The notes under the pieces are model-generated. The model was not told the origin of the DNA, ran no database searches, and saw nothing but the letters and a program-made list of their open reading frames with translations. Below, in pieces: positions 1 to 64,000 of a stretch of DNA of 64,000 nucleotides; the stretch's first letter is position 1, and the number at the start of each line of letters is the position of its first letter. Source of the stretch: Hyphomicrobium sp. NDB2Meth4 (GTDB lineage Bacteria > Pseudomonadota > Alphaproteobacteria > Rhizobiales > Hyphomicrobiaceae). The stretch covers positions 372,001-436,000 of the forward strand of contig NZ_FPEJ01000013.1 of NCBI RefSeq assembly GCF_900117445.1. Reading direction: 5' to 3'. The position numbers and the translations under genes are program-made.

Positions 1-246
1 GAGGACGATGTTCAGCGACCAGATCGCAAACGCAAAGCTGAAGCCTTCGACGCGCCAGACGATCCACCCCGCGATGGCGATCATCACGTAGAGCGCAGTC
101 CACGCCGGCCCGAACACCCACGAAGGCGGCGTCCAGCTAGGCCTGTCGAGGCGTCGATACCAATCCCCGGGCTGAAAAATTGCGCCGCTGAGGCCGACCG
201 CCACCACAATGGCGAGGAACGGCAGGAAGCTGAGCCAATTGTCCAT
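1..246 (-). CDS. tspO: TspO/MBR family protein, 3' end outside the window
   Basis: The minus-strand frame starting with ATG at 246 reads without stops to the window edge (82 codons). After a first hydrophobic helix it shows the TspO signature: GDWYRRLDRPSWTPPSWVFG followed by PAWTALY and a second helix. TspO proteins are five-helix, Trp-rich membrane proteins that bind tetrapyrroles and act in porphyrin and oxidative-stress physiology. The start is supported by the helix that begins immediately (MDNWLSFLPFLAIVV). The gene lies about 97 bases downstream of the Cfa-like gene on the same strand, so it may be the last member of the stress operon beginning near 3667. About half of the usual 150-160 residues is visible, so later residues cannot be checked. 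Confidence 0.88.
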   Translation of the reverse strand, partial: MDNWLSFLPFLAIVVAVGLSGAIFQPGDWYRRLDRPSWTPPSWVFGPAWTALYVMIAIAGWIVWRVEGFSFAFAIWSLNIVL

Positions 247-343
247 GTCCGCTCCTTGCGAAATGAGTTTTTGCCACTCCAGGTGACGCCGCCGCCGCGC
301 ACATCGTGCCAGCGAGAGTGATCAACTCATCGTGGCTCTGCAA

Positions 344-1555
344 CTATGCATGTTCTATTCGGTATAGCCCAACGTCCAACGCTTCGGCGCTGAATCCGGC
401 CTCGCAGTAACACAGATAGTAATTCCAAAGTCGCCTGAATGGCTCATCGAACCCCAACGGCGCTATCTGGCTCCAGCTTGAATTGAAGCGTCGGCACCAT
501 TCAGCTAGCGTACGGGCGTAGCTCGCTCCGAACAGCTCTCGCCGAGTGATCTTCAACCCGGCTGCCGCCGCCTGAGCTTCGATGATTTCGCCCGTAGGGA
601 GGGCACCCCCTGGAAATATCTCCAACTGAATGAAGTCCGGACGGGTTCGGTATGCGTCATAGCGGTCGGCGGCGATCGTGATGACCTGCACGACAGCAAC
701 GCCAGCCGGCGCGAGACAATTGCGCAGCTTTGCGAAGTACTGCGGCCAATACTTTTCGCCCACCGCTTCGAGCATTTCGATGCTCACGATGCGCTCGAAG
801 CGCCCTTCGACGTCTCGATAGTCCTGAAGGCGCACGTCGACACCACCGGCGCGACCTGCGCGCTGCAATCGGTCTGAAGCGTAGGCGCGTTGCTCATGCG
901 AGAGAGTTAGCGCCGTTACGGCGCAGCGATGCGCCACCGCGAGCCTCTCGGCGACGGCGCCCCAGCCGCATCCTATTTCGAGAACCTTCTCGCCGCCGTT
1001 GAGGTCCATCAGCTCGCATACCCGGTCGATCTTCCGCGCCTGTGCGCTTTCGAGAGTGTCGTGAGGCGAGCTGTAGATCCCGGACGAGTAGTTCATCCCC
1101 CCATCGAGCCACTTGGCGTAGAACGCGTTTCCTAAATCGTAGTGAGCGGAGATGTTGCGGCGGCTATTGAAGCGGGAATTTTCACGCCGGTCATGGCGCA
1201 AGCGGTACAATGTGCGGAGAACGGCGTTTCCCCGCGTGGCATTGTTCAGCGCGGCCTCGTTCTCCAGTGCCCAGGTCAGCAACTTGGTGAGATCAGCGGC
1301 GTCCCAGTCGCCGCAGCGGTAGGCCGACGCGAAACCGATGTCGCCCCCCGCCAACAGCCGTGCAAGCGCGCGCCATCGCTTCACATCGATGGATGCGTGC
1401 GTGCCGGGCCGGTCGCCCTCGAGGGTGAGCCTGCTGCCACGAGGAAGTGTTACCGTCAGCCCGCCCGCATCCAGTTGGCCGATCAGTCGCCGCACCATGC
1501 GACCGGCCATCGTCAGCTGCTCTTCGTCGCGTGCGAAATGGGCAAATTCAGACAT
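344..1555 (-). CDS. Cfa-like SAM-dependent fatty-acid methyltransferase (403 aa)
   Basis: A member of the cyclopropane-fatty-acyl-phospholipid synthase family: a variable N-terminal part (1-130), then the catalytic part with the SAM motif EIGCGWG (193-199), LQDYRD (243-248) and a C-terminal lipid-binding region. The family methylates cis double bonds of phospholipid acyl chains at the membrane. Two positions that hold bicarbonate in E. coli Cfa appear changed: the Cys of YSC is Ser158 (YSSG) and the His of LLHT is Gln290 (VVQV); the Glu is kept (Glu263). This suggests a methyl or methylene product rather than a cyclopropane. That is inference from an alignment done by eye. The ATG at 1555 overlaps the upstream DUF1365 stop by 8 bases. 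A longer open frame upstream lies inside that gene and is not credible. Confidence 0.9.
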   Translation of the reverse strand: MSEFAHFARDEEQLTMAGRMVRRLIGQLDAGGLTVTLPRGSRLTLEGDRPGTHASIDVKRWRALARLLAGGDIGFASAYRCGDWDAADLTKLLTWALENEAALNNATRGNAVLRTLYRLRHDRRENSRFNSRRNISAHYDLGNAFYAKWLDGGMNYSSGIYSSPHDTLESAQARKIDRVCELMDLNGGEKVLEIGCGWGAVAERLAVAHRCAVTALTLSHEQRAYASDRLQRAGRAGGVDVRLQDYRDVEGRFERIVSIEMLEAVGEKYWPQYFAKLRNCLAPAGVAVVQVITIAADRYDAYRTRPDFIQLEIFPGGALPTGEIIEAQAAAAGLKITRRELFGASYARTLAEWCRRFNSSWSQIAPLGFDEPFRRLWNYYLCYCEAGFSAEALDVGLYRIEHA

Positions 1556-2321
1556 GCTTGCGCTCGCGTTTCTGCTCGCAATCGCTGGCCGCCACATGAG
1601 GATGGATCGTAAGGCCCTTCCACCACAATCGCACGGCCTCGAAGTGGATCGCTGCAATGACTTTCAAAGTCACCAGCGGATACGTGCACAGCAGTTCCGC
1701 CAAGCGCAGATCTGTTAGCTCCTGACGCTGGGCGTGCAGCACCGTGTTTATGAGCGCCACTCCTTTCTCCGCGCCCGATATGCCCAGCGTCAAAGTTTCG
1801 CCGGGAGGGGCCAAGCGGAAATCGTAGCTCATATCCATGCCCATGAAGGGGGAGACGTAGAACGCCTTTTTGCTGGATTGGCGGATCGTGCCGCCTTCCT
1901 CGGCATTAGCCGCCATCGTGTAGCTGTGCCGCTCGCCGTAGGTATTGTGCACTTCATACACCGTCGCCGCGAGCTCGCCGCTTTGGCGATAGCAGAAGTA
2001 GACGCTCAGCGGATTGAACTGATATCCGAGCACGCGCGGGCTGCACAGCAGGCAGATCCGGCCATCGTCGAAGCTTATTCCTTTGGCGTGAAGCCGGCGT
2101 ACGATCTGATCGCGAAGCGGCGTCTCGTCGTGGCCATAGTCGCCGTCGTGGAACGAGATGAGATTGCCGCGTCGGCGCGAGAAGATCATCAATCGTTTGT
2201 CGAGTGTGTCGATCTCCGCGAGGTCGAGCAACAGCCACCACGCACGATACCGGAAGTGATGGCGGCGAGGATGTAGTCTGCGATGCATGACCCATCCGCT
2301 GTAGATGCAGGACGCGGTCAT
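1548..2321 (-). CDS. DUF1365 family protein (257 aa)
   Basis: Starts MTASCIYSGWVMHRR and carries the DUF1365 pattern: a Tyr/His/Arg-rich N-terminus, a central RVLGYQFNPLSVYFCY segment and a PFMGMDMSYDF-like segment. The biochemical function of DUF1365 is not established. The family is typically found between an FAD amine-oxidase-like gene and a cfa-like gene, as here, and is assumed to work on acyl chains with them. The start at 2321 is coupled to the upstream gene: its stop TGA (2323-2321) shares one base with the ATG (TGATG). This indicates translational coupling in one operon. The open frame extends further upstream but only as overlap with the neighbour. Confidence 0.88.
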   Translation of the reverse strand: MTASCIYSGWVMHRRLHPRRHHFRYRAWWLLLDLAEIDTLDKRLMIFSRRRGNLISFHDGDYGHDETPLRDQIVRRLHAKGISFDDGRICLLCSPRVLGYQFNPLSVYFCYRQSGELAATVYEVHNTYGERHSYTMAANAEEGGTIRQSSKKAFYVSPFMGMDMSYDFRLAPPGETLTLGISGAEKGVALINTVLHAQRQELTDLRLAELLCTYPLVTLKVIAAIHFEAVRLWWKGLTIHPHVAASDCEQKRERKHV

Positions 2322-3667
2322 CAGGCGGCCTCTTCTGACGGGAACACCGGGTCGCGCGGCACGAGGCATATGCGTGCGGATTCTTCGGGAACGCTCCACG
2401 GCCGACGCAGGCCGCCGAGCTGTTCGGCGACCGCTAGACCCGCCTGCAGACCATCCTCGTGGAACCCCGCGCCGAAGTAGGCTCCGCAGAACCAGGTGTT
2501 GCGCCGCCCCTGCAGCGTCCATAGTTCGCGTTGCGCCCGATGTGCCGCTGCATCGAAGATGGGGTGCGAGTAGGATTCCGTGCGGATGACTGAGCGGGGC
2601 GTGCGCTGGGGATCGAGGGTCACGAACAGCGGGCGGTCTTCCGGCAGGCCTTGCAGGCTATTCATCCAGTAGGTTACGTGCGCACTCCCTTCCGGGCCGC
2701 CAGTCTGCACATAGTTCCAGCTCGACCAGACACTGCGCCGCTTCGGCATCAGAGCGCTGTCTTGGTGCAGAACAGCCTCGTTTTCGCGATAGCGAATAGC
2801 GCCCAGCAGCCGCTCCTCATCCAAGCTCGGCTCTCGCAGCAGAGCCAGCGCCTCATCGGAATGGGTCGCGATCACGACGTGATCAAAGCTGGCCTTGCCT
2901 CCGTCCGCCTCCAAGACCTCAACTCCGGCGTCGGAACGAGTTATCGATGCAACGCGCGCATTCTTGCGCACATCGCCTCGAAGTTCTTCCAGCAGCTTGT
3001 TGACGTATGTCCTGCTGCCGCCACTAACGGTGCGCCATTGAGGGCGGTCTCGCAATAGCAGCAGACCGTGATTGTCGAAAAAGCGAACGAAAGCTGCTGC
3101 AGAGCAGTCCAGCATCGACACCGCCGGGGCAGACCAAATGGCGGCCGCCATCGGCAGAAGGTGATCGCTCAGGAATGCATCGCGGTAATTGTTCTGTCGC
3201 AGGTACTCTCCGAGCGTTAGGCCGTTAAGCCTGTCACGCCGAAGATCGCCGGGAGCATCACGGTAAAACCGGCGCAGGTCGGACAACATGGCCCAAAACC
3301 GCGGCCTCAGCACATTCGTCCGCTGGGCGAATAAGGTCGCCAGGCTGGTGCCCGCATATTCCAAACCGCCATCGCAGCGCGACACCGCAAACGACATCTC
3401 GCTAGGTTGGGTTGTTACGCCGAGATGGGCGAACAGCGCGGTGAGATTTGGATAGTTGGGCGGGTTATAGACGATGAACCCGGTGTCGACCGGCAGATCT
3501 CCGCCTGCGCCCGGTACATCTACCGTATTGCTGTGGCCGCCCGCCCGGCCGGCTTTCTCGTAGACGGTAACGTCGTGGCGCTTGCTCAGGAGCCACGCCG
3601 CGGCAAGTCCGGAAATCCCGGTCCCTACGACCGCGATCCGCAAGCGTCCTTTAGTAGATCGGAACAT
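2321..3667 (-). CDS. FAD-dependent amine-oxidase-like oxidoreductase (448 aa)
   Basis: The N-terminus has a Rossmann FAD site, GTGISG at 15-20, followed by VYEK (Glu37) and RAGGHSNT, as in COG2907-type NAD/FAD amine oxidases and phytoene-desaturase-like enzymes. A second FAD-contact segment lies near the C-terminus (WFCGAYFGAGFHEDGLQAG). The length fits the family. The substrate is unknown. In operons with cfa-like and DUF1365 genes it is a good candidate for a flavin-dependent acyl-chain desaturase or oxidase. It is the first gene of the minus-strand operon. The ribosome site AGGGGG sits 4 bases before the ATG, and a TGATCC box on this strand lies about 60 bases upstream of the start. Confidence 0.87.
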   Translation of the reverse strand: MFRSTKGRLRIAVVGTGISGLAAAWLLSKRHDVTVYEKAGRAGGHSNTVDVPGAGGDLPVDTGFIVYNPPNYPNLTALFAHLGVTTQPSEMSFAVSRCDGGLEYAGTSLATLFAQRTNVLRPRFWAMLSDLRRFYRDAPGDLRRDRLNGLTLGEYLRQNNYRDAFLSDHLLPMAAAIWSAPAVSMLDCSAAAFVRFFDNHGLLLLRDRPQWRTVSGGSRTYVNKLLEELRGDVRKNARVASITRSDAGVEVLEADGGKASFDHVVIATHSDEALALLREPSLDEERLLGAIRYRENEAVLHQDSALMPKRRSVWSSWNYVQTGGPEGSAHVTYWMNSLQGLPEDRPLFVTLDPQRTPRSVIRTESYSHPIFDAAAHRAQRELWTLQGRRNTWFCGAYFGAGFHEDGLQAGLAVAEQLGGLRRPWSVPEESARICLVPRDPVFPSEEAA

Positions 3668-3725
3668 TCGGCCCCCTGATAAGCCTCAGCTGCCAGTAGG
3701 GGTGCAACGACCGTCCCAGCGGCTT

Positions 3726-3785
3726 GGATCACTCACTAGGCGCGGCATGCCCAGTGATCCAGGCGGGCAGGCTCGACGTTAATGC
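3726..3785. promoter_or_regulatory. Divergent ECF11 (RpoE/ChrR-type) promoter region
   Basis: On the plus strand TGATCC (3755-3760), a 19-base spacer and TAATGC (3780-3785) fit the -35/-10 pattern known for Rhodobacter RpoE promoters. Transcription would start near 3792, about 100 bases before the sigma-factor ATG. On the minus strand a second TGATCC (3731-3726) points towards the FAD oxidoreductase operon. The hexamer at the matching distance there is TTGCAC or TGCACC, a poor -10, so the minus-strand promoter is less certain. This arrangement would let the sigma factor drive both operons and itself. Confidence 0.55.
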
Positions 3786-3830
3786 TGCATGCGCGCTATG
3801 GGCTTGACAGTCAGGGTGACTCCAAAGCTA

Positions 3831-3855
3831 TCCGGATCATGTATCGTGATCCGGA
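3831..3855. promoter_or_regulatory. Perfect 9-bp inverted repeat in the sigma-factor leader
   Basis: TCCGGATCA (3831-3839) and TGATCCGGA (3847-3855) are exact reverse complements separated by 7 bases. Each arm contains a TGATCC -35 hexamer, one on each strand, but no -10-like TAA follows at 18-19 bases on either side. The palindrome lies 38 bases upstream of the sigma-factor start, downstream of the predicted promoter. It could be an operator for a dimeric regulator, a hairpin in the 5' untranslated RNA, or a decayed promoter pair. Confidence 0.5.
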
Positions 3856-3893
3856 ACCGCCATTCATCAGCACGAGCTCCATGGCTCCAACTC

Positions 3894-4460
3894 ATGCCTG
3901 ACGAAAGCGCCATTGCCACGCACGATCATGCGTCTCTGATCGTCGCGGTGGCGAAAAATCGTGATCGGATCGCGTTCGCTGAGCTGTTCAATCACTTTGC
4001 TCCGCGGATTAAGGCATTCCTCCTTCGGGGGGGAACACCAGCCGAACTGGCCGAGGAGCTGGCGCAGGAAGCAATGCTCATCGTGTGGCGAAAGGCGTAC
4101 CTGTTCGATCCCGCAGGTGCGAGCGCCTCCGGATGGGTCTTTCGAATTGCGCAGAACCTGCGCATCGACGCCGCGCGGCGGGCGCAGAGAGCAGATCGTA
4201 TCGCCACTGAGTTCGCGGTCGAGCCAGCAGAAGTCGATGCTCCCGAGGCCGTCGTCGACGCCGTGCAGCTGGAAGAGAAAGTCCGGTCCGCAATGGCGCA
4301 GCTGTCGCCAGAGCAACTCAAAGTTATCACCCTGTCGTTCTTCGAAAGCCGCCCCCACGCAGAAATAGCGGCAATCCTCAAGCTGCCGCTTGGAACCGTG
4401 AAGTCGCGTATCAGGCTGGCGTTTCTTCGACTGCGCGCGCTGCTCGACGAGGTCGCATGA
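3894..4460 (+). CDS. rpoE: ECF RNA polymerase sigma factor, RpoE/ChrR (ECF11) type (188 aa)
   Basis: Region 2 is visible as LAQEAMLIVWRKAYLFDP, followed by WVFRIAQNLRID. Region 4 is visible as LSPEQLKVITLSFFES and GTVKSRIRLAFLRLR. The next gene is a ChrR-type zinc-cupin anti-sigma factor that starts within the stop codon (ATGA), which assigns this sigma factor to the ECF11 group. In Rhodobacter the homologous pair answers to singlet oxygen. The ATG at 3894 is preferred: starts at 3789 or 3798 would lie on top of the predicted transcription start, and the extra residues do not resemble a sigma factor. I see no strong ribosome site. Confidence 0.93.
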   Translation: MPDESAIATHDHASLIVAVAKNRDRIAFAELFNHFAPRIKAFLLRGGTPAELAEELAQEAMLIVWRKAYLFDPAGASASGWVFRIAQNLRIDAARRAQRADRIATEFAVEPAEVDAPEAVVDAVQLEEKVRSAMAQLSPEQLKVITLSFFESRPHAEIAAILKLPLGTVKSRIRLAFLRLRALLDEVA

Positions 4461-5101
4461 CTCCGACCCACCATCCGAAGGAAGAGAAGCTGCTCGAATA
4501 TTTTTCGGGCTCCCTCGACGAAGGCATGCGCCTCGTTGTTGCGGCGCACTTGGAAATGTGTCCGTCCTGCCGGCGGCTGCTGGCTGGCCTCGAAATTGCG
4601 GGCGGGACCTACCTGGACGGTCTGCCAGCAGCGCCGCTGGGAGAACACGCGCTGGAACGCGTACTCTCACGCCTCGATGAAAGCGAAGTCAGCCAGCCCG
4701 CGCCGCGTGCGCAAGCAGCTAATGACCTGCCCGTGCAAATCCGTGCCCTTGCGCCACATCAGCTTGGCCGCTGGCGTTGGATCGGACCGGGCGTCTATTG
4801 GCGCAGCGTCACGCTCTCACAACAAGGACCTATGCGTGTCTTCCTGCTGAAAGCAGCGCCGGGCACGCAGCTGCCTCAGCACACGCACGATGGGACCGAG
4901 CTGACTGTCATACTGCAAGGCGCGTTCCGCCACGAAGGAGGGCGCTTCGGAGCCGGTGACTGTGACGACGCTGACGACACTGTCGAGCACCGTCCCGCCG
5001 TCGAGGAAGGCGAGGAGTGCATCTGCCTCGTCGCAATGGAAGGCAACATCCGGTTGCGCGGGTTCTTGGGACGTCTCATCCAACCATTAGTACGCTTGTG
5101 A
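4457..5101 (+). CDS. chrR: ChrR-type anti-sigma factor with zinc anti-sigma and cupin domains (214 aa)
   Basis: The N-terminal zinc anti-sigma domain has His6, His31, Cys35 and Cys38, the same spacing and numbering as the zinc site of Rhodobacter ChrR. The C-terminal cupin has a second metal site: His142, His144 and Glu148 in QHTHDGTE, then His178. In Rhodobacter the N-terminal domain holds the sigma factor inactive and the cupin domain is needed for release by singlet oxygen. The start overlaps the sigma stop (ATGA), as expected for stoichiometric production. All metal ligands are present, so the protein is probably functional. Confidence 0.94.
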   Translation: MTPTHHPKEEKLLEYFSGSLDEGMRLVVAAHLEMCPSCRRLLAGLEIAGGTYLDGLPAAPLGEHALERVLSRLDESEVSQPAPRAQAANDLPVQIRALAPHQLGRWRWIGPGVYWRSVTLSQQGPMRVFLLKAAPGTQLPQHTHDGTELTVILQGAFRHEGGRFGAGDCDDADDTVEHRPAVEEGEECICLVAMEGNIRLRGFLGRLIQPLVRL

Positions 5102-5106
5102 TCGCT

Positions 5107-5931
5107 ATGACCGTGACCGCGTTTCTTCAGGCGTTCGTCCTCATTTCTCTCGCTCTTTCGGCTGTGATGACCCTGGCCTGGCTCATTCAGCAGCGCACGG
5201 GCAATTCCGGCTGGGTGGACACAGTATGGACGTTCGGTTTGGGAATGGTCGGCGCAGCGGCAGCCCTCGCTCCTGTGGCACACATGGAGCATTCCTGGCG
5301 CCAGTTCGTCGTTGCCGCCTTCTTGGCGACCTGGGCACTGCGGCTTGGTCTGCACATCGCCCGGCGCACCGCGGGCATTACCGACGATCCCCGCTATGCG
5401 GCGCTGATCGACGGTTGGGGCGCATCGGCGCGGTCAGAGATGTTTTGGCTGCTGCAGAAGCAGGCGCTCATCAGCATTCCCCTGGCGACGGCCGCGTTCA
5501 TCGCTGCGCACAATCCAGATCCCCAGCTTCGCATCGGCGACGCGATCGCCATTCTGGTTATGATCACCGCAATCGCCGGAGAGGCTGTTGCTGACGAGCA
5601 GTTGCGCCAGTTCCGCGCCGTTTCGCACGGGGCTCATGGCATCTGCGACGTGGGTCTGTGGCGGTACTCGCGGCACCCGAACTACTTTTTCGAATGGCTG
5701 GGTTGGACGGCGCTCCCATTGCTGGCGATCAATCTGTCGGGCGATTACCCATGGGGCTGGCTCGCGTTGGTTGCGCCGGCGTGCATGTACTGGATCCTCG
5801 TCCACGTTTCCGGCATCCCGCCGCTCGAAGAGCACATGCTGCGCACGCGCGGGGCGGCGTACAAATCCTACCAACAAAGAACGAGCCCGTTCTTTCCACT
5901 TCCTCCGGTTAAGCGAGGTGCAACGACATGA
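5107..5931 (+). CDS. DUF1295 membrane protein, steroid 5-alpha-reductase-like (274 aa)
   Basis: A multi-helix membrane protein with the DUF1295 hallmarks: an early GWVDTVWTFG segment, a central DEQLRQFRA, and the C-terminal GLWRYSRHPNYFFEWLGW motif shared with steroid reductases and isoprenylcysteine methyltransferases, followed by PPLEEHMLRTRG and a late Tyr. Relatives reduce double bonds or methylate lipids using a bound nucleotide or SAM; the substrate here is unknown. The ATG at 5107 lies 5 bases after the chrR stop. The stop overlaps the next ATG (ATGA). The gene is therefore in the rpoE-chrR transcription unit and probably acts on membrane fatty acids. Confidence 0.88.
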   Translation: MTVTAFLQAFVLISLALSAVMTLAWLIQQRTGNSGWVDTVWTFGLGMVGAAAALAPVAHMEHSWRQFVVAAFLATWALRLGLHIARRTAGITDDPRYAALIDGWGASARSEMFWLLQKQALISIPLATAAFIAAHNPDPQLRIGDAIAILVMITAIAGEAVADEQLRQFRAVSHGAHGICDVGLWRYSRHPNYFFEWLGWTALPLLAINLSGDYPWGWLALVAPACMYWILVHVSGIPPLEEHMLRTRGAAYKSYQQRTSPFFPLPPVKRGATT

Positions 5932-6968
5932 ACCTTGCCGCCTTGGCAACGACGGCCGCCGACCGCTTGTCTCTTCCCGATGCCTTGACCCGGTACGGTA
6001 TCAAGGCGCTTGTCGGCAGAACCAGCCGGGCGCTCGATGGCGCCGGTTCGCAGGCAACCCGGCGCTTCGCCGCCGACATGCGCGACCAGCCCATCGCCTC
6101 GTTCGTCGAGGACGCCAACGCACAGCACTACGAGGTCCCGGCTCAATTCTTCGACATTGTCCTGGGACCGAGGCGCAAGTACTCCTGCTGCTATTACGTC
6201 AATCCGAACGATACTCTTTCCAACGCTGAGGTCGCGAGCCTTGCGCTTACCGCCGAGCACGCCGATCTGCGCGACGGACAGGACATTCTGGAACTTGGCT
6301 GCGGCTGGGGCTCCCTTTCGCTTTGGATGGCGACGCGAAATCCGCGGTCTCGCATCCTGGCCATTTCCAATTCAGCTTCGCAGCGGGCATTTATCGAGAA
6401 CGAAGCGGCGCTGCTCGGACTGACGAATCTTGAGGTGCGAACGCAAGATGTGAACACGTTCGCGCCGGAGCGGACATTCGACCGTATCGTTTCGGTCGAG
6501 ATGTTCGAACACATGGAAAACTGGCGCACACTTCTTGCGCGCATGCGCACGTGGTTGAACCCCGGCGGGCGCGCTTTCGTGCACGTCTTCGCGCATCGCG
6601 CCGCGCCCTACCGCTTTGACCACGGCGATCCGTCTGACTGGATCGCCCAGCATTTCTTCACTGGCGGCATGATGCCAAGCCGCAAGCTGATGTACGAGTT
6701 CGCCGATCTATTCGAGGTCGAGCAGAGCTGGTGGTGGCCGGGCACACACTACGCCCATACCGCGCGCGATTGGCTGCGTAACCTCGATGCGAACAGGCAG
6801 CGCGTCAAAGAGGTGTTGCAGCCGACTTACGGCCCCGAGACTGATATGTGGGTTCGCCGGTGGCGGCTCTTCTTCCTCGCAACATCAGGATTGTTCGGCT
6901 ACGCGGACGGGCGCGAATGGGGCGTCGCCCACTACCGATTGAAGCCGCCCGGCTTGCGCGGCTTTTAG
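5928..6968 (+). CDS. Coclaurine N-methyltransferase-like Cfa-family methyltransferase (346 aa)
   Basis: A SAM-dependent methyltransferase of the cyclopropane synthase superfamily, closest by eye to the coclaurine-N-methyltransferase branch: RRKYSCCYY (82-90), LELGCGWGS (121-129), SNSASQRAFI, FDRIVSVEMFEHMENW and QHFFTGGMMPS. Unlike the first Cfa-like enzyme at 344-1555 it keeps the YSC cysteine (Cys87) and the EMFEH glutamate/histidine. The two enzymes are therefore not simple duplicates. In bacterial ECF11 clusters such proteins are thought to modify acyl chains; a second methylation, as in dimethyl furan fatty acids, is one possibility. The start overlaps the DUF1295 stop, and the 3' end overlaps the convergent DUF2177 gene by 4 bases. 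Confidence 0.88.
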   Translation: MNLAALATTAADRLSLPDALTRYGIKALVGRTSRALDGAGSQATRRFAADMRDQPIASFVEDANAQHYEVPAQFFDIVLGPRRKYSCCYYVNPNDTLSNAEVASLALTAEHADLRDGQDILELGCGWGSLSLWMATRNPRSRILAISNSASQRAFIENEAALLGLTNLEVRTQDVNTFAPERTFDRIVSVEMFEHMENWRTLLARMRTWLNPGGRAFVHVFAHRAAPYRFDHGDPSDWIAQHFFTGGMMPSRKLMYEFADLFEVEQSWWWPGTHYAHTARDWLRNLDANRQRVKEVLQPTYGPETDMWVRRWRLFFLATSGLFGYADGREWGVAHYRLKPPGLRGF

Positions 6969-7381
6969 CGGATACCGAAATGCTGACCGATCATGGCGGC
7001 GAGCACGGCCACCAATCCTGCGACCATGCCAGAGACGATCAGCCCGTAGGCCATATCGATCACTGTGATCTGCAGCGTCCAGTTACGCAACGTGGCGTAG
7101 TTGGTAAGTTCGTATGTTCCGTACGCGAAGAGGCCGAACAGCGCGCCGTAAAACACCGCAATCCAGGGCGACCCGCCCTTCAGGGCCGGCGCAATCGCAA
7201 AGATGACGAGACCTGCCGGGTACATCAGATAGAAGGCAAAGGCGGGCAGCATACGGATTTCGTCGCTCAGAATGTCGCCGAGCGTCTGCTTGTAGAGCTT
7301 CGCCCCCATGGTCGTAAGCCAGAGCATGTCGAAGGCCGCAAAGATCACGAACGTCAGTGCATATGCGATTGCGTACAGCAT
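6965..7381 (-). CDS. DUF2177 family membrane protein (138 aa)
   Basis: A small protein with about four membrane helices starting MLYAIAYALTFVIFAAFDMLWL and containing KLYKQTLGDIL, FYLMYPAGLVIF, FGLFAYGTYELTNYATL and VIDMAYG, the DUF2177 pattern. Its function is unknown. The family often occurs next to cfa-like and amine-oxidase-like genes of this kind of stress cluster. The ATG at 7381 is chosen because GGAGG lies 4 bases upstream; the earlier in-frame ATG at 7402 lacks a site. I found no TGATCC-type promoter upstream on this strand. Confidence 0.85.
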   Translation of the reverse strand: MLYAIAYALTFVIFAAFDMLWLTTMGAKLYKQTLGDILSDEIRMLPAFAFYLMYPAGLVIFAIAPALKGGSPWIAVFYGALFGLFAYGTYELTNYATLRNWTLQITVIDMAYGLIVSGMVAGLVAVLAAMIGQHFGIR

Positions 7382-7636
7382 GCATCCTCCGCGGCCTGGC
7401 ATCTATGAATGGAAAACGCGCGACAGGGCGGTTTAGATCACGCCATTCTTGCCTGATGGTCCCAAAACGGCCCGACATCTGACCGTGAACTTGGCCAGCA
7501 CCCAGGAACTAAGTGGGGCGCCCCGCGATATTGGACCGCTGGTGGTGCGGCGGCCCTGCGCTCGCCAAATGCGGCGAGGTGGCTTAGGTAAGCGGACGGG
7601 CCGCACGTCTCGCGGCGCTTAACGCAAGGCAACCGC

Positions 7637-8632
7637 TTGACCACCGGCGCGCATAGGTTCTCTGTCGCTCCCATGATGGATTGGACGGATCGGCACTGCC
7701 GCGCCTTCCACCGTCAGCTGACGCGCCATGCCTTGCTCTACACCGAGATGGTGACAGCACCGGCTATCCTCTTCGGCGACCGCGCACGCCTGCTTGGCCG
7801 CTCGGACGAGGAGGGGCTGGTCGCGCTTCAGCTTGGCGGCTCCGACCCCAAGGCGCTCGCCGAAGCCGCCGCCATCAGCGCCCCCTATGGCTATTGCGAG
7901 ATCAATCTCAACGTCGGCTGCCCGTCCGACCGTGTGCAGGAAGGCCGCTTCGGCGCCTGCCTGATGGCCGAGCCCGACCTCGTCGCCGAATGCGTCGCCG
8001 CCATGCAGGGCCGAGTCGACGTACCCGTCACCGTCAAATGCCGCATCGGCATCGACGATCAGGACAGCGAGAGCGATCTGCAGCGCTTCATCGCCATCGT
8101 CGCCAGCACCGGCTGCCGCACTTTCATCGTCCATGCCCGCAAGGCCTGGCTTAAAGGACTGTCGCCGAAAGAGAACCGCGAAATCCCTCCGCTCGATTAT
8201 GATCGCGTCTATCGTTTGAAGGCCCAACATCCCGAGCTGACCATCATCATCAACGGTGGCATCACCGACCTTGACGCCGCAGCCCGGCACCTTGAGCACG
8301 TCGATGGCGTCATGCTGGGCCGCGCGGCCTACCAGACGCCGTACGTGCTCGCAGATGTCGACCGCCGCTTCTTCGATCCGGCAGCGCCCGTTCCCTCGCG
8401 CATCGACGCCATCGAGGGCATCATCCCGCATATCGAACGGCACTTGGCCGGCGGTGGCCGCCTCAACAATGTCGTCCGCCACATGCTCGGTCTGTTCCAC
8501 GGCGAGCCGCGCGCGCGCCTTTTCCGACGTCACTTGAGCGAGAACGCCCCGCGCGCCGATGCGACGATCGCAACGCTGCTGGAAGCCGTTTCGCTCGTCG
8601 ATCCATCCTGGCAGCCGCTCGCCGCCGAATAG
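7637..8632 (+). CDS. dusA: tRNA-dihydrouridine(20/20a) synthase DusA (331 aa)
   Basis: Reduces U20/U20a of tRNA with FMN and NADPH. RFSVAPMMDWTDRHCR at the N-terminus, ALQLGGSDP, EINLNVGCPSDRVQ and GRFGACLM with the catalytic Cys108 define DusA. The first in-frame initiator that keeps RFSVAPM is TTG at 7637, and no ATG or GTG lies between it and the upstream stop at 7589. Starting at the ATG pair near 7673 would delete conserved residues. A weak AAGG lies about 7 bases before the TTG. The gene precedes a TauE/SafE gene by 13 bases, probably in one transcript. Confidence 0.93.
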   Translation: MTTGAHRFSVAPMMDWTDRHCRAFHRQLTRHALLYTEMVTAPAILFGDRARLLGRSDEEGLVALQLGGSDPKALAEAAAISAPYGYCEINLNVGCPSDRVQEGRFGACLMAEPDLVAECVAAMQGRVDVPVTVKCRIGIDDQDSESDLQRFIAIVASTGCRTFIVHARKAWLKGLSPKENREIPPLDYDRVYRLKAQHPELTIIINGGITDLDAAARHLEHVDGVMLGRAAYQTPYVLADVDRRFFDPAAPVPSRIDAIEGIIPHIERHLAGGGRLNNVVRHMLGLFHGEPRARLFRRHLSENAPRADATIATLLEAVSLVDPSWQPLAAE

Positions 8633-8645
8633 GAGTTTCCGTCAG

Positions 8646-9476
8646 ATGGAGATCGGGCTTTCCGCGGGCGGCCTTGCTGCGCTCATCGCCGGCTTGCTCG
8701 TTGCAGGCCTCGTTGCGGGTTTCCTTGCCGGCCTTCTCGGCATCGGCGGCGGCGGCATCATCGTTCCCGTTCTCTACGAAGCGCTCCGCGCGCTCGATGT
8801 CGATCCCGCCATCCGCATGCATCTCGTGCTGGGCACGTGCCTCGCCATCATCGTCCCCACCTCGCTCAAATCATTCGCCGGCCATCGCGCGCGCGGCTCG
8901 GTCGATATCCCGCTCTTGAAGCTCGTGGCGCCCTATGTCGTTGCGGGAGTCGTCCTGGGCTCCATAACGGCAAAGGTTGCGAGCGGCGAAGCATTGAAAT
9001 GGGTATGGGTGATCGCCGCGACGACCGTCGCCATCAAGATGGCGCTCGGCCGCGAGGACTGGCGCATTTCAGATCATCTGCCGCCTTCGCCCTGGCCGCA
9101 GATCGGCGGCCTGCTCGTCGGATTCATCTCGACCCTCATGAGCATCGGCGGCGCGACATTCGTGGTGCCGTTGCTGACGCTGTTCGGCAAGCCGATCCTG
9201 CAGGCGGTCTCGACCGCCGCGGGCGTCGGGCCGCTGATCGCCATTCCCGGCGTCATCGGATACATGTGGGCTGGCTGGGACGCATCCGGCCTGCCGCCGT
9301 TCTCGATCGGCTACGTCAACCTGCTTGCCGCGGTGATCGTCGCGCCGTTGAGCGTGTGGGCGGCGCCCCTCGGCGTCCGCCTCGCCCACCGCATTCCCCG
9401 CCGCACGCTGGAGCTGGCGTTCGCCGCGTTCCTGGCGACGATCTCCACGCGCTTCCTGATCGACCTGCTGTGGTGA
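8646..9476 (+). CDS. TauE/SafE family membrane transporter (276 aa)
   Basis: An eight-helix permease with the paired family motifs: GFLAGLLGIGGGGIIVPVL near the N-terminus and GFISTLMSIGGATFVVPLL in the second half. Relatives export sulfite, sulfoacetate or other anions; substrates cannot be read from sequence. The start ATG at 8646 has AGGAG 8-9 bases upstream. Sulfur-oxidation genes lie far away at 60 kb, so there is no direct context for sulfite export. Confidence 0.88.
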   Translation: MEIGLSAGGLAALIAGLLVAGLVAGFLAGLLGIGGGGIIVPVLYEALRALDVDPAIRMHLVLGTCLAIIVPTSLKSFAGHRARGSVDIPLLKLVAPYVVAGVVLGSITAKVASGEALKWVWVIAATTVAIKMALGREDWRISDHLPPSPWPQIGGLLVGFISTLMSIGGATFVVPLLTLFGKPILQAVSTAAGVGPLIAIPGVIGYMWAGWDASGLPPFSIGYVNLLAAVIVAPLSVWAAPLGVRLAHRIPRRTLELAFAAFLATISTRFLIDLLW

Positions 9477-9506
9477 ACGCCGCGCCGGGCGCTCATCCAC
9501 GCTAGG

Positions 9507-11012
9507 TCAGACGGCGATCTTCTGATTGTATTCGCCGACTTCCGGGAAGCGCGACAGCTCGCGGTCGATGTCGGCAAAGATCGCCTTCATGTTGGCCTCC
9601 GACGTCGGGCTTTCGACGACCACCACCAGCTCCGGCTTGTTGGACGAAGCGCGCACCAGCCCCCACGTACCGTCTTCCAGCGTCACGCGCACGCCGTTGA
9701 CCGTGACGAGGTCGCGAATCTTCTGCCCGGCGACAGTGCCACCATCGGCAGCCACCTTCTTGTAGTGCTCGACCATCTGGTCGACGACGCCGTACTTCTT
9801 CTCGTCGTCGCAGTGCGGCGACATCGTCGGCGACTGATACGTCTTCGGCAACTCGCGCTTCAGCTCGGCCATGGTCTTACCGCCGGCGCGGTCGAGCATG
9901 TCGCAAACCGCGAGCGCCGCAACGATGCCGTCGTCATAGCCGCGCCCCAGCGGCGGCTGGAAGAAGAAGTGCCCGCTCTTCTCGAAGCCCACCAGCGCCT
10001 TCTGCTCGAAGGTGTAGCGCTTCATGTACGAGTGGCCCGTCTTCCAGTAGAGCGCCTTGGCGCCGTTCGCCTTCAGCACCGGATCGGTGAGGAAGAGACC
10101 GGTCGATTTGACGTCGGCGACGAACACCGCGTCCTTGTGCCGGGCTGAGATATCCCGCGCCAGCATCACGCCGACCGTATCGGCGAAAATCTCGTGCCCC
10201 TCGTTGTCGACCACGCCGCAGCGGTCGCCATCGCCGTCGAACCCGAGACCGACATCGGCGCCGTGCTTCACCACCGCCTCGGCGATGGCGTGCAGCATCT
10301 TCATGTCTTCAGGGTTGGGATTGTAGCGCGGGAACGTGTAATCGAGGTTCGTGTCGAGCGGGATCACCTCGCAGCCGACCGCCTCCAGCACCTTCGGAGC
10401 AAACGCGCCCGCCGTGCCGTTGCCGCACGCCGCGACCACTTTCAATTTGCGCTTCAGCGGCGCTCGGTCGGCCAGGGCCTTGATGTAGCGCTCGGCCATA
10501 TCCGGCACGAAAATCAGCTTGCCACCGTCGGCCGTCTTGTACGCGCCGGAGAGAACGATCTCCTTCAGACGGCTCATCTCGTCGGGACCGAAGGTCAGCG
10601 GGCGCGCCATGCCCATCTTGATGCCGGTCCAGCCGTTGTCGTTGTGCGAGGCCGTGACCATCGCCACGCCTTCGACGTCGAGATCGAACTGAGCGAAGTA
10701 GGCCATCGGCGAAAGCGCCAGGCCGATGTCATAGACTTCGCAACCGCCAGCCAGCAGTCCGTTGATCAGCGCCTGTTTCACCGACGCCGAGTATGAGCGG
10801 TAGTCGTGTCCGGTCACGAGGCGCTTCGGCACGCCCCGCTCGGTGAACAAGGTCGCCATGCCAAGCCCCACCGCCGTGAGACCCAAGAGATTGATTTCTT
10901 GCGGGAACAGCCAGCGCGCGTCGTATTCGCGAAATCCGGTCGGCTTGACGAGGGGGAGACGTTCAAAGTCGTAGGTGTTGGGCTTCAAATCAGCGCGCGG
11001 CGGCGGCAGCAT
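9507..11012 (-). CDS. Phosphomannomutase/phosphoglucomutase (501 aa)
   Basis: An alpha-D-phosphohexomutase interconverting hexose 1- and 6-phosphates for envelope polysaccharide synthesis. It has the phosphoserine loop VTASHNDNGWTG (Ser122), the Mg-binding GFDGDGDRCGVVD, the sugar-specificity loop GFEKSGHFFF and a C-terminal phosphate-binding segment (VRASSNKPELVVVVES). The order matches AlgC/ManB-type PMM/PGM. Length is slightly above the usual 450-470. The gene stands alone on the minus strand, 96 bases before the end of the next gene. Confidence 0.93.
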   Translation of the reverse strand: MLPPPRADLKPNTYDFERLPLVKPTGFREYDARWLFPQEINLLGLTAVGLGMATLFTERGVPKRLVTGHDYRSYSASVKQALINGLLAGGCEVYDIGLALSPMAYFAQFDLDVEGVAMVTASHNDNGWTGIKMGMARPLTFGPDEMSRLKEIVLSGAYKTADGGKLIFVPDMAERYIKALADRAPLKRKLKVVAACGNGTAGAFAPKVLEAVGCEVIPLDTNLDYTFPRYNPNPEDMKMLHAIAEAVVKHGADVGLGFDGDGDRCGVVDNEGHEIFADTVGVMLARDISARHKDAVFVADVKSTGLFLTDPVLKANGAKALYWKTGHSYMKRYTFEQKALVGFEKSGHFFFQPPLGRGYDDGIVAALAVCDMLDRAGGKTMAELKRELPKTYQSPTMSPHCDDEKKYGVVDQMVEHYKKVAADGGTVAGQKIRDLVTVNGVRVTLEDGTWGLVRASSNKPELVVVVESPTSEANMKAIFADIDRELSRFPEVGEYNQKIAV

Positions 11013-11125
11013 CGAAAATCTCCTGGCGGCCGGATTATTCGGGTGGGTTTAAACGCACGAAGGTGCGCTGTCGATCCCGGCCGGGCGGCGGCAAAGACGC
11101 ACGGGATTGTGGCAGAATGCAGCTG

Positions 11126-11701
11126 CTATTCCTGCAGCACCAGACGGCCGGACCGCATGTCAAACCGTGATAGCCGTGACAGGAAGCTCATGCCCAGCAG
11201 GGAGGTCTTGAGGCGCCCGCGTTCGGCCACTGCAGCGGGCACGTTGCGCACGGTGATATCGCCGATGGATACCCTATCGAGGGTGACAGGCGCCACCCGC
11301 GCCACGCCGTTGGCCGTAGATACCGCGCGCGTGAAGTCAGCGTCGTTCAGATAGATACCGGCGGCCTCAGCGTCCTCGTAGGACAGCGCCACCATGGTGG
11401 CCCCGGTGTCGATCATCACCTCGATGGGGCGGCCGTTGATGTCGGCTTCGGTATTGAAATGGCCATTGCGCTCTGCATCGATCTCCACGACCGAGCCGGA
11501 GTTGCCGCTGTGAGCCGAGCTGGCTTGCGTGCCAGTCGCCTGCATAGCCGCAATCTCATCGCTCGTCGGCAGCCCGAACATGCGCTCGGCGCCCGATTTC
11601 AGAGATTCGAAGTGCGACAGCGCGGCGACGCCGATAACGGCGACGACGCCCCAGCTCACGGCTTCCCGCAGCAATTGTCTCGTGCCCGGCGTCATGGTCA
11701 T
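11126..11701 (-). CDS. TIGR02281-type retropepsin-like aspartic protease (191 aa)
   Basis: An N-terminal signal anchor (about 15-32) is followed by a periplasmic single-lobe aspartic protease domain: GHFNTEADINGRPIEVMIDTGAT with the catalytic DTG, then SLLGMSFLSRLSRFDMRSGRLVL, as in the clan AA family TIGR02281. Such enzymes act as dimers. The physiological substrate is unknown. A second member lies 57 bases upstream (11759-12466). ATGs at residues 1 and 3 are equally possible starts. Confidence 0.87.
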   Translation of the reverse strand: MTMTPGTRQLLREAVSWGVVAVIGVAALSHFESLKSGAERMFGLPTSDEIAAMQATGTQASSAHSGNSGSVVEIDAERNGHFNTEADINGRPIEVMIDTGATMVALSYEDAEAAGIYLNDADFTRAVSTANGVARVAPVTLDRVSIGDITVRNVPAAVAERGRLKTSLLGMSFLSRLSRFDMRSGRLVLQE

Positions 11702-11758
11702 GCAGAGGGATCGATGCTCGTCTCTAAGGCGCCACCCGCGCCAGATCAGCAGCGCGTA

Positions 11759-12466
11759 TCAGCCCCTTAGCGTCAGATAATCGTTTGCGAACTCATAGGA
11801 TCGCAAACGCCTTAAAAAACTCATACCAAGCAAGTTTTCCTTAACCGTACCGGGCTTGGCGACCAGGGCATCGACATTGCGCACGATCAGCGGGCCGACG
11901 GCCAGAGTGCGTATCCGCGCGGCCGCAGCGTAAGTCGTTCCGTTCGCCGTATCGACCGCAACCGTATAGGACAACTTGCTCAGATCGATGCCCGCGCGTT
12001 CGGCATCCGCCGGCTTCAGCACCACCGACGACGCTCCGGTATCGACCATCAGCGTCATCGACTGGCCGTTGACGGATGCGCGAACGGCGAAGTGCCCATC
12101 GAGCCGCCGCCGCACCCGCACAGCCGTTTCGCCTTCATCGCCCGTATCGACCGAGACGACCTGACCCGATGGCATAAGCTCGCCGCCGACACGGCTGACG
12201 ACGGCAGAAATCTCCTCGCGATAGGAATAGCCGGCAATGAGGCTGAAGCCGATCGCCAGCCATACGACCACGTAGCGCAGCGCCTGCATCAGCCGCGTCT
12301 GCCCATCGTTGATGAGGCTGACGATATAGAGGCCCGCCAGCAGCAGTCCGGCGACGATGCTCAGGATCTCGCCCGTGCCCAACCCCGACAAAAGATCGGC
12401 ATCGGCCCTCAGCAGCAGGAACGCGCCGGCGCCCACCAGCAGCGCCAGGACAAGCCACGCTCTCAT
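11759..12466 (-). CDS. TIGR02281-type retropepsin-like aspartic protease with N-terminal membrane helices (235 aa)
   Basis: Three hydrophobic segments in the first 90 residues precede the protease domain [27 protein letters not shown], with the DTG motif, and [23 protein letters not shown] at the end. It is a paralogue of the gene at 11126-11701 but has more membrane helices. It overlaps the upstream DUF1289 gene by 4 bases, so the two are probably co-translated. The active-site triad is intact. The substrate is unknown. Confidence 0.87.
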
Positions 12467-12666
12467 CGCGCACCGCCTAGCCGCGCCGCCTTGCGTGCGG
12501 GCAACTCGTTCATGATCTGGCGCCGCTCGATGCTTGTCAGCTTCGACCAGCGCGCGATTTCAGGGACCGAGCGCCCGCAACCGCGACAAAGACCGGTCGG
12601 CCGGTCGATCTCGCACACGTTGATACAAGGCGTCTCGATATTGGGGCGATTTGGAATGGTGCTCAC
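12463..12666 (-). CDS. DUF1289 family small Cys-rich protein (67 aa)
   Basis: The sequence [29 protein letters not shown] shows the four-cysteine DUF1289 pattern (C-x3-C, then C-x2-C), which suggests a small metal or iron-sulfur site; the function is unknown. The stop overlaps the ATG of the aspartic protease gene by 4 bases. It is probably the first gene of a short operon with that protease. Confidence 0.88.
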
Positions 12667-12711
12667 CGGGCGTATTTAGCGCCGGCCAGACGGAAGTACA
12701 ACGCTTCCCCG

Positions 12712-14334
12712 TCAGCCGAACGCGGCCGTATCGCCGCCCTCGGCACGGGCCCGCACCCGAGCGGGGCGGGGAGGGCGCGGCGCCATCCCCTTGATGCGGT
12801 GGGTTTCGCGCCCCAGCGGCTGTAGCGGCCCCATCGACTGCAGCACGCGGTAAGCCGGCAACACGACCTTCGCCTCCGTGCCTTTGCGCAGCTCCGACTT
12901 GAGATCGAGATTGCCACCATGCAACTCGATGAGGTTCTGCACGATGGCAAGGCCAAGTCCCGCGCCACCCTCGGCGGTCTGCTGTGCCAGCGTGCCTTGG
13001 CCGAAAGCCTGCAGCACCTTCGGGATCTCGTCCTCAGGAATGCCGGGGCCATTGTCGCGCACGGCAAGGTACTGCCCGCCATCGGGCATCTTGCCGACGC
13101 TCAGCGTGATGCGTCCGCCCTTCGGCGTGAACTTCAACGCGTTCGACATCAGGTTGAGGCAGATCTGGCGCATCGCTCGCTGATCCGCCCACACGATCGG
13201 CAGGTCGGATTCGGTCTCTTCGACGACTTCGATGCCTTTGCCCTCGGCGCGCAGTTTCAACAGCCGGTGGCATTCGTCGATCACGTCCGCCAGACGCAGG
13301 GGCTCTTCGTGCAGCTCATACCGGCCCGACTCGATGCGCGTCAGGTCGAGAATCTCGTTGATCAGGTGCAAAAGGTGCTTGCCGCTTTCGAGGATGTTCT
13401 CCGTGTACTCGCGGTACTTCGGGTTGTTGAGCGGCCCGAACATCTCTTCCTTCATGACCTCGGAGAAACCGAGGATCGCGTTCAGCGGTGTGCGCAGCTC
13501 ATGGCTCATGGTGGCAAGGAAGCGCGACTTGGCGCTGTTTGCAGCCTCGGCCCGTCGGCGCGCCTCGTCGGAAACGGATTTCTGCTCCTCGAGCTCGGCG
13601 ATCAGCGCGTCTTTCTCGGCGCGGTATTCGAGCATCGACAGCACGGTCGAACGTAGCCCGCGCGCCAGGAACGTGAAGTAGAGGTGGATGCCCACCGCCA
13701 TCGTCGCCAGCGCCAGATAGAACGAGTTGTCGAGCATCAACAGCCGCCCGACCACGGCCAGCGTCATCGGCACCGTGCCAGCATAAAAGATGGCCGGCAG
13801 CGTCGCTGCGAACATCGTGCGTATCGCCAGCACGACAATCAGCGTCGCGAAAATAAAGACGTGCGAAGAGAACACCATGTCCGTTGGCGCACCGAGCGTC
13901 TCGCGCACGCCAACCAAGGCAAAGCCGGCGAGGGCAAGGCCGTTGAACAGCTCGAGGAGTACGAACCGGCGCCGCCACATGCGGATGTTGAGCTGCGCCT
14001 GCGGCTGATGCAGAAACCGGCGCGCCTGATCGAGCAGCAGCACCTTGGCGACGATCACGGTAACGAGCCACACGATGGCGTCCACCGTCGGCGCCCAGAA
14101 CATGCAGGCGAGCGCGAACAGCGAATAGAGCACCGGCATCGTGACGGCGGCGCCCAGTTCGTTGCGCGCGAACATCGTCAGCAGTTCGTATTCGAACTCA
14201 GGCTTGATGGACGTGCCGGCTGCCAGCCGCGCACGCCGCTCGGAAAGATCCCTGTAAGCGCGCGCACGGGCATCATGCCGGCTTTTGCGGCGCGCAACAT
14301 CCTCGGGTATGGCGCTCATCGACATCTGGCTCAC
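12712..14334 (-). CDS. DivJ/PleC/PdhS-like sensor histidine kinase (540 aa)
   Basis: Five to six membrane helices (about 60-225) form the sensor part, with no periplasmic domain. A short coiled coil (238-270) leads into the phosphoacceptor box FLATMSHELRTPLNAILGF (His278) and a HATPase domain with NLMSNALKFTP, DNGPGIP and GAGLGLAIVQNL. The segment EMFGPLNNPKYREYTENI followed by HLLHLINEILDLTRIESG is typical of kinases acting on DivK/PleD in Alphaproteobacteria, so a cell-cycle or polarity role is plausible but unproven. No response regulator is adjacent. A short basic tail follows the ATPase domain. Confidence 0.88.
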   Translation of the reverse strand: MSQMSMSAIPEDVARRKSRHDARARAYRDLSERRARLAAGTSIKPEFEYELLTMFARNELGAAVTMPVLYSLFALACMFWAPTVDAIVWLVTVIVAKVLLLDQARRFLHQPQAQLNIRMWRRRFVLLELFNGLALAGFALVGVRETLGAPTDMVFSSHVFIFATLIVVLAIRTMFAATLPAIFYAGTVPMTLAVVGRLLMLDNSFYLALATMAVGIHLYFTFLARGLRSTVLSMLEYRAEKDALIAELEEQKSVSDEARRRAEAANSAKSRFLATMSHELRTPLNAILGFSEVMKEEMFGPLNNPKYREYTENILESGKHLLHLINEILDLTRIESGRYELHEEPLRLADVIDECHRLLKLRAEGKGIEVVEETESDLPIVWADQRAMRQICLNLMSNALKFTPKGGRITLSVGKMPDGGQYLAVRDNGPGIPEDEIPKVLQAFGQGTLAQQTAEGGAGLGLAIVQNLIELHGGNLDLKSELRKGTEAKVVLPAYRVLQSMGPLQPLGRETHRIKGMAPRPPRPARVRARAEGGDTAAFG

Positions 14335-14399
14335 GCGGGACGGGAAAAAGTCGACCGCACCAAGCGGTCTCGAATGTTATTCCTAAATCTCGGCAGGAT

Positions 14400-14421
14400 T
14401 TACTAACTAAGTGTTTAGTAA
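14400..14421. promoter_or_regulatory. AT-rich inverted repeat upstream of the histidine kinase
   Basis: TTACTAA (14400-14406) and TTAGTAA (14415-14421) are exact reverse complements with an 8-base gap, in an unusually AT-rich patch 66 bases upstream of the kinase start at 14334. It is suited to a promoter or a dimeric regulator. It is not a CtrA box. Confidence 0.3.
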
Positions 14422-14618
14422 TGAATTTTTTGCCAACGAGATGCGCGCATTTGTGTGCGGAACGGCCCAGAAGGTCACACATCGCTCCATTGCTGGCCGC
14501 CCCGGCGGGCATTAGGCTCCCTCCCGATGCGCCAATTCCGATCCTCACCAGCAAGTGCCGCTGCAACACGAGAGCCGATGCGCGGCCTTGATGGATTTCT
14601 GCTGCCGAAGAGGCACCT

Positions 14619-15362
14619 ATGCAGCTGACAGTGGTTGGCTCGGGCGATGCGTTCGGGTCGGGGGGGCGCCTGCAGACGAGCTATCACGTGCAGCGGGCAG
14701 CCGGAGACTTCCTCATCGACTGCGGCGCGACCACCCTTATCGGCATGCAGAAGCTTGGCCTCGACCCCGATCGCGTCGGCACCATTTTCATCTCACATCT
14801 GCATGGCGATCATTTCGCGGGCCTCATCTGGTGGCTGCTGCATGCCCACTACGTGACCGGCAGGACCGCTCCGCTCACCATCGTCGGACCGGCTGGCATC
14901 GAGCAGCGCTTTGCCACTGCTGCGGAGGCGCTGTTCCCGAACTCCACAAAGGTCGATCGCCGCTTCGAGATGACGTTTTTCGAGCACGCGGCCGGGGTCC
15001 CAGCAACCTTCGGCGACGTAACGGTGACGCCTTTCGAAGTGCAGCATCCGTCTGGAGCCACGCCCTATGCGCTGCGTCTCGAGTGCGCGGGTAAAGTGAT
15101 CACGTTCTCGGGGGACACCAAGTGGGTCGAGAACCTTCTGCCTGCAGCCAACGGCGCTGATCTCTTCATCGCCGAGTGCTTTGGCTTCCTCACACCGACT
15201 GGACATCACATGTGCTGGCGCGACATCGAGAGCCACCTCGATCAGTTGGCCGCCAAGCGCCTGATGCTCACGCACATGGGACCCGACATGCTCGCCAATC
15301 GCGCCGCGGTGCGCGATCCCAGAGTGCTGCTCGCCGAGGATGGGCTGCGCGTGTCCGTATGA
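14619..15362 (+). CDS. MBL-fold metal-dependent hydrolase, RNase Z-like (247 aa)
   Basis: A beta-lactamase-fold hydrolase: the metal motif SHLHGDHFAG gives His60, His62, Asp64 and His65; a later FSGDTKW supplies the bridging Asp and LTHMG another His. The arrangement resembles RNase Z/arylsulfatase-like members, but it lacks the long exosite arm of true tRNase Z, and its substrate is unknown. The ATG at 14619 has a GAGG 8-12 bases upstream (AAGAGGCACC). It is followed after 113 bases by an Lrp-family gene. Confidence 0.82.
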   Translation: MQLTVVGSGDAFGSGGRLQTSYHVQRAAGDFLIDCGATTLIGMQKLGLDPDRVGTIFISHLHGDHFAGLIWWLLHAHYVTGRTAPLTIVGPAGIEQRFATAAEALFPNSTKVDRRFEMTFFEHAAGVPATFGDVTVTPFEVQHPSGATPYALRLECAGKVITFSGDTKWVENLLPAANGADLFIAECFGFLTPTGHHMCWRDIESHLDQLAAKRLMLTHMGPDMLANRAAVRDPRVLLAEDGLRVSV

Positions 15363-15475
15363 GCGAACAATCCTTGCCCATAGAACCTGATTACGAAAAC
15401 GCCGCTTGACCTGCACATGAAAAGGCAGCTTATTCCTGTTTGCAGTGATTTTTGAAACCTAATTTCAGGCCTCCA

Positions 15476-15991
15476 ATGCTCGACGAAATGGACGTCAAGA
15501 TTCTGCGCATTCTCCAGGAGGATTGCACCCGGCCGGTCGCGGAGATCGGCAAGGAGGTTGGGCTCTCGACGACCCCGTGCTGGCGCCGCATTCAGAAGCT
15601 GGAAGAGGCTGGCGTCATCATGCGCCGCGTCGCCGTGCTCGACGCAGAACGCGTCAACGCCGGCGTTACCGTCATCGTATCCATCAAGACCGACCAGCAC
15701 AGCCTCGGATGGCTGGAGCGGTTCCATGCGGCCGTCGCCGACTTCCCCGAGGTGGTCGAATTTTATCGAATGTCCGGTGAGATCGACTATCTGCTGCGCG
15801 TCGTCGTTCCCGACATCGGCTCATACGACGTCTTCTACAAGAAGCTCATCTCGCGTATCGAGATCGCCAAGGTGTCCTCGGCCTTTGCCATGGAGCAGAT
15901 CAAGTACACCACGGCGCTGCCGCTGCAGTTCGCGCGCGCCGGAGAAGACTCAGGTACCTCCGACGGTGATGAGAAGCGCAAGCGCCGCTGA
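15476..15991 (+). CDS. Lrp/AsnC family transcriptional regulator (171 aa)
   Basis: An N-terminal winged helix (MLDEMDVKILRILQEDCTRP, then VGLSTTPCWRRIQKLEEAGVI) and a C-terminal RAM domain (GEIDYLLRVVVPDI) identify an Lrp-type octameric regulator that responds to amino acids. A charged tail of about 15 residues extends past the usual end. The ATG at 15476 is preferred to the in-frame TTG at 15452, since family members start close to DxxDxxIL. The target is not evident; the convergent neighbour is a dehydrogenase. Confidence 0.9.
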   Translation: MLDEMDVKILRILQEDCTRPVAEIGKEVGLSTTPCWRRIQKLEEAGVIMRRVAVLDAERVNAGVTVIVSIKTDQHSLGWLERFHAAVADFPEVVEFYRMSGEIDYLLRVVVPDIGSYDVFYKKLISRIEIAKVSSAFAMEQIKYTTALPLQFARAGEDSGTSDGDEKRKRR

Positions 15992-16006
15992 ACTTTTCCG
16001 CTCCGC

Positions 16007-16894
16007 CTAGCCGGCTTTGGGAGGCGACTTCTTCAGCCGCGCGATCAGGCTGGACGTATCCCACCTGCCGCCACCCATGCCCTGCACCTCGGCATAGAAG
16101 CTGTCGACCAGGCGGGTAACCGGCAGCTTGGCGCCGTTGCTACGCGCTTCATCGAGGCAGATAGCCAGATCCTTGCGCATCCAGTCGACAGCAAACCCGA
16201 AGTCGAATTTTCCCTCGTGCATTGTGCGCCAGCGGTTGTCCATCTGCCATGACTGGGCCGCACCCTTGGAGATCGTCTCCATCACCAGGTTGAGGTCGAG
16301 CCCTGACGCCTCGGCAAACGCGATGGCTTCCGAGAGGCCCTGCAGCAGACCGGCAATCGCGATCTGGTTGACCATCTTGGTGAGCTGTCCTGCGCCCGAC
16401 GGGCCAATGAGGTTCACAGCGCGCGCATACGACGACATGAGCGGCTTGGCACGCTCGAACGGCTCGCCGTCGCCGCCCACCATCACGGTCAGCGCTCCAT
16501 TCTCCGCACCAGCCTGGCCGCCCGAGACCGGCGCGTCGAGGAAAGCGATGCCGCGAGCCGACGCAGCCGCATAGAGCTCGCGCGCCACCTCAGCCGACGC
16601 CGTGGTGTGGTCGATGAACACGGAGCCTGCGCCCATGCCGCGGAATGCGCCATCCGGACCTGTCGTCACCTGGCGAAGATCATCGTCATTGCCCACGCAG
16701 GAGAAGACGAAGTCGGCCGACAGCGCAGCTGAAGCCGGTGTCGGCGCGCTGCGTCCGCCATACGCCTCCACCCACGCCTGCGCTTTTGCGGGATTGCGAT
16801 TGTAAACGGTGACGTCATGCCCGCCCTTCTTGAGAAGGTGTCCGGCCATGGGAAATCCCATGACCCCGAGCCCGATCCAGGCAACCCTTGCCAT
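16007..16894 (-). CDS. 3-hydroxyisobutyrate dehydrogenase-like NAD(P)-dependent oxidoreductase (295 aa)
   Basis: A beta-hydroxyacid dehydrogenase: N-terminal Rossmann motif GLGVMGFPMAGHLL, the family substrate motif DAPVSGGQAGAENG and the catalytic-lysine segment GQLTKMVNQI. Relatives are 3-hydroxyisobutyrate dehydrogenase and tartronate semialdehyde (2-hydroxy-3-oxopropionate) reductase; the sequence does not separate them by eye. Length is normal. The gene stands alone on the minus strand. Confidence 0.88.
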   Translation of the reverse strand: MARVAWIGLGVMGFPMAGHLLKKGGHDVTVYNRNPAKAQAWVEAYGGRSAPTPASAALSADFVFSCVGNDDDLRQVTTGPDGAFRGMGAGSVFIDHTTASAEVARELYAAASARGIAFLDAPVSGGQAGAENGALTVMVGGDGEPFERAKPLMSSYARAVNLIGPSGAGQLTKMVNQIAIAGLLQGLSEAIAFAEASGLDLNLVMETISKGAAQSWQMDNRWRTMHEGKFDFGFAVDWMRKDLAICLDEARSNGAKLPVTRLVDSFYAEVQGMGGGRWDTSSLIARLKKSPPKAG

Positions 16895-17034
16895 CGCAAG
16901 TCTCCGCTGTGTTTGACGTGAAGGGCTCTAGCATCGCTGCCGGCCGCCAGCACTTGGAAAAAATCGGCCCCGGCGTCCGATCGGACCCGAGGCCAGGGGA
17001 TCATGCTTTTGTGGGGAGTAGTGTGCGTGGGCGA

Positions 17035-17241
17035 TCAGCTCGTCCGCGATGAACGAGCAAACTTGAGCAGCGAAGAGATCGTCGTGCTCGTCTTCAGTGA
17101 TGCCTGAGCGGTGTCGGTCTGCTTTGCACTAGTGAGCGAAATCGCCAGCAACAGCGCAGTCACCAGGAAAAGGATCAGCGCGCCCGTACGCGCCCACGCC
17201 CAGTGCGCGCCGTACTGCGATTTGACTGTCTGAAGATCCAT
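17035..17241 (-). CDS. Small single-helix membrane protein of unknown function (68 aa)
   Basis: The frame beginning MDLQTVKSQYGAHWAW carries one membrane helix (ALILFLVTALLLAISL) and a Ser/Thr-rich C-terminus. The ATG at 17241 has GAGGG about 7 bases upstream; an earlier in-frame start at 17331 adds a low-complexity basic stretch and is less likely. I do not recognise a family. A CtrA-like box (17355-17370) lies upstream. Confidence 0.55.
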   Translation of the reverse strand: MDLQTVKSQYGAHWAWARTGALILFLVTALLLAISLTSAKQTDTAQASLKTSTTISSLLKFARSSRTS

Positions 17242-17354
17242 GTTCGAGCCCTCGGGGGGTGAGAGTCTGCGATCGAGTTGAGGTTTTTGTAACCGATAAC
17301 GCCTCGTTAGTCTAACTCGATCTCGCGTCATTGGCTAACGCAAGGCTTTGAGTT

Positions 17355-17370
17355 TTAACGAAGTATTTAC
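17355..17370. promoter_or_regulatory. Possible CtrA half-match box
   Basis: TTAA, seven bases, then TTTAC differs by one base from the CtrA consensus TTAA-N7-TTAAC. It lies about 115 bases upstream of the small membrane protein at 17035-17241. A single near-match in a 150-base gap could be chance. Confidence 0.2.
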
Positions 17371-17388
17371 TATTGCGGCGGCGGAGCG

Positions 17389-19053
17389 CTATTCCGGGCG
17401 ATTGCTGCCGCGAACCTGAGACAGCGTGCGCTTCACACTGATGGCTTCCGCATCGATGCACAGCTCGATCAGCACCGGAACTTCGGAAACGAGAGCCCGC
17501 TTCAGTGCGGGCAGGAACTCCTGCGTGCTTTCAATGCGCACGGCCTGGGCACCATAGCTGCGCGCCAGGGCGACGAAATCCGGGTTCACCAGTGTCGTCG
17601 CCACGACCCGTCCGGGAAAGCGGCTTTCCTGGTGCATGCGGATCGTGCCGTACATGCCGTTGTTGGCGACGATAACCACGATCGGCAACGCGTACTGCAC
17701 CGCCGTCGCCAGCTCCTGCACCGTCATCTGCAGGCAGCCGTCCCCGGCGAGTGCAATCACCGGGCGATCGGGATGCTGCAGCTTGGCGGCGATCGCCGCT
17801 GGCAGCCCGTAACCCATCGACCCCGACGTTGGCGCCAGCTGCGTCGGCCATCCCTTGTAGCGGAAGTAGCGGTGAACGAACGCTGCGTAGTTGCCCGCAC
17901 CGTTGGTAACGATCGCCTCGTCCGGCAACTCTCGCGACAGTGTGGTGATCACCTGTTCGAGCCGCACGCTGCCCACCGTCGCCAGCGGTTTCAGCGACCG
18001 CTCATAGCTCGCCCGCAGATCACGCCGCAGTCTCGCCCACCGGCGCTTCACCGGCGGCTTCATGCGCGCCAGCGCTTTGGCCATCGCTTCCGGCGCCGCG
18101 ATGATCGGCATATCGGCGCGGTAGAGGCGGCCGATCTCGGTCGGCGAGCGGTGCGCGTGGATGAGGAACTGGCTCGGCCGCGGCGTCTCGATCAGCGAGT
18201 AGTCCGCCGTTGTGATGTCCCCCGGCGCTTCGCCGATCACCAGCAGCACGTCCGCACCGCGGATCGCCGAGGCGAGCTTGGGATCCATGTCGATGCCCGC
18301 ATGCCCCGCATAGCATGGGTGCCGGTTGTCGAAGTGATCCTGCCGCCGGAACGCCGTCGCCACGGGCATGTCGAACGCCGCCGCGAACTTGGCGATGTCG
18401 CTTGCCGTTGCCGTGCTCCATCCGCCTCCGCCCAGCAACACGATTGGTCGCTCGGCAGTCTCCAGCCTGGCCTTGAGCTTCGTTATCTCGCTGGATGAGG
18501 GAACGGGCGCTGCATGCTTCGCAGCCTCCGCAACGACAGGCGCCTCCACGTCCATCGCCGACAGCACGTCGGTCGGCAGTCCGAGGACCGCGGGCCCCTG
18601 CCGGCCCGAGGTCGCCGCCTGAAACGCACGGCCGACATATTCGGGAATGCGCTCGGGCTCGCGCACCACGCCCACCCAGTTGGCGACGCCGCCGAACATC
18701 GCTTGAAGATCGATCTCCTGGAACGCCCCGCGTCCCTCGTGCTCGCGCTCGATCAGGCCGACCAGCAGCACCATGGGCGTCGCGTCCTGGTGTGCGACAT
18801 AGACCCCGCTGGCGGCATTGGTGACACCCGGCGCCCGCGTCACGAAGGCGACGCCCGGCCGCCCCGTTAGCTTGCCCGTCGCCTCGGCCATCATCGCCGC
18901 GCCGCCTTCGTGGCGGCAAACCACTGTGCGGATCGCGCTCTCGTCGAACAGCGCATCGAGGGCCACGATGAAGCTCTCGCCCGGCACTGTGAAAAGCGTG
19001 CGGCAGCCCTCAGCGACGAGCTGGTCGATTAGGATCTTGCCCCCTGTACGCAT
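17389..19053 (-). CDS. Acetolactate-synthase-like thiamine pyrophosphate enzyme (554 aa)
   Basis: A three-domain TPP enzyme. The N-terminal PYR domain has TGGKILIDQLVAEGCRTLF and VPGESF with the catalytic Glu26. A central domain follows. The C-terminal PP domain has the metal/TPP motif ALAGDGCLQMTVQEL to ANNGMYGTIR. No regulatory-subunit gene (ilvH) is adjacent and the sequence looks like the catabolic or uncharacterised ALS-like group, so I give no gene symbol. The start MRTGGK at 19053 is chosen by family fit; in-frame ATGs at 19080 and 19188 add unlike residues. Divergent from the decarboxylase gene. Confidence 0.82.
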   Translation of the reverse strand: MRTGGKILIDQLVAEGCRTLFTVPGESFIVALDALFDESAIRTVVCRHEGGAAMMAEATGKLTGRPGVAFVTRAPGVTNAASGVYVAHQDATPMVLLVGLIEREHEGRGAFQEIDLQAMFGGVANWVGVVREPERIPEYVGRAFQAATSGRQGPAVLGLPTDVLSAMDVEAPVVAEAAKHAAPVPSSSEITKLKARLETAERPIVLLGGGGWSTATASDIAKFAAAFDMPVATAFRRQDHFDNRHPCYAGHAGIDMDPKLASAIRGADVLLVIGEAPGDITTADYSLIETPRPSQFLIHAHRSPTEIGRLYRADMPIIAAPEAMAKALARMKPPVKRRWARLRRDLRASYERSLKPLATVGSVRLEQVITTLSRELPDEAIVTNGAGNYAAFVHRYFRYKGWPTQLAPTSGSMGYGLPAAIAAKLQHPDRPVIALAGDGCLQMTVQELATAVQYALPIVVIVANNGMYGTIRMHQESRFPGRVVATTLVNPDFVALARSYGAQAVRIESTQEFLPALKRALVSEVPVLIELCIDAEAISVKRTLSQVRGSNRPE

Positions 19054-19273
19054 TAAAGACGCTTCACCGCCGCGTGCCATTCGCTGAGTTTGAGCTGTTT
19101 TAGGCGGGCTTTGACGCTGCAGGACAGCCCTAACCGCCGGTTCGGTTACGATTGTAGCCCGATCGGGGAGCCCTTTGCGAACCCACATGGATCACCGCGC
19201 CGCCATGCCGCTTGTCGTGGACTGCGTTTACAACTTTGGAACCCCCGTGCAGCTTAGCGGTTGGGCTTTCGCG

Positions 19274-19340
19274 CCCCTGTCATAAGAAAGGTCTTTACAG
19301 GGGGGGAGGGGACCCCTAAATGCACCCCTCTTCGTTTTTT
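19274..19340 (+). promoter_or_regulatory. Attenuator-like structured leader of the ornithine/lysine decarboxylase gene
   Basis: Upstream of the decarboxylase start, CCCCTGT (19274-19280) can pair with ACAGGGG (19297-19303). A later GAGGGG (19306-19311) can pair with CCCCTC (19325-19330), which is followed by TTCG and six T (19335-19340). The G-rich run 19300-19311 is shared by the competing pairings, as in a transcription attenuator. A speF RNA element has been described upstream of ornithine decarboxylase genes in Alphaproteobacteria. I cannot test this leader against its covariance model. Confidence 0.4.
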
Positions 19341-19401
19341 GGCGGTCTCTGCTTTCTAGCAATTGCTCGTGTGCGCCCACGGGCGGTGGAGGTCCTATGC
19401 G

Positions 19402-20580
19402 ATGGAGAAGCTCTCCTCTGCGACTGCACTGATCGACAAGTGCCGGCCCGAGCGGCCGGTGCGAGGACTTCGGCCGCGTGCTGCGGGCCGTGCGGCGCGA
19501 TGGTTCATCGACAAATTCCCCGGCGACGTGGCCTACGCCTACAAGGCGAACAGCTCGGTTTTCCTCATCGGAGCGCTCTACGGCGCGGGCATCCGTCACT
19601 TCGACGTCGCCTCCCTGCCCGAGATCGAGGACGCGGCGACGATCCCCGACGCACACCTGCATTTCATGCATCCGGTGAAGTCTCGCCACGCCATCCGCCG
19701 CGCCTATGACCTTGGCGTGCGCTCGTTCTCCCTCGACAGCGAGGACGAGCTGAACAAGATCATCGCCTGCACCGATGGCGCCCGCGACCTGATCCTCTGG
19801 GTCCGCGTGGCCGTGCCCGCCATCAACAGCCGCATCCCGCTTGAGCGCAAGTTCGGCATCACCGGCGCCGACGCCGCGCGTCTGCTGGTCAAGACGCGCC
19901 AGGCTGCCGCCGAGCTGGGCATCACGTTCCACGTCGGCTCGCAGACATCGACGCCCGACGCTTACGTCACCGCGCTGGGCGAGGTGCACCGCCTCATCGT
20001 GAAAGCCGGCGTCATGATCGACCGGCTCGACGTCGGCGGCGGCTTTCCCTCGCGCTACCCGGACACCGATCCCGCGCCCTTGCAGGACTTCATGGATGTC
20101 ATCTCCGCCGGCGTAGAGACGCTGCCGGTGAAGGAGAACATCAAGCTGATGTGCGAGCCCGGCCGCGCGCTTGTCGCCGAGGCCGAGAGCCTGATCGTGC
20201 GCGTCGACGCCCGACGCGGCAACAGCCTCTACATCAACGACGGCTCCTACGGGATGCTGTTCGACGCCGCGCACCTCGGCTTCATCTTCCCCACGCGTCT
20301 CATCTCCCGCAGCGTCGATGCGTCGGACCCGCTCGTGCCCTTCCAGTTCTGGGGGCCGACGTGCGACTCCATCGATTACATGAAGGGCCCGTTCCTTTTG
20401 CCCGACTCGATCCGCGAGGGTGACTACATCGAGATCGGCAACATGGGCGCCTATGCGCGCGCCATCGCCGGCCGCTTCAACGGCTATGGCGAATACGACG
20501 AGGTCATCCTCCTCGATCCGCCGATGCTCACCATGTACGGCGAGGAAGCCGCCGAGGCATCGACAGCCGCCCGCCGCTGA
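19402..20580 (+). CDS. Type III PLP-dependent ornithine/lysine decarboxylase (392 aa)
   Basis: An alanine-racemase-fold decarboxylase making putrescine or cadaverine. AYAYKANSS holds the PLP lysine (Lys48); later motifs are FHVGSQ, DVGGGFPSRYP, CEPGRALVAEA and GPTCDSID with the active-site Cys-Asp across the dimer. The ATG at 19402 has GGAGG about 9 bases upstream. Ornithine and lysine specificity cannot be separated by eye. A structured leader with a terminator-like stem precedes the gene, which would suit polyamine control. Confidence 0.9.
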   Translation: MEKLSSATALIDKCRPERPVRGLRPRAAGRAARWFIDKFPGDVAYAYKANSSVFLIGALYGAGIRHFDVASLPEIEDAATIPDAHLHFMHPVKSRHAIRRAYDLGVRSFSLDSEDELNKIIACTDGARDLILWVRVAVPAINSRIPLERKFGITGADAARLLVKTRQAAAELGITFHVGSQTSTPDAYVTALGEVHRLIVKAGVMIDRLDVGGGFPSRYPDTDPAPLQDFMDVISAGVETLPVKENIKLMCEPGRALVAEAESLIVRVDARRGNSLYINDGSYGMLFDAAHLGFIFPTRLISRSVDASDPLVPFQFWGPTCDSIDYMKGPFLLPDSIREGDYIEIGNMGAYARAIAGRFNGYGEYDEVILLDPPMLTMYGEEAAEASTAARR

Positions 20581-20594
20581 CGTCGCCATAGCGA

Positions 20595-20621
20595 CCTCGC
20601 CAATCCGTAAGGTTGGCGAGG
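20595..20621 (+). terminator. Hairpin after the decarboxylase gene
   Basis: CCTCGCCAA (20595-20603) pairs exactly with TTGGCGAGG (20613-20621) around a 9-base loop, 14 bases after the stop codon. There is no T tract, so it may be a stability hairpin rather than a full intrinsic terminator. Confidence 0.55.
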
Positions 20622-20715
20622 CTTGCCTGCGGCATTCCTCCGCACCAGATCAAACATTGCCCGCTCTCAAGGGGACAGGTGTCGCGAGCGGCACCAACCA
20701 GGGAGTGAAACAACT

Positions 20716-21015
20716 ATGAACAGGGCAATGATGATCGGCCTGTGCGCCGGCGCCGGCATGATGTTCCAATGCGTAATCCCCACCTCGGCGTCCGCCGAAT
20801 ATCTCGGCTATGGCAACGGCGATCCGGGAAATTGGGACTACAACACCGAGCAGGCAGGCGGTCCGTGTAACCTTCCGGGCCAGACCGCGATCGATGCGCA
20901 AACCGGACAGCCGAAGTGCTGTTCCCGATATAATCCCATGAGCTTGTGCCCGCTGAAGCGTTCCGAACCGCGCTACTACCGCCATCCACGCCGCATGGGC
21001 GGCTCACCCAACTAG
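20716..21015 (+). CDS. Small secreted Cys-containing protein of unknown function (99 aa)
   Basis: A signal peptide (about 1-27, ending PTSASA before EYLG) leads to a mature part of some 70 residues, rich in Gly, Pro, Tyr and Arg, with four cysteines (one in GGPCNLP, two in KCCSRY, one in SLCPLK). The ATG at 20716 has GGGAG about 10 bases upstream. I recognise no family. Two disulfides in the periplasm are possible. Confidence 0.6.
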   Translation: MNRAMMIGLCAGAGMMFQCVIPTSASAEYLGYGNGDPGNWDYNTEQAGGPCNLPGQTAIDAQTGQPKCCSRYNPMSLCPLKRSEPRYYRHPRRMGGSPN

Positions 21016-21227
21016 GCTTGAGAGGCATCTGCCCAAACGCCATCGGTGCGCGGGCTTCGCGGCCTGCGCCCGATCGCCGCCGCACAGCCTTTCGAATGAT
21101 CTAAGTCATCCGCACGCGAATCCATTTACGGAGGATTAGCATGCGCATGGAATGACATCCTCTCGAGGGGCGGCTCTGTAGGTTCGATTGCTAGCGGCCC
21201 AGCGAACAATGGCTTCCGGGGATAGTC

Positions 21228-22733
21228 GTGAAGAGCACGCGCGCAGTCGGGATTGACGACAGACTAGGCTTTATGGGCTTCGATAAGCGGACGCGAGCCA
21301 TGCTGCGCGATCTGCAACCGGTTATCTCCGAGCACATCGGCAGCGCACTGGATGTCTTCTACGATAAGGCGTCACGCGTCCCCGCAACGAGCAGGCACTT
21401 CACTGATACGGCGCACATGGCAGCTGCCAAGAACCGCCAGATCGAGCACTGGCGGTCGATTGCGTCGGCCGAATTCGGTAACGAGTACGCAGAAAAGGTG
21501 CGCGCCATCGGCCGCACACATGCCCGGCTCGGTCTCGAACCGCGCTGGTACATCGGCGGATACGCGCTGATCACCGAGCAGCTCATCGCAGCCGTGGTAA
21601 ACGATCAATGGCCAACGTTGATGCGGCTTTCGAAGTCCAACGCCAAGGGCATGGCCGACGCATTGGCGACCCTCGTCAAAGCCGTCATGCTCGACATGGA
21701 CCTGGCAATCTCCACCTACCTCGAAGCCCTCGACGAGCAGCGCACCATCGCCGAGCAGGCTCGCCTCGAAGCCGAGAAGAACCAGACAGCAGCTCTCGCA
21801 GCCTTGGCCGAGGGGTTGCACCGCCTCGCTGCCGGCGACCTCACCACCCGGATTGAGGCGTCCCTCGCACCCGAGTTCGCGGCCATCAAAGAGAACTTCG
21901 ATTCGACGGTCGAACGCCTGCAGCAGGCCATGTCGACCATCCGCCTCGACGCCCAGGTGATCGAGTCGGGCACGCAGGAGATCTCCGCCGCCGCCGACGA
22001 TCTTTCCTCGCGCACCGAGCGCCAAGCCGCCAGCCTCGAGGAGACTGCCGCGGCGCTCGAGCAGATTACCGCCACCGTCAAGAACGCAGCCCAAGGCGCC
22101 GCTCACGCGCGCGATGTCGTTGCCAACGCCAAGGGCGATGCTGAGCGCGGTGGCTCCGTTGCCCGCGCCGCCATCGAGGCCATGGGCTCGATTGACAAGT
22201 CGTCCGGTCAGATCGCCGACATCATCGGCGTCATCGACGAGATCGCCTTCCAGACCAACCTGCTCGCCCTCAACGCCGGTGTCGAAGCCGCGCGCGCGGG
22301 TGAAGCCGGCCGCGGCTTCGCCGTCGTCGCCTCGGAAGTCCGCGCGCTCGCGCAGCGTTCGGCCGACGCCGCCAAGCAGATCAAGACGCTCATCGGAACT
22401 TCCACCGCCCAGGTGAAGGAGGGCGTCGACCTCGTCTCGCAGACCGGGCAGGCGTTCGAGCGCATCGTCGGGCAGGTGGCAGATCTCAACGCCGTCGTCG
22501 GCAACATCGCCAACGGCGCCGTGCAGCAGGTCGAAGCCTTGCAGGAAGTGAATGGCGCCGTCGGCGAGATCGACCGTGTCACCCAGCAGAATGCCGCCAT
22601 GGCCGAGGAGGCGACCGCGGCAAGTCACGCCCTGGCGCAGAAAACCATCGACCTCAATCGCCTGCTCGACACCTTCGAGGTGGAAAAGGCGAGGGCGCCG
22701 TCGCGCACCCCCGTGCGTCCCCGCGCAGCCTAA
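21228..22733 (+). CDS. Globin-coupled soluble methyl-accepting chemotaxis protein (501 aa)
   Basis: The N-terminal 180 residues form a protoglobin-type sensor; the F-helix segment AIGRTHARLGLEPRWYIGGY contains the probable haem-binding His98. A linker with a HAMP-like region (about 200-250) leads to a long signalling coiled coil whose tip reads IDEIAFQTNLLALNAGVEAA, followed by GRGFAVVASEVRALAQRS. There is no membrane helix, so this is a cytoplasmic oxygen or gas sensor for chemotaxis (HemAT-like). The start is GTG at 21228 with GGGGA upstream; the nearby ATG at 21209 is out of frame. No other chemotaxis genes are adjacent. Confidence 0.92.
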   Translation: MKSTRAVGIDDRLGFMGFDKRTRAMLRDLQPVISEHIGSALDVFYDKASRVPATSRHFTDTAHMAAAKNRQIEHWRSIASAEFGNEYAEKVRAIGRTHARLGLEPRWYIGGYALITEQLIAAVVNDQWPTLMRLSKSNAKGMADALATLVKAVMLDMDLAISTYLEALDEQRTIAEQARLEAEKNQTAALAALAEGLHRLAAGDLTTRIEASLAPEFAAIKENFDSTVERLQQAMSTIRLDAQVIESGTQEISAAADDLSSRTERQAASLEETAAALEQITATVKNAAQGAAHARDVVANAKGDAERGGSVARAAIEAMGSIDKSSGQIADIIGVIDEIAFQTNLLALNAGVEAARAGEAGRGFAVVASEVRALAQRSADAAKQIKTLIGTSTAQVKEGVDLVSQTGQAFERIVGQVADLNAVVGNIANGAVQQVEALQEVNGAVGEIDRVTQQNAAMAEEATAASHALAQKTIDLNRLLDTFEVEKARAPSRTPVRPRAA

Positions 22734-22785
22734 CCTGCGCGCAGCCGCAAACGCTCGCGTCGGAAGGCTGACCTGTAAGGGAGAA

Positions 22786-22860
22786 TGGTGGGCGGTATAG
22801 GGATTGAACCTATGACCCCACGCGTGTGAAGCGTGTGCTCTACCGCTGAGCTAACCGCCC
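22786..22860 (-). tRNA. tRNA-Val (anticodon CAC)
   Basis: The minus strand folds as a complete tRNA: acceptor GGGCGGT with ACCGCCC, D arm with AGCGGTAGA, anticodon stem CACGC/GCGTG around loop TTCACAC (anticodon CAC), T arm with GGTTCAATCC, discriminator A and an encoded CCA. The 5' end is 22860; the CCA occupies 22788-22786. Confidence 0.96.
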
Positions 22861-22932
22861 GCCGTGCCGGAATATGAAATGTGACCGGGGCGTCCTTATG
22901 CGAGCGCCCCTTCACCCTGTCAAGGTGCCCGC

Positions 22933-23931
22933 TTACGGCAGCAACGCGAACGAATGGGCGATCTTTGGGAACTCGGCCGCGATTTGCGGCTTGTCCCGCG
23001 GCGTCGCGATGCCGATCAGGCGATAGTAGCCGCCGTCTTTGCCCAGCAACATCGCCTGGTACAGATGAAGTGGTGTGCCATGGTCGTCATCGGCCGCTTC
23101 GCCTTCCAGCTCGATGCCGTCTAGCCCACCGATGTTGATCGAACGCGGCTCGCCGATCTTGAAGTCTTTATAGCCGGGCATGCTGGCCAGCAGCGCCGTC
23201 GCCAGCTTGGCCGGGTCCGCCACAGGACGCTTGTCGAGCGAAGGCGCGACCATGAACGCTGATCGCGTCTCGCCGGTGCGATCAGGATCGAGGCGCCCGT
23301 CGAGCGTATAGACCTTGCTCGTGCCGACCAGCGTTCCCGCTTCCTTGAACGGCCCGAGATAGGTGAGTGAAAACAGGTTGCGCACCGCCGGCTTCTCGGT
23401 GGTCTTGGCCGTCGCCAGCACGTGCTCGATGACTTCCGGCTTCACGCTGCCGTCGTCGAGCGACAGCGTCGGCACGTTGACCGACACCAGCACCGTCTGA
23501 TCGGCGGTCTGGAACAGCACGAAGTACTTGGCATAGGTCCCCGCCTCCGACTTCTGCCGCGCACGCATGTAGATGTGCTTGTCGCTGCGGTCGAGCGAGC
23601 CCTTTTCAACGTGGGTGATGCCGCGCTTGGCCAGCTCTTCCGGCGTAAATCCCTGCGCCATCTTGTCGTACTCGCCGACCGGCGCCTCCAAGATGACGTA
23701 CGAAACGCCCGTCGCGTCGTTCTGGAACCCCGAGAACAGCGGCGATGGCGTGTAGCCCGCGGGAAGGTCGAGCACCACCCGGCTATTGGGCGCCTGCTGC
23801 GGGGTCGCCGAGGCCGGTGCCACCATGGCAAAGGCGAACAGGATCGCCGCAACCAGGGCAGCCCCGCCCGCTTGCCTGGGCCGGCGCGCCAGAATTGTGA
23901 TCATCGAAGGCAGCGCAATCGGCAGCGGCAT
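22933..23931 (-). CDS. Secreted protein of unknown function (332 aa)
   Basis: The N-terminus has a basic stretch and a hydrophobic segment ending AMVAPASATPQ, a plausible signal peptide (cleavage near 42-43). The mature part has alternating short beta-like segments with no motif that I can assign; it ends IAAEFPKIAHSFALLP. It is a monocistronic gene on the minus strand, divergent from the exporter gene at 24164. Two later in-frame ATGs are near residue 10 and cannot be excluded as starts. Confidence 0.7.
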   Translation of the reverse strand: MPLPIALPSMITILARRPRQAGGAALVAAILFAFAMVAPASATPQQAPNSRVVLDLPAGYTPSPLFSGFQNDATGVSYVILEAPVGEYDKMAQGFTPEELAKRGITHVEKGSLDRSDKHIYMRARQKSEAGTYAKYFVLFQTADQTVLVSVNVPTLSLDDGSVKPEVIEHVLATAKTTEKPAVRNLFSLTYLGPFKEAGTLVGTSKVYTLDGRLDPDRTGETRSAFMVAPSLDKRPVADPAKLATALLASMPGYKDFKIGEPRSINIGGLDGIELEGEAADDDHGTPLHLYQAMLLGKDGGYYRLIGIATPRDKPQIAAEFPKIAHSFALLP

Positions 23932-24163
23932 GAGGGGTGTCCAGGCGGATATGACGAGGCCGGCGAAAGGAGCCGGTTCTTACGGCCATATTGGGGCACA
24001 GGGCGTTGCATAGAAGCCTCGCCCACGGCTCTTCACAGTCAGCGCCGCAAATGCAACGATCCCGCCGCATCCGCCGATTCCTTGAGCGGCGTTGCCAACT
24101 TGCCCGGGACAACTGAGCACCGGCACCGTAAACCAAGCCGAATGATGCGCCGTTGGGGGAACT

Positions 24164-26542
24164 ATGGAAACCGACAAGGACGAGCCGCGCCGATCGTTCC
24201 TATTTTCGTTCGGCCTGGACCGCATCGGCCTCATCGCGCTCAAAGCGCCGCTTGTTTCGCTCGGCGTCATTATTCTCCTGACGATCCTCGCCGGCATTGG
24301 CCTGTCGCGCCTGCAGGTCGATGATTCTCTTTCCGAGCTTTTCCGCACCGACACCGAGGAGTTCCGTCGCTACGAGGAGATCGACCGCCGCTTCCCCTCG
24401 AGCGAGTTCGACGTTCTCGTCGTCGTCGAGGGAAAGGATCTTCTCAAGCACAAGGAACTTGAGACCTTCGCCGGCCTGACCACTGAGCTGCAGCTGGTCG
24501 ACGGGGTCGCCGGTCTCGTCTCCATGCTGTCCGCGCGCGACAAGCCTGACGCCACCGGCTACGCGCCGCCTCTTGTCCCCGATGAACTGCCGCCCGCCGG
24601 CCCCGCGTACGACGCGATGCTGGCCGCGCTCAAGTCGAACGACATCGTCAAAGGCAAGTTCCTCTCCGACGATGGCGAGCTTGCGCTGATCGTTATCGCG
24701 CTGGATCGAAAGACCGTGCACGAGAAGAGCGCGCGCACCGTCATCGGCGAGATCAATGCCGTTGTCGAGACCGAGCTGGCTGACAGCGGGCTAACCGCCA
24801 AGCTCACCGGCGCGCCTGTGATGCAGCTCGAGATCCGCAACGCCGTCGAGCGCGACCGCCTCGTCTACAACGGCCTTGGGTTCGTTGTCGGCATGGGCAT
24901 CGCCTATATGTTCTTCAGGCGGCTATCGCTCACCATCATTGCCGTTCTCGGACCCGCCATCGCCATCTTCTGGACCCTCGGCGTTCTCGGCGCGCTCGAT
25001 TTCCGCCTGAACCTCTTCATCAACGTCATCACGCCGTTGATCCTGGTGTCGGGCTTCTCGGATTCGATGCATCTCGTGATGTCGATCCGGCGCGATATCC
25101 TGTCCGGCATGGGCCGCATCGAGGCCGCCCGCAACGCCGTTCTCGACGTGGCCCCGGCGTGCCTTCTGACGGCAATGAACCAGGCGATCTCCATCGTCTC
25201 GTTCGCCTTCGCAGACTCGGCCCTGATCCGCACCTTCGGCTTTGCCGCACTCATGGCGGTCGGCATCTCCTATACCGCCGTCGCCGTCGTGGTGCCGACC
25301 CTCGCTGCCTTGCTCGTCCGTCGCGAGAAGGCGGCAGCCATCGACCCCCACGTGCAGGAGCAGGGCGGCGTCGGCAGGCTGCAGAAGATCACCGATGCGA
25401 TCGTCCGCACCGTCGCTGCGAATGCCCCCGTCTTCTTCACTCTGGCGCTGATCGCCACTGTTCTCTGCGGCATCGCCTACAGCCAGTTGAAGCCACACTA
25501 TCGCCTGGCCGATCAGGTGCCCGACAAGGAGCAGGCGCTCGCCGCCACGGGGCGCCTCGATTCTAAGCTCACCGGCGCCAATCCGATGCACGTGATGATC
25601 CGCTGGACCGGCAACCAGTCGCTCTACGATCCCGAAACGCTGCAGGCCATCGCCCAGGCCCATGACGTGCTTGAGAAGCGTGCGGGCCTCGGCAACGTCT
25701 GGTCGCTGGAAAGCTTGCGCCGCTGGCTCGCCGCCGCCGGTAACGACAGCATCGAGAACGTCAAGCACTACGTCGGCATCCTGCCCGAGCATCTCGTGCG
25801 GCGCTTCATTGCCGAGGACGGCAAGGCCGTGCTCGTCACCGCGCGTCTCCCCGACGTCGATGCCAGCGAGATCCTGCCCGTCGTCGACAACCTCGACAAA
25901 GAGCTGGAGCCCATCCGCAAGGCCAATCCGGGCTATGAGATCTCGGTCACCGGGCTTCCGGCGATCGCTGCCCGCAACTCGGCCAAGCTGATCTGGGACC
26001 TCAACTGGGGTCTCGTCGGTGACATGTTCATCATCTTCATCTTCCTCGGCATCGCGCTGCGTTCGGTGCTGGTGGGTGTCGCCAGCATCATGCCGTCGCT
26101 GTTCCCGATCTTCGCCACCGGCGCGATCCTGTGGGCGACAGGAGAGGGGCTGCAGTTCGCATCCATCGTGGCGATCACGGTTGCGTTCTCGCTCGCCATC
26201 GACTCCACCATCCACTTCCTCAATCGCTTCCGCCTGGAAGAGGAACGGATCGGCGCCACGCAGGAGACCACCTATGCTGCTCTGATGCGCGCGGCCCACC
26301 ACATCGGCCCGCCCGTGGTGCTCACCACCATCGTGCTGGCGCTGGGCCTCGGAGTGACGATGTTGTCTCACCTGCCGTCACTGCGCCTCTTCGGCGAGCT
26401 GGCGGGCGTGTGCCTCTTCGCATCGCTGATCGGGCAGCTCGTCATTCTGCCGTCGGTGCTGATGGTTGGCCGCAGGCTGTTGCCACGCCGCGCAAAAGCA
26501 TCCGCCGACGAGGCCGTCCAGAAGGAAGCGCTTGAAACCTAG
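24164..26542 (+). CDS. MMPL/RND superfamily exporter (792 aa)
   Basis: A twofold-repeated transporter: helix 1 (about 32-50), a large periplasmic loop, helices 2-6 (about 225-385) with GFSDSMHLVMSIRRDI, helix 7 (about 420-440), a second loop, and helices 8-12 (about 620-775) with IVAITVAFSLAIDSTIHFLNRFR. The two ligand-like DSMH and DSTIHF segments mark the MMPL/SSD-type RND proteins, related to HpnN-like exporters of lipids or hopanoids. No membrane-fusion partner is adjacent. The substrate is unknown, with a lipid being likely for the family. Confidence 0.88.
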   Translation: METDKDEPRRSFLFSFGLDRIGLIALKAPLVSLGVIILLTILAGIGLSRLQVDDSLSELFRTDTEEFRRYEEIDRRFPSSEFDVLVVVEGKDLLKHKELETFAGLTTELQLVDGVAGLVSMLSARDKPDATGYAPPLVPDELPPAGPAYDAMLAALKSNDIVKGKFLSDDGELALIVIALDRKTVHEKSARTVIGEINAVVETELADSGLTAKLTGAPVMQLEIRNAVERDRLVYNGLGFVVGMGIAYMFFRRLSLTIIAVLGPAIAIFWTLGVLGALDFRLNLFINVITPLILVSGFSDSMHLVMSIRRDILSGMGRIEAARNAVLDVAPACLLTAMNQAISIVSFAFADSALIRTFGFAALMAVGISYTAVAVVVPTLAALLVRREKAAAIDPHVQEQGGVGRLQKITDAIVRTVAANAPVFFTLALIATVLCGIAYSQLKPHYRLADQVPDKEQALAATGRLDSKLTGANPMHVMIRWTGNQSLYDPETLQAIAQAHDVLEKRAGLGNVWSLESLRRWLAAAGNDSIENVKHYVGILPEHLVRRFIAEDGKAVLVTARLPDVDASEILPVVDNLDKELEPIRKANPGYEISVTGLPAIAARNSAKLIWDLNWGLVGDMFIIFIFLGIALRSVLVGVASIMPSLFPIFATGAILWATGEGLQFASIVAITVAFSLAIDSTIHFLNRFRLEEERIGATQETTYAALMRAAHHIGPPVVLTTIVLALGLGVTMLSHLPSLRLFGELAGVCLFASLIGQLVILPSVLMVGRRLLPRRAKASADEAVQKEALET

Positions 26543-26550
26543 ACCATGCT

Positions 26551-26577
26551 CGCTTCGGGCTCGATCAGCCCGAAGCG
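26551..26577. terminator. Bidirectional hairpin between convergent genes
   Basis: CGCTTCGGGC (26551-26560) and GCCCGAAGCG (26568-26577) are exact reverse complements with a 7-base loop, sitting between the stop codons of the MMPL exporter and gph. A T tract is lacking on both sides. Confidence 0.65.
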
Positions 26578-26594
26578 TGAACCGCCGGTCTCAC

Positions 26595-27269
26595 CTACGC
26601 CGCGGGTACCAGCCTTGCGATAGCTGGCTCCAGCTCGCGGTAGTGGTCGATGACGACGTCTGGCTCGTAAGCTGACACCGGCGTGTCGGTATAGCCGAAG
26701 CTGACGCCGATCACCGGCACGCCAGCAGCCTTCGCCGTCGCAACGTCGACGCCGCTGTCACCGATCATGATGGCGCGCGTCTTGTCACCGCCCACGAGGG
26801 AGATTGTGCCGAGCAACGCGTCCGGGTGCGGCTTTGACGCGCTCAGCGTATCGCGTCCTGCAACCGCATCGAAGTAGCGCGACAGATCGAGCGCATCGAG
26901 CAGCAGCCGCGACATGCCTTCCATCTTGTTGGTGCACACAGCGAGCTTCACACCCCGCGTCTTGAACTTCTCCAAGAGTGGCACGATGCCCTCGAACGGC
27001 CGGCTCGCATCGGCGATGTGCGCCCCGTAGTAGTCGAGATAGAGCGCCAGCAAGTCGGCGTGCTGCGCCTCCGACAAAGCCTCTCCCCTCGGGCCGATCG
27101 CCTTCTCGATCATGTGCTTGGCGCCATGCCCGACATAAGGGCGCAGGCTTATCTCATCGACCCGAGGCAGGCCGAGGTGATCGAGAACGTGGTTCGTCGA
27201 CGCCACGAGATCGGGCGCCGTGTCGACGAGCGTGCCGTCGAGGTCGAACACCAGGGTTAAGTCGCTCAT
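26595..27269 (-). CDS. gph: Phosphoglycolate phosphatase (HAD hydrolase, 224 aa)
   Basis: HAD motif I is FDLDGTLVDT with nucleophile Asp9 and acid Asp11; motif II is VCTNK, motif III involves SKPHPDALL and motif IV MIGDSGVDVATAKAAG. The cap insertion and length match Gph, which removes 2-phosphoglycolate from DNA repair or oxygenase activity. Other small phosphoester substrates are possible. Confidence 0.87.
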   Translation of the reverse strand: MSDLTLVFDLDGTLVDTAPDLVASTNHVLDHLGLPRVDEISLRPYVGHGAKHMIEKAIGPRGEALSEAQHADLLALYLDYYGAHIADASRPFEGIVPLLEKFKTRGVKLAVCTNKMEGMSRLLLDALDLSRYFDAVAGRDTLSASKPHPDALLGTISLVGGDKTRAIMIGDSGVDVATAKAAGVPVIGVSFGYTDTPVSAYEPDVVIDHYRELEPAIARLVPAA

Positions 27270-27404
27270 GAGCCCCCAAATCGAACCTTGCAGTGGTCGC
27301 GGCCGCGCCGGACGCAGCGCCGCGGTGGGGGTTATGTACCTTGAAACGGTGGGGGGCGCACCTTAGACAAATGCTGCCAGCGCCCCTTTAGTCCGGTGAT
27401 CGCC

Positions 27405-28850
27405 ATGGAAAAAAGCCTCAACACGCTGCTCAGGACGCAAGCCTACATCGATGGAGCTTGGGTCGGAGAGCCGCGCACGCCCGTCTTCGACAAGGCGACA
27501 GGCGAGGAAATCGCCCGCGTTCCAGAGCTTGGCGCCGCCGAAACCAACACCGCTATCGAGGCCGCACACCGCGCGTTTCCCGCCTGGTCGAAGCTCCTCG
27601 CCAAAGAGCGCTCCAAGATCATCCGCCGTTGGTATGACCTGATCGTCGAGCACGCCGACGAACTGGCGCTGCTGCTTACCAAGGAGCAGGGCAAGCCGCT
27701 CACCGAAGCGCGCGGCGAAATCATCTACGGCGCCAACTTCGTCGAGCTGTTCGCCGAGGAAGCAAAGCGCGTCTACGGCGAGACCATCCCGACGCACAAG
27801 GCGGACGCCCGCGTGATCGTCATGCGCCAGCCCATCGGCGTCGTCGGCGCCATCACGCCGTGGAACTTCCCGTCGGCCATGATCACCCGCAAGGTGTCGC
27901 CCGCGCTCGCCGCCGGCTGCACGGTCGTGGTGAAGCCGGCCGAGGATACGCCGCTGTCTGCACTCGCCCTGGCCGAGTTGGCACAGCGAGCCGGCATCCC
28001 CAAGGGCGTCTTCAACGTCGTCACCGCCAAGGACCCGGTGCCGGTCGGCCGTGCGCTGACCGAGAGCCCGCTCGTGCGCATGATCACGTTCACCGGCTCG
28101 ACAGAGGTCGGCAAGATCCTCATGGAGCAGGCGGCACGCACCGTGAAGCGTGTCGGCATGGAACTCGGCGGCAATGCGCCGTTCATCGTCTTCGACGATG
28201 CCGATCTCGACCGCGCCGTGGCCGGCGCGCTCGCGTCCAAGTTCCGCAACGCCGGCCAGACCTGCGTGTGCGCCAACCGCATCCTCGTCCAGGACGGCGT
28301 CTACGATGCCTTCGCCGAAAAGCTCACCGCTGCGGTGAAGCAGCTCAAGGTCGGCCCTGGCACCGAGAAGGGCGTCACTGTCGGCCCGCTCATCAACAAG
28401 GCGGCGCTCGAGAAGGTCGAAGAGCACGTCGCCGATGCCCTGTCGCATGGCGCCAAGGCGGTGACCGGCGGCAAGCCGTCGCCGCTCGGCGGCAACTTCT
28501 ACGAGCCGACCGTGCTCACCGGCGTCACCACCGGGATGAAAGTCTCGCGTGAGGAAACCTTCGGGCCTGTCGCGCCGCTGTTCCGCTTCCACACCGAGGA
28601 AGAGGCCATCCGCATGGCCAACGACACCCCGTTCGGCCTCGCCGCCTATTTCTTCACCCGCGACCTCGGGCGCTGCTGGCGCGTTGCCGAGGCGCTGGAA
28701 TACGGCATCGTTGGCGTCAACGAGGGCATCACCTCGACCGAGATCGCCCCCTTCGGCGGCTGGAAGGAAAGCGGCATCGGCCGCGAGGGCTCGCACCACG
28801 GCATCGAGGAATTCCTCGAGATGAAATACACCCTCATGGGCGGCCTCTAG
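27405..28850 (+). CDS. gabD: Succinate-semialdehyde dehydrogenase (NAD(P)+), aldehyde dehydrogenase family (481 aa)
   Basis: An ALDH with TPWNFPSAMITRKVSPALAA, the cofactor-binding FTGSTEVGK, the general-base Glu in MELGGNAPFIVF and the catalytic Cys in FRNAGQTCVCANR. The EGLEYGIVGVNEG-like end (here EALEYGIVGVNEG) and GREGSHHGIEEFLEMKY favour the GabD group, which oxidises succinate semialdehyde from GABA or polyamine breakdown. ATG at 27405 is preferred to the GTG at 27396. No gabT is adjacent. Confidence 0.9.
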   Translation: MEKSLNTLLRTQAYIDGAWVGEPRTPVFDKATGEEIARVPELGAAETNTAIEAAHRAFPAWSKLLAKERSKIIRRWYDLIVEHADELALLLTKEQGKPLTEARGEIIYGANFVELFAEEAKRVYGETIPTHKADARVIVMRQPIGVVGAITPWNFPSAMITRKVSPALAAGCTVVVKPAEDTPLSALALAELAQRAGIPKGVFNVVTAKDPVPVGRALTESPLVRMITFTGSTEVGKILMEQAARTVKRVGMELGGNAPFIVFDDADLDRAVAGALASKFRNAGQTCVCANRILVQDGVYDAFAEKLTAAVKQLKVGPGTEKGVTVGPLINKAALEKVEEHVADALSHGAKAVTGGKPSPLGGNFYEPTVLTGVTTGMKVSREETFGPVAPLFRFHTEEEAIRMANDTPFGLAAYFFTRDLGRCWRVAEALEYGIVGVNEGITSTEIAPFGGWKESGIGREGSHHGIEEFLEMKYTLMGGL

Positions 28851-28935
28851 AGGGCCGCTCCGCTATCTCGCTCTTGCGTCCGGCCCGAGGTGCGCGTAAC
28901 GCAGCGCATCACGGCGGCAAGTTGCGGGAAGAGCG

Positions 28936-29649
28936 ATGACCCAAGACGCACTGAAAGTGGCAGCAGCAGAGCGCGCGCTGACCTTCGTCGAGCCTGGCAT
29001 GCGGCTCGGCCTCGGCACCGGCTCGACGACGGCGAAGTTCGTCGACGCGCTGGGGCGCAAGGTGGCCGCCGGCCTCGACGTCCTTTGCGTCGCGACCTCC
29101 GAAGCGACCCAGATGCAGGCCGAGAAGCTCGGCATCCCCATGTCGACCCTCGATGAGACGCCCTTCCTCGACCTCACTGTCGACGGCGCCGATGAACTCG
29201 ATGGCGAGTTGCGCCTGATCAAGGGCGGCGGCGGCGCCCTGCTGCGCGAGAAGATCGTTGCCACCGCCTCCGGCCGCATGATCGTCATCGCCGACGCCTC
29301 CAAGAAGGTCGATACGCTCGGCGCCTTCCCGCTGCCCCTCGAAGTCGTCACCTTCGGCCTCACCGCCACCCGCAACATGATCTCCGCGCTTGCCGCCGAC
29401 GTCGGCTGCGAAGGTGAGATCAAGGTCCGCATGCAGGCCGACGGCAGCCCGTTCCGCACCGACAGCGGCAACCTCATCCTCGATTGCCACTTCGGTCAGA
29501 TTGAAGACCCCGAAGAGCTCGACGAGGCGCTGAAGCTCGTGCCCGGTGTCATCGAGAACGGCCTTTTCATCGGCATCGCCGACCTCGCCATCATCGCTGC
29601 GCCGGACGGCGTTCTGCTTATCGGCGCCGAGGACGACGACCTTCTCTGA
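28936..29649 (+). CDS. rpiA: Ribose-5-phosphate isomerase A (237 aa)
   Basis: Interconverts ribose 5-phosphate and ribulose 5-phosphate. Family motifs in order: [46 protein letters not shown] and [11 protein letters not shown]. The length is standard. It begins a same-strand run with a DUF2059 gene (24 bases on) and gor, an order I regard as common in this bacterial class. Confidence 0.95.
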
Positions 29650-29672
29650 GCAACGCGGCCAAGGGAATTCCC

Positions 29673-30152
29673 ATGCTTGGATGTTCTACCCTTCGCATCA
29701 TTGCCTGCCTGGCGTTGGTGCTTATCGCGCCACTCGCCCACGCCGAGGATGCCCCAGCTCCAGATCCGGCCCGCATCGCTGCCGCCAAGGAGCTGATGAC
29801 CGTCACCGGCATGACCAAGCAGATGGACGGCATGATCGCCGTGATGGGCGAGGGCTTCCGCAAAGGCGCGCAAGATAGAGCCGGCTCCGCTGCCGCGAAC
29901 GCGCTCGGCAGCGAATTCGACAAACACATGCAGCGGATGATGTCATACCGCGACCAGATGCTGGAGGAGTTCGCCACCATCTACGCGCAACGCTTCACCG
30001 TCGATGAGTTGCAGGCGGTGATCGACTTCTACAAATCCCCCACCGGCCAGAAGTTCATTGCCGCCACGCCGGAGCTTATGCAGGCCGGCGCCCAGATCGG
30101 CATGAAGTACAGCCAGAAGGCCCTGCAAGGGCCCGCATCTCCAGAGAAGTGA
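29673..30152 (+). CDS. DUF2059 domain periplasmic protein (159 aa)
   Basis: A signal peptide (1-24, ending LAHA before EDAP) precedes the DUF2059 domain: a helical repeat ending FTVDELQAVIDFYKSPTGQKFIAATPEL. The function is unknown. It lies between rpiA and gor with gaps of 23 and 31 bases, so the three are probably co-transcribed. Confidence 0.88.
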   Translation: MLGCSTLRIIACLALVLIAPLAHAEDAPAPDPARIAAAKELMTVTGMTKQMDGMIAVMGEGFRKGAQDRAGSAAANALGSEFDKHMQRMMSYRDQMLEEFATIYAQRFTVDELQAVIDFYKSPTGQKFIAATPELMQAGAQIGMKYSQKALQGPASPEK

Positions 30153-30183
30153 CGGCACAGGCCGCAGCCGCACGAGCACTGTC

Positions 30184-31566
30184 ATGAGCAAATTCGACTA
30201 CGACCTGTTCGTCATCGGCGCCGGCTCGGGCGGAGTACGCGCCGCGCGCATCGCCGCCGGATATGGCGCCAAGGTCGCGGTGGCCGAGGAATACCGCGTC
30301 GGCGGCACGTGCGTCATCCGCGGCTGCGTCCCCAAGAAGCTGCTCGTCTACGCCAGCCGCTTTGCCGACGATTTCGAGGACGCGCCCGGCTTCGGCTGGA
30401 CGGTCGGCGAGACCAGCTTCGACTGGGCCGCACTCATCGCCGCCAAGGACAAAGAGCTCTCGCGCCTCGAAGCCGCCTACCGCACCAACCTCGACAGATC
30501 GGGCGTCGAGATCATCCCCGAGCACGCCACCGTCGAAGGCCCCAACGCGGTGAAGCTGTCCGGCTCCGGCAAGACGGTCACGGCCGGAAAGATCCTCATC
30601 GCCACCGGCGGCACACCCTGGATGGGCGACGACATCCCCGGCCGCGAGCACGTCATCACCTCCAACGAGGCGCTCGAACTCCCCGCGCTCCCCAAAAGCA
30701 TCATCGTTGCCGGCGGCGGCTACATCGCGGTCGAGTTCGCCGGCATCTTCGCCAATCTCGGCGTCGACACGACGCTCGTTTATCGCGGCGACAAGATCCT
30801 GCGCGGCTTCGACGAAGACCTGCGCGACCGCCTCACCGAAGCCTACCTCAAGCGCGGCATCAACATCGTCACCGGCCACATCTTCGACCGCATCGACAAG
30901 ACCGGCACCGGGCTTGCCGGACATCTCACCAGCGGCCAAACGCTCGAAGCCGAGAAGATCATGTTTGCCATCGGCCGCACGCCGAACACCAGGGGGCTCG
31001 GTCTGCAGCAGGCCGGCGTCGAGCTGGGCTGGAACGGTCATGTCGTCGTCGACGAATATTCGAAATCCTCCGTCGACAGCATCTTCGCCGTCGGCGATGT
31101 CACCGGACGCACCGCGCTCACCCCGGTCGCCATCCGCGAGGGCCACGCCTTCGCCGACACCGAGTTCGGCGGCAAGCCGCGCATGATCGAGCACACCTTC
31201 ATTCCAACGGCCGTGTTCTCGACGCCCGAACTCGCCAGCATCGGCCTGCCCGAGCACGAGGCGCAGGAGCGCTGCACCCGGCTCGACGTCTACAAGGCTT
31301 CCTTCCGACCCATGCGCGCGACGCTTTCCGGCCGCGACGAGCGCGCCTTCATGAAGCTGCTCGTCGATGGCGACAGCGGCAAGGTCATTGGCTGCCACGT
31401 GCTGGGCGAGGGCGCTGCAGAGATCGTTCAAATGGCAACCGTCGCGATCCGCCTCGGCGCCACCAAGGCCGACTTCGACGCCACGATGGCCCTGCATCCA
31501 ACGATGGCCGAAGAGCTGGTGACGATGCGCGAGAAGTGGATCGCTCCAACCGAAGCCGCCGGCTGA
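30184..31566 (+). CDS. gor: Glutathione-disulfide reductase (460 aa)
   Basis: A flavoprotein disulfide reductase: FAD motif GAGSGGVRAARIAAGYG, redox pair Cys43/Cys48 in GGTCVIRGCVPKKL, NADPH-binding GGGYIAVEFAGIFANLG with the following YRGDKILRGFDEDLR, FAD motif IFAVGDVTGR and the C-terminal HPTMAEE with the catalytic His-Glu. Regenerates glutathione with NADPH in the cytoplasm. The neighbouring rpiA belongs to the pentose-phosphate route that supplies NADPH. Confidence 0.95.
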   Translation: MSKFDYDLFVIGAGSGGVRAARIAAGYGAKVAVAEEYRVGGTCVIRGCVPKKLLVYASRFADDFEDAPGFGWTVGETSFDWAALIAAKDKELSRLEAAYRTNLDRSGVEIIPEHATVEGPNAVKLSGSGKTVTAGKILIATGGTPWMGDDIPGREHVITSNEALELPALPKSIIVAGGGYIAVEFAGIFANLGVDTTLVYRGDKILRGFDEDLRDRLTEAYLKRGINIVTGHIFDRIDKTGTGLAGHLTSGQTLEAEKIMFAIGRTPNTRGLGLQQAGVELGWNGHVVVDEYSKSSVDSIFAVGDVTGRTALTPVAIREGHAFADTEFGGKPRMIEHTFIPTAVFSTPELASIGLPEHEAQERCTRLDVYKASFRPMRATLSGRDERAFMKLLVDGDSGKVIGCHVLGEGAAEIVQMATVAIRLGATKADFDATMALHPTMAEELVTMREKWIAPTEAAG

Positions 31567-31569
31567 GCC

Positions 31570-32328
31570 TTACGCGCCGGCCTTCGTCGCGCGTACCACC
31601 GCGCCGCCAAGATGCCCGCTCTCGATCGCCGCTAGCAAACCAGCGTACCGCCCGTGCACGTGCTCGTAGGCATCGGCGCCCGCCAGCGCTTCGATTGCCG
31701 CGCGCTTCGCCGCGATCCGCTCGACAAGCGCCGCATACCACCGGCGATAGTCGGCACTGATGTCGGCGACGGATTGCAGCCGCCAGCCGCCGTCGCGCAA
31801 CAGCCCCTCGACCCGGTCGATCTTCAGTGGATGCGGCAGGAATGGACGACCCGCGTCCAAGACCGGCGCCTGCGCATAGCCGCCAAGTTCCACGTAGTCG
31901 AACACCATCAGATCGGCACCGGGCTTGGCTCTCCCAGCCAGCGCCCGCAACGCGCCGGCCTGATCGGCAATGGCGTAGAGCACGTTGAACATCACGACCG
32001 CATCAAATCCATCGCCCACGTGCGCGCCCACATCATGGATATCGCAGCACACGAACGTGCCGTCCGGAAAGGCGTCGCGCGCATAGTCGATCGACTTCGG
32101 CTCGATATCGACCCCGGTCGCGCGACCCCAGCCATGCCGCTGCATGTACGCCGCCGTCCCGCCGCGACCGCACCCGGCATCCAGCAGCCGCCGCGAGGCA
32201 TCCTTCGGCAGGCTCGCCAGCGCCAGCTCGATGGCTTCCTCCTCACCCGCATGCGCGTAGTCGCCACCGCGCACCAGCGAGAGGATCTGCTTGCCGAGGT
32301 AGGAATTCATCGCAAACGCGTCGGCCAT
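31570..32328 (-). CDS. Class I SAM-dependent methyltransferase (252 aa)
   Basis: The SAM site LLDAGCGRGGTAAYM and the acidic VDIEPKSIDYA, then CCDIHDV and VVMFNVLYAI, define a small-molecule class I methyltransferase. The N-terminus MNSYLGKQILSLVRGGDYAHAG and the C-terminal helical part resemble ubiquinone- or glycine-methyltransferase-like enzymes; the substrate is unknown. MADAF at 32328 is chosen as start; an ATG at residue 7 is an alternative. Converges on gor with a 3-base gap. Confidence 0.8.
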   Translation of the reverse strand: MADAFAMNSYLGKQILSLVRGGDYAHAGEEEAIELALASLPKDASRRLLDAGCGRGGTAAYMQRHGWGRATGVDIEPKSIDYARDAFPDGTFVCCDIHDVGAHVGDGFDAVVMFNVLYAIADQAGALRALAGRAKPGADLMVFDYVELGGYAQAPVLDAGRPFLPHPLKIDRVEGLLRDGGWRLQSVADISADYRRWYAALVERIAAKRAAIEALAGADAYEHVHGRYAGLLAAIESGHLGGAVVRATKAGA

Positions 32329-32478
32329 CTCGTCGGTCCGGTTGCCGCGGGGAGGGCCGAGCAATGCTCCTCTCACCGGCCCCCGTCAATGCGCGCCTGC
32401 AAGGCCGGCGCGCCCGTCTTAGTTGAAAGAAGCCGGTCTGGATGCTAGGTCGCCACTCCTTCTAAGGAGGCGGCAGGC

Positions 32479-33234
32479 ATGGATCGGCTCAAGGACAAAA
32501 TCGCGCTCGTCACCGGCTCGGCGGCCGGTATCGGGCTCGCCACCGCGCAGCTCTTCGCGGCAGAGGGCGCGCACGTCTACATCACCGACGTCGTTGGTGA
32601 CGCAGCCGAAAAAGCCGCCGCCGAACTCACCGCCAAGGGGCTCAAGGCCTCCGCCATGACCGTCGATGTCTCACGCGGCCAGGACGTCACCGCGCTGATG
32701 CGCGCCATCGAGCAACAGCACCAGAAGCTTGATGTCGTCGTCAACAACGCCGGCATCAACGTGCGCACCGACTTCCGCAACATGTCGGACGCCGATTGGG
32801 TCCGCCTGCGCGAGGTGAACCTCGACGGCATGATCCGCATCGCGCGCGATGCCTTCCCGCTGATGAAGGCGGCGGGCAATGCCTCGCTTATCAACCTCGC
32901 GTCGATCATGGGCCACCGCGGCATGCGCACGCTCGCCGCATACGGCGCCACCAAGGGCGCTATGTCGGCACTAACGCGCGGCCTCGCTGTCGAATATGCG
33001 CCCTTCGGCATCCGCGTGAACGCGCTCGCGCCGGGCTTCATCGAGACCGCGTTGACCGAGCGGGTGCTGCGCATCGAAGCCTTCTCTAAGGCGCTGCTCG
33101 ACCGCACGCCGATGCGCCGCTTCGGCACGTCGGAGGATGTCGCCAACGCCGCGCTGTTCTTCGCTTCCGATGAAAGCGGCTACATCACCGGCGCCGAACT
33201 CGCCATCGACGGCGGCATGCAAGCCGCGCTCTGA
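32479..33234 (+). CDS. Short-chain dehydrogenase/reductase (251 aa)
   Basis: A classical SDR: cofactor motif TGSAAGIG (12-19), NNAG (89-92), Ser142 and Tyr155-x3-Lys159 (YGATK), and the DGG end. The substrate is not deducible; the overall pattern is like 3-oxoacyl-ACP reductase or sugar/alcohol dehydrogenases. A perfect AAGGAGG lies 8 bases upstream of the ATG, suggesting strong translation. Confidence 0.9.
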   Translation: MDRLKDKIALVTGSAAGIGLATAQLFAAEGAHVYITDVVGDAAEKAAAELTAKGLKASAMTVDVSRGQDVTALMRAIEQQHQKLDVVVNNAGINVRTDFRNMSDADWVRLREVNLDGMIRIARDAFPLMKAAGNASLINLASIMGHRGMRTLAAYGATKGAMSALTRGLAVEYAPFGIRVNALAPGFIETALTERVLRIEAFSKALLDRTPMRRFGTSEDVANAALFFASDESGYITGAELAIDGGMQAAL

Positions 33235-33240
33235 CCCCCT

Positions 33241-33258
33241 CTCCCCGCGAGCGGGGAG
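33241..33258. terminator. Hairpin after the SDR gene
   Basis: CTCCCCGC (33241-33248) and GCGGGGAG (33251-33258) pair with a two-base loop directly after the SDR stop. The sequence resembles the inner hairpin of the repeat at 47239-47265, so it may be a dispersed element serving as a transcription end. Confidence 0.5.
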
Positions 33259-33273
33259 CGAGAATGAGGCCGC

Positions 33274-34407
33274 TCAAGTCCCCGCCACGGTCTCCGCGAT
33301 CAGCATGTCGACGACGCCGATCAGCGCGTCATCGACGCTCGCACCGTCCGCGAGCAGCCTCTGATAGCGCGCCACCTGTCGGTCCGCGCTCGTGCCGCCC
33401 GTCGCGATGACGAGCGCGTGCTTCACCTCGCGCTCGCAGCCCAGCACCGCCGCATCTTCCGCGATGAGATCGATCAGCTCGTCGATCAGAACCGCGAACG
33501 GCACCAGCGTGCCCTTGCCGAAATCGAACAGGTTCTCGCGCACGCCATAGCGCTGCGCCCGCCAGCGGTTCTCTTCGATCAAAAACGCGGGATACGAGCG
33601 CCACTTCTGGTTCGACAGCCGCAGTCGCCATAGCATGCGCAGCGTGCAGGCATAGAGCGCGGCAATCGAGATGGCATCGTCGATGCGCGTGCAGATGTCG
33701 GTGACGCGCATCTCCAGCGTCGGGAAGCGGCCGGATGGGCGCAAGTCCCACCAGATCTTCGTCGAGTCCTCGATCACCCCGTTGCGAGTCAGCACGTCGA
33801 CCGTGCGCTGATACTCCGAAAAGCTCTCGAAGCGCTGCGGCAGCCCGGTGCGCGGCAGCTCGTGAAACACCGCCAGCCGATAGCTCTTCAGCCCCGTGTC
33901 CTCGCCCTGCCAGAACGGGGAAGAGGTGGACAGCATCAGCAAGTGGGGCAGGAAGTATCGCACCTGGTTCATCAGGTCGATGCGCAGATCCTCGTCCTCG
34001 ATTGCAACGTGGACGTGCATGCCGCAGATGGCCAGCCGCCGCCCGATGCCGCCGAAGTCCTTGGCCAGCGACTGGTAACGGGCCTTCGGCGTGGTCTCGA
34101 GGCTGGAGCGGTCGGCAAACGGGTGCGTTGATGCAGCGATGGGCGCCATGGCATAGGTGCCCGCGATTTCGGCAATCGTCCGCCTCAGGCCGCCGAGCTC
34201 CTCCCGAGCCGCCTTGAAGTCCCGGTTGACGCCCGTCCCCACCTCGATCTGCGAGCGGAAAAACTCCGGCGCCACCTGCTTGCCGAGCGCATCCTCGCAA
34301 GCCTTCATCAGGGCCGCCGGCGCTGCGGCAAACCCCCGGCTTTCGAGGTCGACGAGGTGGTATTCCTCCTCGATCCCGAAGGTGAAGGACGGCTCCTTGA
34401 TGCCCAT
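33274..34407 (-). CDS. YbdK-type carboxylate-amine ligase, GCS2 family (377 aa)
   Basis: The N-terminal FTFGIEEEYHLVD supplies the metal/ATP-binding glutamates. CGMHVHVAIEDED, SSSPFWQGEDTGLKSYR and SGRFPTLEMRVTDICT are typical of glutamate-cysteine ligase family 2. YbdK has weak glutamate-cysteine ligase activity; the natural amine and acid are unknown. Plant-type or proteobacterial GshA is a different family. The gene stands alone, divergent from the DAHP synthase gene. Confidence 0.88.
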   Translation of the reverse strand: MGIKEPSFTFGIEEEYHLVDLESRGFAAAPAALMKACEDALGKQVAPEFFRSQIEVGTGVNRDFKAAREELGGLRRTIAEIAGTYAMAPIAASTHPFADRSSLETTPKARYQSLAKDFGGIGRRLAICGMHVHVAIEDEDLRIDLMNQVRYFLPHLLMLSTSSPFWQGEDTGLKSYRLAVFHELPRTGLPQRFESFSEYQRTVDVLTRNGVIEDSTKIWWDLRPSGRFPTLEMRVTDICTRIDDAISIAALYACTLRMLWRLRLSNQKWRSYPAFLIEENRWRAQRYGVRENLFDFGKGTLVPFAVLIDELIDLIAEDAAVLGCEREVKHALVIATGGTSADRQVARYQRLLADGASVDDALIGVVDMLIAETVAGT

Positions 34408-34604
34408 CGGCGTGGCCCTTGCGTCTATGCAACCCTATGGCGTCGGGAAGGCCGGTTTAGCGCCGTCTGCCCAGGACCGCTGGCCATGCTGGCCGAGGTA
34501 GCTTATATGCTGCGACAAATGGCATAATGCTCTTAAATCGATGCGCTTGCGTTACCCGCCGGGCCAATTCCGGCGCCACGCAAGGCGGCGCGGAGTGCTT
34601 GGAA

Positions 34605-36005
34605 ATGGCATTGACTTGGTCCCCGGATAGCTGGCGGTCGAAACCGATCGTTCAAGTGCCGGAATATCCTGACAAGGCGGCTCTGGACGAGGTTGAGGCG
34701 AAGCTCGCTTCCTTCCCGCCGCTGGTGTTCGCCGGCGAGGCGGACAAGCTGAAGCGTTCGTTGGCCGACGTCGCGGCCGGCAACGCCTTCCTCTTGCAGG
34801 GCGGCGACTGCGCCGAAAGCTTTGCCGAGCACAGCGCCAACCACATCCGCGAGCTGTTCCGCGTCTTCCTGCAGATGGCGGTCGTGCTCACCTATGCCGG
34901 CGGCCTTCCGGTGGTGAAGGTCGGCCGCGTCGCTGGCCAGTTCGCCAAGCCGCGTTCCTCGCCCACCGAGACGCGCGATGGCGTCGAGCTGCCGAGCTAC
35001 CGCGGTGACATCATCAACGGCGGCGGCTTCACATCCGAAGAGCGCATCCCCGATCCCAACCGCCAGCTCCAGGCCTATCGCCAGTCGGCGGCGACGCTCA
35101 ACCTTCTGCGCGCGTTCTCCGAGGGCGGCTACGCCAGCCTCGACAACGTGCTGCGCTGGCTGCTCGACTTCGAGAACAAGAGCCCGTTCGGCAAGAAATA
35201 CCGCGAGATGGGCGAGCAGATCCAGACGGCGCTGCAGTTCATGCGTTCGTGCGGCATCACCGAGGAAACCGTTCCGGCGCTGGGACGCACCACGTTCTTC
35301 ACCAGCCACGAGGCGCTGCTGCTCGGCTACGAGCAAGCGCTCGTCCGTCGCGACGAGGCCGGCGGCACGCAGGCGCCCTACGCCACGTCCGGGCACATGC
35401 TTTGGATCGGCGACCGCACGCGCCAGCCCGACCACGCGCACGTCGAATTCTGTCGCGGCATCCGCAATCCGATCGGCCTCAAGGTCGGTCCCTCGCTCGA
35501 TGCCGATGGCTTGCTGCGCCTGATCGACATCCTGAACCCGACCGACGAGCCCGGCCGCCTGACGCTGATCTGCCGCTTCGGCTCCGACAAGGTGGAAAAG
35601 CACCTGCCCGCCATCGTCCGCGCCGTGAAGCGCGACGGCCGCGAGGTCGTGTGGTCGTGCGATCCCATGCACGGCAACACCATCAGCGCTGCCAATGGCT
35701 TCAAGACGCGTCCGTTCGACCGCATCCTCAAAGAGGTGAACAGCTTCTTCGACGTGCACCGCGCGGAAGGCACCTATGCCGGCGGCATCCACGTCGAGAT
35801 GACCGGCTCGCCCGTCACCGAGTGCATCGGCGGCGCTGCGGCCAATATCTCCGAGGCCCAGCTCAATGAGCGTTACGACACGCTGTGCGACCCGCGCCTC
35901 AACGCCGACCAGGCGCTGGAGCTGGCTTTCCTCATCGCCGAGCGCCTGAAGCGCGACCGCGAGGAAGCCGCGAACTCGCCCGCGCCGATCACCGCGGTCG
36001 GTTGA
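34605..36005 (+). CDS. Class II 3-deoxy-7-phosphoheptulonate synthase (DAHP synthase, 466 aa)
   Basis: First step of the shikimate pathway, from phosphoenolpyruvate and erythrose 4-phosphate. The class II (plant-type) signature is present: [15 protein letters not shown] at the start, [14 protein letters not shown] with the metal cysteine, [37 protein letters not shown] and [10 protein letters not shown]. The ATG at 34605 has GGAG about 10 bases upstream and a family-like N-terminus; the upstream extension to 34527 is rejected. Confidence 0.94.
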
Positions 36006-36010
36006 GACTG

Positions 36011-36979
36011 TCAGGGTCGGGGCAGCGCCTCGACCCCCAGCAGCCACATGATCAGCGGCAGCGTCGCCAGCGACCCGAGCGTCGACATCAAAATGACGGC
36101 CGAGGTCACCGCGGCTGGCCGGCGGTAAAGCTCCGCCAGCATGAACGGACCCGTGCCGGTCGGCAGTGCGGCGAGCAGCGTCGCCATCACCGTCAGCCGC
36201 GGCGGCACTGAAAGCGCGACCGCGAGTGCCCACGTCAGCGCTGGGTGCACGATGAGCTTGATCCCGGCGACGCCCGCCGCCGTCCAGGCTTCCTTCACTG
36301 AGACCGGTCGCGGTCCGGCGAGGAACAGCCCGATCACCACCAGCGCGGCGGGGCTCGCCGCCCCGCCCAGCAGCTTCAGGAATGTCTCCGCAGCGGCGGG
36401 GAGAGGCAATCCGCTGAGATTGTAAACGACCCCCAGAACCGGCGCGACGAGTAGCGGATTGCGCGCCAGCGCGCCGCCAACCTTGGCCGCCAGCTTCAGC
36501 GGATGTGCCTCATCGTGGCTGCCGACTTCCACCAGCACGATGGCCGAGGCGAACAGCACGCACACCGTGAGGATCGACGCGATCGTCACCGGCACCAGGC
36601 CGTCTTGCCCGTACAGCGTCAGGAACAGCGGAAAGCCCATGTACGCCGTGTTGGCGTAAGAGCCGAGCAGGGCATCGATCCCCGCAGATGCAAGCGGGCG
36701 CCCCATCGCCAGGCTTACCGCGACGGTGCCGAAGAACACCGCCCCGCAGGCGAGACCGAACGCGGCGACGAACCCCGGCTGCATCAAATCGTGCCACTTC
36801 GCGTGCGCCATCACGTCGAACAGCAGGGCAGGCAGCGCCAGATAGACGACGAACTTGTTGAGCTCCGACACGGCGGCAGCGCCGATATGGTCCCCGCGCC
36901 TCGCGATGTAGCCGCACAGGATCAGCGCGAAGATCGGCGCAACGATTGTGATGAGCGACAGCACCTGGGCACCCGTCAT
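36011..36979 (-). CDS. AEC family transporter (322 aa)
   Basis: A ten-helix membrane protein of the auxin efflux carrier/malonate family: IVAPIFALILCGYIARR at the N-terminus, FVVYLALPALLFDVMA, GSYANTAYMGFPL and a C-terminal half with ALPTGTGPFMLAELY. Bacterial relatives carry malonate or other carboxylates; the substrate is not deducible. Its 3' end is 6 bases from the convergent DAHP synthase gene. Confidence 0.85.
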   Translation of the reverse strand: MTGAQVLSLITIVAPIFALILCGYIARRGDHIGAAAVSELNKFVVYLALPALLFDVMAHAKWHDLMQPGFVAAFGLACGAVFFGTVAVSLAMGRPLASAGIDALLGSYANTAYMGFPLFLTLYGQDGLVPVTIASILTVCVLFASAIVLVEVGSHDEAHPLKLAAKVGGALARNPLLVAPVLGVVYNLSGLPLPAAAETFLKLLGGAASPAALVVIGLFLAGPRPVSVKEAWTAAGVAGIKLIVHPALTWALAVALSVPPRLTVMATLLAALPTGTGPFMLAELYRRPAAVTSAVILMSTLGSLATLPLIMWLLGVEALPRP

Positions 36980-37122
36980 GCAAGGCGATACTTGGAGCGC
37001 ATCAGCCGCAGAAGAGGAAGGCTTTCGACGGCATGCTTAGGACCTGACGCCGTGCCGGTCCAGAGCCGCCTCCACCGCGCGGCCGCTTGCCGCTGGACCC
37101 CGGAGCCCACCGGCCCTAAATC

Positions 37123-38811
37123 ATGGCTATGAACTCTCCTCAGGCGGAAGCCGTGCCGTCCTCTCTCAAGATCGCGCTCGCGCAAGCAAACCCTACCGTC
37201 GGCGACATCGACGGCAACATCGCCAAGCTGCGCGAGCTGCGCGCGCGCGCCGCCACGCTGGGCGCTGACCTCATCGTCTTCCCCGAGCTGTTCATCACTG
37301 GCTATCCGCCCGAGGATCTGGTGCTGAAGCCGGCTTTCACCGTCGCCGCTCGCGCAGCCGTCGAAGCGCTCGCCCGCGATCTCGGCCCCGGTCCCGCCGT
37401 GCTCACTGGCACCGTCTGGCCCGAGGAGGGACGCGTCTACAACGCAGCGGTGCTGATCGACAACGGCGCCGTCGAGGCCGTCCGCTTCAAGGTCGACCTG
37501 CCCAACTACGGCGTGTTCGATGAAAAGCGCGTCTTCGCCGCCGGCGCGCTTCCCGGCCCGGTGAGCTGCCGCGGCGTGCGCATCGGCGTCCCCATCTGCG
37601 AGGACGTCTGGGGCACCGAGGTCGTGGAATGCCTCGCCGAGACCGGCGCTGAGATCATCATCTCGCCCAACGGCTCGCCCTTCGATTGGACCAAGCCCGA
37701 CGTGCGCATGAACATCGCCGTCGCCCGCGTCATCGAAAGCGGCCTGCCGCTCGTCTACCTCAACCAGATCGGCGGCCAGGACGAGCTGGTGTTCGACGGC
37801 GCATCGTTCGTAGTCAACGCCGACCGTAGCCTCGCCGTGCAGATGCCGGCCTGGGAGGAGGGGCTCGCGCTCACCGAATGGACGCGCACCGATGAAGGCT
37901 GGGTGTGCGCGACGGGCGAACGCGCGGTTCTCGAGCAGGGCGACGCCGCGGCTTATCAGGCCTGCGTGCTCGGCGTGCGCGACTACGTCGACAAGAACGG
38001 ATTCCCTGGCGTCATCCTCGGCCTTTCCGGCGGCATCGACAGCGCGCTCGTGGCAGCTATCGCCGTCGATGCGCTGGGACCTGCCCGCGTCCGCGCCGTG
38101 ATGATGCCTTACCGCTATACCTCGGATGCCAGCATCCGCGACGCCGCCGATTGTGCCAAAGCGCTCGGCGTCACCTACCAGACATTGCCCATCGAGGACG
38201 CCGTCGCGGGGCTCACCAAAGCGCTCGAGCCAGCGCTCAAAGGCACCAACGCCGACACCACCGAAGAGAACCTGCAGGCCCGCGCACGCGGCATCATTCT
38301 CATGGCGCTATCCAACAAGTTCGGCGGCATGGTGCTGACCACCGGCAACAAGTCCGAGATGTCGGTCGGCTATGCCACGCTCTATGGCGACATGAACGGC
38401 GGCTACAATCCGGTCAAAGACCTCTACAAGATGGAGGTCTACCGCCTCGCGCGCTGGCGCAACGCGCACGTTCCCAAGGGTGGCAAGGGACCAGCGGGTG
38501 AGGTGATTCCGCAGTCCATCATCACCAAAGTGCCGACCGCCGAGCTGCGCCCTAACCAGACCGACCAGGATTCGCTACCCGCCTACGCGGTGCTCGACGA
38601 TATCCTCTCCTGTCTCGTCGAGAAGGAGATGCCGCTAGCCGACATCATCGCCCGCGGCCATCCCCCCGAAACCGTGAAGCACATCGAGCGGCTGCTCTAT
38701 CTTGCAGAGTACAAACGCCGGCAGGCGCCTCCGGGCGTGAAGATCTCACCGCGCAACTTCGGTCGCGATCGGCGCTATCCCATCGTCAATAAGTTCCGCG
38801 AACCGCTGTAA
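37123..38811 (+). CDS. nadE: Glutamine-dependent NAD+ synthetase (562 aa)
   Basis: Two domains. An N-terminal nitrilase-type glutaminase has the Glu-Lys-Cys triad in FPELFITGYPPEDL, FKVDLPNYGVFDEKRVF and GVPICEDVWG. A C-terminal synthetase has the PP-loop GLSGGIDSALVAAIAVDALG, then LTTGNKSEMSVGYATLYGD. It amidates nicotinic acid adenine dinucleotide in the cytoplasm. The ATG at 37123 or the second at 37129 could start. The gene ends before a perfect hairpin. Confidence 0.95.
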   Translation: MAMNSPQAEAVPSSLKIALAQANPTVGDIDGNIAKLRELRARAATLGADLIVFPELFITGYPPEDLVLKPAFTVAARAAVEALARDLGPGPAVLTGTVWPEEGRVYNAAVLIDNGAVEAVRFKVDLPNYGVFDEKRVFAAGALPGPVSCRGVRIGVPICEDVWGTEVVECLAETGAEIIISPNGSPFDWTKPDVRMNIAVARVIESGLPLVYLNQIGGQDELVFDGASFVVNADRSLAVQMPAWEEGLALTEWTRTDEGWVCATGERAVLEQGDAAAYQACVLGVRDYVDKNGFPGVILGLSGGIDSALVAAIAVDALGPARVRAVMMPYRYTSDASIRDAADCAKALGVTYQTLPIEDAVAGLTKALEPALKGTNADTTEENLQARARGIILMALSNKFGGMVLTTGNKSEMSVGYATLYGDMNGGYNPVKDLYKMEVYRLARWRNAHVPKGGKGPAGEVIPQSIITKVPTAELRPNQTDQDSLPAYAVLDDILSCLVEKEMPLADIIARGHPPETVKHIERLLYLAEYKRRQAPPGVKISPRNFGRDRRYPIVNKFREPL

Positions 38812-38847
38812 GTCGCTTTACGACCAGAATCGACAGTAGATGCAAGT

Positions 38848-38873
38848 CGTTCGCTTTAGCAGACAAGCGAACG
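38848..38873 (+). terminator. Hairpin after nadE
   Basis: CGTTCGCTT (38848-38856) and AAGCGAACG (38865-38873) are exact reverse complements around 8 bases, 36 bases after the nadE stop and upstream of the porin gene. No T tract follows. Confidence 0.5.
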
Positions 38874-38954
38874 GGCCCGCGCGACTCTACCGACACACAA
38901 GTGTTGGACGAATCAGCCCTTAATGCGATCCGAACCCAAGCTTCGGACGCCAAC

Positions 38955-40340
38955 ATGCCCACTCATCGTCGCTCTCCGCTGGCCACGCTCTTTCTCGGCG
39001 CCCTCATCTTCGCGCTCCCGGCTTGGCACGCGACGGCGAAGGCCGATGGTTCCGACACTTGCTGCGCTGACCTTGAAGCGCGCATCGCCGAGCTGGAAGA
39101 GACGACGGCGCGCAAGGGCAACCGCAAAGTTTCGCTCACGGTTTCGGGCTGGGTGAACGAGGCAATGTTCATCTGGGACGACGGTGTCGACCACGACGCT
39201 TACATCGGCACCAACTACGTCGAGCAGTCGCGCTTCCGCTTTATCGGCGAGGCGAAGATCAGCAAGGACTGGACCGCCGGCTACATCATCGAAGTCGGCG
39301 TGCAGGGCCATCCCTCGAACCGTTGGGATCAGGACAACATCGCCTCGCAAAGCGCCTCCGAGGCCAATCGCGAGTACGCGCTCAACCTGCGCAAGAGCAA
39401 CTGGTACTTCAAGAGCAAGACATACGGAAAGCTCGCCGTTGGTCTCGATGCGATGGCGACCTACCACTTGCTCGACGACGCCGATCCAACGCTCACCCGT
39501 AACGTGAACGACGTCGAAGGCACCGGCGTATTCCTCGCCGCGTTCCGTTTGCGCAGCGATGGTCAGTATATCGGCAATCTGCGCTGGACCGACGCACTGC
39601 GCGGAATAGCGAACTCCACTCCAGGCGACGGACTCCGCCGCGATGTCATTCGCTACGACACGCCCGAGTGGCACGGCTTCAGCGGCGCGGCCGCCATTGG
39701 CGAGACCTACATCGGCGACCTGATGGCACAGTACAAGAATGATATCGGCGACTACACCGTCATCGTCCGCGGCGGCTATGGCTGGAGCAACGATCCAGGC
39801 ACCATGATGGACGGCCCGAACGGCACGTTCGTCGTAGGCGGTACGTCGTGCATATCTGGCAGCACCACTCTTACCTCGAAGCCGGACTTCCACTGCCGTT
39901 GGGGCGGTGTCGGCTCGACCGTGATGCACAACCCCACCGGTTTGTTCCTCTATGGTGGCTGGGGCCAGTTCACCACCACGACGGAGCACGTGTTCCCCGC
40001 AGGAATCCAGTTCCTCTCGACCAGCAACATGTTCTTCCTGCAGCCCGGCATCGAGCGCCAGTGGAACAGCCTCGGCAAGACCAACATCTTCACTGAATAC
40101 CGCCGCGACGATAGCGGTTCTGCCGTCGGCAAGACGGTGTCGGCCAACGTCGACACTTGGCAGGCGGGCGTCGTCCAGAAAATCGACGCCGCGGATATGC
40201 TCGTCTACCTCGTCTATCAGAACTCCAGCGGCGACGTGTTCGGCAACGAGGTGACGGAAAAGGCCAAGGGCGCCCCGGTCGGCAAGACCAGTCTCGATCC
40301 GTTCCAGATCGTCGTCGTCGGCTCGAAAATCAATTTCTGA
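38955..40340 (+). CDS. Rhizobiales-type outer-membrane porin (461 aa)
   Basis: A signal peptide (about 1-31) is followed by a short coiled-coil segment DLEARIAELEETTARKGNRK and the porin start VSLTVSGWVNEAMFIWDDG, then a beta-strand pattern to the final FQIVVVGSKINF with terminal Phe, as needed for outer-membrane insertion. General diffusion of small solutes is likely. The ATG at 38955 begins a good signal sequence; the in-frame GTG at 38901 adds 18 unlike residues. Confidence 0.85.
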   Translation: MPTHRRSPLATLFLGALIFALPAWHATAKADGSDTCCADLEARIAELEETTARKGNRKVSLTVSGWVNEAMFIWDDGVDHDAYIGTNYVEQSRFRFIGEAKISKDWTAGYIIEVGVQGHPSNRWDQDNIASQSASEANREYALNLRKSNWYFKSKTYGKLAVGLDAMATYHLLDDADPTLTRNVNDVEGTGVFLAAFRLRSDGQYIGNLRWTDALRGIANSTPGDGLRRDVIRYDTPEWHGFSGAAAIGETYIGDLMAQYKNDIGDYTVIVRGGYGWSNDPGTMMDGPNGTFVVGGTSCISGSTTLTSKPDFHCRWGGVGSTVMHNPTGLFLYGGWGQFTTTTEHVFPAGIQFLSTSNMFFLQPGIERQWNSLGKTNIFTEYRRDDSGSAVGKTVSANVDTWQAGVVQKIDAADMLVYLVYQNSSGDVFGNEVTEKAKGAPVGKTSLDPFQIVVVGSKINF

Positions 40341-40468
40341 GGCCAGTAGCGAAGGCCACAAGCCCGTAAAATGCCCTTGTGGCTGGGTTCGGTTGCAGCT
40401 TCGCCCTTGAGTTCTCGCAAACGGCCTCTATAGGTTGCCGCATCCTCAACTCCTCCGCAGCAGCCCCG

Positions 40469-41836
40469 ATGTCCGTCACCGTCCGCTTCGCGCCGAGCCC
40501 GACCGGGCGCCTTCATGTCGGCAACATTCGCACCGCGCTGCTCAATTGGCTGTTCGCGCGCAAGTCGAATGGTGCCTTTCTGCTGCGCCTCGACGATACC
40601 GACATTCAGCGCTCCACGCTGGAGTTCGCCGACGGTATCCGCCGCGATCTCGAATGGCTCGGCTTGTTCTGGTCGCGCGAGGAGCGTCAGTCCGATCGCA
40701 CCGACCGATACGTCGCCGCGGCCGAGCTACTGAAAAAGAACGGCCGGCTCTACGCCTGCTACGAGAGCGAGGACGAGCTCGACCGCAAGCGCAAGCGCCA
40801 GCTCGCGCGCGGACTGCCGCCGATCTACGATCGCACCGGACTGAAGCTCACCGACGCTGACCGCGCGGCACTCGAAGCCGAAGGACGCAAGCCGCATTGG
40901 CGTTTTCGCTTGAACAATTCCGATACAGCCGATCTGGCCCCGCTCCCGACTATCGTTTCCTGGAACGATCTCATCCGCGGCGACCAGACTGTCGACGTCG
41001 GCTCCCTGTCTGATCCGGTCGTGATCCGCGCGGACGGCTCGTTCCTTTATACGTTCACAAGCGTCATCGATGACGCCGAGTTCGGCATCACCCACGTCAT
41101 CCGTGGCGAGGACCACGTCACCAACACGGGCGTGCAGATCGAATTATTCGATGCGCTGGGGAAGGAGCCGCCTGCATTCGGCCATCACAGCTTGCTCATC
41201 GGCGCGGATGGACACGCACTGTCGAAGCGTCTCGGTGCGCTATCGATCGAAAGCCTGCGCGAAGATGGCCTAGAGCCTATGGCGCTCGCCAGTTATACGG
41301 CGCTCATCGGCACGTCCGACGCCATCGAGCCGTACGCGAGCCTCGATGATCTCGCCCGCCACTTCGCGTTCGAGAAGATTTCGACCGGCCCCGCGCGCTT
41401 CGACCCCGCGGAGTTGAAGGCCCTCAACGCGCGCCTGCTTCATAATACGCCGTTCGAAGAGGTCTCCGAACGGCTCGGCACTCTCGGCGTCGGCGGCGGT
41501 GCAGGCTTCTGGAATGCGGTGCGCGGCAATCTGAACGTGCTGGCTGATGCCAAGGATTGGTGGCGGATCGTCGACGGCGACATCGCGCCCACCATTGAGG
41601 ACGGCGATCTCACGAGCAAGGCGGCCGCTCTTCTGCCGGCCGAGCCATGGGACGACACCACGTGGGATACTTGGATTGCGGCCCTGAAGACAGCGAGCGG
41701 CCGCAAGGGCCGCGCGCTGTTCCATCCCCTTCGGCTTGCTTTGACTGGGCGTGAAGACGGCCCTGAGCTGAAGACACTGCTGCCGTTGATCGGTTATGCA
41801 AAAGCCGAAGCGCGATTGCTCGGGCGCGGGGCATAA
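40469..41836 (+). CDS. gltX: Glutamate--tRNA ligase (455 aa)
   Basis: A class I synthetase: [20 protein letters not shown] contains the HIGH-like HVGN, and HALSKRLGA is the KMSKS-like loop; [13 protein letters not shown] and a C-terminal anticodon-binding domain follow. Many Alphaproteobacteria carry two gltX genes, one charging tRNA-Gln; the slightly short C-terminus and the variant SKRLG loop cannot settle which this is. The ATG at 40469 begins the conserved region. Confidence 0.92.
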
Positions 41837-41857
41837 ACGTCGCGCCGCGCGCGCAGC

Positions 41858-42418
41858 TCAATGCATGATGTCGGCACGCCCAGTGGGCGCACGGCGCATG
41901 ATCGCGATTGCCAGCTCCCGTCCCGACGGCATCGCCCAAACGCTCTGGCGCACCTGTAGGAAGTCGAGCCGCTCGAAGAACCCCACTGCGTTGAGCGTGG
42001 CGTTCGTCTCCAGTGCGCGGAAGCCGGCAGCGGCTGTCTCGTCGACGAGGTATTCGCCAAGCCGCGAACCGATGCCTTGTCCGGTGAACAGCGGATGCAC
42101 GAAGATGGCCAGTACGCGAGCTGTCGGGCTGTTCTCCTCGCCTGGGCTCCACGCGGCCATGCCCACCATCTCCGAACCGACCCACGCCCCATACGCGCGG
42201 TTGCCCAGCAGCAGATCGCTGTAGTGCGGACTGCGCACGAACTCGGTGAACGCGCTCGTCTCGGCTTCGCCGTACGAACCCTTGGCGCCTCTCAGAAATG
42301 CCGAGCTTACGACGTAGCGCGCTGTGGAAAGATGATCGACGTCCAGCGGACGTATCTCGAGCAATTGAAGCAGGCTGTCAGGAGCGCTGGAGATATGCAT
42401 TGGACAGCCTTCCGTCAT
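41858..42418 (-). CDS. GNAT family N-acetyltransferase (186 aa)
   Basis: The acetyl-CoA-binding segment ARVLAIFVHPLFTGQGIGSRLGEYL contains the Q/RxxGxG/A signature and is followed by NAVGFFERLDF. The acceptor is unknown. An in-frame ATG at residue 7 (MHISSAP) is an alternative start. Converges with gltX with a 21-base gap. Confidence 0.82.
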   Translation of the reverse strand: MTEGCPMHISSAPDSLLQLLEIRPLDVDHLSTARYVVSSAFLRGAKGSYGEAETSAFTEFVRSPHYSDLLLGNRAYGAWVGSEMVGMAAWSPGEENSPTARVLAIFVHPLFTGQGIGSRLGEYLVDETAAAGFRALETNATLNAVGFFERLDFLQVRQSVWAMPSGRELAIAIMRRAPTGRADIMH

Positions 42419-42451
42419 TTCCTTTTTTGGGGCGGCCTGCCTGCGCCCCCA

Positions 42452-43540
42452 TCACTGTTGTCGTCGCGCGTCGGCCTCTGAGCGAGCTTCCCATCCGGTG
42501 ACGGAATCTGCGCCGATGCTCCCATCGGCACGCTTGCTCTGATTGGGGTCCGCGTATTCGGCTTCCTTGCACGAGCAGCCCTTCACCAGCTCCTTGCGGT
42601 AGCGGAATGCTGTCTTGAGGTCGGTGTACGGCTGCTGGCTTTGGAACGAGACCGATTGGTCCATGCCCGCGCCAGGGTTCTGGTAGTAGTAGAGTTCTGC
42701 AGGTGCCGCGCACTTGGATTGGCACGCCTGAGCGTCCTGTTCGAAATGGCTCGGCAGCGTCGAGAAGCTCACCGGAAAATAATAGCCGTCGCACAGGCGC
42801 ACGCACACCGTGCGATATGTGGCCCCTGATGAACCATAGCCGGTCCAGCGGTTCGAGAAGCTGCCGCCTTCGTCCTCGTCCTGCCAGATCGAGCCGCCGC
42901 TGCCGCGGTCATAGCGGCGAGCCTCTTGGCTGTAGTTGGCGCCGCAGTTGTTGCGTGCCAGCTCGCGCACGATCTCTTCGCGATAGGAGCGCACGCTCGA
43001 ATTCTCGATCTGCTGTTGCTGCCCCTCGAGTTCGGACAGACGCCGCTGCGCCTGATCGCGCTGCTGCGCGATATCGAGACACCGCCGCGAGCGCCGCAGC
43101 GTCTTCGAGAACAGGAAGTACTCATAGCAGTCGGAGCGTTCCAGGTCCGACTGCGCCTGTTCGTAGGCGCGCTCGACTTGGCTCATCTCGGCTTCGATGG
43201 CAGGCAGGCGATCGCGTCCCCCGTTGGAGCGTTGCCCGTCCTGCACCAGACGTTGTTCGAGCTGCAGGCAGATCGGGTTCTTCGTCGACCAGTTTACCGC
43301 GGGGGCCTCTGCCGGCGGCGGAAGTTGCGCTCCCGGTGCCGGCTCCGGCATCGGCTGCTGCATCGGCTGCTGGCTCTGCTGCGGTTGGCGGTACACTGGC
43401 TCGTCAGGGATCGGCGGGCGTTCGGGTTCCGAGCTGCTCCACGGCCACCAGCCTTGCGCCAGCGCCGGATAGGCAGCCAGCGTCACCGCGGCGAGAACCG
43501 CGGCGCCGAGTGCATGCCGGCGGGCACGTGCTTTACGCAT
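42452..43540 (-). CDS. DUF2865 domain secreted protein (362 aa)
   Basis: A signal peptide (MRKARARRHALGAAVL to YPALAQG) leads to a Pro/Gln-rich linker, a helical coiled-coil stretch (about 90-190) and a C-terminal Cys-containing domain with RTVCVRLCDGYYFPVSFST and FEQDAQACQSKCAAPAELYYY, the DUF2865 pattern. Its function is unknown. The ATG at 43540 is favoured over 43567 because it directly precedes the signal sequence. Confidence 0.85.
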   Translation of the reverse strand: MRKARARRHALGAAVLAAVTLAAYPALAQGWWPWSSSEPERPPIPDEPVYRQPQQSQQPMQQPMPEPAPGAQLPPPAEAPAVNWSTKNPICLQLEQRLVQDGQRSNGGRDRLPAIEAEMSQVERAYEQAQSDLERSDCYEYFLFSKTLRRSRRCLDIAQQRDQAQRRLSELEGQQQQIENSSVRSYREEIVRELARNNCGANYSQEARRYDRGSGGSIWQDEDEGGSFSNRWTGYGSSGATYRTVCVRLCDGYYFPVSFSTLPSHFEQDAQACQSKCAAPAELYYYQNPGAGMDQSVSFQSQQPYTDLKTAFRYRKELVKGCSCKEAEYADPNQSKRADGSIGADSVTGWEARSEADARRQQ

Positions 43541-43902
43541 TCTGAAATCTGTCCTGCCCTTGGCCAAGGCCTGTCCGCCGCCCGTCGTAAGGCGCCGTTC
43601 AACTATGAATTCCTGGGGTTAGGGGGTCAATGCGGAGCAATTGGGGCGGCTGGTCGCGCCTATCCCATCAATTGAGATTAAGCTCTACTTCCGGGCGGAC
43701 CATGCGCCTTGACGAGGGGAGGGGGTTTTGCGCATAACGGCGCCATGAAGCGCAAGCTGCCCACACACGCCGTCAATCAGTGCGGCATTATCATTATTAC
43801 GAGCTAGCTGTAAACCGCTGGCGCGTGGCGCGCTTCTTTGCCCAAATCCTGAGACAGAGAAATCGCCTCCGTTAGCGGCTCCCGGCGACACTAGGGACCG
43901 TC
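43541..43902. other. Non-coding gap between the DUF2865 and cysS genes
   Basis: This 362-base stretch contains no convincing gene. A 20-codon frame at 43745 (MKRKLPTHAVNQCGIIIITS) has no ribosome site and no family-like content. Divergent promoters for the two flanking genes must lie here, but I see no clear boxes. Confidence 0.5.
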
Positions 43903-45317
<1,415 letters not shown>

Positions 45318-45321
<4 letters not shown>

Positions 45322-45440
45322 GCGACGACTGGCGCAAGGACACCCCCGAGCCGCGTCACTGGCTCTTCTACATGCTGGTGAAGATCGGCATCGTCGTCCT
45401 GGCCTTCTGGCTGGCGGCGCGCACCTTCGGCTATCTGTGA
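45318..45440 (+). CDS. Small membrane protein between cysS and cimA (40 aa)
   Basis: The frame reads [20 protein letters not shown] and continues [20 protein letters not shown]: an acidic/polar head of about 14 residues, then one membrane helix. The ATG overlaps the cysS stop by the ATGA arrangement, and codon use (mostly G or C in third positions) matches the neighbours. The gene ends 18 bases before cimA. Coupled start, membrane design and operon position support a real gene. I recognise no family. Confidence 0.65.
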
Positions 45441-45458
45441 GCTCCATGAGCAAGTGTC

Positions 45459-47069
45459 ATGAGTAAGGACCGCCTCTATCTGTTCGACACCACGCTGCGC
45501 GACGGCGCGCAGACGACCGGCGTCGACTTCTCCGTCGAGGACAAGCGGCGCATCGCCGCCATCCTCGATCAGCTCGGCGTAGACTACGTCGAAGGCGGCT
45601 TCCCCGGCGCCAACACCACCGACACCCAGTTCCTCGGCGAGGCGACAGCGCTCTCCTGCGCCAGGATGACGGCCTTCGGCATGGTGAAGCGCGCCGGCCG
45701 CTCCGTCTCCAACGACACCGGGCTGCAGGCGGTCCTCGCCTCGCGCACCGACGCCATCTGCCTCGTCGCCAAGTCGTGGGACTATCACGTCCGCGTAGCC
45801 CTCGGCATCTCCAACGAGGAAAACCTTGCCGCTGTCGAGCAGTCGGTGAAAGCCATCGTCGACGCCGGCCGCGAGGCGATGATTGACTGCGAGCACTTCT
45901 TCGACGGCTTCAAGGGAAACCGCGACTACGCGCTCGCCGTCGTGCGCACCGCATACGATGCCGGCGCCCGCTGGGTCGTCCTGTGCGACACCAACGGCGG
46001 CACTCTCCCGCACGAGGTCGAGCGCATCGTCGGCGACGTTACGAAAGTGGTCCCCGGCACGCACCTCGGCATCCACACCCATAACGACACCGAGAACGCC
46101 GTCGCCAACTCGCTCATGGCCGTGCGCGCCGGCTGCCGCCAGATCCAGGGCACGCTCAACGGCATCGGCGAGCGCTGCGGCAACGCCAACCTCACCTCGA
46201 TCATCCCCACGCTGCTGCTGAAGAGCGAGTTCGCCGAGCACTTCCAGACTCAGGTCACGCCCGAGCGCCTGTGCACGCTCACACACGCCAGCCGCGTGCT
46301 CGATGAAGTGCTGAACCGCAGCCCCGACCGCCACGCGCCCTACGTCGGCGAAAGCGCCTTCGCCACCAAGGCCGGCATCCACGCCTCCGCCATCGTCAAG
46401 GAGCCGCAGACCTACGAGCATGTGCCGCCCGAGAGCGTCGGCAATCAGCGCCGTCTGCTTGTGTCCAAGCAGGGTGGTCGCTCCAACATCCTCGCCACCA
46501 TCGAGAAGCTCGGCATCCCCGTCGACAAGGACGACGCCCGCGTCACGCGTCTGCTCGATGAGGTCAAGAACCGCGAAGCGTGCGGCTATTCCTACGAAGC
46601 CGCCGAAGCCTCGTTCGAACTGCTCGCCCGCCGCATGCTCGATACCGTGCCGCGCTACTTCTCCGTCGACAGCTTCCGCGTCATGGTCGAGCGCCGCCAC
46701 AACTCGCGCGGCAAGCTCGTCACCGTGTCCGAGGCCATCGTCAAGGTCTTCATCAACGGCGATAACGAGCCGCTATGGTCGGTGGGCGAGGGCAACGGTC
46801 CCGTCAACGCGCTCGACCGCGCGCTGCGCAAAGACCTCGGCCGTTATCAGAAGCACATCGATGGCGTCGAACTGGTCGACTACAAGGTGCGTATCCTCAC
46901 GGGCGGCACAGAGGCCGTAACCCGCGTTCTCGTCGAGAGCCACGACACGCTGACCGGCAACCGCTGGTTCACCGTCGGCGTCTCGCCCAACATCATCGAC
47001 GCCAGCTTCGAAGCCCTGCTCGACTCCATCAACTACAAGCTCATGAAAGACAACGCCGAAGCGGCTTAA
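45459..47069 (+). CDS. cimA: (R)-citramalate synthase (536 aa)
   Basis: LeuA-like enzyme condensing pyruvate and acetyl-CoA for isoleucine synthesis. The HMGL-like barrel has FDTTLRDGAQTTGVDFSVEDK, CDTNGGTLPHEV and the metal motif GIHTHNDTENAVAN. A linker GIHASAIVKEPQTYEHVPPE is followed by the C-terminal allosteric domain (about 400-525). CimA differs from LeuA in TTGVDF and the YEGGFPGAN-like region (here VEGGFPGANTTD). A LeuA-type function is less likely. Confidence 0.93.
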   Translation: MSKDRLYLFDTTLRDGAQTTGVDFSVEDKRRIAAILDQLGVDYVEGGFPGANTTDTQFLGEATALSCARMTAFGMVKRAGRSVSNDTGLQAVLASRTDAICLVAKSWDYHVRVALGISNEENLAAVEQSVKAIVDAGREAMIDCEHFFDGFKGNRDYALAVVRTAYDAGARWVVLCDTNGGTLPHEVERIVGDVTKVVPGTHLGIHTHNDTENAVANSLMAVRAGCRQIQGTLNGIGERCGNANLTSIIPTLLLKSEFAEHFQTQVTPERLCTLTHASRVLDEVLNRSPDRHAPYVGESAFATKAGIHASAIVKEPQTYEHVPPESVGNQRRLLVSKQGGRSNILATIEKLGIPVDKDDARVTRLLDEVKNREACGYSYEAAEASFELLARRMLDTVPRYFSVDSFRVMVERRHNSRGKLVTVSEAIVKVFINGDNEPLWSVGEGNGPVNALDRALRKDLGRYQKHIDGVELVDYKVRILTGGTEAVTRVLVESHDTLTGNRWFTVGVSPNIIDASFEALLDSINYKLMKDNAEAA

Positions 47070-47382
47070 GGTGAGTTCAGGCGCTGCCGCACAGCCCCCC
47101 GTCCGCTATGGGTCAATTGCGGCCACGACGCCTGCGCGCCGCAGTTGGTGAAGCAGGGGCATCAGTTTTCTGCCCCTCACCCTAACCCTCTCCCCCATCG
47201 AAGTGCAGCCGATGGGGAGAGGGAATAAGTAACTTCATCCCCTCTCCCCGCAAGCGGGGGGAGGGTGGAGCCTGCGCCGGCGAAGGCCGGGGTGAGGGGC
47301 AGTCACACTAAGAGAGCGTGAGGGCCAGCCGCAAAAGGTCACGGCGGGAACGGCCAAGGATGGTGAGGGCTCACGCCCGCGC
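47070..47382. other. Non-coding gap containing a nested repeat
   Basis: This 313-base stretch between cimA and the beta-barrel gene has no gene. Its centre (47170-47302) is the nested inverted repeat listed separately; the remaining flanks show nothing that I can name. Confidence 0.6.
47170..47302. repeat. Nested palindromic intergenic repeat
   Basis: Outer arms CTGCCCCTCACC (47170-47181) and GGTGAGGGGCAG (47291-47302) are exact reverse complements. Inside are two further hairpins: 47186-47200 with 47210-47223 (CCCTCTCCCC and GGGGAGAGGG cores, one base bulged), and 47239-47265 (CCTCTCCCCGC, AA, GCGGGGGGAGG). Elements built from CCCTCACCCTAACCCTCTCCCC are widespread between genes in Rhizobiales-like genomes. 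It may terminate cimA transcription. Confidence 0.7.
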
Positions 47383-48150
47383 TCACCGACCGCCGAACCG
47401 GTAGCTGATCCCGGCCGTCACGCTGTCGAGCGCGAACTCGACCTTTTGCGATCCGGTGTAGACCGCACAAACAGCCACATTCGGCGGCGGGCAGACACCA
47501 GCGCTGCTGCTGCTTTCAGAGCCCAGATCGACGTGCAGGTACTGCAGCCGCAGCGACCATTCCTTATCGAGCGCATGCTCGAACCCCGCGCCGAGCGTCC
47601 AGCCCGCTTTGGTGGCACTGGCCGCCCCGGTTTCGACATACGGAAAATTGAGCTGCGAGATCGTTTGGCTGTACTTCACCTCGCCAAGGGCGAGACCTCC
47701 CGTCACGTAGATCAGACTGCGATCGAAGGTGAAGCCGAGGCGTCCGCGCAATGTCGCTGTCCAATCGATGTCGCTGGACTCGTCCACCCGGTAAGGACTG
47801 ATAGCCGTCACGAAACTCGTCGTGCTGTCTTTGCCATCGAGCGCGCTGACATCGGCGTCGACGCCGAGCAGCAGGCTGTTCATCTGCCAGTTGTAGCCAA
47901 CGGCAGCGCCACCGGACGCCCCCGTTCGGGACGACCCGCCGTTGACAAGCGGCAGGACTGCGTCGCGATCAATCTGGTTGAGCGGATTGAGCGGGTTGCT
48001 CCACTCGCCACCAAGTTCCGCGGTTGATTTGCTGTCGATCCAGGCCGCACCGGCGAACCCGCCGATGTAAGCACCGCGCCAGTCGGCAACCTGCGCCGCG
48101 GCAGGAAAGCACCAGGCCAATGATGCCAGAAGAATCGCTGTCCGCCACAC
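47383..48150 (-). CDS. Outer-membrane beta-barrel protein (255 aa)
   Basis: A signal peptide (1-19, ending FPAAAQ) and the start DWRGAYIGGFAGAAW, then GYNWQMNSLLLGVDADVSAL, RGRLGFTFDRSLIYVTGGLA and a final GISYRF resemble the OmpA-like/Omp25-Omp31 eight-strand barrels of Rhizobiales. A structural or surface role is likely. There are two cysteines in a variable loop near the end (GVCPPPNVAVCA). Confidence 0.85.
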   Translation of the reverse strand: MWRTAILLASLAWCFPAAAQVADWRGAYIGGFAGAAWIDSKSTAELGGEWSNPLNPLNQIDRDAVLPLVNGGSSRTGASGGAAVGYNWQMNSLLLGVDADVSALDGKDSTTSFVTAISPYRVDESSDIDWTATLRGRLGFTFDRSLIYVTGGLALGEVKYSQTISQLNFPYVETGAASATKAGWTLGAGFEHALDKEWSLRLQYLHVDLGSESSSSAGVCPPPNVAVCAVYTGSQKVEFALDSVTAGISYRFGGR

Positions 48151-48231
48151 AGCAAGCCCCCGCTTCTGCGAATCGTGCAGAAGCGTACCAGCTTCGTCAG
48201 TGTGCCGCCTGTCTGACTTCCGCGGCCGCGC

Positions 48232-48615
48232 CTATCGCAGCCGGTTGACGATCCGCAGCGCCGTCCACGAGCCCAGCATTGTCAGCAGCACCATGCCGAT
48301 CATCCCCACGTAAAGCAGCAGATGCTGCGATTCGGCGAGCGACCCTTCGAGGTGCATCATCGGCAGTATCGCTTCGAAGATGAGGTTGCCGATCTCGGCG
48401 GCCACGAACGTGCCGACGAACGAAACGATGATGCTGACGATCCAGCCGAGCACGCCCCGGTTGTTCAGCCACGCATCGCGGATCCCCACCGCAAGTGCGG
48501 CGGCGAAGATCACCAGCGCGATGGTCAGCGGGCCGCCCACGCTCGACTGCGGAATGGAGCCCGTCAATTCAAGAAGCAGAAGAGTGCCAATTGCAATCAG
48601 CGCGATGTACTTCAT
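48232..48615 (-). CDS. Small multi-helix membrane protein (127 aa)
   Basis: From ATG at 48615 the protein reads MKYIALIAIGTLLLLELTG and has about four helices, including VLGWIVSIIVSFVGTFVAAE and LLLYVGMIGMVLLTML. GGGGA lies 5 bases upstream. An in-frame ATG at 48651 with AGAGG upstream would add 12 residues. The much longer open frame to 49038 is a low-complexity Arg-rich artefact. The function is unknown. Confidence 0.6.
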   Translation of the reverse strand: MKYIALIAIGTLLLLELTGSIPQSSVGGPLTIALVIFAAALAVGIRDAWLNNRGVLGWIVSIIVSFVGTFVAAEIGNLIFEAILPMMHLEGSLAESQHLLLYVGMIGMVLLTMLGSWTALRIVNRLR

Positions 48616-49019
48616 GGGTGTCCCCGTCAGCGGATCAGTGCCGCCGCTCATATTGTGAGGACCTCTGAACTTCAGCAATGGCCATCTCAACGTCGAGAGG
48701 CTGCCCGCGGCCCGCCGGCAACTCTTATCCCCGCGCCTCGTTCTACCACGCATACTTCCCACATCCCTGCCCGCACCAAGGGACGCATCAGCTGAGCGGC
48801 CGAAGCGGGGGCAGGGGCGGTGGACCTGGTTGAGGCAGCGCTGCACCGTCGCAGCGCCTGCTGCGAGGATCGCTCTCCTCGGATGCCGGGGCCGTCGATC
48901 GGAGCTGTGCGTAGCCGGCAACGGCGCGCACGGACGCCCGTCGGCAGCGGCGCCCGCAGCAGTCATTGCGCGGCGCAGAAGCAGAAGGTCCTGACGATGT
49001 GGCCCCGCTGTTGGAAGCA

Positions 49020-49095
49020 CTCGTGTGATGATCGGCAAATTCGCCGTCGTTCGCGGCCGGATGCATAGCGAATTTGCCGATCTGAATCACACGAG
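49020..49095. repeat. Long imperfect hairpin 1
   Basis: The left arm from 49020 (CTCGTGTGAT, G, ATCGGCAAATTCGC) pairs with the right arm 49068-49095 (GCGAATTTGCCGAT, CTG, AATCACACGAG). The arms match over about 24 bases apart from a short unpaired bulge (CTG) on the right. The loop is about 24 bases. Such a stable stem is probably either a palindromic repeat unit or part of a structured RNA. Confidence 0.7.
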
Positions 49096-49110
49096 CAGGC
49101 ATTTGCACGG

Positions 49111-49186
49111 CGCGTGTCCCCTCTGTTTCCGAAGTTCGCAGATTCCCCAGCCGATACGCCGGCGAACTTCGGAAACGGGACACGCG
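49111..49186. repeat. Long imperfect hairpin 2
   Basis: The left arm 49111-49139 (CGCGTGTCCC, CTCT, GTTTCCGAAGTTCGC) pairs with the right arm 49162-49186 (GCGAACTTCGGAAAC, GGGACACGCG) over 25 bases with one four-base bulge (CTCT) on the left; the loop is 22 bases. It lies 15 bases after hairpin 1 and has the same layout, including a bulge at the same distance from the outer end. Confidence 0.75.
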
Positions 49187-49364
49187 ACGGCCGGACCTGA
49201 AGCGCGCTGACGACGAGTATCGCACCTCCGGCACGGCAAGCGCACCGGCGCGGGCGCCGAAAGGCTGCCGACTAAACAACAGACGCAGCGTTCCGGCGCC
49301 CGCGTTCCCATTCTTTGCCAAGCCTCGGGGCAATCGCCCGCGAGAACGCAATGCATGTCTCGTC

Positions 49365-49414
49365 TGTCATCCCGGGCGAGCGAGGCGGCGCCGAGCGAAG
49401 ACCCGGGACCCAGC
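49365..49414. repeat. GTCATCCCGGG-type interspersed repeat
   Basis: TGTCATCCCGGGCGAGCGA through GAAGACCCGGGACCCAGC matches, from memory, a short palindromic repeat common between genes of Rhizobiales-like genomes. Two CCCGGG cores (49371-49376, 49402-49407) flank a GC-rich middle. It lies just downstream of the POT transporter stop and may act as a transcription end. Confidence 0.5.
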
Positions 49415-49448
49415 ATCGTACGCGCCGCAGGCTCGCGAATAGAACCAG

Positions 49449-50939
<1,491 letters not shown>

Positions 50940-51162
50940 CGCCGCTCCCGCTGCGTCTATTCCCCAGGAATTTTCTCTAAAGCTAGTAAGCACGACAAGC
51001 AGTTTTGCTTGGCGCCGGCTGATTCGGGCGTAGTCTGGTTGATCCGCGTCGCTTCCGACGCGCTGCGATCTTGCTGGGCGAGGGCGCATGCCTCGCACAT
51101 CCTTGGCGGAGGCCACGCTAGGGCCCAGCGACGCCAATCCGAAATAGTCAGGCTCGCGTAGC

Positions 51163-51186
51163 AAAGGCGTCCCCCTGGGCGCCTTT
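51163..51186 (-). terminator. Hairpin after meaB
   Basis: AAAGGCG (51163-51169) and CGCCTTT (51180-51186) are exact reverse complements with a 10-base loop, 18 bases beyond the meaB stop. No T tract follows on the minus strand. Confidence 0.45.
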
Positions 51187-51204
51187 CACGCTATTGTCGC
51201 CCCC

Positions 51205-52182
51205 TCACGCTTGCCTGTCGAGCAGCCGGCGCGCAGCCTCTTCCGGGCCGATGGCGCCGCCGAGCACTTGATCGGCCAGCGTGTCGAGCGCCGCAGGCCC
51301 ACCGGCGCGCACCCGCTCGGCGACGAGATCGGATGCCGCGCGCGCGATGAGGTAACGTGCCCTGCGTCGGCGCCGCGCGATCGGCCCGGCGGCATCCAGT
51401 TCGCGACCGCTGGCGGCCATCGCCTCGACGAGTTCCGGCACGCCCTCGCTTGTTGTCGCCGTCGTCTTCAGCACCGGGAGCTTCTCGCGCCGCACGGCGC
51501 GGATCGACAGAGCGCCCATCAGCTGGTGCAGCGTCTGATCGGCCCCGGGGCGGTCGCCCTTGTTGACCACCATGATGTCGGCGATCTCCAGTAGGCCCGA
51601 CTTCATCGCCTGGATGTCATCGCCAAGACCCGGCGCCGAGATCACGACGCGCACGTCCGCCACTTCCGCAACGTCGATTTCGTTCTGCCCGGTACCGACA
51701 GTCTCGAGCAGGATGACATCGCGCCCCGCCGCATCGAGCGCATCGATGATGCGCACGGCGGCAGGTGAAAGGCCGCCCAGATAGCCGCGGCTGGCGAGCG
51801 AGCGCACGAACACGCCGTCATCGTCGAGCGCGGCCGTCATACGAATGCGGTCGCCTAGGATGGCACCGCCCGAAACTGGGCTAGACGGATCGACGGCAAT
51901 GACACCGACGGTCTTGTCCTGGCGCCGCAGCTCCGCGATCACCGCATTGACCAGCGTCGACTTGCCAGCGCCCGGCGGTCCCGTGAACCCGACGACCAGC
52001 GCGTGCCCCAGGTGCGGCTGCATCGCCCGCAGCAGCAGCGGCGCCGCCGGCGAGAGGCGCTCGAGCTCGGTGATGACGAGGGCCGTCGCACGGCGCTCAC
52101 CAGCCCGCATCCGCTCGATGAGCGCCGCAGCTTGGGGTTCCGTCTCGATGCGCTCTCGCGCGCCTGTCGTCATTTGGCTCAT
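51205..52182 (-). CDS. meaB: Methylmalonyl-CoA mutase-associated GTPase MeaB (325 aa)
   Basis: A G3E-type GTPase that protects and loads cobalamin-dependent mutases. Walker A is GFTGPPGAGKSTLV; VIAVDPSSPVSGGAILGDRIRM, LLETVGTGQNEI and VVNKGDRPGA follow, all typical of MeaB/ArgK. No mutase gene is adjacent. The start MSQMTT at 52182 or the second Met at 52173 is likely; 30 further codons upstream lack similarity. Confidence 0.92.
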   Translation of the reverse strand: MSQMTTGARERIETEPQAAALIERMRAGERRATALVITELERLSPAAPLLLRAMQPHLGHALVVGFTGPPGAGKSTLVNAVIAELRRQDKTVGVIAVDPSSPVSGGAILGDRIRMTAALDDDGVFVRSLASRGYLGGLSPAAVRIIDALDAAGRDVILLETVGTGQNEIDVAEVADVRVVISAPGLGDDIQAMKSGLLEIADIMVVNKGDRPGADQTLHQLMGALSIRAVRREKLPVLKTTATTSEGVPELVEAMAASGRELDAAGPIARRRRRARYLIARAASDLVAERVRAGGPAALDTLADQVLGGAIGPEEAARRLLDRQA

Positions 52183-52250
52183 GTCCCGCAGATACGCGGA
52201 AAGACGATCGGGGTGCAAGAGCGGCCTGGTGCCTCGTCCCGCAACCCTGG

Positions 52251-53243
52251 CTAAAACCACACCCCGGGCCACCGATAGCGCGGCCGCAGCTCGATCGGGC
52301 CGACGCCGACCATCGAGATGCGGGGGCCCTCGCTGATGTCGAGAGGCGGCATCGGCGGCGCTTCGAATGCACTGATACGCGCAACCCGCGGCCCGACGGC
52401 GGTCGACAACCGCAGCATCGACGGCAGCGCCACCTTGCGCGCGGGCACCGGCGGAATCAAATCATCGAGCGGCGCACCAGCAGTATTATCGAGCCGGGAT
52501 ATCGCCGAGGCGACGCCAAGTGGATCGCCTGTCAGCAGAGCCGCCGCGCGATCGGTCTCGAACTCCTCCTTGCGCGACACCGCAAGTTGCAGTCCGTTCA
52601 TGAGCGTTGGCGCCAGCACCATGAGAACGATGCTCAGCCACGAGACCCGGTCGCCGCCGGTCATACTGTTTAGAAGGTTCAGCGCCGCGAGCAGCAGTCC
52701 CCCGTAGTAGAGGCCTTGAGCGCAGCGCGAAATGATATCTGCGACACCGAACACAAACAGATCGCCGCGCTGGGCGTGCGCAATCTCGCGCGCCAGCACC
52801 GCCACCACCTCGCGCATCGTCAGCCGACGCAGGAGCCCTTCGGTCAATGCAATGGCAAAGCGCCTCGATGATCCGATCGAGAACGCCGTGACGAGCAGGC
52901 TCGGCATGAGGTACAGCCGCGGCGGCGAACGCAGACCGGCCCGGCGCGAGAGGTCTCCGGCGATGCGATCGAACTGCGCCAGATCGCCGGCCTCATAGGG
53001 GCGCGCCCCATAGATACGCATTGCCGTCGTCGGCGACACGCGCCACGCCAGCAGACCTATCCCCGCCATCGCCAGCACCGCGACTATCGAAGCCGTGGAA
53101 CCCAGCTGCGGCCACAGCACAAGAAACAGCAGCGCGCCGAACGCCGCCAGCAGCAGGCCGGCCCGGATCACATTGGCGACCAGCGCGCCGCGCGAATGCG
53201 GCCGACTCGCAATATGCTGCAGATCGATGGTCATGCCGGTCAT
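52251..53243 (-). CDS. M48-family (HtpX-like) membrane protein with altered zinc motif (330 aa)
   Basis: Two N-terminal helices (about 27-67), the M48 domain, and two central helices fit HtpX-like membrane peptidases: RLYLMPSLLVTAFSIGSSRRFAIALTEGLL leads to the active-site segment VAVLAREIAHAQRGD. The canonical motif is HExxH; here the first His is Arg (RExxH), coded CGC at a site where CAC would be expected. The later EEFETDRAA keeps the third ligand Glu. The protein is therefore probably catalytically impaired or repurposed. AGG lies 5 bases before the ATG at 53243. Confidence 0.85.
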   Translation of the reverse strand: MTGMTIDLQHIASRPHSRGALVANVIRAGLLLAAFGALLFLVLWPQLGSTASIVAVLAMAGIGLLAWRVSPTTAMRIYGARPYEAGDLAQFDRIAGDLSRRAGLRSPPRLYLMPSLLVTAFSIGSSRRFAIALTEGLLRRLTMREVVAVLAREIAHAQRGDLFVFGVADIISRCAQGLYYGGLLLAALNLLNSMTGGDRVSWLSIVLMVLAPTLMNGLQLAVSRKEEFETDRAAALLTGDPLGVASAISRLDNTAGAPLDDLIPPVPARKVALPSMLRLSTAVGPRVARISAFEAPPMPPLDISEGPRISMVGVGPIELRPRYRWPGVWF

Positions 53244-53268
53244 CAGAACCTAAAAGGCGAGATGTTGC

Positions 53269-53427
53269 ATGGAGTTCTTCATCGCATTCATCAATTTTGG
53301 GCTCGCTCTGTGGCTGGCATGGCGCGGCGGGCCACGCCCTGCCGTTCTCGTGTTCTTCGTCGGGCTGGCCTACTCGCTCGCACTCTATCTGCGTCACGCA
53401 ACAGACGCGCTTCCCTTATCGTTCTGA
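53269..53427 (+). CDS. Small two-helix membrane protein upstream of dsbB (52 aa)
   Basis: The frame MEFFIAFINFGLALWLAWRG, then GPRPAVLVFFVGLAYSLALYL, has two membrane helices with a short polar turn and a short tail ending LPLSF. It lies 19 bases before the dsbB start on the same strand. I recall a small family (DUF5993) of this size and position next to DsbB-like proteins, which I cannot verify here. It may help assemble or regulate the DsbB-like oxidase. The ribosome site is weak (AAGGCGAG, about 9 bases away). Confidence 0.6.
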   Translation: MEFFIAFINFGLALWLAWRGGPRPAVLVFFVGLAYSLALYLRHATDALPLSF

Positions 53428-53446
53428 AAGGCCGATAGCAGTGGAA

Positions 53447-53992
53447 ATGAGCCCCCGACAAGCCGTTGCCCTCAACGCCTTGGCGCTCTATGCGATTTCA
53501 GCGGTCCTGCTGCTGGCGTTCTATTGGCAGCTTGCCTACGACGAACTGCCTTGCCCGTTGTGCCTGCTCCAGCGGGTGGCGTTTGTCGCTCTCGCCGTCG
53601 GTCCGATCCTGACAATCCGCCACGGGCCGAGCCCGCATCATCTTGGCTTGGTGGTCATCGCGGCCGTCCTCGGCGCCGTCATTTCCAGCCGCCAGGTGCT
53701 TTTGCACATCCTGCCGGGCGATCCGGGCTATGGCTCGACGTTACTCGGGCTCCACTTCTATTCGTGGGCGTTCCTCGCCTTCGCCGGCGCACTCATCGCC
53801 GCCGGCATCATGCTGGTCTTCTTCCCGTTGAAGGTTGGGGAGGGAAAGCCTCCTGCAACCGGCCTGATCGAGCATGCCGCCGTCTGGCTCGTCATGGGGC
53901 TCGTCGCGCTCAACGCGCTCAGCGTCCTGCTCGAATGCGGCTTCTCAGCTTGTCCGGCAAACCCCGTCCAATACCAGCTTCTGGAGGGATGA
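53447..53992 (+). CDS. dsbB: Disulfide bond formation protein B (181 aa)
   Basis: A four-helix inner-membrane quinone-dependent oxidase of DsbA. The first periplasmic redox pair is in DELPCPLCLLQR (CxxC) and the second in LLECGFSACPANP. Both are present, so it should be active. The ATG at 53447 is chosen; GTG at 53441 in the same frame is possible. No dsbA is adjacent. The small membrane protein upstream is probably co-transcribed. Confidence 0.9.
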   Translation: MSPRQAVALNALALYAISAVLLLAFYWQLAYDELPCPLCLLQRVAFVALAVGPILTIRHGPSPHHLGLVVIAAVLGAVISSRQVLLHILPGDPGYGSTLLGLHFYSWAFLAFAGALIAAGIMLVFFPLKVGEGKPPATGLIEHAAVWLVMGLVALNALSVLLECGFSACPANPVQYQLLEG

Positions 53993-54000
53993 GTGCTGGC

Positions 54001-54636
54001 CTACAGCTTTGCCAGCACCGCTTCAGTCGCAGCGGGGGTGGGTTCCTGATCCCAGGTATTCATCACCGCGGGAACGATCTTCTTTGCATCGTCAACGACC
54101 GTGAACCGCACATCGAGACCGGGCCGGATGAAAGTATCGGACTTCATGTGCGTCAACAGGTTGAGGAACGGCGTCCAGAACCCGTCGATGTTCGCAACGA
54201 CCACGGGCTTGTCGTGTCGGCCCAGCTGCACCCACGTGAGCTGCTCGACCAGCTCCTCCAGCGTACCAACGCCGCCCGGCAGCGCCACGAACGCGCTCGA
54301 CCGGTCAAACATCAGCTGCTTACGCTGGTGCATGTTTTCCGTGACGATGATCTCGTCGACGTCGCGCAGCATCGCTTCCTTCTCGACGAGAAAGTTGGGA
54401 ATGATGCCGGTGACGCGCCCGCCATGCTCAAGCGTCGACCGCGCAACCTCACCCATGAGGCCGAGACTGCCGCCGCCGTAGACGAGGCCGATGTCGTTGC
54501 TGGCAAGTGACGCGCCCAGTTCCCGGGCTGCTTCCTTATAGGCCGGGTTGAGACCCAGCCCCGAGCCGCAGTAGACGCACACGTTGCGCGTATCATCCGC
54601 GGTCTTCTTCTTTCCATTCAAACGCTTCTTGCTCAT
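54001..54636 (-). CDS. LOG family protein, TIGR00730 (211 aa)
   Basis: A Rossmann-like nucleotide 5'-monophosphate nucleosidase: VCVYCGSGLG near the start, LVYGGGSLGLMGEVA and the catalytic signature PGGVGTLEELVEQLTW (PGGxGTxxE). Relatives release bases from cytokinin ribotides or AMP/purine nucleotides. The first 15 residues are a Lys-rich extension. A strong terminator-like hairpin lies between about 21 and 42 bases upstream of the start, pointing into the gene. Confidence 0.9.
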   Translation of the reverse strand: MSKKRLNGKKKTADDTRNVCVYCGSGLGLNPAYKEAARELGASLASNDIGLVYGGGSLGLMGEVARSTLEHGGRVTGIIPNFLVEKEAMLRDVDEIIVTENMHQRKQLMFDRSSAFVALPGGVGTLEELVEQLTWVQLGRHDKPVVVANIDGFWTPFLNLLTHMKSDTFIRPGLDVRFTVVDDAKKIVPAVMNTWDQEPTPAATEAVLAKL

Positions 54637-54656
54637 TCAAACTTCCGTTCTTACTC

Positions 54657-54678
54657 AAAAAATCGCCCCCTCGGGGGC
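54657..54678 (-). terminator. Intrinsic terminator immediately upstream of the LOG gene
   Basis: On the minus strand GCCCCC, GA, GGGGGC is followed by GA and six T, the form of a rho-independent terminator. It is in the leader of the LOG gene, not after a gene: no minus-strand coding frame lies between it and 54919. It could end a small RNA transcribed from the 54680-54900 region, or act as an attenuator for the LOG gene. Confidence 0.7.
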
Positions 54679-54918
54679 AAGCCTAATATGGGGATCGATT
54701 GCCCGTATGACAGCGGAGCCTACCCCCTGGATCAGCGTTAATTGCGACGCCGCAACGGCGCGGGGGCTACGCGCGTTATCCCCAATTCCCAACTCGGTTT
54801 GGCGCCCCGCCGGACTTGTGCTTAATGAGACTGACAGGACAGGCGGCAACTTAGAAAACCGCCATAAACAACGGATATCCCCGCCCTAATCCGGCGTGGG
54901 ATTGTCGGGGAATGCGTC

Positions 54919-56511
54919 ATGACGGGTGTGCGTATCCTCTTCGTGCTGGCGATGTTCGGCGCGCAGGGGGCCATTGCGGCCGATACCGGGTCGCCGGGAA
55001 CTTCGCCGGAATTGCGACAGCGCGCTGAAGACTTGGCCGGTGCCGCCTCTCAGCGCTTCACCGACATTCTCGATGTTGAGCACACGGCGCCTCCGCCCCA
55101 CGACGCAATGACGGCGCACAACGCGCAGCCTGCCACCGGCAGCATGGCGCCCGTCTGGGATTGGCTGACACGATCGGCACAATCCTATGACGAGATCGTC
55201 ATCGCCCAGCTCAAAGCCAAGGACGACTGGACGACGATCGTCGAGCGCGATGGGTCGTCGTCTTCCCCAGCACCACAGACAACGCCGCAGGTCGTGCCGG
55301 AGTTGCGCGGCTGGAACGGCCTGCTGGAGTTGGTGCGCTACTGGCTCGCCCGCGCCAACAGCACGTATCGCACCGAGATCGTCACCCCGCTGCGCATGCC
55401 TTTCGGGACGCCGGCACCGAACGTGCCGTCTCCTATGACAGCCTCAACCTCTGGTGCGGGCGCTGCCCCGACGCAGCCGCCAGAAAAGCGGCAGGCAGAA
55501 GAAGCGATCAAGCGCGAGGCGGAAGCCGCCGACAAGCAACGCCGTGAAGCGGAAGCAGCCGATGCGGAGCGGCGCGCGGCTGAAGAAAAGCGCATCGCCG
55601 CCTCAGCCGAAGAGAAGCGCAAGGCTCAGGAAGAGGCGCGTGCCCGGCTGATCGCCGAGTCCGAAGCCAAACGCAAAGCCGCAGAGGCCGAAGCCGAAAA
55701 GGCGAGACTGGCCGCCGCAGAGCAACGCGCGGCCGAGGCCAAGCGCGCGGCGGAGCAAGCCGAGGCAAAGCGCGTTGCCGACACAGAGGCGGAAGCAAAG
55801 CGCAAGGCAGAAGAGGACGCCAAACGCGCTGCCGCGGAAGCCGATGCTGCAGAGCGCCGTGCCGTAGCCGAGGCCGAAGCCCAGGCGAAGCGGCAAGCCG
55901 AGATCGACGCGGAGGCGACGCGGCGCATGCAGGCAGCCGCCGATGCGAAAGGTTCTTCACGGGCAGAGCAAGTCCCCGCTGCCAAGACTGGGACAGGACC
56001 GGTTACCGGCCCAGTGCCACCGTTCCCGCCCGCCGTCACGCAAGAAAGCTCTGACATTGCCATAGCGCCGGCGGTCCCGGAGAAAAAGCCGGGCGCCCCC
56101 GACAAGACCGCCAAAGTAGTGGCCAAATCGCGCGACGAGCTCACTGATGAAGCCGTCGAGCCGGTCGCCAATCCGTCGAAAAAGTCCAAGGTCACCGTGG
56201 CGAAGTCGTCACGGGCAGGCAAGCATGTCTATGCCAAGAAATCGAAGAGCCGCATCGCCTTCAAGAAAGCGCCGCGCAGGCACAGGAAGGCGCATTTCGG
56301 CAAGCGCAACTGGTCGCCAGGATCGATCGTCGTCGGGCGCCATTGCGCCTGCCGCTGCGGCCGTGTCCTGCTCAAGCCGCGCAAGCACCGCCATGCACAT
56401 CGCTTGATGCATGCACCCAAGCACCGTGTAACGAGGCGCCATCGCGCCGTGTCGCACGGGGCTCACCGGGCCCGGCTTACGCATCGCCACCGCCTTCACT
56501 ATATTGACTGA
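54919..56511 (+). CDS. TolA-like Ala/Glu/Arg-rich coiled-coil protein of unknown function (530 aa)
   Basis: A signal peptide (1-20, ending GAIA) precedes a folded-looking region (21-150) with Trp-containing segments, a Pro-rich linker, and a long charged helix (about 195-345) of repeats such as AEEKRIAASAEEKRKAQEEA, like the TolA stalk. A Pro-rich stretch and a Lys/Arg/His-rich tail (about 400-530) follow. The tail includes HCACRCG (Cys476, Cys478, Cys480). The design suits a periplasm-spanning or cell-wall/nucleic-acid-binding protein. No TolA C-terminal domain is visible and no tol genes are near. The function is unknown. Confidence 0.65.
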   Translation: MTGVRILFVLAMFGAQGAIAADTGSPGTSPELRQRAEDLAGAASQRFTDILDVEHTAPPPHDAMTAHNAQPATGSMAPVWDWLTRSAQSYDEIVIAQLKAKDDWTTIVERDGSSSSPAPQTTPQVVPELRGWNGLLELVRYWLARANSTYRTEIVTPLRMPFGTPAPNVPSPMTASTSGAGAAPTQPPEKRQAEEAIKREAEAADKQRREAEAADAERRAAEEKRIAASAEEKRKAQEEARARLIAESEAKRKAAEAEAEKARLAAAEQRAAEAKRAAEQAEAKRVADTEAEAKRKAEEDAKRAAAEADAAERRAVAEAEAQAKRQAEIDAEATRRMQAAADAKGSSRAEQVPAAKTGTGPVTGPVPPFPPAVTQESSDIAIAPAVPEKKPGAPDKTAKVVAKSRDELTDEAVEPVANPSKKSKVTVAKSSRAGKHVYAKKSKSRIAFKKAPRRHRKAHFGKRNWSPGSIVVGRHCACRCGRVLLKPRKHRHAHRLMHAPKHRVTRRHRAVSHGAHRARLTHRHRLHYID

Positions 56512-56602
56512 GGCGGACGGCCGGTGCTGATCCGTACTTCGGGCAAAACCCGCGGTGTGATTCCGCTGCCTTGTCCGGACAACCCTCAGCCAAGCAGGTC
56601 GC

Positions 56603-58546
56603 ATGTCGTTTCCCCCCGCAATCCCGGCTGCCCCGAGCGATGAACGCGAGGAGGCTTATCCGGTGGCGCGGCCGAGCCATTGGGAGGCGTTGCTCGGACT
56701 CCTGCCGCTTATCTGGCCCACCAATCGCCCCGATCTGCGCCAGCGCGTGGTGCTTGCCTTCGGCGTCTTGCTGATCGCCAAACTCATCACCGTGGCCGTA
56801 CCGATCTTCTACAAGGATGCCACCGACCTGCTGACGGCATCGGCCGGAAAGGGCACCGCGGACGCCGGCCGTGGTGTTCTGCTCGGGGTGGCCATGCTGA
56901 TCCTCGCCTATGGCGCCGGGCGCGTGTTGATGATGGCGCTCACGCAAATGCGCGACGTCATCTTCACCGAAGTCGGCCAGAACGCGGTGCGCCAGCTCAA
57001 CAACCGCACGTTCGAGCACTTGCATCGCCTGTCCCTGCGCTTCCATTTGGAGCGGCGAACCGGCGGCCTCTCTCGCGTGATCGAACGCGCAACGCGCGGC
57101 GTCGAGTTGATCATCCGTATGGGCATTCTCAATATCGTGCCCACGGCACTCGAGCTTCTGCTCGTATCCGGCATGCTGCTCTACTACTTCGACTGGCGCT
57201 ACGTGGCGATCATGTACGTCACGGTCGCCGCCTACATGTGGTTCACCTTCGCCGCGAGCGAGAGGCGCATCGCCATTCGCCGTGAGATGAACGACAGCGA
57301 TACCGAAGCCAATACCAAGGCGATCGACAGCCTGCTCAACTTCGAGACCGTCAAGTACTTCGGCAACGAAGATTTGGAGGCGCGAAGGTTCGACAGCTCA
57401 ACGGCGCGCTATGAACAGGCCGCGATCAAGACGTTTCGTTCGCTAGCAGTGCTCAACACCGGGCAGATGCTGATCTTCACCATCGGCATGACGGCGTGCA
57501 TGCTGCTCGCTGCGCGCGGTATCATTGCCGGCACGCACAGCGTTGGCGAATTCGTGATGGTCAACGCGCTGCTGATCCAGCTCTACATGCCGCTGAACTT
57601 CATGGGCATGGTGTACCGCGAAATCAAACAGGGGCTGGTTGACCTCGAAGCGATGTTTTCGCTGCTTGGCGAGCGTCCCGAAATCAAGGACCGCCCTGGC
57701 GCTAAGCCGATCAGCGTTCCCAACGGTGAAATTCGCTTCGACCACGTCAACTTCGCCTATGACGAAGGCGGCCGGCAGGTTCTGAATGACGTCACGTTCG
57801 AGGTGCCCGCGGGGAAGATGGTTGCCATCGTCGGCCCGTCTGGCGCTGGCAAGTCGACCATCGCGCGCATCCTCTTCCGCTTCTACGACATCTCCGGCGG
57901 CCGCGTGACAATCGACGGCCAGGACATCGGTGAGGTGACGCAAAAGAGCCTGCGCCACGCCATCGGCGTCGTCCCGCAAGACAGCGTCCTCTTCAACGAC
58001 ACCATTTTCTACAACATCAAGTACGGCCGCCCTGATGCCACCGACGAGGAGGTGTACGCCGCGGCCCGCCTCGCCCAGATCGACGCGTTCATCCGCTCGC
58101 TGCCGGACGGCTACAAAACAATGGTGGGTGAGCGCGGGTTGAAGCTATCGGGCGGCGAGAAGCAGCGCGTCGCCATCGCGCGCACGATCCTCAAGGGCCC
58201 GCCGATCCTCATTCTCGACGAGGCGACGAGCGCGCTCGACAGTCACACCGAACGCGAGATCCAGGACGCCCTCGATCAGGTGGCGAAGAATCGCACCTCG
58301 CTCGTCATTGCCCATCGCCTGTCGACGATCATTCACGCCGACAACATCCTCGTTCTCGAGAAGGGACGCGTAGTCGAGCAGGGAACGCACGAGCAGCTCA
58401 TCGCCAAGGGTGGGCTCTATGCAGGCCTGTGGACGCGTCAGCGTCAGGCCGAAAAGGCGCGCGAGAACCTGGCTCACGTCCTCGACGATGCCGAGCGTGC
58501 TGGTGCGCTCGACGCCGAGGACGTCAAGCTCATGAGTGCCGAATAA
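56603..58546 (+). CDS. Atm1-type ABC exporter, fused permease and ATPase (647 aa)
   Basis: A half-transporter: six membrane helices (about 45-345) and an ABC domain (about 375-615) with GPSGAGKSTIARILFRFYD, VPQDSVLFNDTIFYNIKYG, LSGGEKQRVAIARTIL and ILDEATSALDSHTE. The permease part with RTGGLSRVIERATRGVELI and YFGNEDLEARRFD matches Atm1/HMT1 exporters of glutathione conjugates and persulfides that serve iron-sulfur maturation and metal tolerance. The stop codon lies inside the T tract of a terminator for the opposite strand. Confidence 0.93.
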   Translation: MSFPPAIPAAPSDEREEAYPVARPSHWEALLGLLPLIWPTNRPDLRQRVVLAFGVLLIAKLITVAVPIFYKDATDLLTASAGKGTADAGRGVLLGVAMLILAYGAGRVLMMALTQMRDVIFTEVGQNAVRQLNNRTFEHLHRLSLRFHLERRTGGLSRVIERATRGVELIIRMGILNIVPTALELLLVSGMLLYYFDWRYVAIMYVTVAAYMWFTFAASERRIAIRREMNDSDTEANTKAIDSLLNFETVKYFGNEDLEARRFDSSTARYEQAAIKTFRSLAVLNTGQMLIFTIGMTACMLLAARGIIAGTHSVGEFVMVNALLIQLYMPLNFMGMVYREIKQGLVDLEAMFSLLGERPEIKDRPGAKPISVPNGEIRFDHVNFAYDEGGRQVLNDVTFEVPAGKMVAIVGPSGAGKSTIARILFRFYDISGGRVTIDGQDIGEVTQKSLRHAIGVVPQDSVLFNDTIFYNIKYGRPDATDEEVYAAARLAQIDAFIRSLPDGYKTMVGERGLKLSGGEKQRVAIARTILKGPPILILDEATSALDSHTEREIQDALDQVAKNRTSLVIAHRLSTIIHADNILVLEKGRVVEQGTHEQLIAKGGLYAGLWTRQRQAEKARENLAHVLDDAERAGALDAEDVKLMSAE

Positions 58547-58578
58547 AAAAAAGCCGGCCGCCTGGCGGGGCGACCGGC
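58545..58578 (-). terminator. Intrinsic terminator of the pseudoazurin gene
   Basis: On the minus strand GCCGGTCGCC (58578-58569) pairs with GGCGGCCGGC (58562-58553), nine of ten positions, and is followed by eight T (58552-58545). It lies 61 bases beyond the pseudoazurin stop. The T tract overlaps the last codon and stop of the convergent ABC exporter gene. Confidence 0.85.
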
Positions 58579-58638
58579 ACGGGACGAACGACGATGCGGG
58601 ATGCCATCGGGAGGATCGTCGTCAGTTCCGATTGAAAC

Positions 58639-59082
58639 TCATTGGGTCACGTTCTTCAGCAGTTCGTCCCATCTCTTCTTCGCGCCGCCCGGCGCCTTGA
58701 AGGCATCGAGCTGCGCCTTGTTCGTCGGTTCGCCCGCCACGATCAGCGCCACCATGCCCATGGTGAAATGCGGCAGGCATTTGATTCCGTAGTAGCCCGG
58801 CTTTTCAACCACGAATTCAGCGTCCTGGTTCATCTCGCCCTTGAGCAGCTCGACGCCCTCGGGCCAGACGTCTTTGATCGCCTCGGCGTTGTGGTTCTTG
58901 TCGACGAGCGTGAACTTCACCGTGTCTCCCGGTTCGACTTTCAGAAAATCGGGCTCGAACACCATGAACTTGCCCTTGCCATTGGTGTTCTTGATCTTGA
59001 TCTCGTGCTCGGCCGCCGATGACGCAGTGCCTGCAAATGCCAGTACCAGCGCCGCCATTGCGACCAGTCCAGTGACCCTCAT
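58639..59082 (-). CDS. Pseudoazurin, type I copper protein (147 aa)
   Basis: A signal peptide (about 1-24) precedes a cupredoxin domain with all copper ligands: His64 (KNHNAE), Cys102 and His105 (YGIKCLPHF), Met110, at the spacing known for pseudoazurin (Cys+3 His, Cys+8 Met). It carries electrons in the periplasm, typically to nitrite or nitrous-oxide reductase, and in sulfur oxidisers also from the Sox system. GGAGG lies 5 bases before the ATG. A perfect operator-like palindrome overlaps the expected promoter. Confidence 0.95.
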   Translation of the reverse strand: MRVTGLVAMAALVLAFAGTASSAAEHEIKIKNTNGKGKFMVFEPDFLKVEPGDTVKFTLVDKNHNAEAIKDVWPEGVELLKGEMNQDAEFVVEKPGYYGIKCLPHFTMGMVALIVAGEPTNKAQLDAFKAPGGAKKRWDELLKNVTQ

Positions 59083-59097
59083 TACGTCCTCCGCTTA

Positions 59098-59120
59098 TTC
59101 TATACACAAGAAGTATAGAA
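59098..59120. promoter_or_regulatory. Operator-like palindrome upstream of pseudoazurin
   Basis: TTCTATAC (59098-59105) and GTATAGAA (59113-59120) are exact reverse complements with a 7-base gap. The site lies 16-38 bases upstream of the pseudoazurin start codon, a position typical of a repressor site over the promoter or first transcribed bases. It does not match the FNR/NnrR pattern TTG-N8-CAA. I cannot name the regulator. Confidence 0.6.
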
Positions 59121-59258
59121 ATGTCACGCGCTTCGTCAACGAGTTCTCGTTGCCATCTGCGGCAAACAGGGCTCCTTCAGCTTCGTTAGTGCGACGGCAG
59201 TCTCTACCGGCTAGCCTGGACTGTGCGGCGCGATGGACATGCCGTTGGGAACGGCGCG

Positions 59259-60008
59259 ATGTGGAAGCAACTCAGGCTCGAACTGGAGATCGCCGCGCGC
59301 GAGATCGGCAGTCTCGTTAACGAGGCGGCGCTGCATCTCGGCAGGGCTGTCCTGCTTTTGTGGGAGTTCGTCCGCCCGGCCGTCGTCTTCGCCCTCAACA
59401 TCCTCCTCGCGCTCATTCTCTTGTTCGAGGAGTGGGGGTGGGAGCCGCTCTCGAACCTGCTTGCCCGCCTCGCGCGCTATCCCCTCTGGGCCAAGCTCGA
59501 GCAGCTTATCGCCGGCCTGCCGCCGTATGGAGCGCTGCTGGCTCTCGCTATCCCGAGCGCCGTGCTCATTCCGGCCAAACTGCTAGGTGTCTATTTTCTC
59601 ACGACTGGCCATCTGATCAGCGCCGCTGTCGTCATCTTCCTAGCCAAGATCGCATCGACCGCACTCATCGCGCGCATCTTCTTGCTGACGAAGCCGGCGT
59701 TGATGCAGATCGGTTGGTTCGCCCGCGCCTATGGCATCTTCGTGCCGTGGCAGGAGGCGCTTTTTGCCCGCGTCCGTGCATCGTGGGCGTGGCGCTACGG
59801 CCGCGTCGTCAAATGGCGCGCCAAACATGCCATGCATGATGCTTGGCTTAAGCTCCGCCCGAGTCTGGATGAGCTTTGGTTCCGCATGCGGCCGACGGTC
59901 GACCGCCTCACGTTGCGGCTGCGCGATTTCGGCAACAACGTCATGCAGCGGATTTCTGCTCTGCGCCGGCCCGAAAGGCACGACCTGCCGCCGCCCGATC
60001 TTCGCTAG
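59259..60008 (+). CDS. Membrane protein of unknown function (249 aa)
   Basis: Starts MWKQLRLELEIAAREIGSLV and has hydrophobic segments near 38-60, 90-115 and 120-145, followed by a long basic amphipathic C-terminal part (FARVRASWAWRYGRVVKWRA onward). I recognise no family. The ATG at 59259 is preferred to the GTG at 59223. Its end overlaps the convergent soxZ by 4 bases. Confidence 0.65.
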   Translation: MWKQLRLELEIAAREIGSLVNEAALHLGRAVLLLWEFVRPAVVFALNILLALILLFEEWGWEPLSNLLARLARYPLWAKLEQLIAGLPPYGALLALAIPSAVLIPAKLLGVYFLTTGHLISAAVVIFLAKIASTALIARIFLLTKPALMQIGWFARAYGIFVPWQEALFARVRASWAWRYGRVVKWRAKHAMHDAWLKLRPSLDELWFRMRPTVDRLTLRLRDFGNNVMQRISALRRPERHDLPPPDLR

Positions 60009-60331
60009 CTGACGTTGAGCGGCACCTTCTCGACCGTCGTCGTGCCGCCATCGTCGAGCCAGGTGAGCGTCAGAGTGCCCGGTCCCGGCACGCGCATGAA
60101 GAATGCGATGTATGGATTAGCCGCGATCCCCGAGCCGAGCGTCGCCGAGAAAACGTCTTCGCCTTCGAAGCTCGCCGTGAACGTGTGAATGATGTCGCGC
60201 GGGATGATGTTGCCAGCGGCATCCTTCCGGTTGCCGGTCTCCATGATGTGCGTCGCCAGCGTTTTGATCTCGATGATCTCACCGGCGTTGATCGTCTCGG
60301 GCACCTTGATGCGTGGCGGCTTCTTCATCAT
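60005..60331 (-). CDS. soxZ: Thiosulfate oxidation carrier complex protein SoxZ (108 aa)
   Basis: PRIKVPETINAGEIIEIKTL, the HIMETG segment, then YIAFFMRVPGPGTLTLTWLDDGG match SoxZ throughout, and the length is typical. SoxZ pairs with SoxY in the periplasm, which carries the sulfur substrate; SoxZ travels out with SoxY and has no signal of its own. It lies 12 bases downstream of soxY. Confidence 0.93.
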   Translation of the reverse strand: MMKKPPRIKVPETINAGEIIEIKTLATHIMETGNRKDAAGNIIPRDIIHTFTASFEGEDVFSATLGSGIAANPYIAFFMRVPGPGTLTLTWLDDGGTTTVEKVPLNVS

Positions 60332-60343
60332 CGCGCGGCCCTC

Positions 60344-60811
60344 CTAGATTCCACAGCCGCCGACTTTGACGTCGACCTTTCGACGCGCAACGAGAATGCG
60401 CCCGCCTGACAGTTCAGCCACGGCGACGACGTCTTGCGTCTTTGCCAGCCGCATCCGGCTCGTCACCTGAGCCTTCCCCGATAAGAGCGTAAAGCGGAAC
60501 GTCGCAACCTCCGCGCGCGGGTTCGCAGTTGAGAGTAGATGTACCGCTGTGACGTGATCGTCCGCCGTCATCGGGCTCTCCACCGCGAGCGCCACCGGCA
60601 CATAATCGCCGTTCTCAACGCTATCGGGCAGGTCGAGCGTCAATCCGGCCTCCTGAGGCACCCCCTTGCCGATCAGTGTGTTGAAAGCGGCATTGAACTC
60701 GGCGGACGGCGTCGCCGCCGGCTCCGCCCGCGCACCGTCGATGCTGCACAGCAGCGCAATGAGAGCGACAGCGGCGCTGCCTTCGAGCAGAAATGTGCGA
60801 CGGTCCAGCAC
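60344..60811 (-). CDS. soxY: Thiosulfate oxidation carrier protein SoxY (155 aa)
   Basis: A Tat-like signal (LDRRTFLLEG plus a hydrophobic stretch to GARAEP) is followed by the SoxY domain, with AEFNAAFNTLIGKG near its start. The C-terminus ends VGGCGI; Cys153 is the flexible-arm cysteine that carries the sulfur intermediate, with GGCGI close to the usual GGCGG. soxZ follows; no soxX, soxA or soxB is within the window. Divergent from the sulfide dehydrogenase gene with 119 bases between the starts. Confidence 0.92.
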   Translation of the reverse strand: MLDRRTFLLEGSAAVALIALLCSIDGARAEPAATPSAEFNAAFNTLIGKGVPQEAGLTLDLPDSVENGDYVPVALAVESPMTADDHVTAVHLLSTANPRAEVATFRFTLLSGKAQVTSRMRLAKTQDVVAVAELSGGRILVARRKVDVKVGGCGI

Positions 60812-60930
60812 TTGGCGCCTCTCTCAGGGTCTCATCAGCGCGTCGAAGCTCAACAAAGGTTATGTTGCCGGGCGCGCCGCGCGAGGGCTACGATACCGGC
60901 AACGACGGGCCGGCAACAAGGCACCAAGCA

Positions 60931-62250
60931 ATGATCGATCGCAGGGAATTCGGACGGCTCCTGGGGGGAGCGGCACTGACGGCAGCTGGCGCATCCTGGA
61001 TCGGCGCGCCGGCTCTGGCCAAAGGCGCGGCCAGGATCGTCATCGTCGGCGGCGGGGCAGGGGGCGGCACCGTCGCCCGCATCCTCAAGACGGAAGCGCC
61101 AAACCTTCACGTCACCATCGTCGAAAAGCGCGACATCTACACCTCATGCTTCAACTCGAACCACTTCTTCGGCGGCTTTCGCACCTTCGCCTCGCTGCAG
61201 CACAGCTATGACGGCTTACGCAAGCTCGGCATCGAGGTGCTGAACGAAACGGCGACCGACGTCGACCCCGCCAAGAAGACCGTCAAGCTCTCCGCCGGCG
61301 AGAGGCTTCCCTACGATCAGCTCGTTCTGTCACCCGGCATCGATTTCAATTACGGCGCCATCGAAGGCTATTCCGCAACGGCCGCCGAGATCATGCCGCA
61401 CGCATGGAAAGCCGGGCCGCAGACGCTGTTGCTGATGAAGCAGCTCGAGTCCATGGACGACGGCGGCGTCGTCATCATGACGGTGCCGGACAACCCCTAT
61501 CGCTGCCCGCCCGGACCTTATGAGCGCGCATGCATGATCGCGCATTACCTAAAAACGCATAAGCCGAAGTCGAAGCTGGTCATCTTCGATGCCAAGCGCA
61601 TGTTCTCAAAGCAGGCCGCGTTCGAGGAAGCTTTCGACAAATATTATTCCGGCATCATCGACCTCAATCTCACCAACGAGATCGACGATTTCCGCGTCGT
61701 CCGTGTCGACCCCAAGGCTCTCGAAGTCGAGACGGCGTCGGGCACGAAACTCAAGGGCGCGGTCGTGAATGTCATCCCCCCGCAGACGGCTGGCGACATC
61801 GCCATCGCCGCTGGATGCGCCGGTGCCAATGGCTGGTGCCCGATCAAACCGGCGAACTTTGCTTCGGCACTGGTCGACGGCATCCACGTCATTGGCGATG
61901 CAGCGATCGCCAACGACATGCCGAAGTCGGCATATTCGGCCAATAGCCAGGGCAGGGTCGTTGCGGCCGATATTCTGGCAGCGCTTGCCGGAGCCGAGCC
62001 GGTTGCAGCGCGCTACCGCAATACGTGCTGGTCTCTTCTCGCCGCGGACGACAGCATAAAGATCGGCGCCGACTACACGCCGGGCGAGAAAGACGGCAAG
62101 CCGCTGCTCGTCCCGCACGGGCCTTTTGTTTCTCAGGCGCACGAAACAGCCGCGATGCGCCGCAAGAACTACGAAGAGGGCCTGGCGTGGTACCACGCCA
62201 TCATCGCCGATGCTTTCAACGATAATACCGCTTTGATGCATAAGGGCTGA
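60931..62250 (+). CDS. Flavocytochrome c sulfide dehydrogenase flavoprotein (SoxF/FccB-like, 439 aa)
   Basis: A Tat signal (IDRREFGRLLGG to PALAKG) and FAD motif IVIVGGGAGGGTVARIL are followed by YTSCFNSN, where Cys73 corresponds to the cysteine that binds FAD covalently in FCSD. The redox pair is Cys192 (YRCPPGPYER) with Cys303 or Cys296 (GCAGANGWCP). The C-terminal DNTALMHKG part is the FCSD-binding domain. It oxidises sulfide, or serves as SoxF. The cytochrome subunit (FccA/SoxE) is not in the window; pseudoazurin nearby might accept electrons instead, which is speculative. Confidence 0.92.
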   Translation: MIDRREFGRLLGGAALTAAGASWIGAPALAKGAARIVIVGGGAGGGTVARILKTEAPNLHVTIVEKRDIYTSCFNSNHFFGGFRTFASLQHSYDGLRKLGIEVLNETATDVDPAKKTVKLSAGERLPYDQLVLSPGIDFNYGAIEGYSATAAEIMPHAWKAGPQTLLLMKQLESMDDGGVVIMTVPDNPYRCPPGPYERACMIAHYLKTHKPKSKLVIFDAKRMFSKQAAFEEAFDKYYSGIIDLNLTNEIDDFRVVRVDPKALEVETASGTKLKGAVVNVIPPQTAGDIAIAAGCAGANGWCPIKPANFASALVDGIHVIGDAAIANDMPKSAYSANSQGRVVAADILAALAGAEPVAARYRNTCWSLLAADDSIKIGADYTPGEKDGKPLLVPHGPFVSQAHETAAMRRKNYEEGLAWYHAIIADAFNDNTALMHKG

Positions 62251-62462
62251 TCTGCAGCCAGCGGCTGACACTTAAGTCTCACACGCAACATAAACGCGCT
62301 ATAATCCGCCGCTGCGATCACCGAGCGGCCGGTTTGCGGTCGCGTCGACAAATTGGCACATACTGCAAGCAGGCATTGAGCTTAACGCCAATGCAACGTG
62401 CCGAGCGTTAGGTTGCCGTCTGAAGCGGGCCTGCCCAAGTTACGAACCGCGGAGACAAAAAC

Positions 62463-64000
62463 ATGATCGAGCTCTTCTTCTGTCTGGCGCTTCTGGCTGG
62501 CACGCTCGCTCTAGGTATGTACAAGCCCCCGCTGTGGGGCTGGGCTGCGGCGCTCGCGCTGTCAGCGCTCACTTGGCAATCTGCCGCCGTGCATGGCTCG
62601 ACCGGGCTGTTCGGCGCCATCCTCTGGATCATGGCGCTCGCCTTCGCCGCCCTCGCCATTCCTTCAATTCGCCGCGACTTCGTCAGCGCCCGCGTGCTGA
62701 AATTCGTGCGCGGTACGCTGCCGAAGGTATCCGATACCGAGCAGCAGGCACTCGACGCCGGCACGACTGGCTTCGACGCGGAACTTTTCTCCGGCACACC
62801 TGACTGGAACAAGCTGCGCGCTATCGCGCCGGTCGTGCTGACCCCCGCCGAGCAGGCATTCCTCGACGGACCGACCGAGGAGCTGTGTCGCCTCGCCAAC
62901 GATTGGCAGATCCGCCACGCACAGCGCGAGATCCCCGACAACATCTGGGACTTCGTCAAGAAGCACGGCTTCCTGGGCATGCTGATCTCCAAGGAGCACG
63001 GCGGCCTCGGCTTCTCTCCCCAGGCGCAGTCTCTCATCATCGGCAAGATCGCCTCGCGCTCGCCTGACGTTGCTATCATCGTGATGGTGCCGAACTCGCT
63101 CGGCCCTGGCGAGCTTATCGAGAAATACGGCACCGACCAGCAGAAGCGCTACTACCTGCCGCGCCTCGCCCGCGGCGAGGAGATCCCGTGCTTTGCGTTG
63201 ACCGGCCCGACCTCCGGTTCCGACGCAGCGACGATGCGCGATATCGGTACGGTTATCCGCGGCCCCGACGGCAGCCCCGCTATTCGCCTGTCGTGGGACA
63301 AGCGCTACATCACGCTCGCCCCCAAGGCGACGCTTCTTGGCCTCGCATTCCGCCTGTTCGATCCGGAGAACATTCTCGGCGAAGGCGAGAACCCCGGCAT
63401 TACGCTGGCGCTCATACCGACGCATCATCCCGGCGTGCAGATCGGTCGCCGCCACTTGCCGGCAGGCAATGCCTTCCCCAACGGTCCGACCACAGGCCGC
63501 GATGTCACGATCCCGGTGGAATGGATCATCGGCGGACAGGAGATGGCCGGCCGCGGCTGGAGCATGTTGATGGAATGCCTCGCTGCCGGCCGCGCGATTT
63601 CGCTTCCGTCTACGGCAACGGCGGGCGCCAAGGCGATGCTGCGTTTCTCCAGCGCCTACGCGCGCATTCGCAAGCAGTTCGGCCTTCCCATCTCGCGCAT
63701 GGAAGGCGTTGAGGAGGCGCTCGCGCGCCAGGTCGAGACCGCATATGCGACGGAAGCCGCCCGCGCCGTCACCGCGGCCATGGTCGCACGCGGCGAGCGC
63801 CCGTCGGTCATCTCTGCACTGATGAAGTATCAGACCACCGAGCGCATGCGCCGTGCGGTCAACGACGCCTTCGACATCCACGGCGGCCGCGCCATCTGCG
63901 ACGGTCCTTCGAATTATCTGCAAGCGCCCTATCAGATGGTGCCCATCGGTGTCACCGTTGAAGGTGCCAACATCCTGACGCGCACGCTCATCACGTTCGC
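62463..64000 (+). CDS. fadE: FadE-type acyl-CoA dehydrogenase, 3' end outside the window
   Basis: The frame from ATG 62463 is open for 512 codons to the window edge. Two to three membrane helices (about 1-70) precede an acyl-CoA dehydrogenase domain: FLGMLISKEHGGLGFSPQAQ, VPNSLGPGELIEKYG, FALTGPTSGSDAATM, then AMLRFSSAYARIRKQFGLPI and DIHGGRAICDGPSN. This layout is that of E. coli FadE, about 800 residues long. It is the FAD-dependent first oxidation of acyl-CoA. The ETF partner and the C-terminal DUF1974 part are beyond the window. GGAG lies 8-11 bases upstream of the ATG. Confidence 0.92.
   Translation, partial: MIELFFCLALLAGTLALGMYKPPLWGWAAALALSALTWQSAAVHGSTGLFGAILWIMALAFAALAIPSIRRDFVSARVLKFVRGTLPKVSDTEQQALDAGTTGFDAELFSGTPDWNKLRAIAPVVLTPAEQAFLDGPTEELCRLANDWQIRHAQREIPDNIWDFVKKHGFLGMLISKEHGGLGFSPQAQSLIIGKIASRSPDVAIIVMVPNSLGPGELIEKYGTDQQKRYYLPRLARGEEIPCFALTGPTSGSDAATMRDIGTVIRGPDGSPAIRLSWDKRYITLAPKATLLGLAFRLFDPENILGEGENPGITLALIPTHHPGVQIGRRHLPAGNAFPNGPTTGRDVTIPVEWIIGGQEMAGRGWSMLMECLAAGRAISLPSTATAGAKAMLRFSSAYARIRKQFGLPISRMEGVEEALARQVETAYATEAARAVTAAMVARGERPSVISALMKYQTTERMRRAVNDAFDIHGGRAICDGPSNYLQAPYQMVPIGVTVEGANILTRTLITF

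Follow-up and report, generated by a model that had tools for sequence, protein, structure and literature searches.

A Hyphomicrobium sigma factor/ChrR locus with homologues of the dimethyl furan fatty acid pathway, and two membrane protein families that accompany fufM

The window, a 64,000-nucleotide stretch of DNA from Hyphomicrobium sp. NDB2Meth4, begins with a group of stress-related and lipid-related genes (positions 1–7381). Which pathway do these genes encode, and which of them belong to it? The first-pass annotation described a sigma/anti-sigma pair with a coupled gene set on either side. This layout is confirmed, with all named domains above their Pfam cut-offs, but DUF2177 is convergent to the plus-strand set in which it had been counted and is not part of it. 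The features are:

1..246, minus strand: tspO, cut by the window edge (whole gene G000:C4:371779-372246; PF03073, 7.7e-42)
344..1555, minus strand: ufaM-like gene (Pfam CMAS), putative SAM-dependent fatty-acyl methylase that would add the first methyl group to an unsaturated phospholipid chain
1548..2321, minus strand: ufaO-like gene (DUF1365; PF07103, 1.4e-78), putative oxygen-inserting, furan-forming step
2321..3667, minus strand: ufaD-like gene for an FAD protein (Amino_oxidase/NAD_binding_8), putative desaturase of the methylated chain
3706..3731, minus strand: putative ECF11-type promoter of ufaD-ufaO-ufaM, TGATCC-N16-CGTT
3755..3780, plus strand: putative ECF11-type promoter of rpoE-chrR-DUF1295-fufM, TGATCC-N16-CGTT
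3894..4460, plus strand: ECF sigma factor, putatively of the RpoE/ECF11 type (Sigma70_r2 and r4)
4457..5101, plus strand: ChrR zinc anti-sigma factor with cupin (TIGR02451, ligand positions)
5107..5931, plus strand: membrane protein with a DUF1295 domain, assigned to the steroid 5-alpha-reductase/ICMT superfamily (Pfam, structure-relative matches)
5928..6968, plus strand: fufM-like gene (identity, tree), putative methylase of the furan ring, from mono- to dimethyl furan fatty acid
6965..7381, minus strand: DUF2177, small predicted membrane protein, convergent (PF09945, 5.9e-41)
7415..7440, minus strand: weaker ECF11-like site ahead of DUF2177, TGATCT-N16-CGTT, 9 of 10 positions

The reactions of UfaM, UfaD, UfaO, and FufM were established in Rhodobacter and R. 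palustris (PMC7380195), and the slots of the published genes in an R. palustris-type genome (G005) served as our homology reference. The locus contains a homologue of each of the four. The FAD protein is 52.6% identical to the UfaD slot, the DUF1365 protein 44.6% identical to the product of the gene lying between ufaD and ufaM, and the first methyltransferase 43.0% identical to the UfaM slot, while the second reaches 59.8% (58–60%) identity to the R. palustris FufM slot. Orthology of UfaD and UfaO is based on identity and gene order, and that of both methyltransferases also on a tree, from which duplicate loci were omitted, as was a third CMAS gene in G005 that is broken into two fragments (L108). 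FufM rows form a single group with support 100 and UfaM rows a single group with support 95, and each group includes the window protein together with Rhodopseudomonas proteins. The DUF1365 protein, aligned with 25 of 29 others (L153, L131, L129, and L114 were left out), is the sole match to its family in the genome, and its profile found merely a designed protein among solved structures (E 0.52). As far as homology goes, these findings support the earlier suggestions that the cluster holds a candidate for every pathway step and that furan fatty acid synthesis is placed under a singlet-oxygen sigma/ChrR switch. The remark that most of the domains lack an assigned reaction does not apply to DUF1365, since the UfaO reaction is published (PMC7380195). 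Of the proteins suggested for alignment with known enzymes, the FAD protein matches UfaD and the DUF1365 protein UfaO; none of the four enzymes has its counterpart in DUF1295.

Both methyltransferases match Pfam CMAS, and the best NCBIfam match of each is cyclopropane fatty acyl phospholipid synthase, which raises the alternative of an ordinary cyclopropane island, with methyltransferases making cyclopropane or branched chains and the remaining genes serving general membrane-stress housekeeping. The NCBIfam scores (239 and 132 bits) are, however, far under the curated cut-off of 400. The first methyltransferase falls in the UfaM group and carries E-A-V-G at the site where Cfa-type proteins have E-H-[VI]-G; it shares 30–34% identity with Cfa-type proteins and fragments, and 27.5% with one further fragment. 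The second, with its high identity to FufM, has EHM without VG at the same motif, and among solved structures it is closest to plant N-methyltransferases of the coclaurine type. Elsewhere the genome contains three more full-length CMAS genes; in the tree, two of them group with a Rhodopseudomonas Cfa and the third forms a long branch. We consider the cyclopropane island highly improbable. As an assignment for the two proteins themselves, plain cyclopropane synthase is rejected by motif, identity, and tree, both being under the Cfa cut-off.

The anti-sigma factor scores 199.5 bits against TIGR02451 (cut-off 124.5) and 218 bits against the equivalog NF051881, under its cut-off of 300. It combines a zinc anti-sigma domain with a cupin domain, and all eight ligand positions, taken from the list for Rhodobacter ChrR (PMC6852236), are filled: H6, H31, C35, and C38 in one set and H142, H144, E148, and H178 in the other. 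The first-pass statement that no metal ligand is missing is thus correct. We assigned the sigma factor to the ECF11 type through its ChrR partner and the promoter. We favor 3894 as its start, since a start at 3789, which would give a longer frame, falls immediately after the –10 element.

For sigma factors of this kind, TGATCC-N16-CGTA has been published as the promoter consensus (PMC5507510). The two divergent sites in the window agree with it in the –35 hexamer, the spacing, and CGT, with T instead of A at the tenth position, and precede the sigma factor gene and the putative target genes. Only these two exact sites occur in the window, compared with 0.13 in shuffles that preserved single-base content only. 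Ten window sites score at least 9, compared with 4.9 in shuffles, so the site at 7415..7440 is weak on its own; an exact site is found upstream of DUF2177 at another locus (L122). A pattern count over the whole genome returns 19 exact sites, which prove no wide regulon, since a uniform-base estimate gives about 16. The reversed-pattern control gives 1 and is probably biased low, because the reversed pattern contains CTAG, which is rare in such genomes. With genome frames taken as longest-ORF guesses, only the two window sites lie outside predicted frames and have a frame start at most 350 bp downstream. Sixteen others are inside predicted frames (four of them with a frame start within that distance), and the one remaining site has no frame start nearby. 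Position alone sets the two window sites apart from the other genomic sites. At the 46 other fufM loci, 6 of the 12 exact sites fall within the 3.5% of strand-bases that lie upstream of cluster genes. A looser pattern with 15–17 bp spacing gives 29 matches, to which the window contributes its two, compared with 15 in shuffles of the same kind.

The four published enzymes leave DUF1295 and DUF2177 to be placed. We observe that both go with fufM, an association that is new in this analysis. At loci holding ufaO, DUF1295 is found in 23/27 with fufM and in 1/40 from genomes without it, and DUF2177 in 13/27 and 1/40, respectively, where the controls are the 40 loci with the lowest DUF1365 E-values among genomes of the class without a FufM-grade match rather than a random sample. 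The control loci all come from the class, while the fufM loci span the phylum, and three control genomes (G239, G072, and G261) do have a match, of lower strength and Cfa grade (E 5e-31 to 2e-32). The phylum search for fufM had a limit of E 1e-60 and gave 37 matches, all at 1.2e-95 or better; the E-value gap between FufM and Cfa is visible only in the class search. Several of the compared loci end at contig ends, and their gene counts are lower bounds.

In 31 of the 46 other loci, DUF1295 and fufM are same-strand neighbors. The 46 loci belong to 22 families, each with at least one fufM locus that has DUF1295, and loci of one family are not independent. DUF2177 is present at 14/46 fufM loci, in only 7/22 families. 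Eleven of the 46 fufM loci lack DUF1295. The genomes of four of them (G321, G549, G688, and G670) contain no DUF1295 match, five (G068, G249, G620, G626, and G660) have only distant matches (31–34%) elsewhere, and in two (G526 and G648) DUF1295 is away from fufM, about 1.5 kb from ufaO. The ufaO gene itself is found in 43/46 other fufM genomes (27 at the locus and 16/19 elsewhere), compared with 194/374 genomes in the class. Three fufM genomes (G321, G688, and G670) have no DUF1365, and fufM is therefore not strictly tied to the furan pathway.

These distributions bear on a second alternative, in which DUF1295 and DUF2177 are unrelated to furan lipids and merely share the regulon, for example in hopanoid, sterol, or quinone modification during oxidative stress. 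The four published reactions need neither protein, and one locus (L181) retains the two although its genome has no match to fufM. The two families nevertheless track fufM and not the regulator: at ufaO loci, the sigma factor and ChrR are about equally common without fufM (15/40 and 19/40) and with it (14/27 and 12/27), while both DUFs are nearly absent without it. The position of DUF1295 near ufaO in G526 and G648, although not at fufM, also speaks against a mere regulon neighbor. We regard this alternative as unlikely. FufM by itself formed the dimethyl product, both in vitro and in cells of R. sphaeroides (PMC7380195), so DUF1295 is not needed for the FufM step. In searches of open-licence papers, no title or displayed abstract assigns DUF1295 or DUF2177 to a dimethyl-furan branch.

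What DUF1295 might do is suggested by its relatives. The protein is 56.2% identical to the one preceding fufM in G005, and its best solved relative is the 3-oxo-5-alpha-steroid 4-dehydrogenase 7c83 (E 6.9e-6). Its similarity to the membrane enzymes of the steroid 5-alpha-reductase/ICMT superfamily (7c83, 7bw1, 4a2n) lies in their cofactor half and is weak. The alignment covered the window protein and, of 37 further sequences, all but L153, L119, and L121; six of the 35 are a distant subtype with 25–30% identity to that of the window. An aspartate and an asparagine common to the steroid-reductase family are invariant in 35/35, and we take these residues to bind NADPH in the human enzyme of the steroid 5-alpha-reductase family. 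A single-sequence structure model had a mean pLDDT of 47 and no usable fold, and a search of viral contigs found no relative of DUF1295. For DUF2177, whose start was set at 7381 from the alignment with its relatives (all 15 sequences), the profile returned no relative among solved structures.

DUF1295 could instead be an ICMT-like methyltransferase of the membrane that uses SAM and acts beside FufM on, for example, a carboxyl or head group. Its C-terminal part is the region that matches 4a2n (E 2.8e-4), an archaeal ICMT, and NCBIfam isopcys_mtase matches at 1.1e-5, far under its cut-off. The better match to 7c83, the Pfam assignment to Steroid_dh with no ICMT family, and the invariant aspartate and asparagine all favor a reductase, which makes the methyltransferase somewhat unlikely. 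In our view, the most probable role of DUF1295 is that of an NADPH reductase embedded in the membrane and working on an acyl chain, with the reactive dioxo-ene remaining after furan oxidation as its likeliest substrate. Steroid 5-alpha-reductases reduce the same type of bond, a double bond beside a ketone. A bolder and, in our estimate, improbable proposal is that the furan antioxidant is renewable: NADPH-dependent reduction of the dioxo-ene (an enone) by DUF1295 would give a saturated 1,4-diketone, a compound that can reclose to the furan by losing water, and DUF2177 would be a membrane helper. If true, the furan lipids of bacteria and algae would act as catalytic scavengers and would not be sacrificed.

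TspO is a different case. Its gene lies 97 bp behind ufaM on the same strand, and the first-pass annotation included it in the gene set. With a profile built from one sequence, by which some tspO genes could be missed, it was found at 0/46 fufM loci and at 1/40 ufaO loci without fufM. TspO is thus not a conserved partner and was dropped as a pathway member; its position is probably incidental. For photolyases of family PF03441, members of which belong to the ECF11 core regulon, the reported lack extends to the whole assembly (estimated 100% complete), with 0 matches.

In this the locus differs from the R. sphaeroides RpoE–ChrR regulon (RSP1087-1093, RSP2143-2144), with which it shares the sigma/ChrR pair, ufaD, ufaO, ufaM, and the promoter type; the response of the Rhodobacter pair to singlet oxygen was shown by others. 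The published eight-gene core regulon, as quoted in PMC5507510, has no fufM, DUF1295, or DUF2177. R. palustris has the four homologues, with ufaD-ufaO-ufaM in equal order (RPA2571-2569) and fufM as RPA0924 (PMC7380195), and in each of the two Rhodopseudomonas genomes examined the gene immediately ahead of fufM is DUF1295. The RPA0923 slot of the R. palustris-type genome holds DUF1295, and an RPA0923 deletion strain is already listed in PMC7380195. In G005, ufaM and fufM are about 1.7 Mb apart, and neither sigma nor chrR is found in the stretches around them, whereas here all of these genes lie in one 7-kb locus together with DUF2177. In Chlamydomonas, the 104 SAK1-dependent genes induced by singlet oxygen include genes labelled CFA1, CFA2 (also annotated as coclaurine N-methyltransferase), DUF1365, DUF2177, and DUF1295 (PMC4067076). 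The same five family labels recur, compared as labels and not as sequences, in nuclear genes of an alga with another regulator. That the Chlamydomonas CFA genes may be connected with furan fatty acids was suggested earlier, in a 2021 review (PMC8491031).

Setting aside the reaction of DUF1295, we consider it very likely that the locus is a self-contained singlet-oxygen regulon for a furan fatty acid pathway; the same genes are grouped in many other genomes, which puts the clustering far beyond chance. ChrR would keep the sigma factor inactive until singlet oxygen (or an organic peroxide) releases it, and the freed sigma factor would act at the divergent promoters 3706–3731 and 3755–3780, perhaps also at the site ahead of DUF2177. 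UfaM would then methylate an unsaturated phospholipid chain, UfaD would desaturate it, and UfaO would insert an oxygen atom derived from O2, closing the furan ring. FufM would add the second methyl group, and the resulting dimethyl furan lipid would act as a scavenger of singlet oxygen within the membrane; DUF1295 and DUF2177 may serve this dimethyl branch. We infer the four reactions and the sigma response by analogy with the organisms in which they were established, and the roles of the two DUF proteins from their association with fufM.

A single 7-kb locus carries homologues of the whole published dimethyl furan route together with a likely singlet-oxygen switch, an arrangement convenient for moving it into a laboratory host. 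DUF1295 and DUF2177 would gain a concrete assignment, to the dimethyl-furan branch of singlet-oxygen defence.

The two gene sets at the start of the window (G000:C4:372001-436000, in an assembly of 4.08 Mb) diverge from about position 3740 and comprise the following genes, as assigned by Pfam (CMAS being the family of both methyltransferases):

97 bp beyond the first CMAS-family gene and extending over the window edge, minus strand, tspO
344-1555, minus strand, first CMAS-family gene
1548-2321, minus strand, DUF1365 gene
2321-3667, minus strand, FAD amine-oxidase-like gene
3894-4460, plus strand, sigma factor
4457-5101, plus strand, chrR
5107-5931, plus strand, DUF1295 gene
5928-6968, plus strand, second CMAS-family gene
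6965-7381, minus strand, DUF2177 gene, convergent to the second CMAS-family gene

Every domain named in the first-pass annotation is present. The complete set of ChrR metal ligands that it reported is confirmed, with 8/8 filled (ligand list from PMC6852236), and its failure to see a photolyase extends to the assembly, where no PF03441 match is found. At the level of homology, the first-pass description of the locus and its reading in terms of furan fatty acids and singlet oxygen are both borne out. ChrR scores above the curated cut-off of TIGR02451 and below that of the equivalog NF051881. In Pseudomonas syringae, a sigma factor partnered by ChrR has the published promoter consensus TGATCC-N16-CGTA (PMC5507510), which comparable promoters in Shewanella resemble (PMC4336711). 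Two putative promoters, TGATCC-N16-CGTT, with T in place of the published final A, occupy 3706-3731 and 3755-3780 in a back-to-back arrangement, against an average of 0.13 such sites in shuffled windows. Genome-wide there are 19 exact sites, 16 of them within predicted frames (that of locus L161 being only 119 aa long). The site at L171 lies outside frames, without a frame start within 350 bp, and the only two that stand free ahead of genes are those of the window. A 9-of-10 site, weak taken alone, is located upstream of the window DUF2177 gene, and an exact site precedes DUF2177 in locus L122.

For reference proteins, the PDB sequence 4fuq, which we take to be R. palustris MatB, was used as a query and led to Rhodopseudomonas sp. 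BR0M22 and then to other genomes of its genus. A MatB 100% identical to 4fuq is found in one of 16 genomes of the genus, G005, whose three CMAS loci are ordered as RPA0924, RPA2569, and RPA3082 would be, the middle one behind DUF1365 and FAD genes. The third CMAS gene, in the RPA3082 slot (L108, G005:C1:3395681-3396492), is broken by an in-frame TGA. Work on R. sphaeroides and R. palustris CGA009 has defined the enzymes that make furan fatty acids: UfaM (RSP2144, RPA2569), UfaD (RSP1091, RPA2571), UfaO, which carries a DUF1365 domain (RSP1090, RPA2570), and FufM (RPA0924) (PMC7380195). With G005 genes equated with RPA genes by position and order, the window proteins share 52.6% (UfaD), 44.6% (UfaO), 43.0% (UfaM), and 59.8% (FufM) identity with the corresponding slots, and DUF1295 shares 56.2%.

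A tree was built from 76 CMAS proteins by a quick method with SH-aLRT support only, its rows labelled beforehand using profiles that started from the window proteins. In it, 49/49 FufM rows form a single group (support 100), as do 22/22 UfaM rows (support 95); the split of the five Cfa rows is supported at 79. The window proteins fall within the FufM and UfaM groups alongside Rhodopseudomonas proteins. The UfaM rows shown carry the motif E-A-[VI]-G, as against E-H-[VI]-G in Cfa-type proteins. The window FufM is closer to 6gkv (E 4.6e-64), presumably a plant coclaurine-type N-methyltransferase, than to 6bqc (6e-24), which we take to be an E. coli-type Cfa. This fits the published resemblance of FufM to Arabidopsis AT4G33110 (PMC10940516). 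Three more full-length CMAS genes are present in the genome (G000:C15:536869, C14:23922, C4:440883), one of them about 5 kb beyond the window end, next to an acyl-CoA-ligase-like gene. As judged from sequence, the core of the locus is a complete and compact version of the known pathway, placed under a switch of known type.

Among 387 genomes of the class, 14 have a FufM-like gene (E at most 2.3e-92, vs at least 7.9e-34 for all else reported), and among 397 of the phylum 37 do (cut at 1e-60); both counts include the genome of the window, and the two sets overlap. The gene content of the 46 other fufM loci was mapped using profiles of the window genes. DUF1295 is found at 35, adjacent and on the same strand at 31, followed by ufaD and ufaO (27 each), ufaM (19), DUF2177 and sigma (14 each), and chrR (12); tspO is mapped at 0/46. 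Seven loci carry all mapped window families except tspO. Label-free grouping of all predicted genes at these loci reveals no further family above 11 loci, the one that reaches 11 being an ABC transporter. Less frequent companions, with one member of each scanned, are a DUF2878 protein (7 loci; L150:9862-10428), a fatty acid desaturase (7; L146:2389-3336), and a lipocalin-like protein (6; L109:9397-9960). Because DUF1295 lies directly ahead of fufM in both Rhodopseudomonas genomes examined, RPA0923 is very probably DUF1295 by gene order; PMC7380195 lists an RPA0923 deletion strain, with no result beside that entry.

As a control, we used 40 ufaO loci taken from genomes of the class that give no match of FufM grade. 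DUF1295 and DUF2177 are each present at 1/40 of these, compared with 23/27 and 13/27 of the fufM loci holding ufaO (Fisher p 7e-13 and 8e-6, kinship ignored), while sigma and ChrR show no clear difference (p 0.32 and 1). Therefore, DUF1295 and DUF2177 follow fufM and not the regulator. At least one fufM locus holds DUF1295 in 22/22 families, and DUF2177 in 7/22. The ufaO-holding fufM loci carry ufaM less often than the controls (19/27 vs 38/40). Among the controls, DUF1295 and DUF2177 occur in one and the same locus, L181 (at 11742-13060), which also has sigma, chrR, and ufaDOM and whose genome gives no fufM match.

ufaO is present in 43/46 fufM genomes vs 194/374 in the class; G321, G688, and G670 give no DUF1365 match. 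These three (loci L115, L133, L136) belong to one large-genome genus in the window's order. Eleven fufM genomes lack DUF1295 at the locus: G321, G549, G688, and G670 have no match anywhere, five (G068, G249, G620, G626, G660) have only distant matches (31-34%) away from fufM, and in G526 and G648 a close match (56-57%) lies near ufaO, at a distance of about 1.5 kb, rather than at fufM. At L118, L137, L140, L141, L142, and L149, the DUF1295 protein encoded near fufM belongs to a distantly related subtype with an NYFG motif, 25-30% identical to that of the window, and may have been recruited separately.

The best solved match of the DUF1295 profile is 7c83 (E 6.9e-6), which we take to be a bacterial steroid 5-alpha-reductase, followed by AtTam46 (1.2e-4), ICMT (2.8e-4), and human SRD5A2 (3.7e-4). 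The presence of ICMT among these could point to an ICMT-like methyltransferase, which we consider the less likely reading. FufM methylates without DUF1295 (PMC7380195). The Asp and Asn common to the reductases are invariant in 35/35 aligned DUF1295 sequences; the Glu four places after that Asn varies and is Q in Rhodopseudomonas. Furan fatty acids are converted to dioxo-enes by radical oxidation (PMC12595405), and 9M5-FuFA is lost on singlet-oxygen exposure (PMC7380195). By inference from its profile matches, DUF1295 may act as a reductase of the dioxo-ene enone bond; this would detoxify the product, and the reduced product could re-form the furan via diketone chemistry. Such 1,4-type diketone chemistry, allowing return to furan, is known.

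A parallel exists in Chlamydomonas, where 104 genes require SAK1 for singlet-oxygen induction; the SAK1-dependent table gives log2 folds of 5.92 for CFA1, 4.05 for CFA2, also annotated as coclaurine N-methyltransferase, 3.50 for DUF1365, 3.25 for DUF2177, and 3.04 for DUF1295 (PMC4067076). Compared by label, the five match the families of the bacterial cluster; its regulators and tspO, and also UfaD as an entry of its own, are missing from the set. Arabidopsis has one protein similar to both UfaM and UfaD (PMC10940516). A 2021 review notes the CFA parallel and describes the lipid question as under study, DUF1295 and DUF2177 going without mention in that connection (PMC8491031). As far as searches of open-licence papers show, no publication has yet linked DUF1295 and DUF2177 to the dimethyl branch, a connection that is directly testable.
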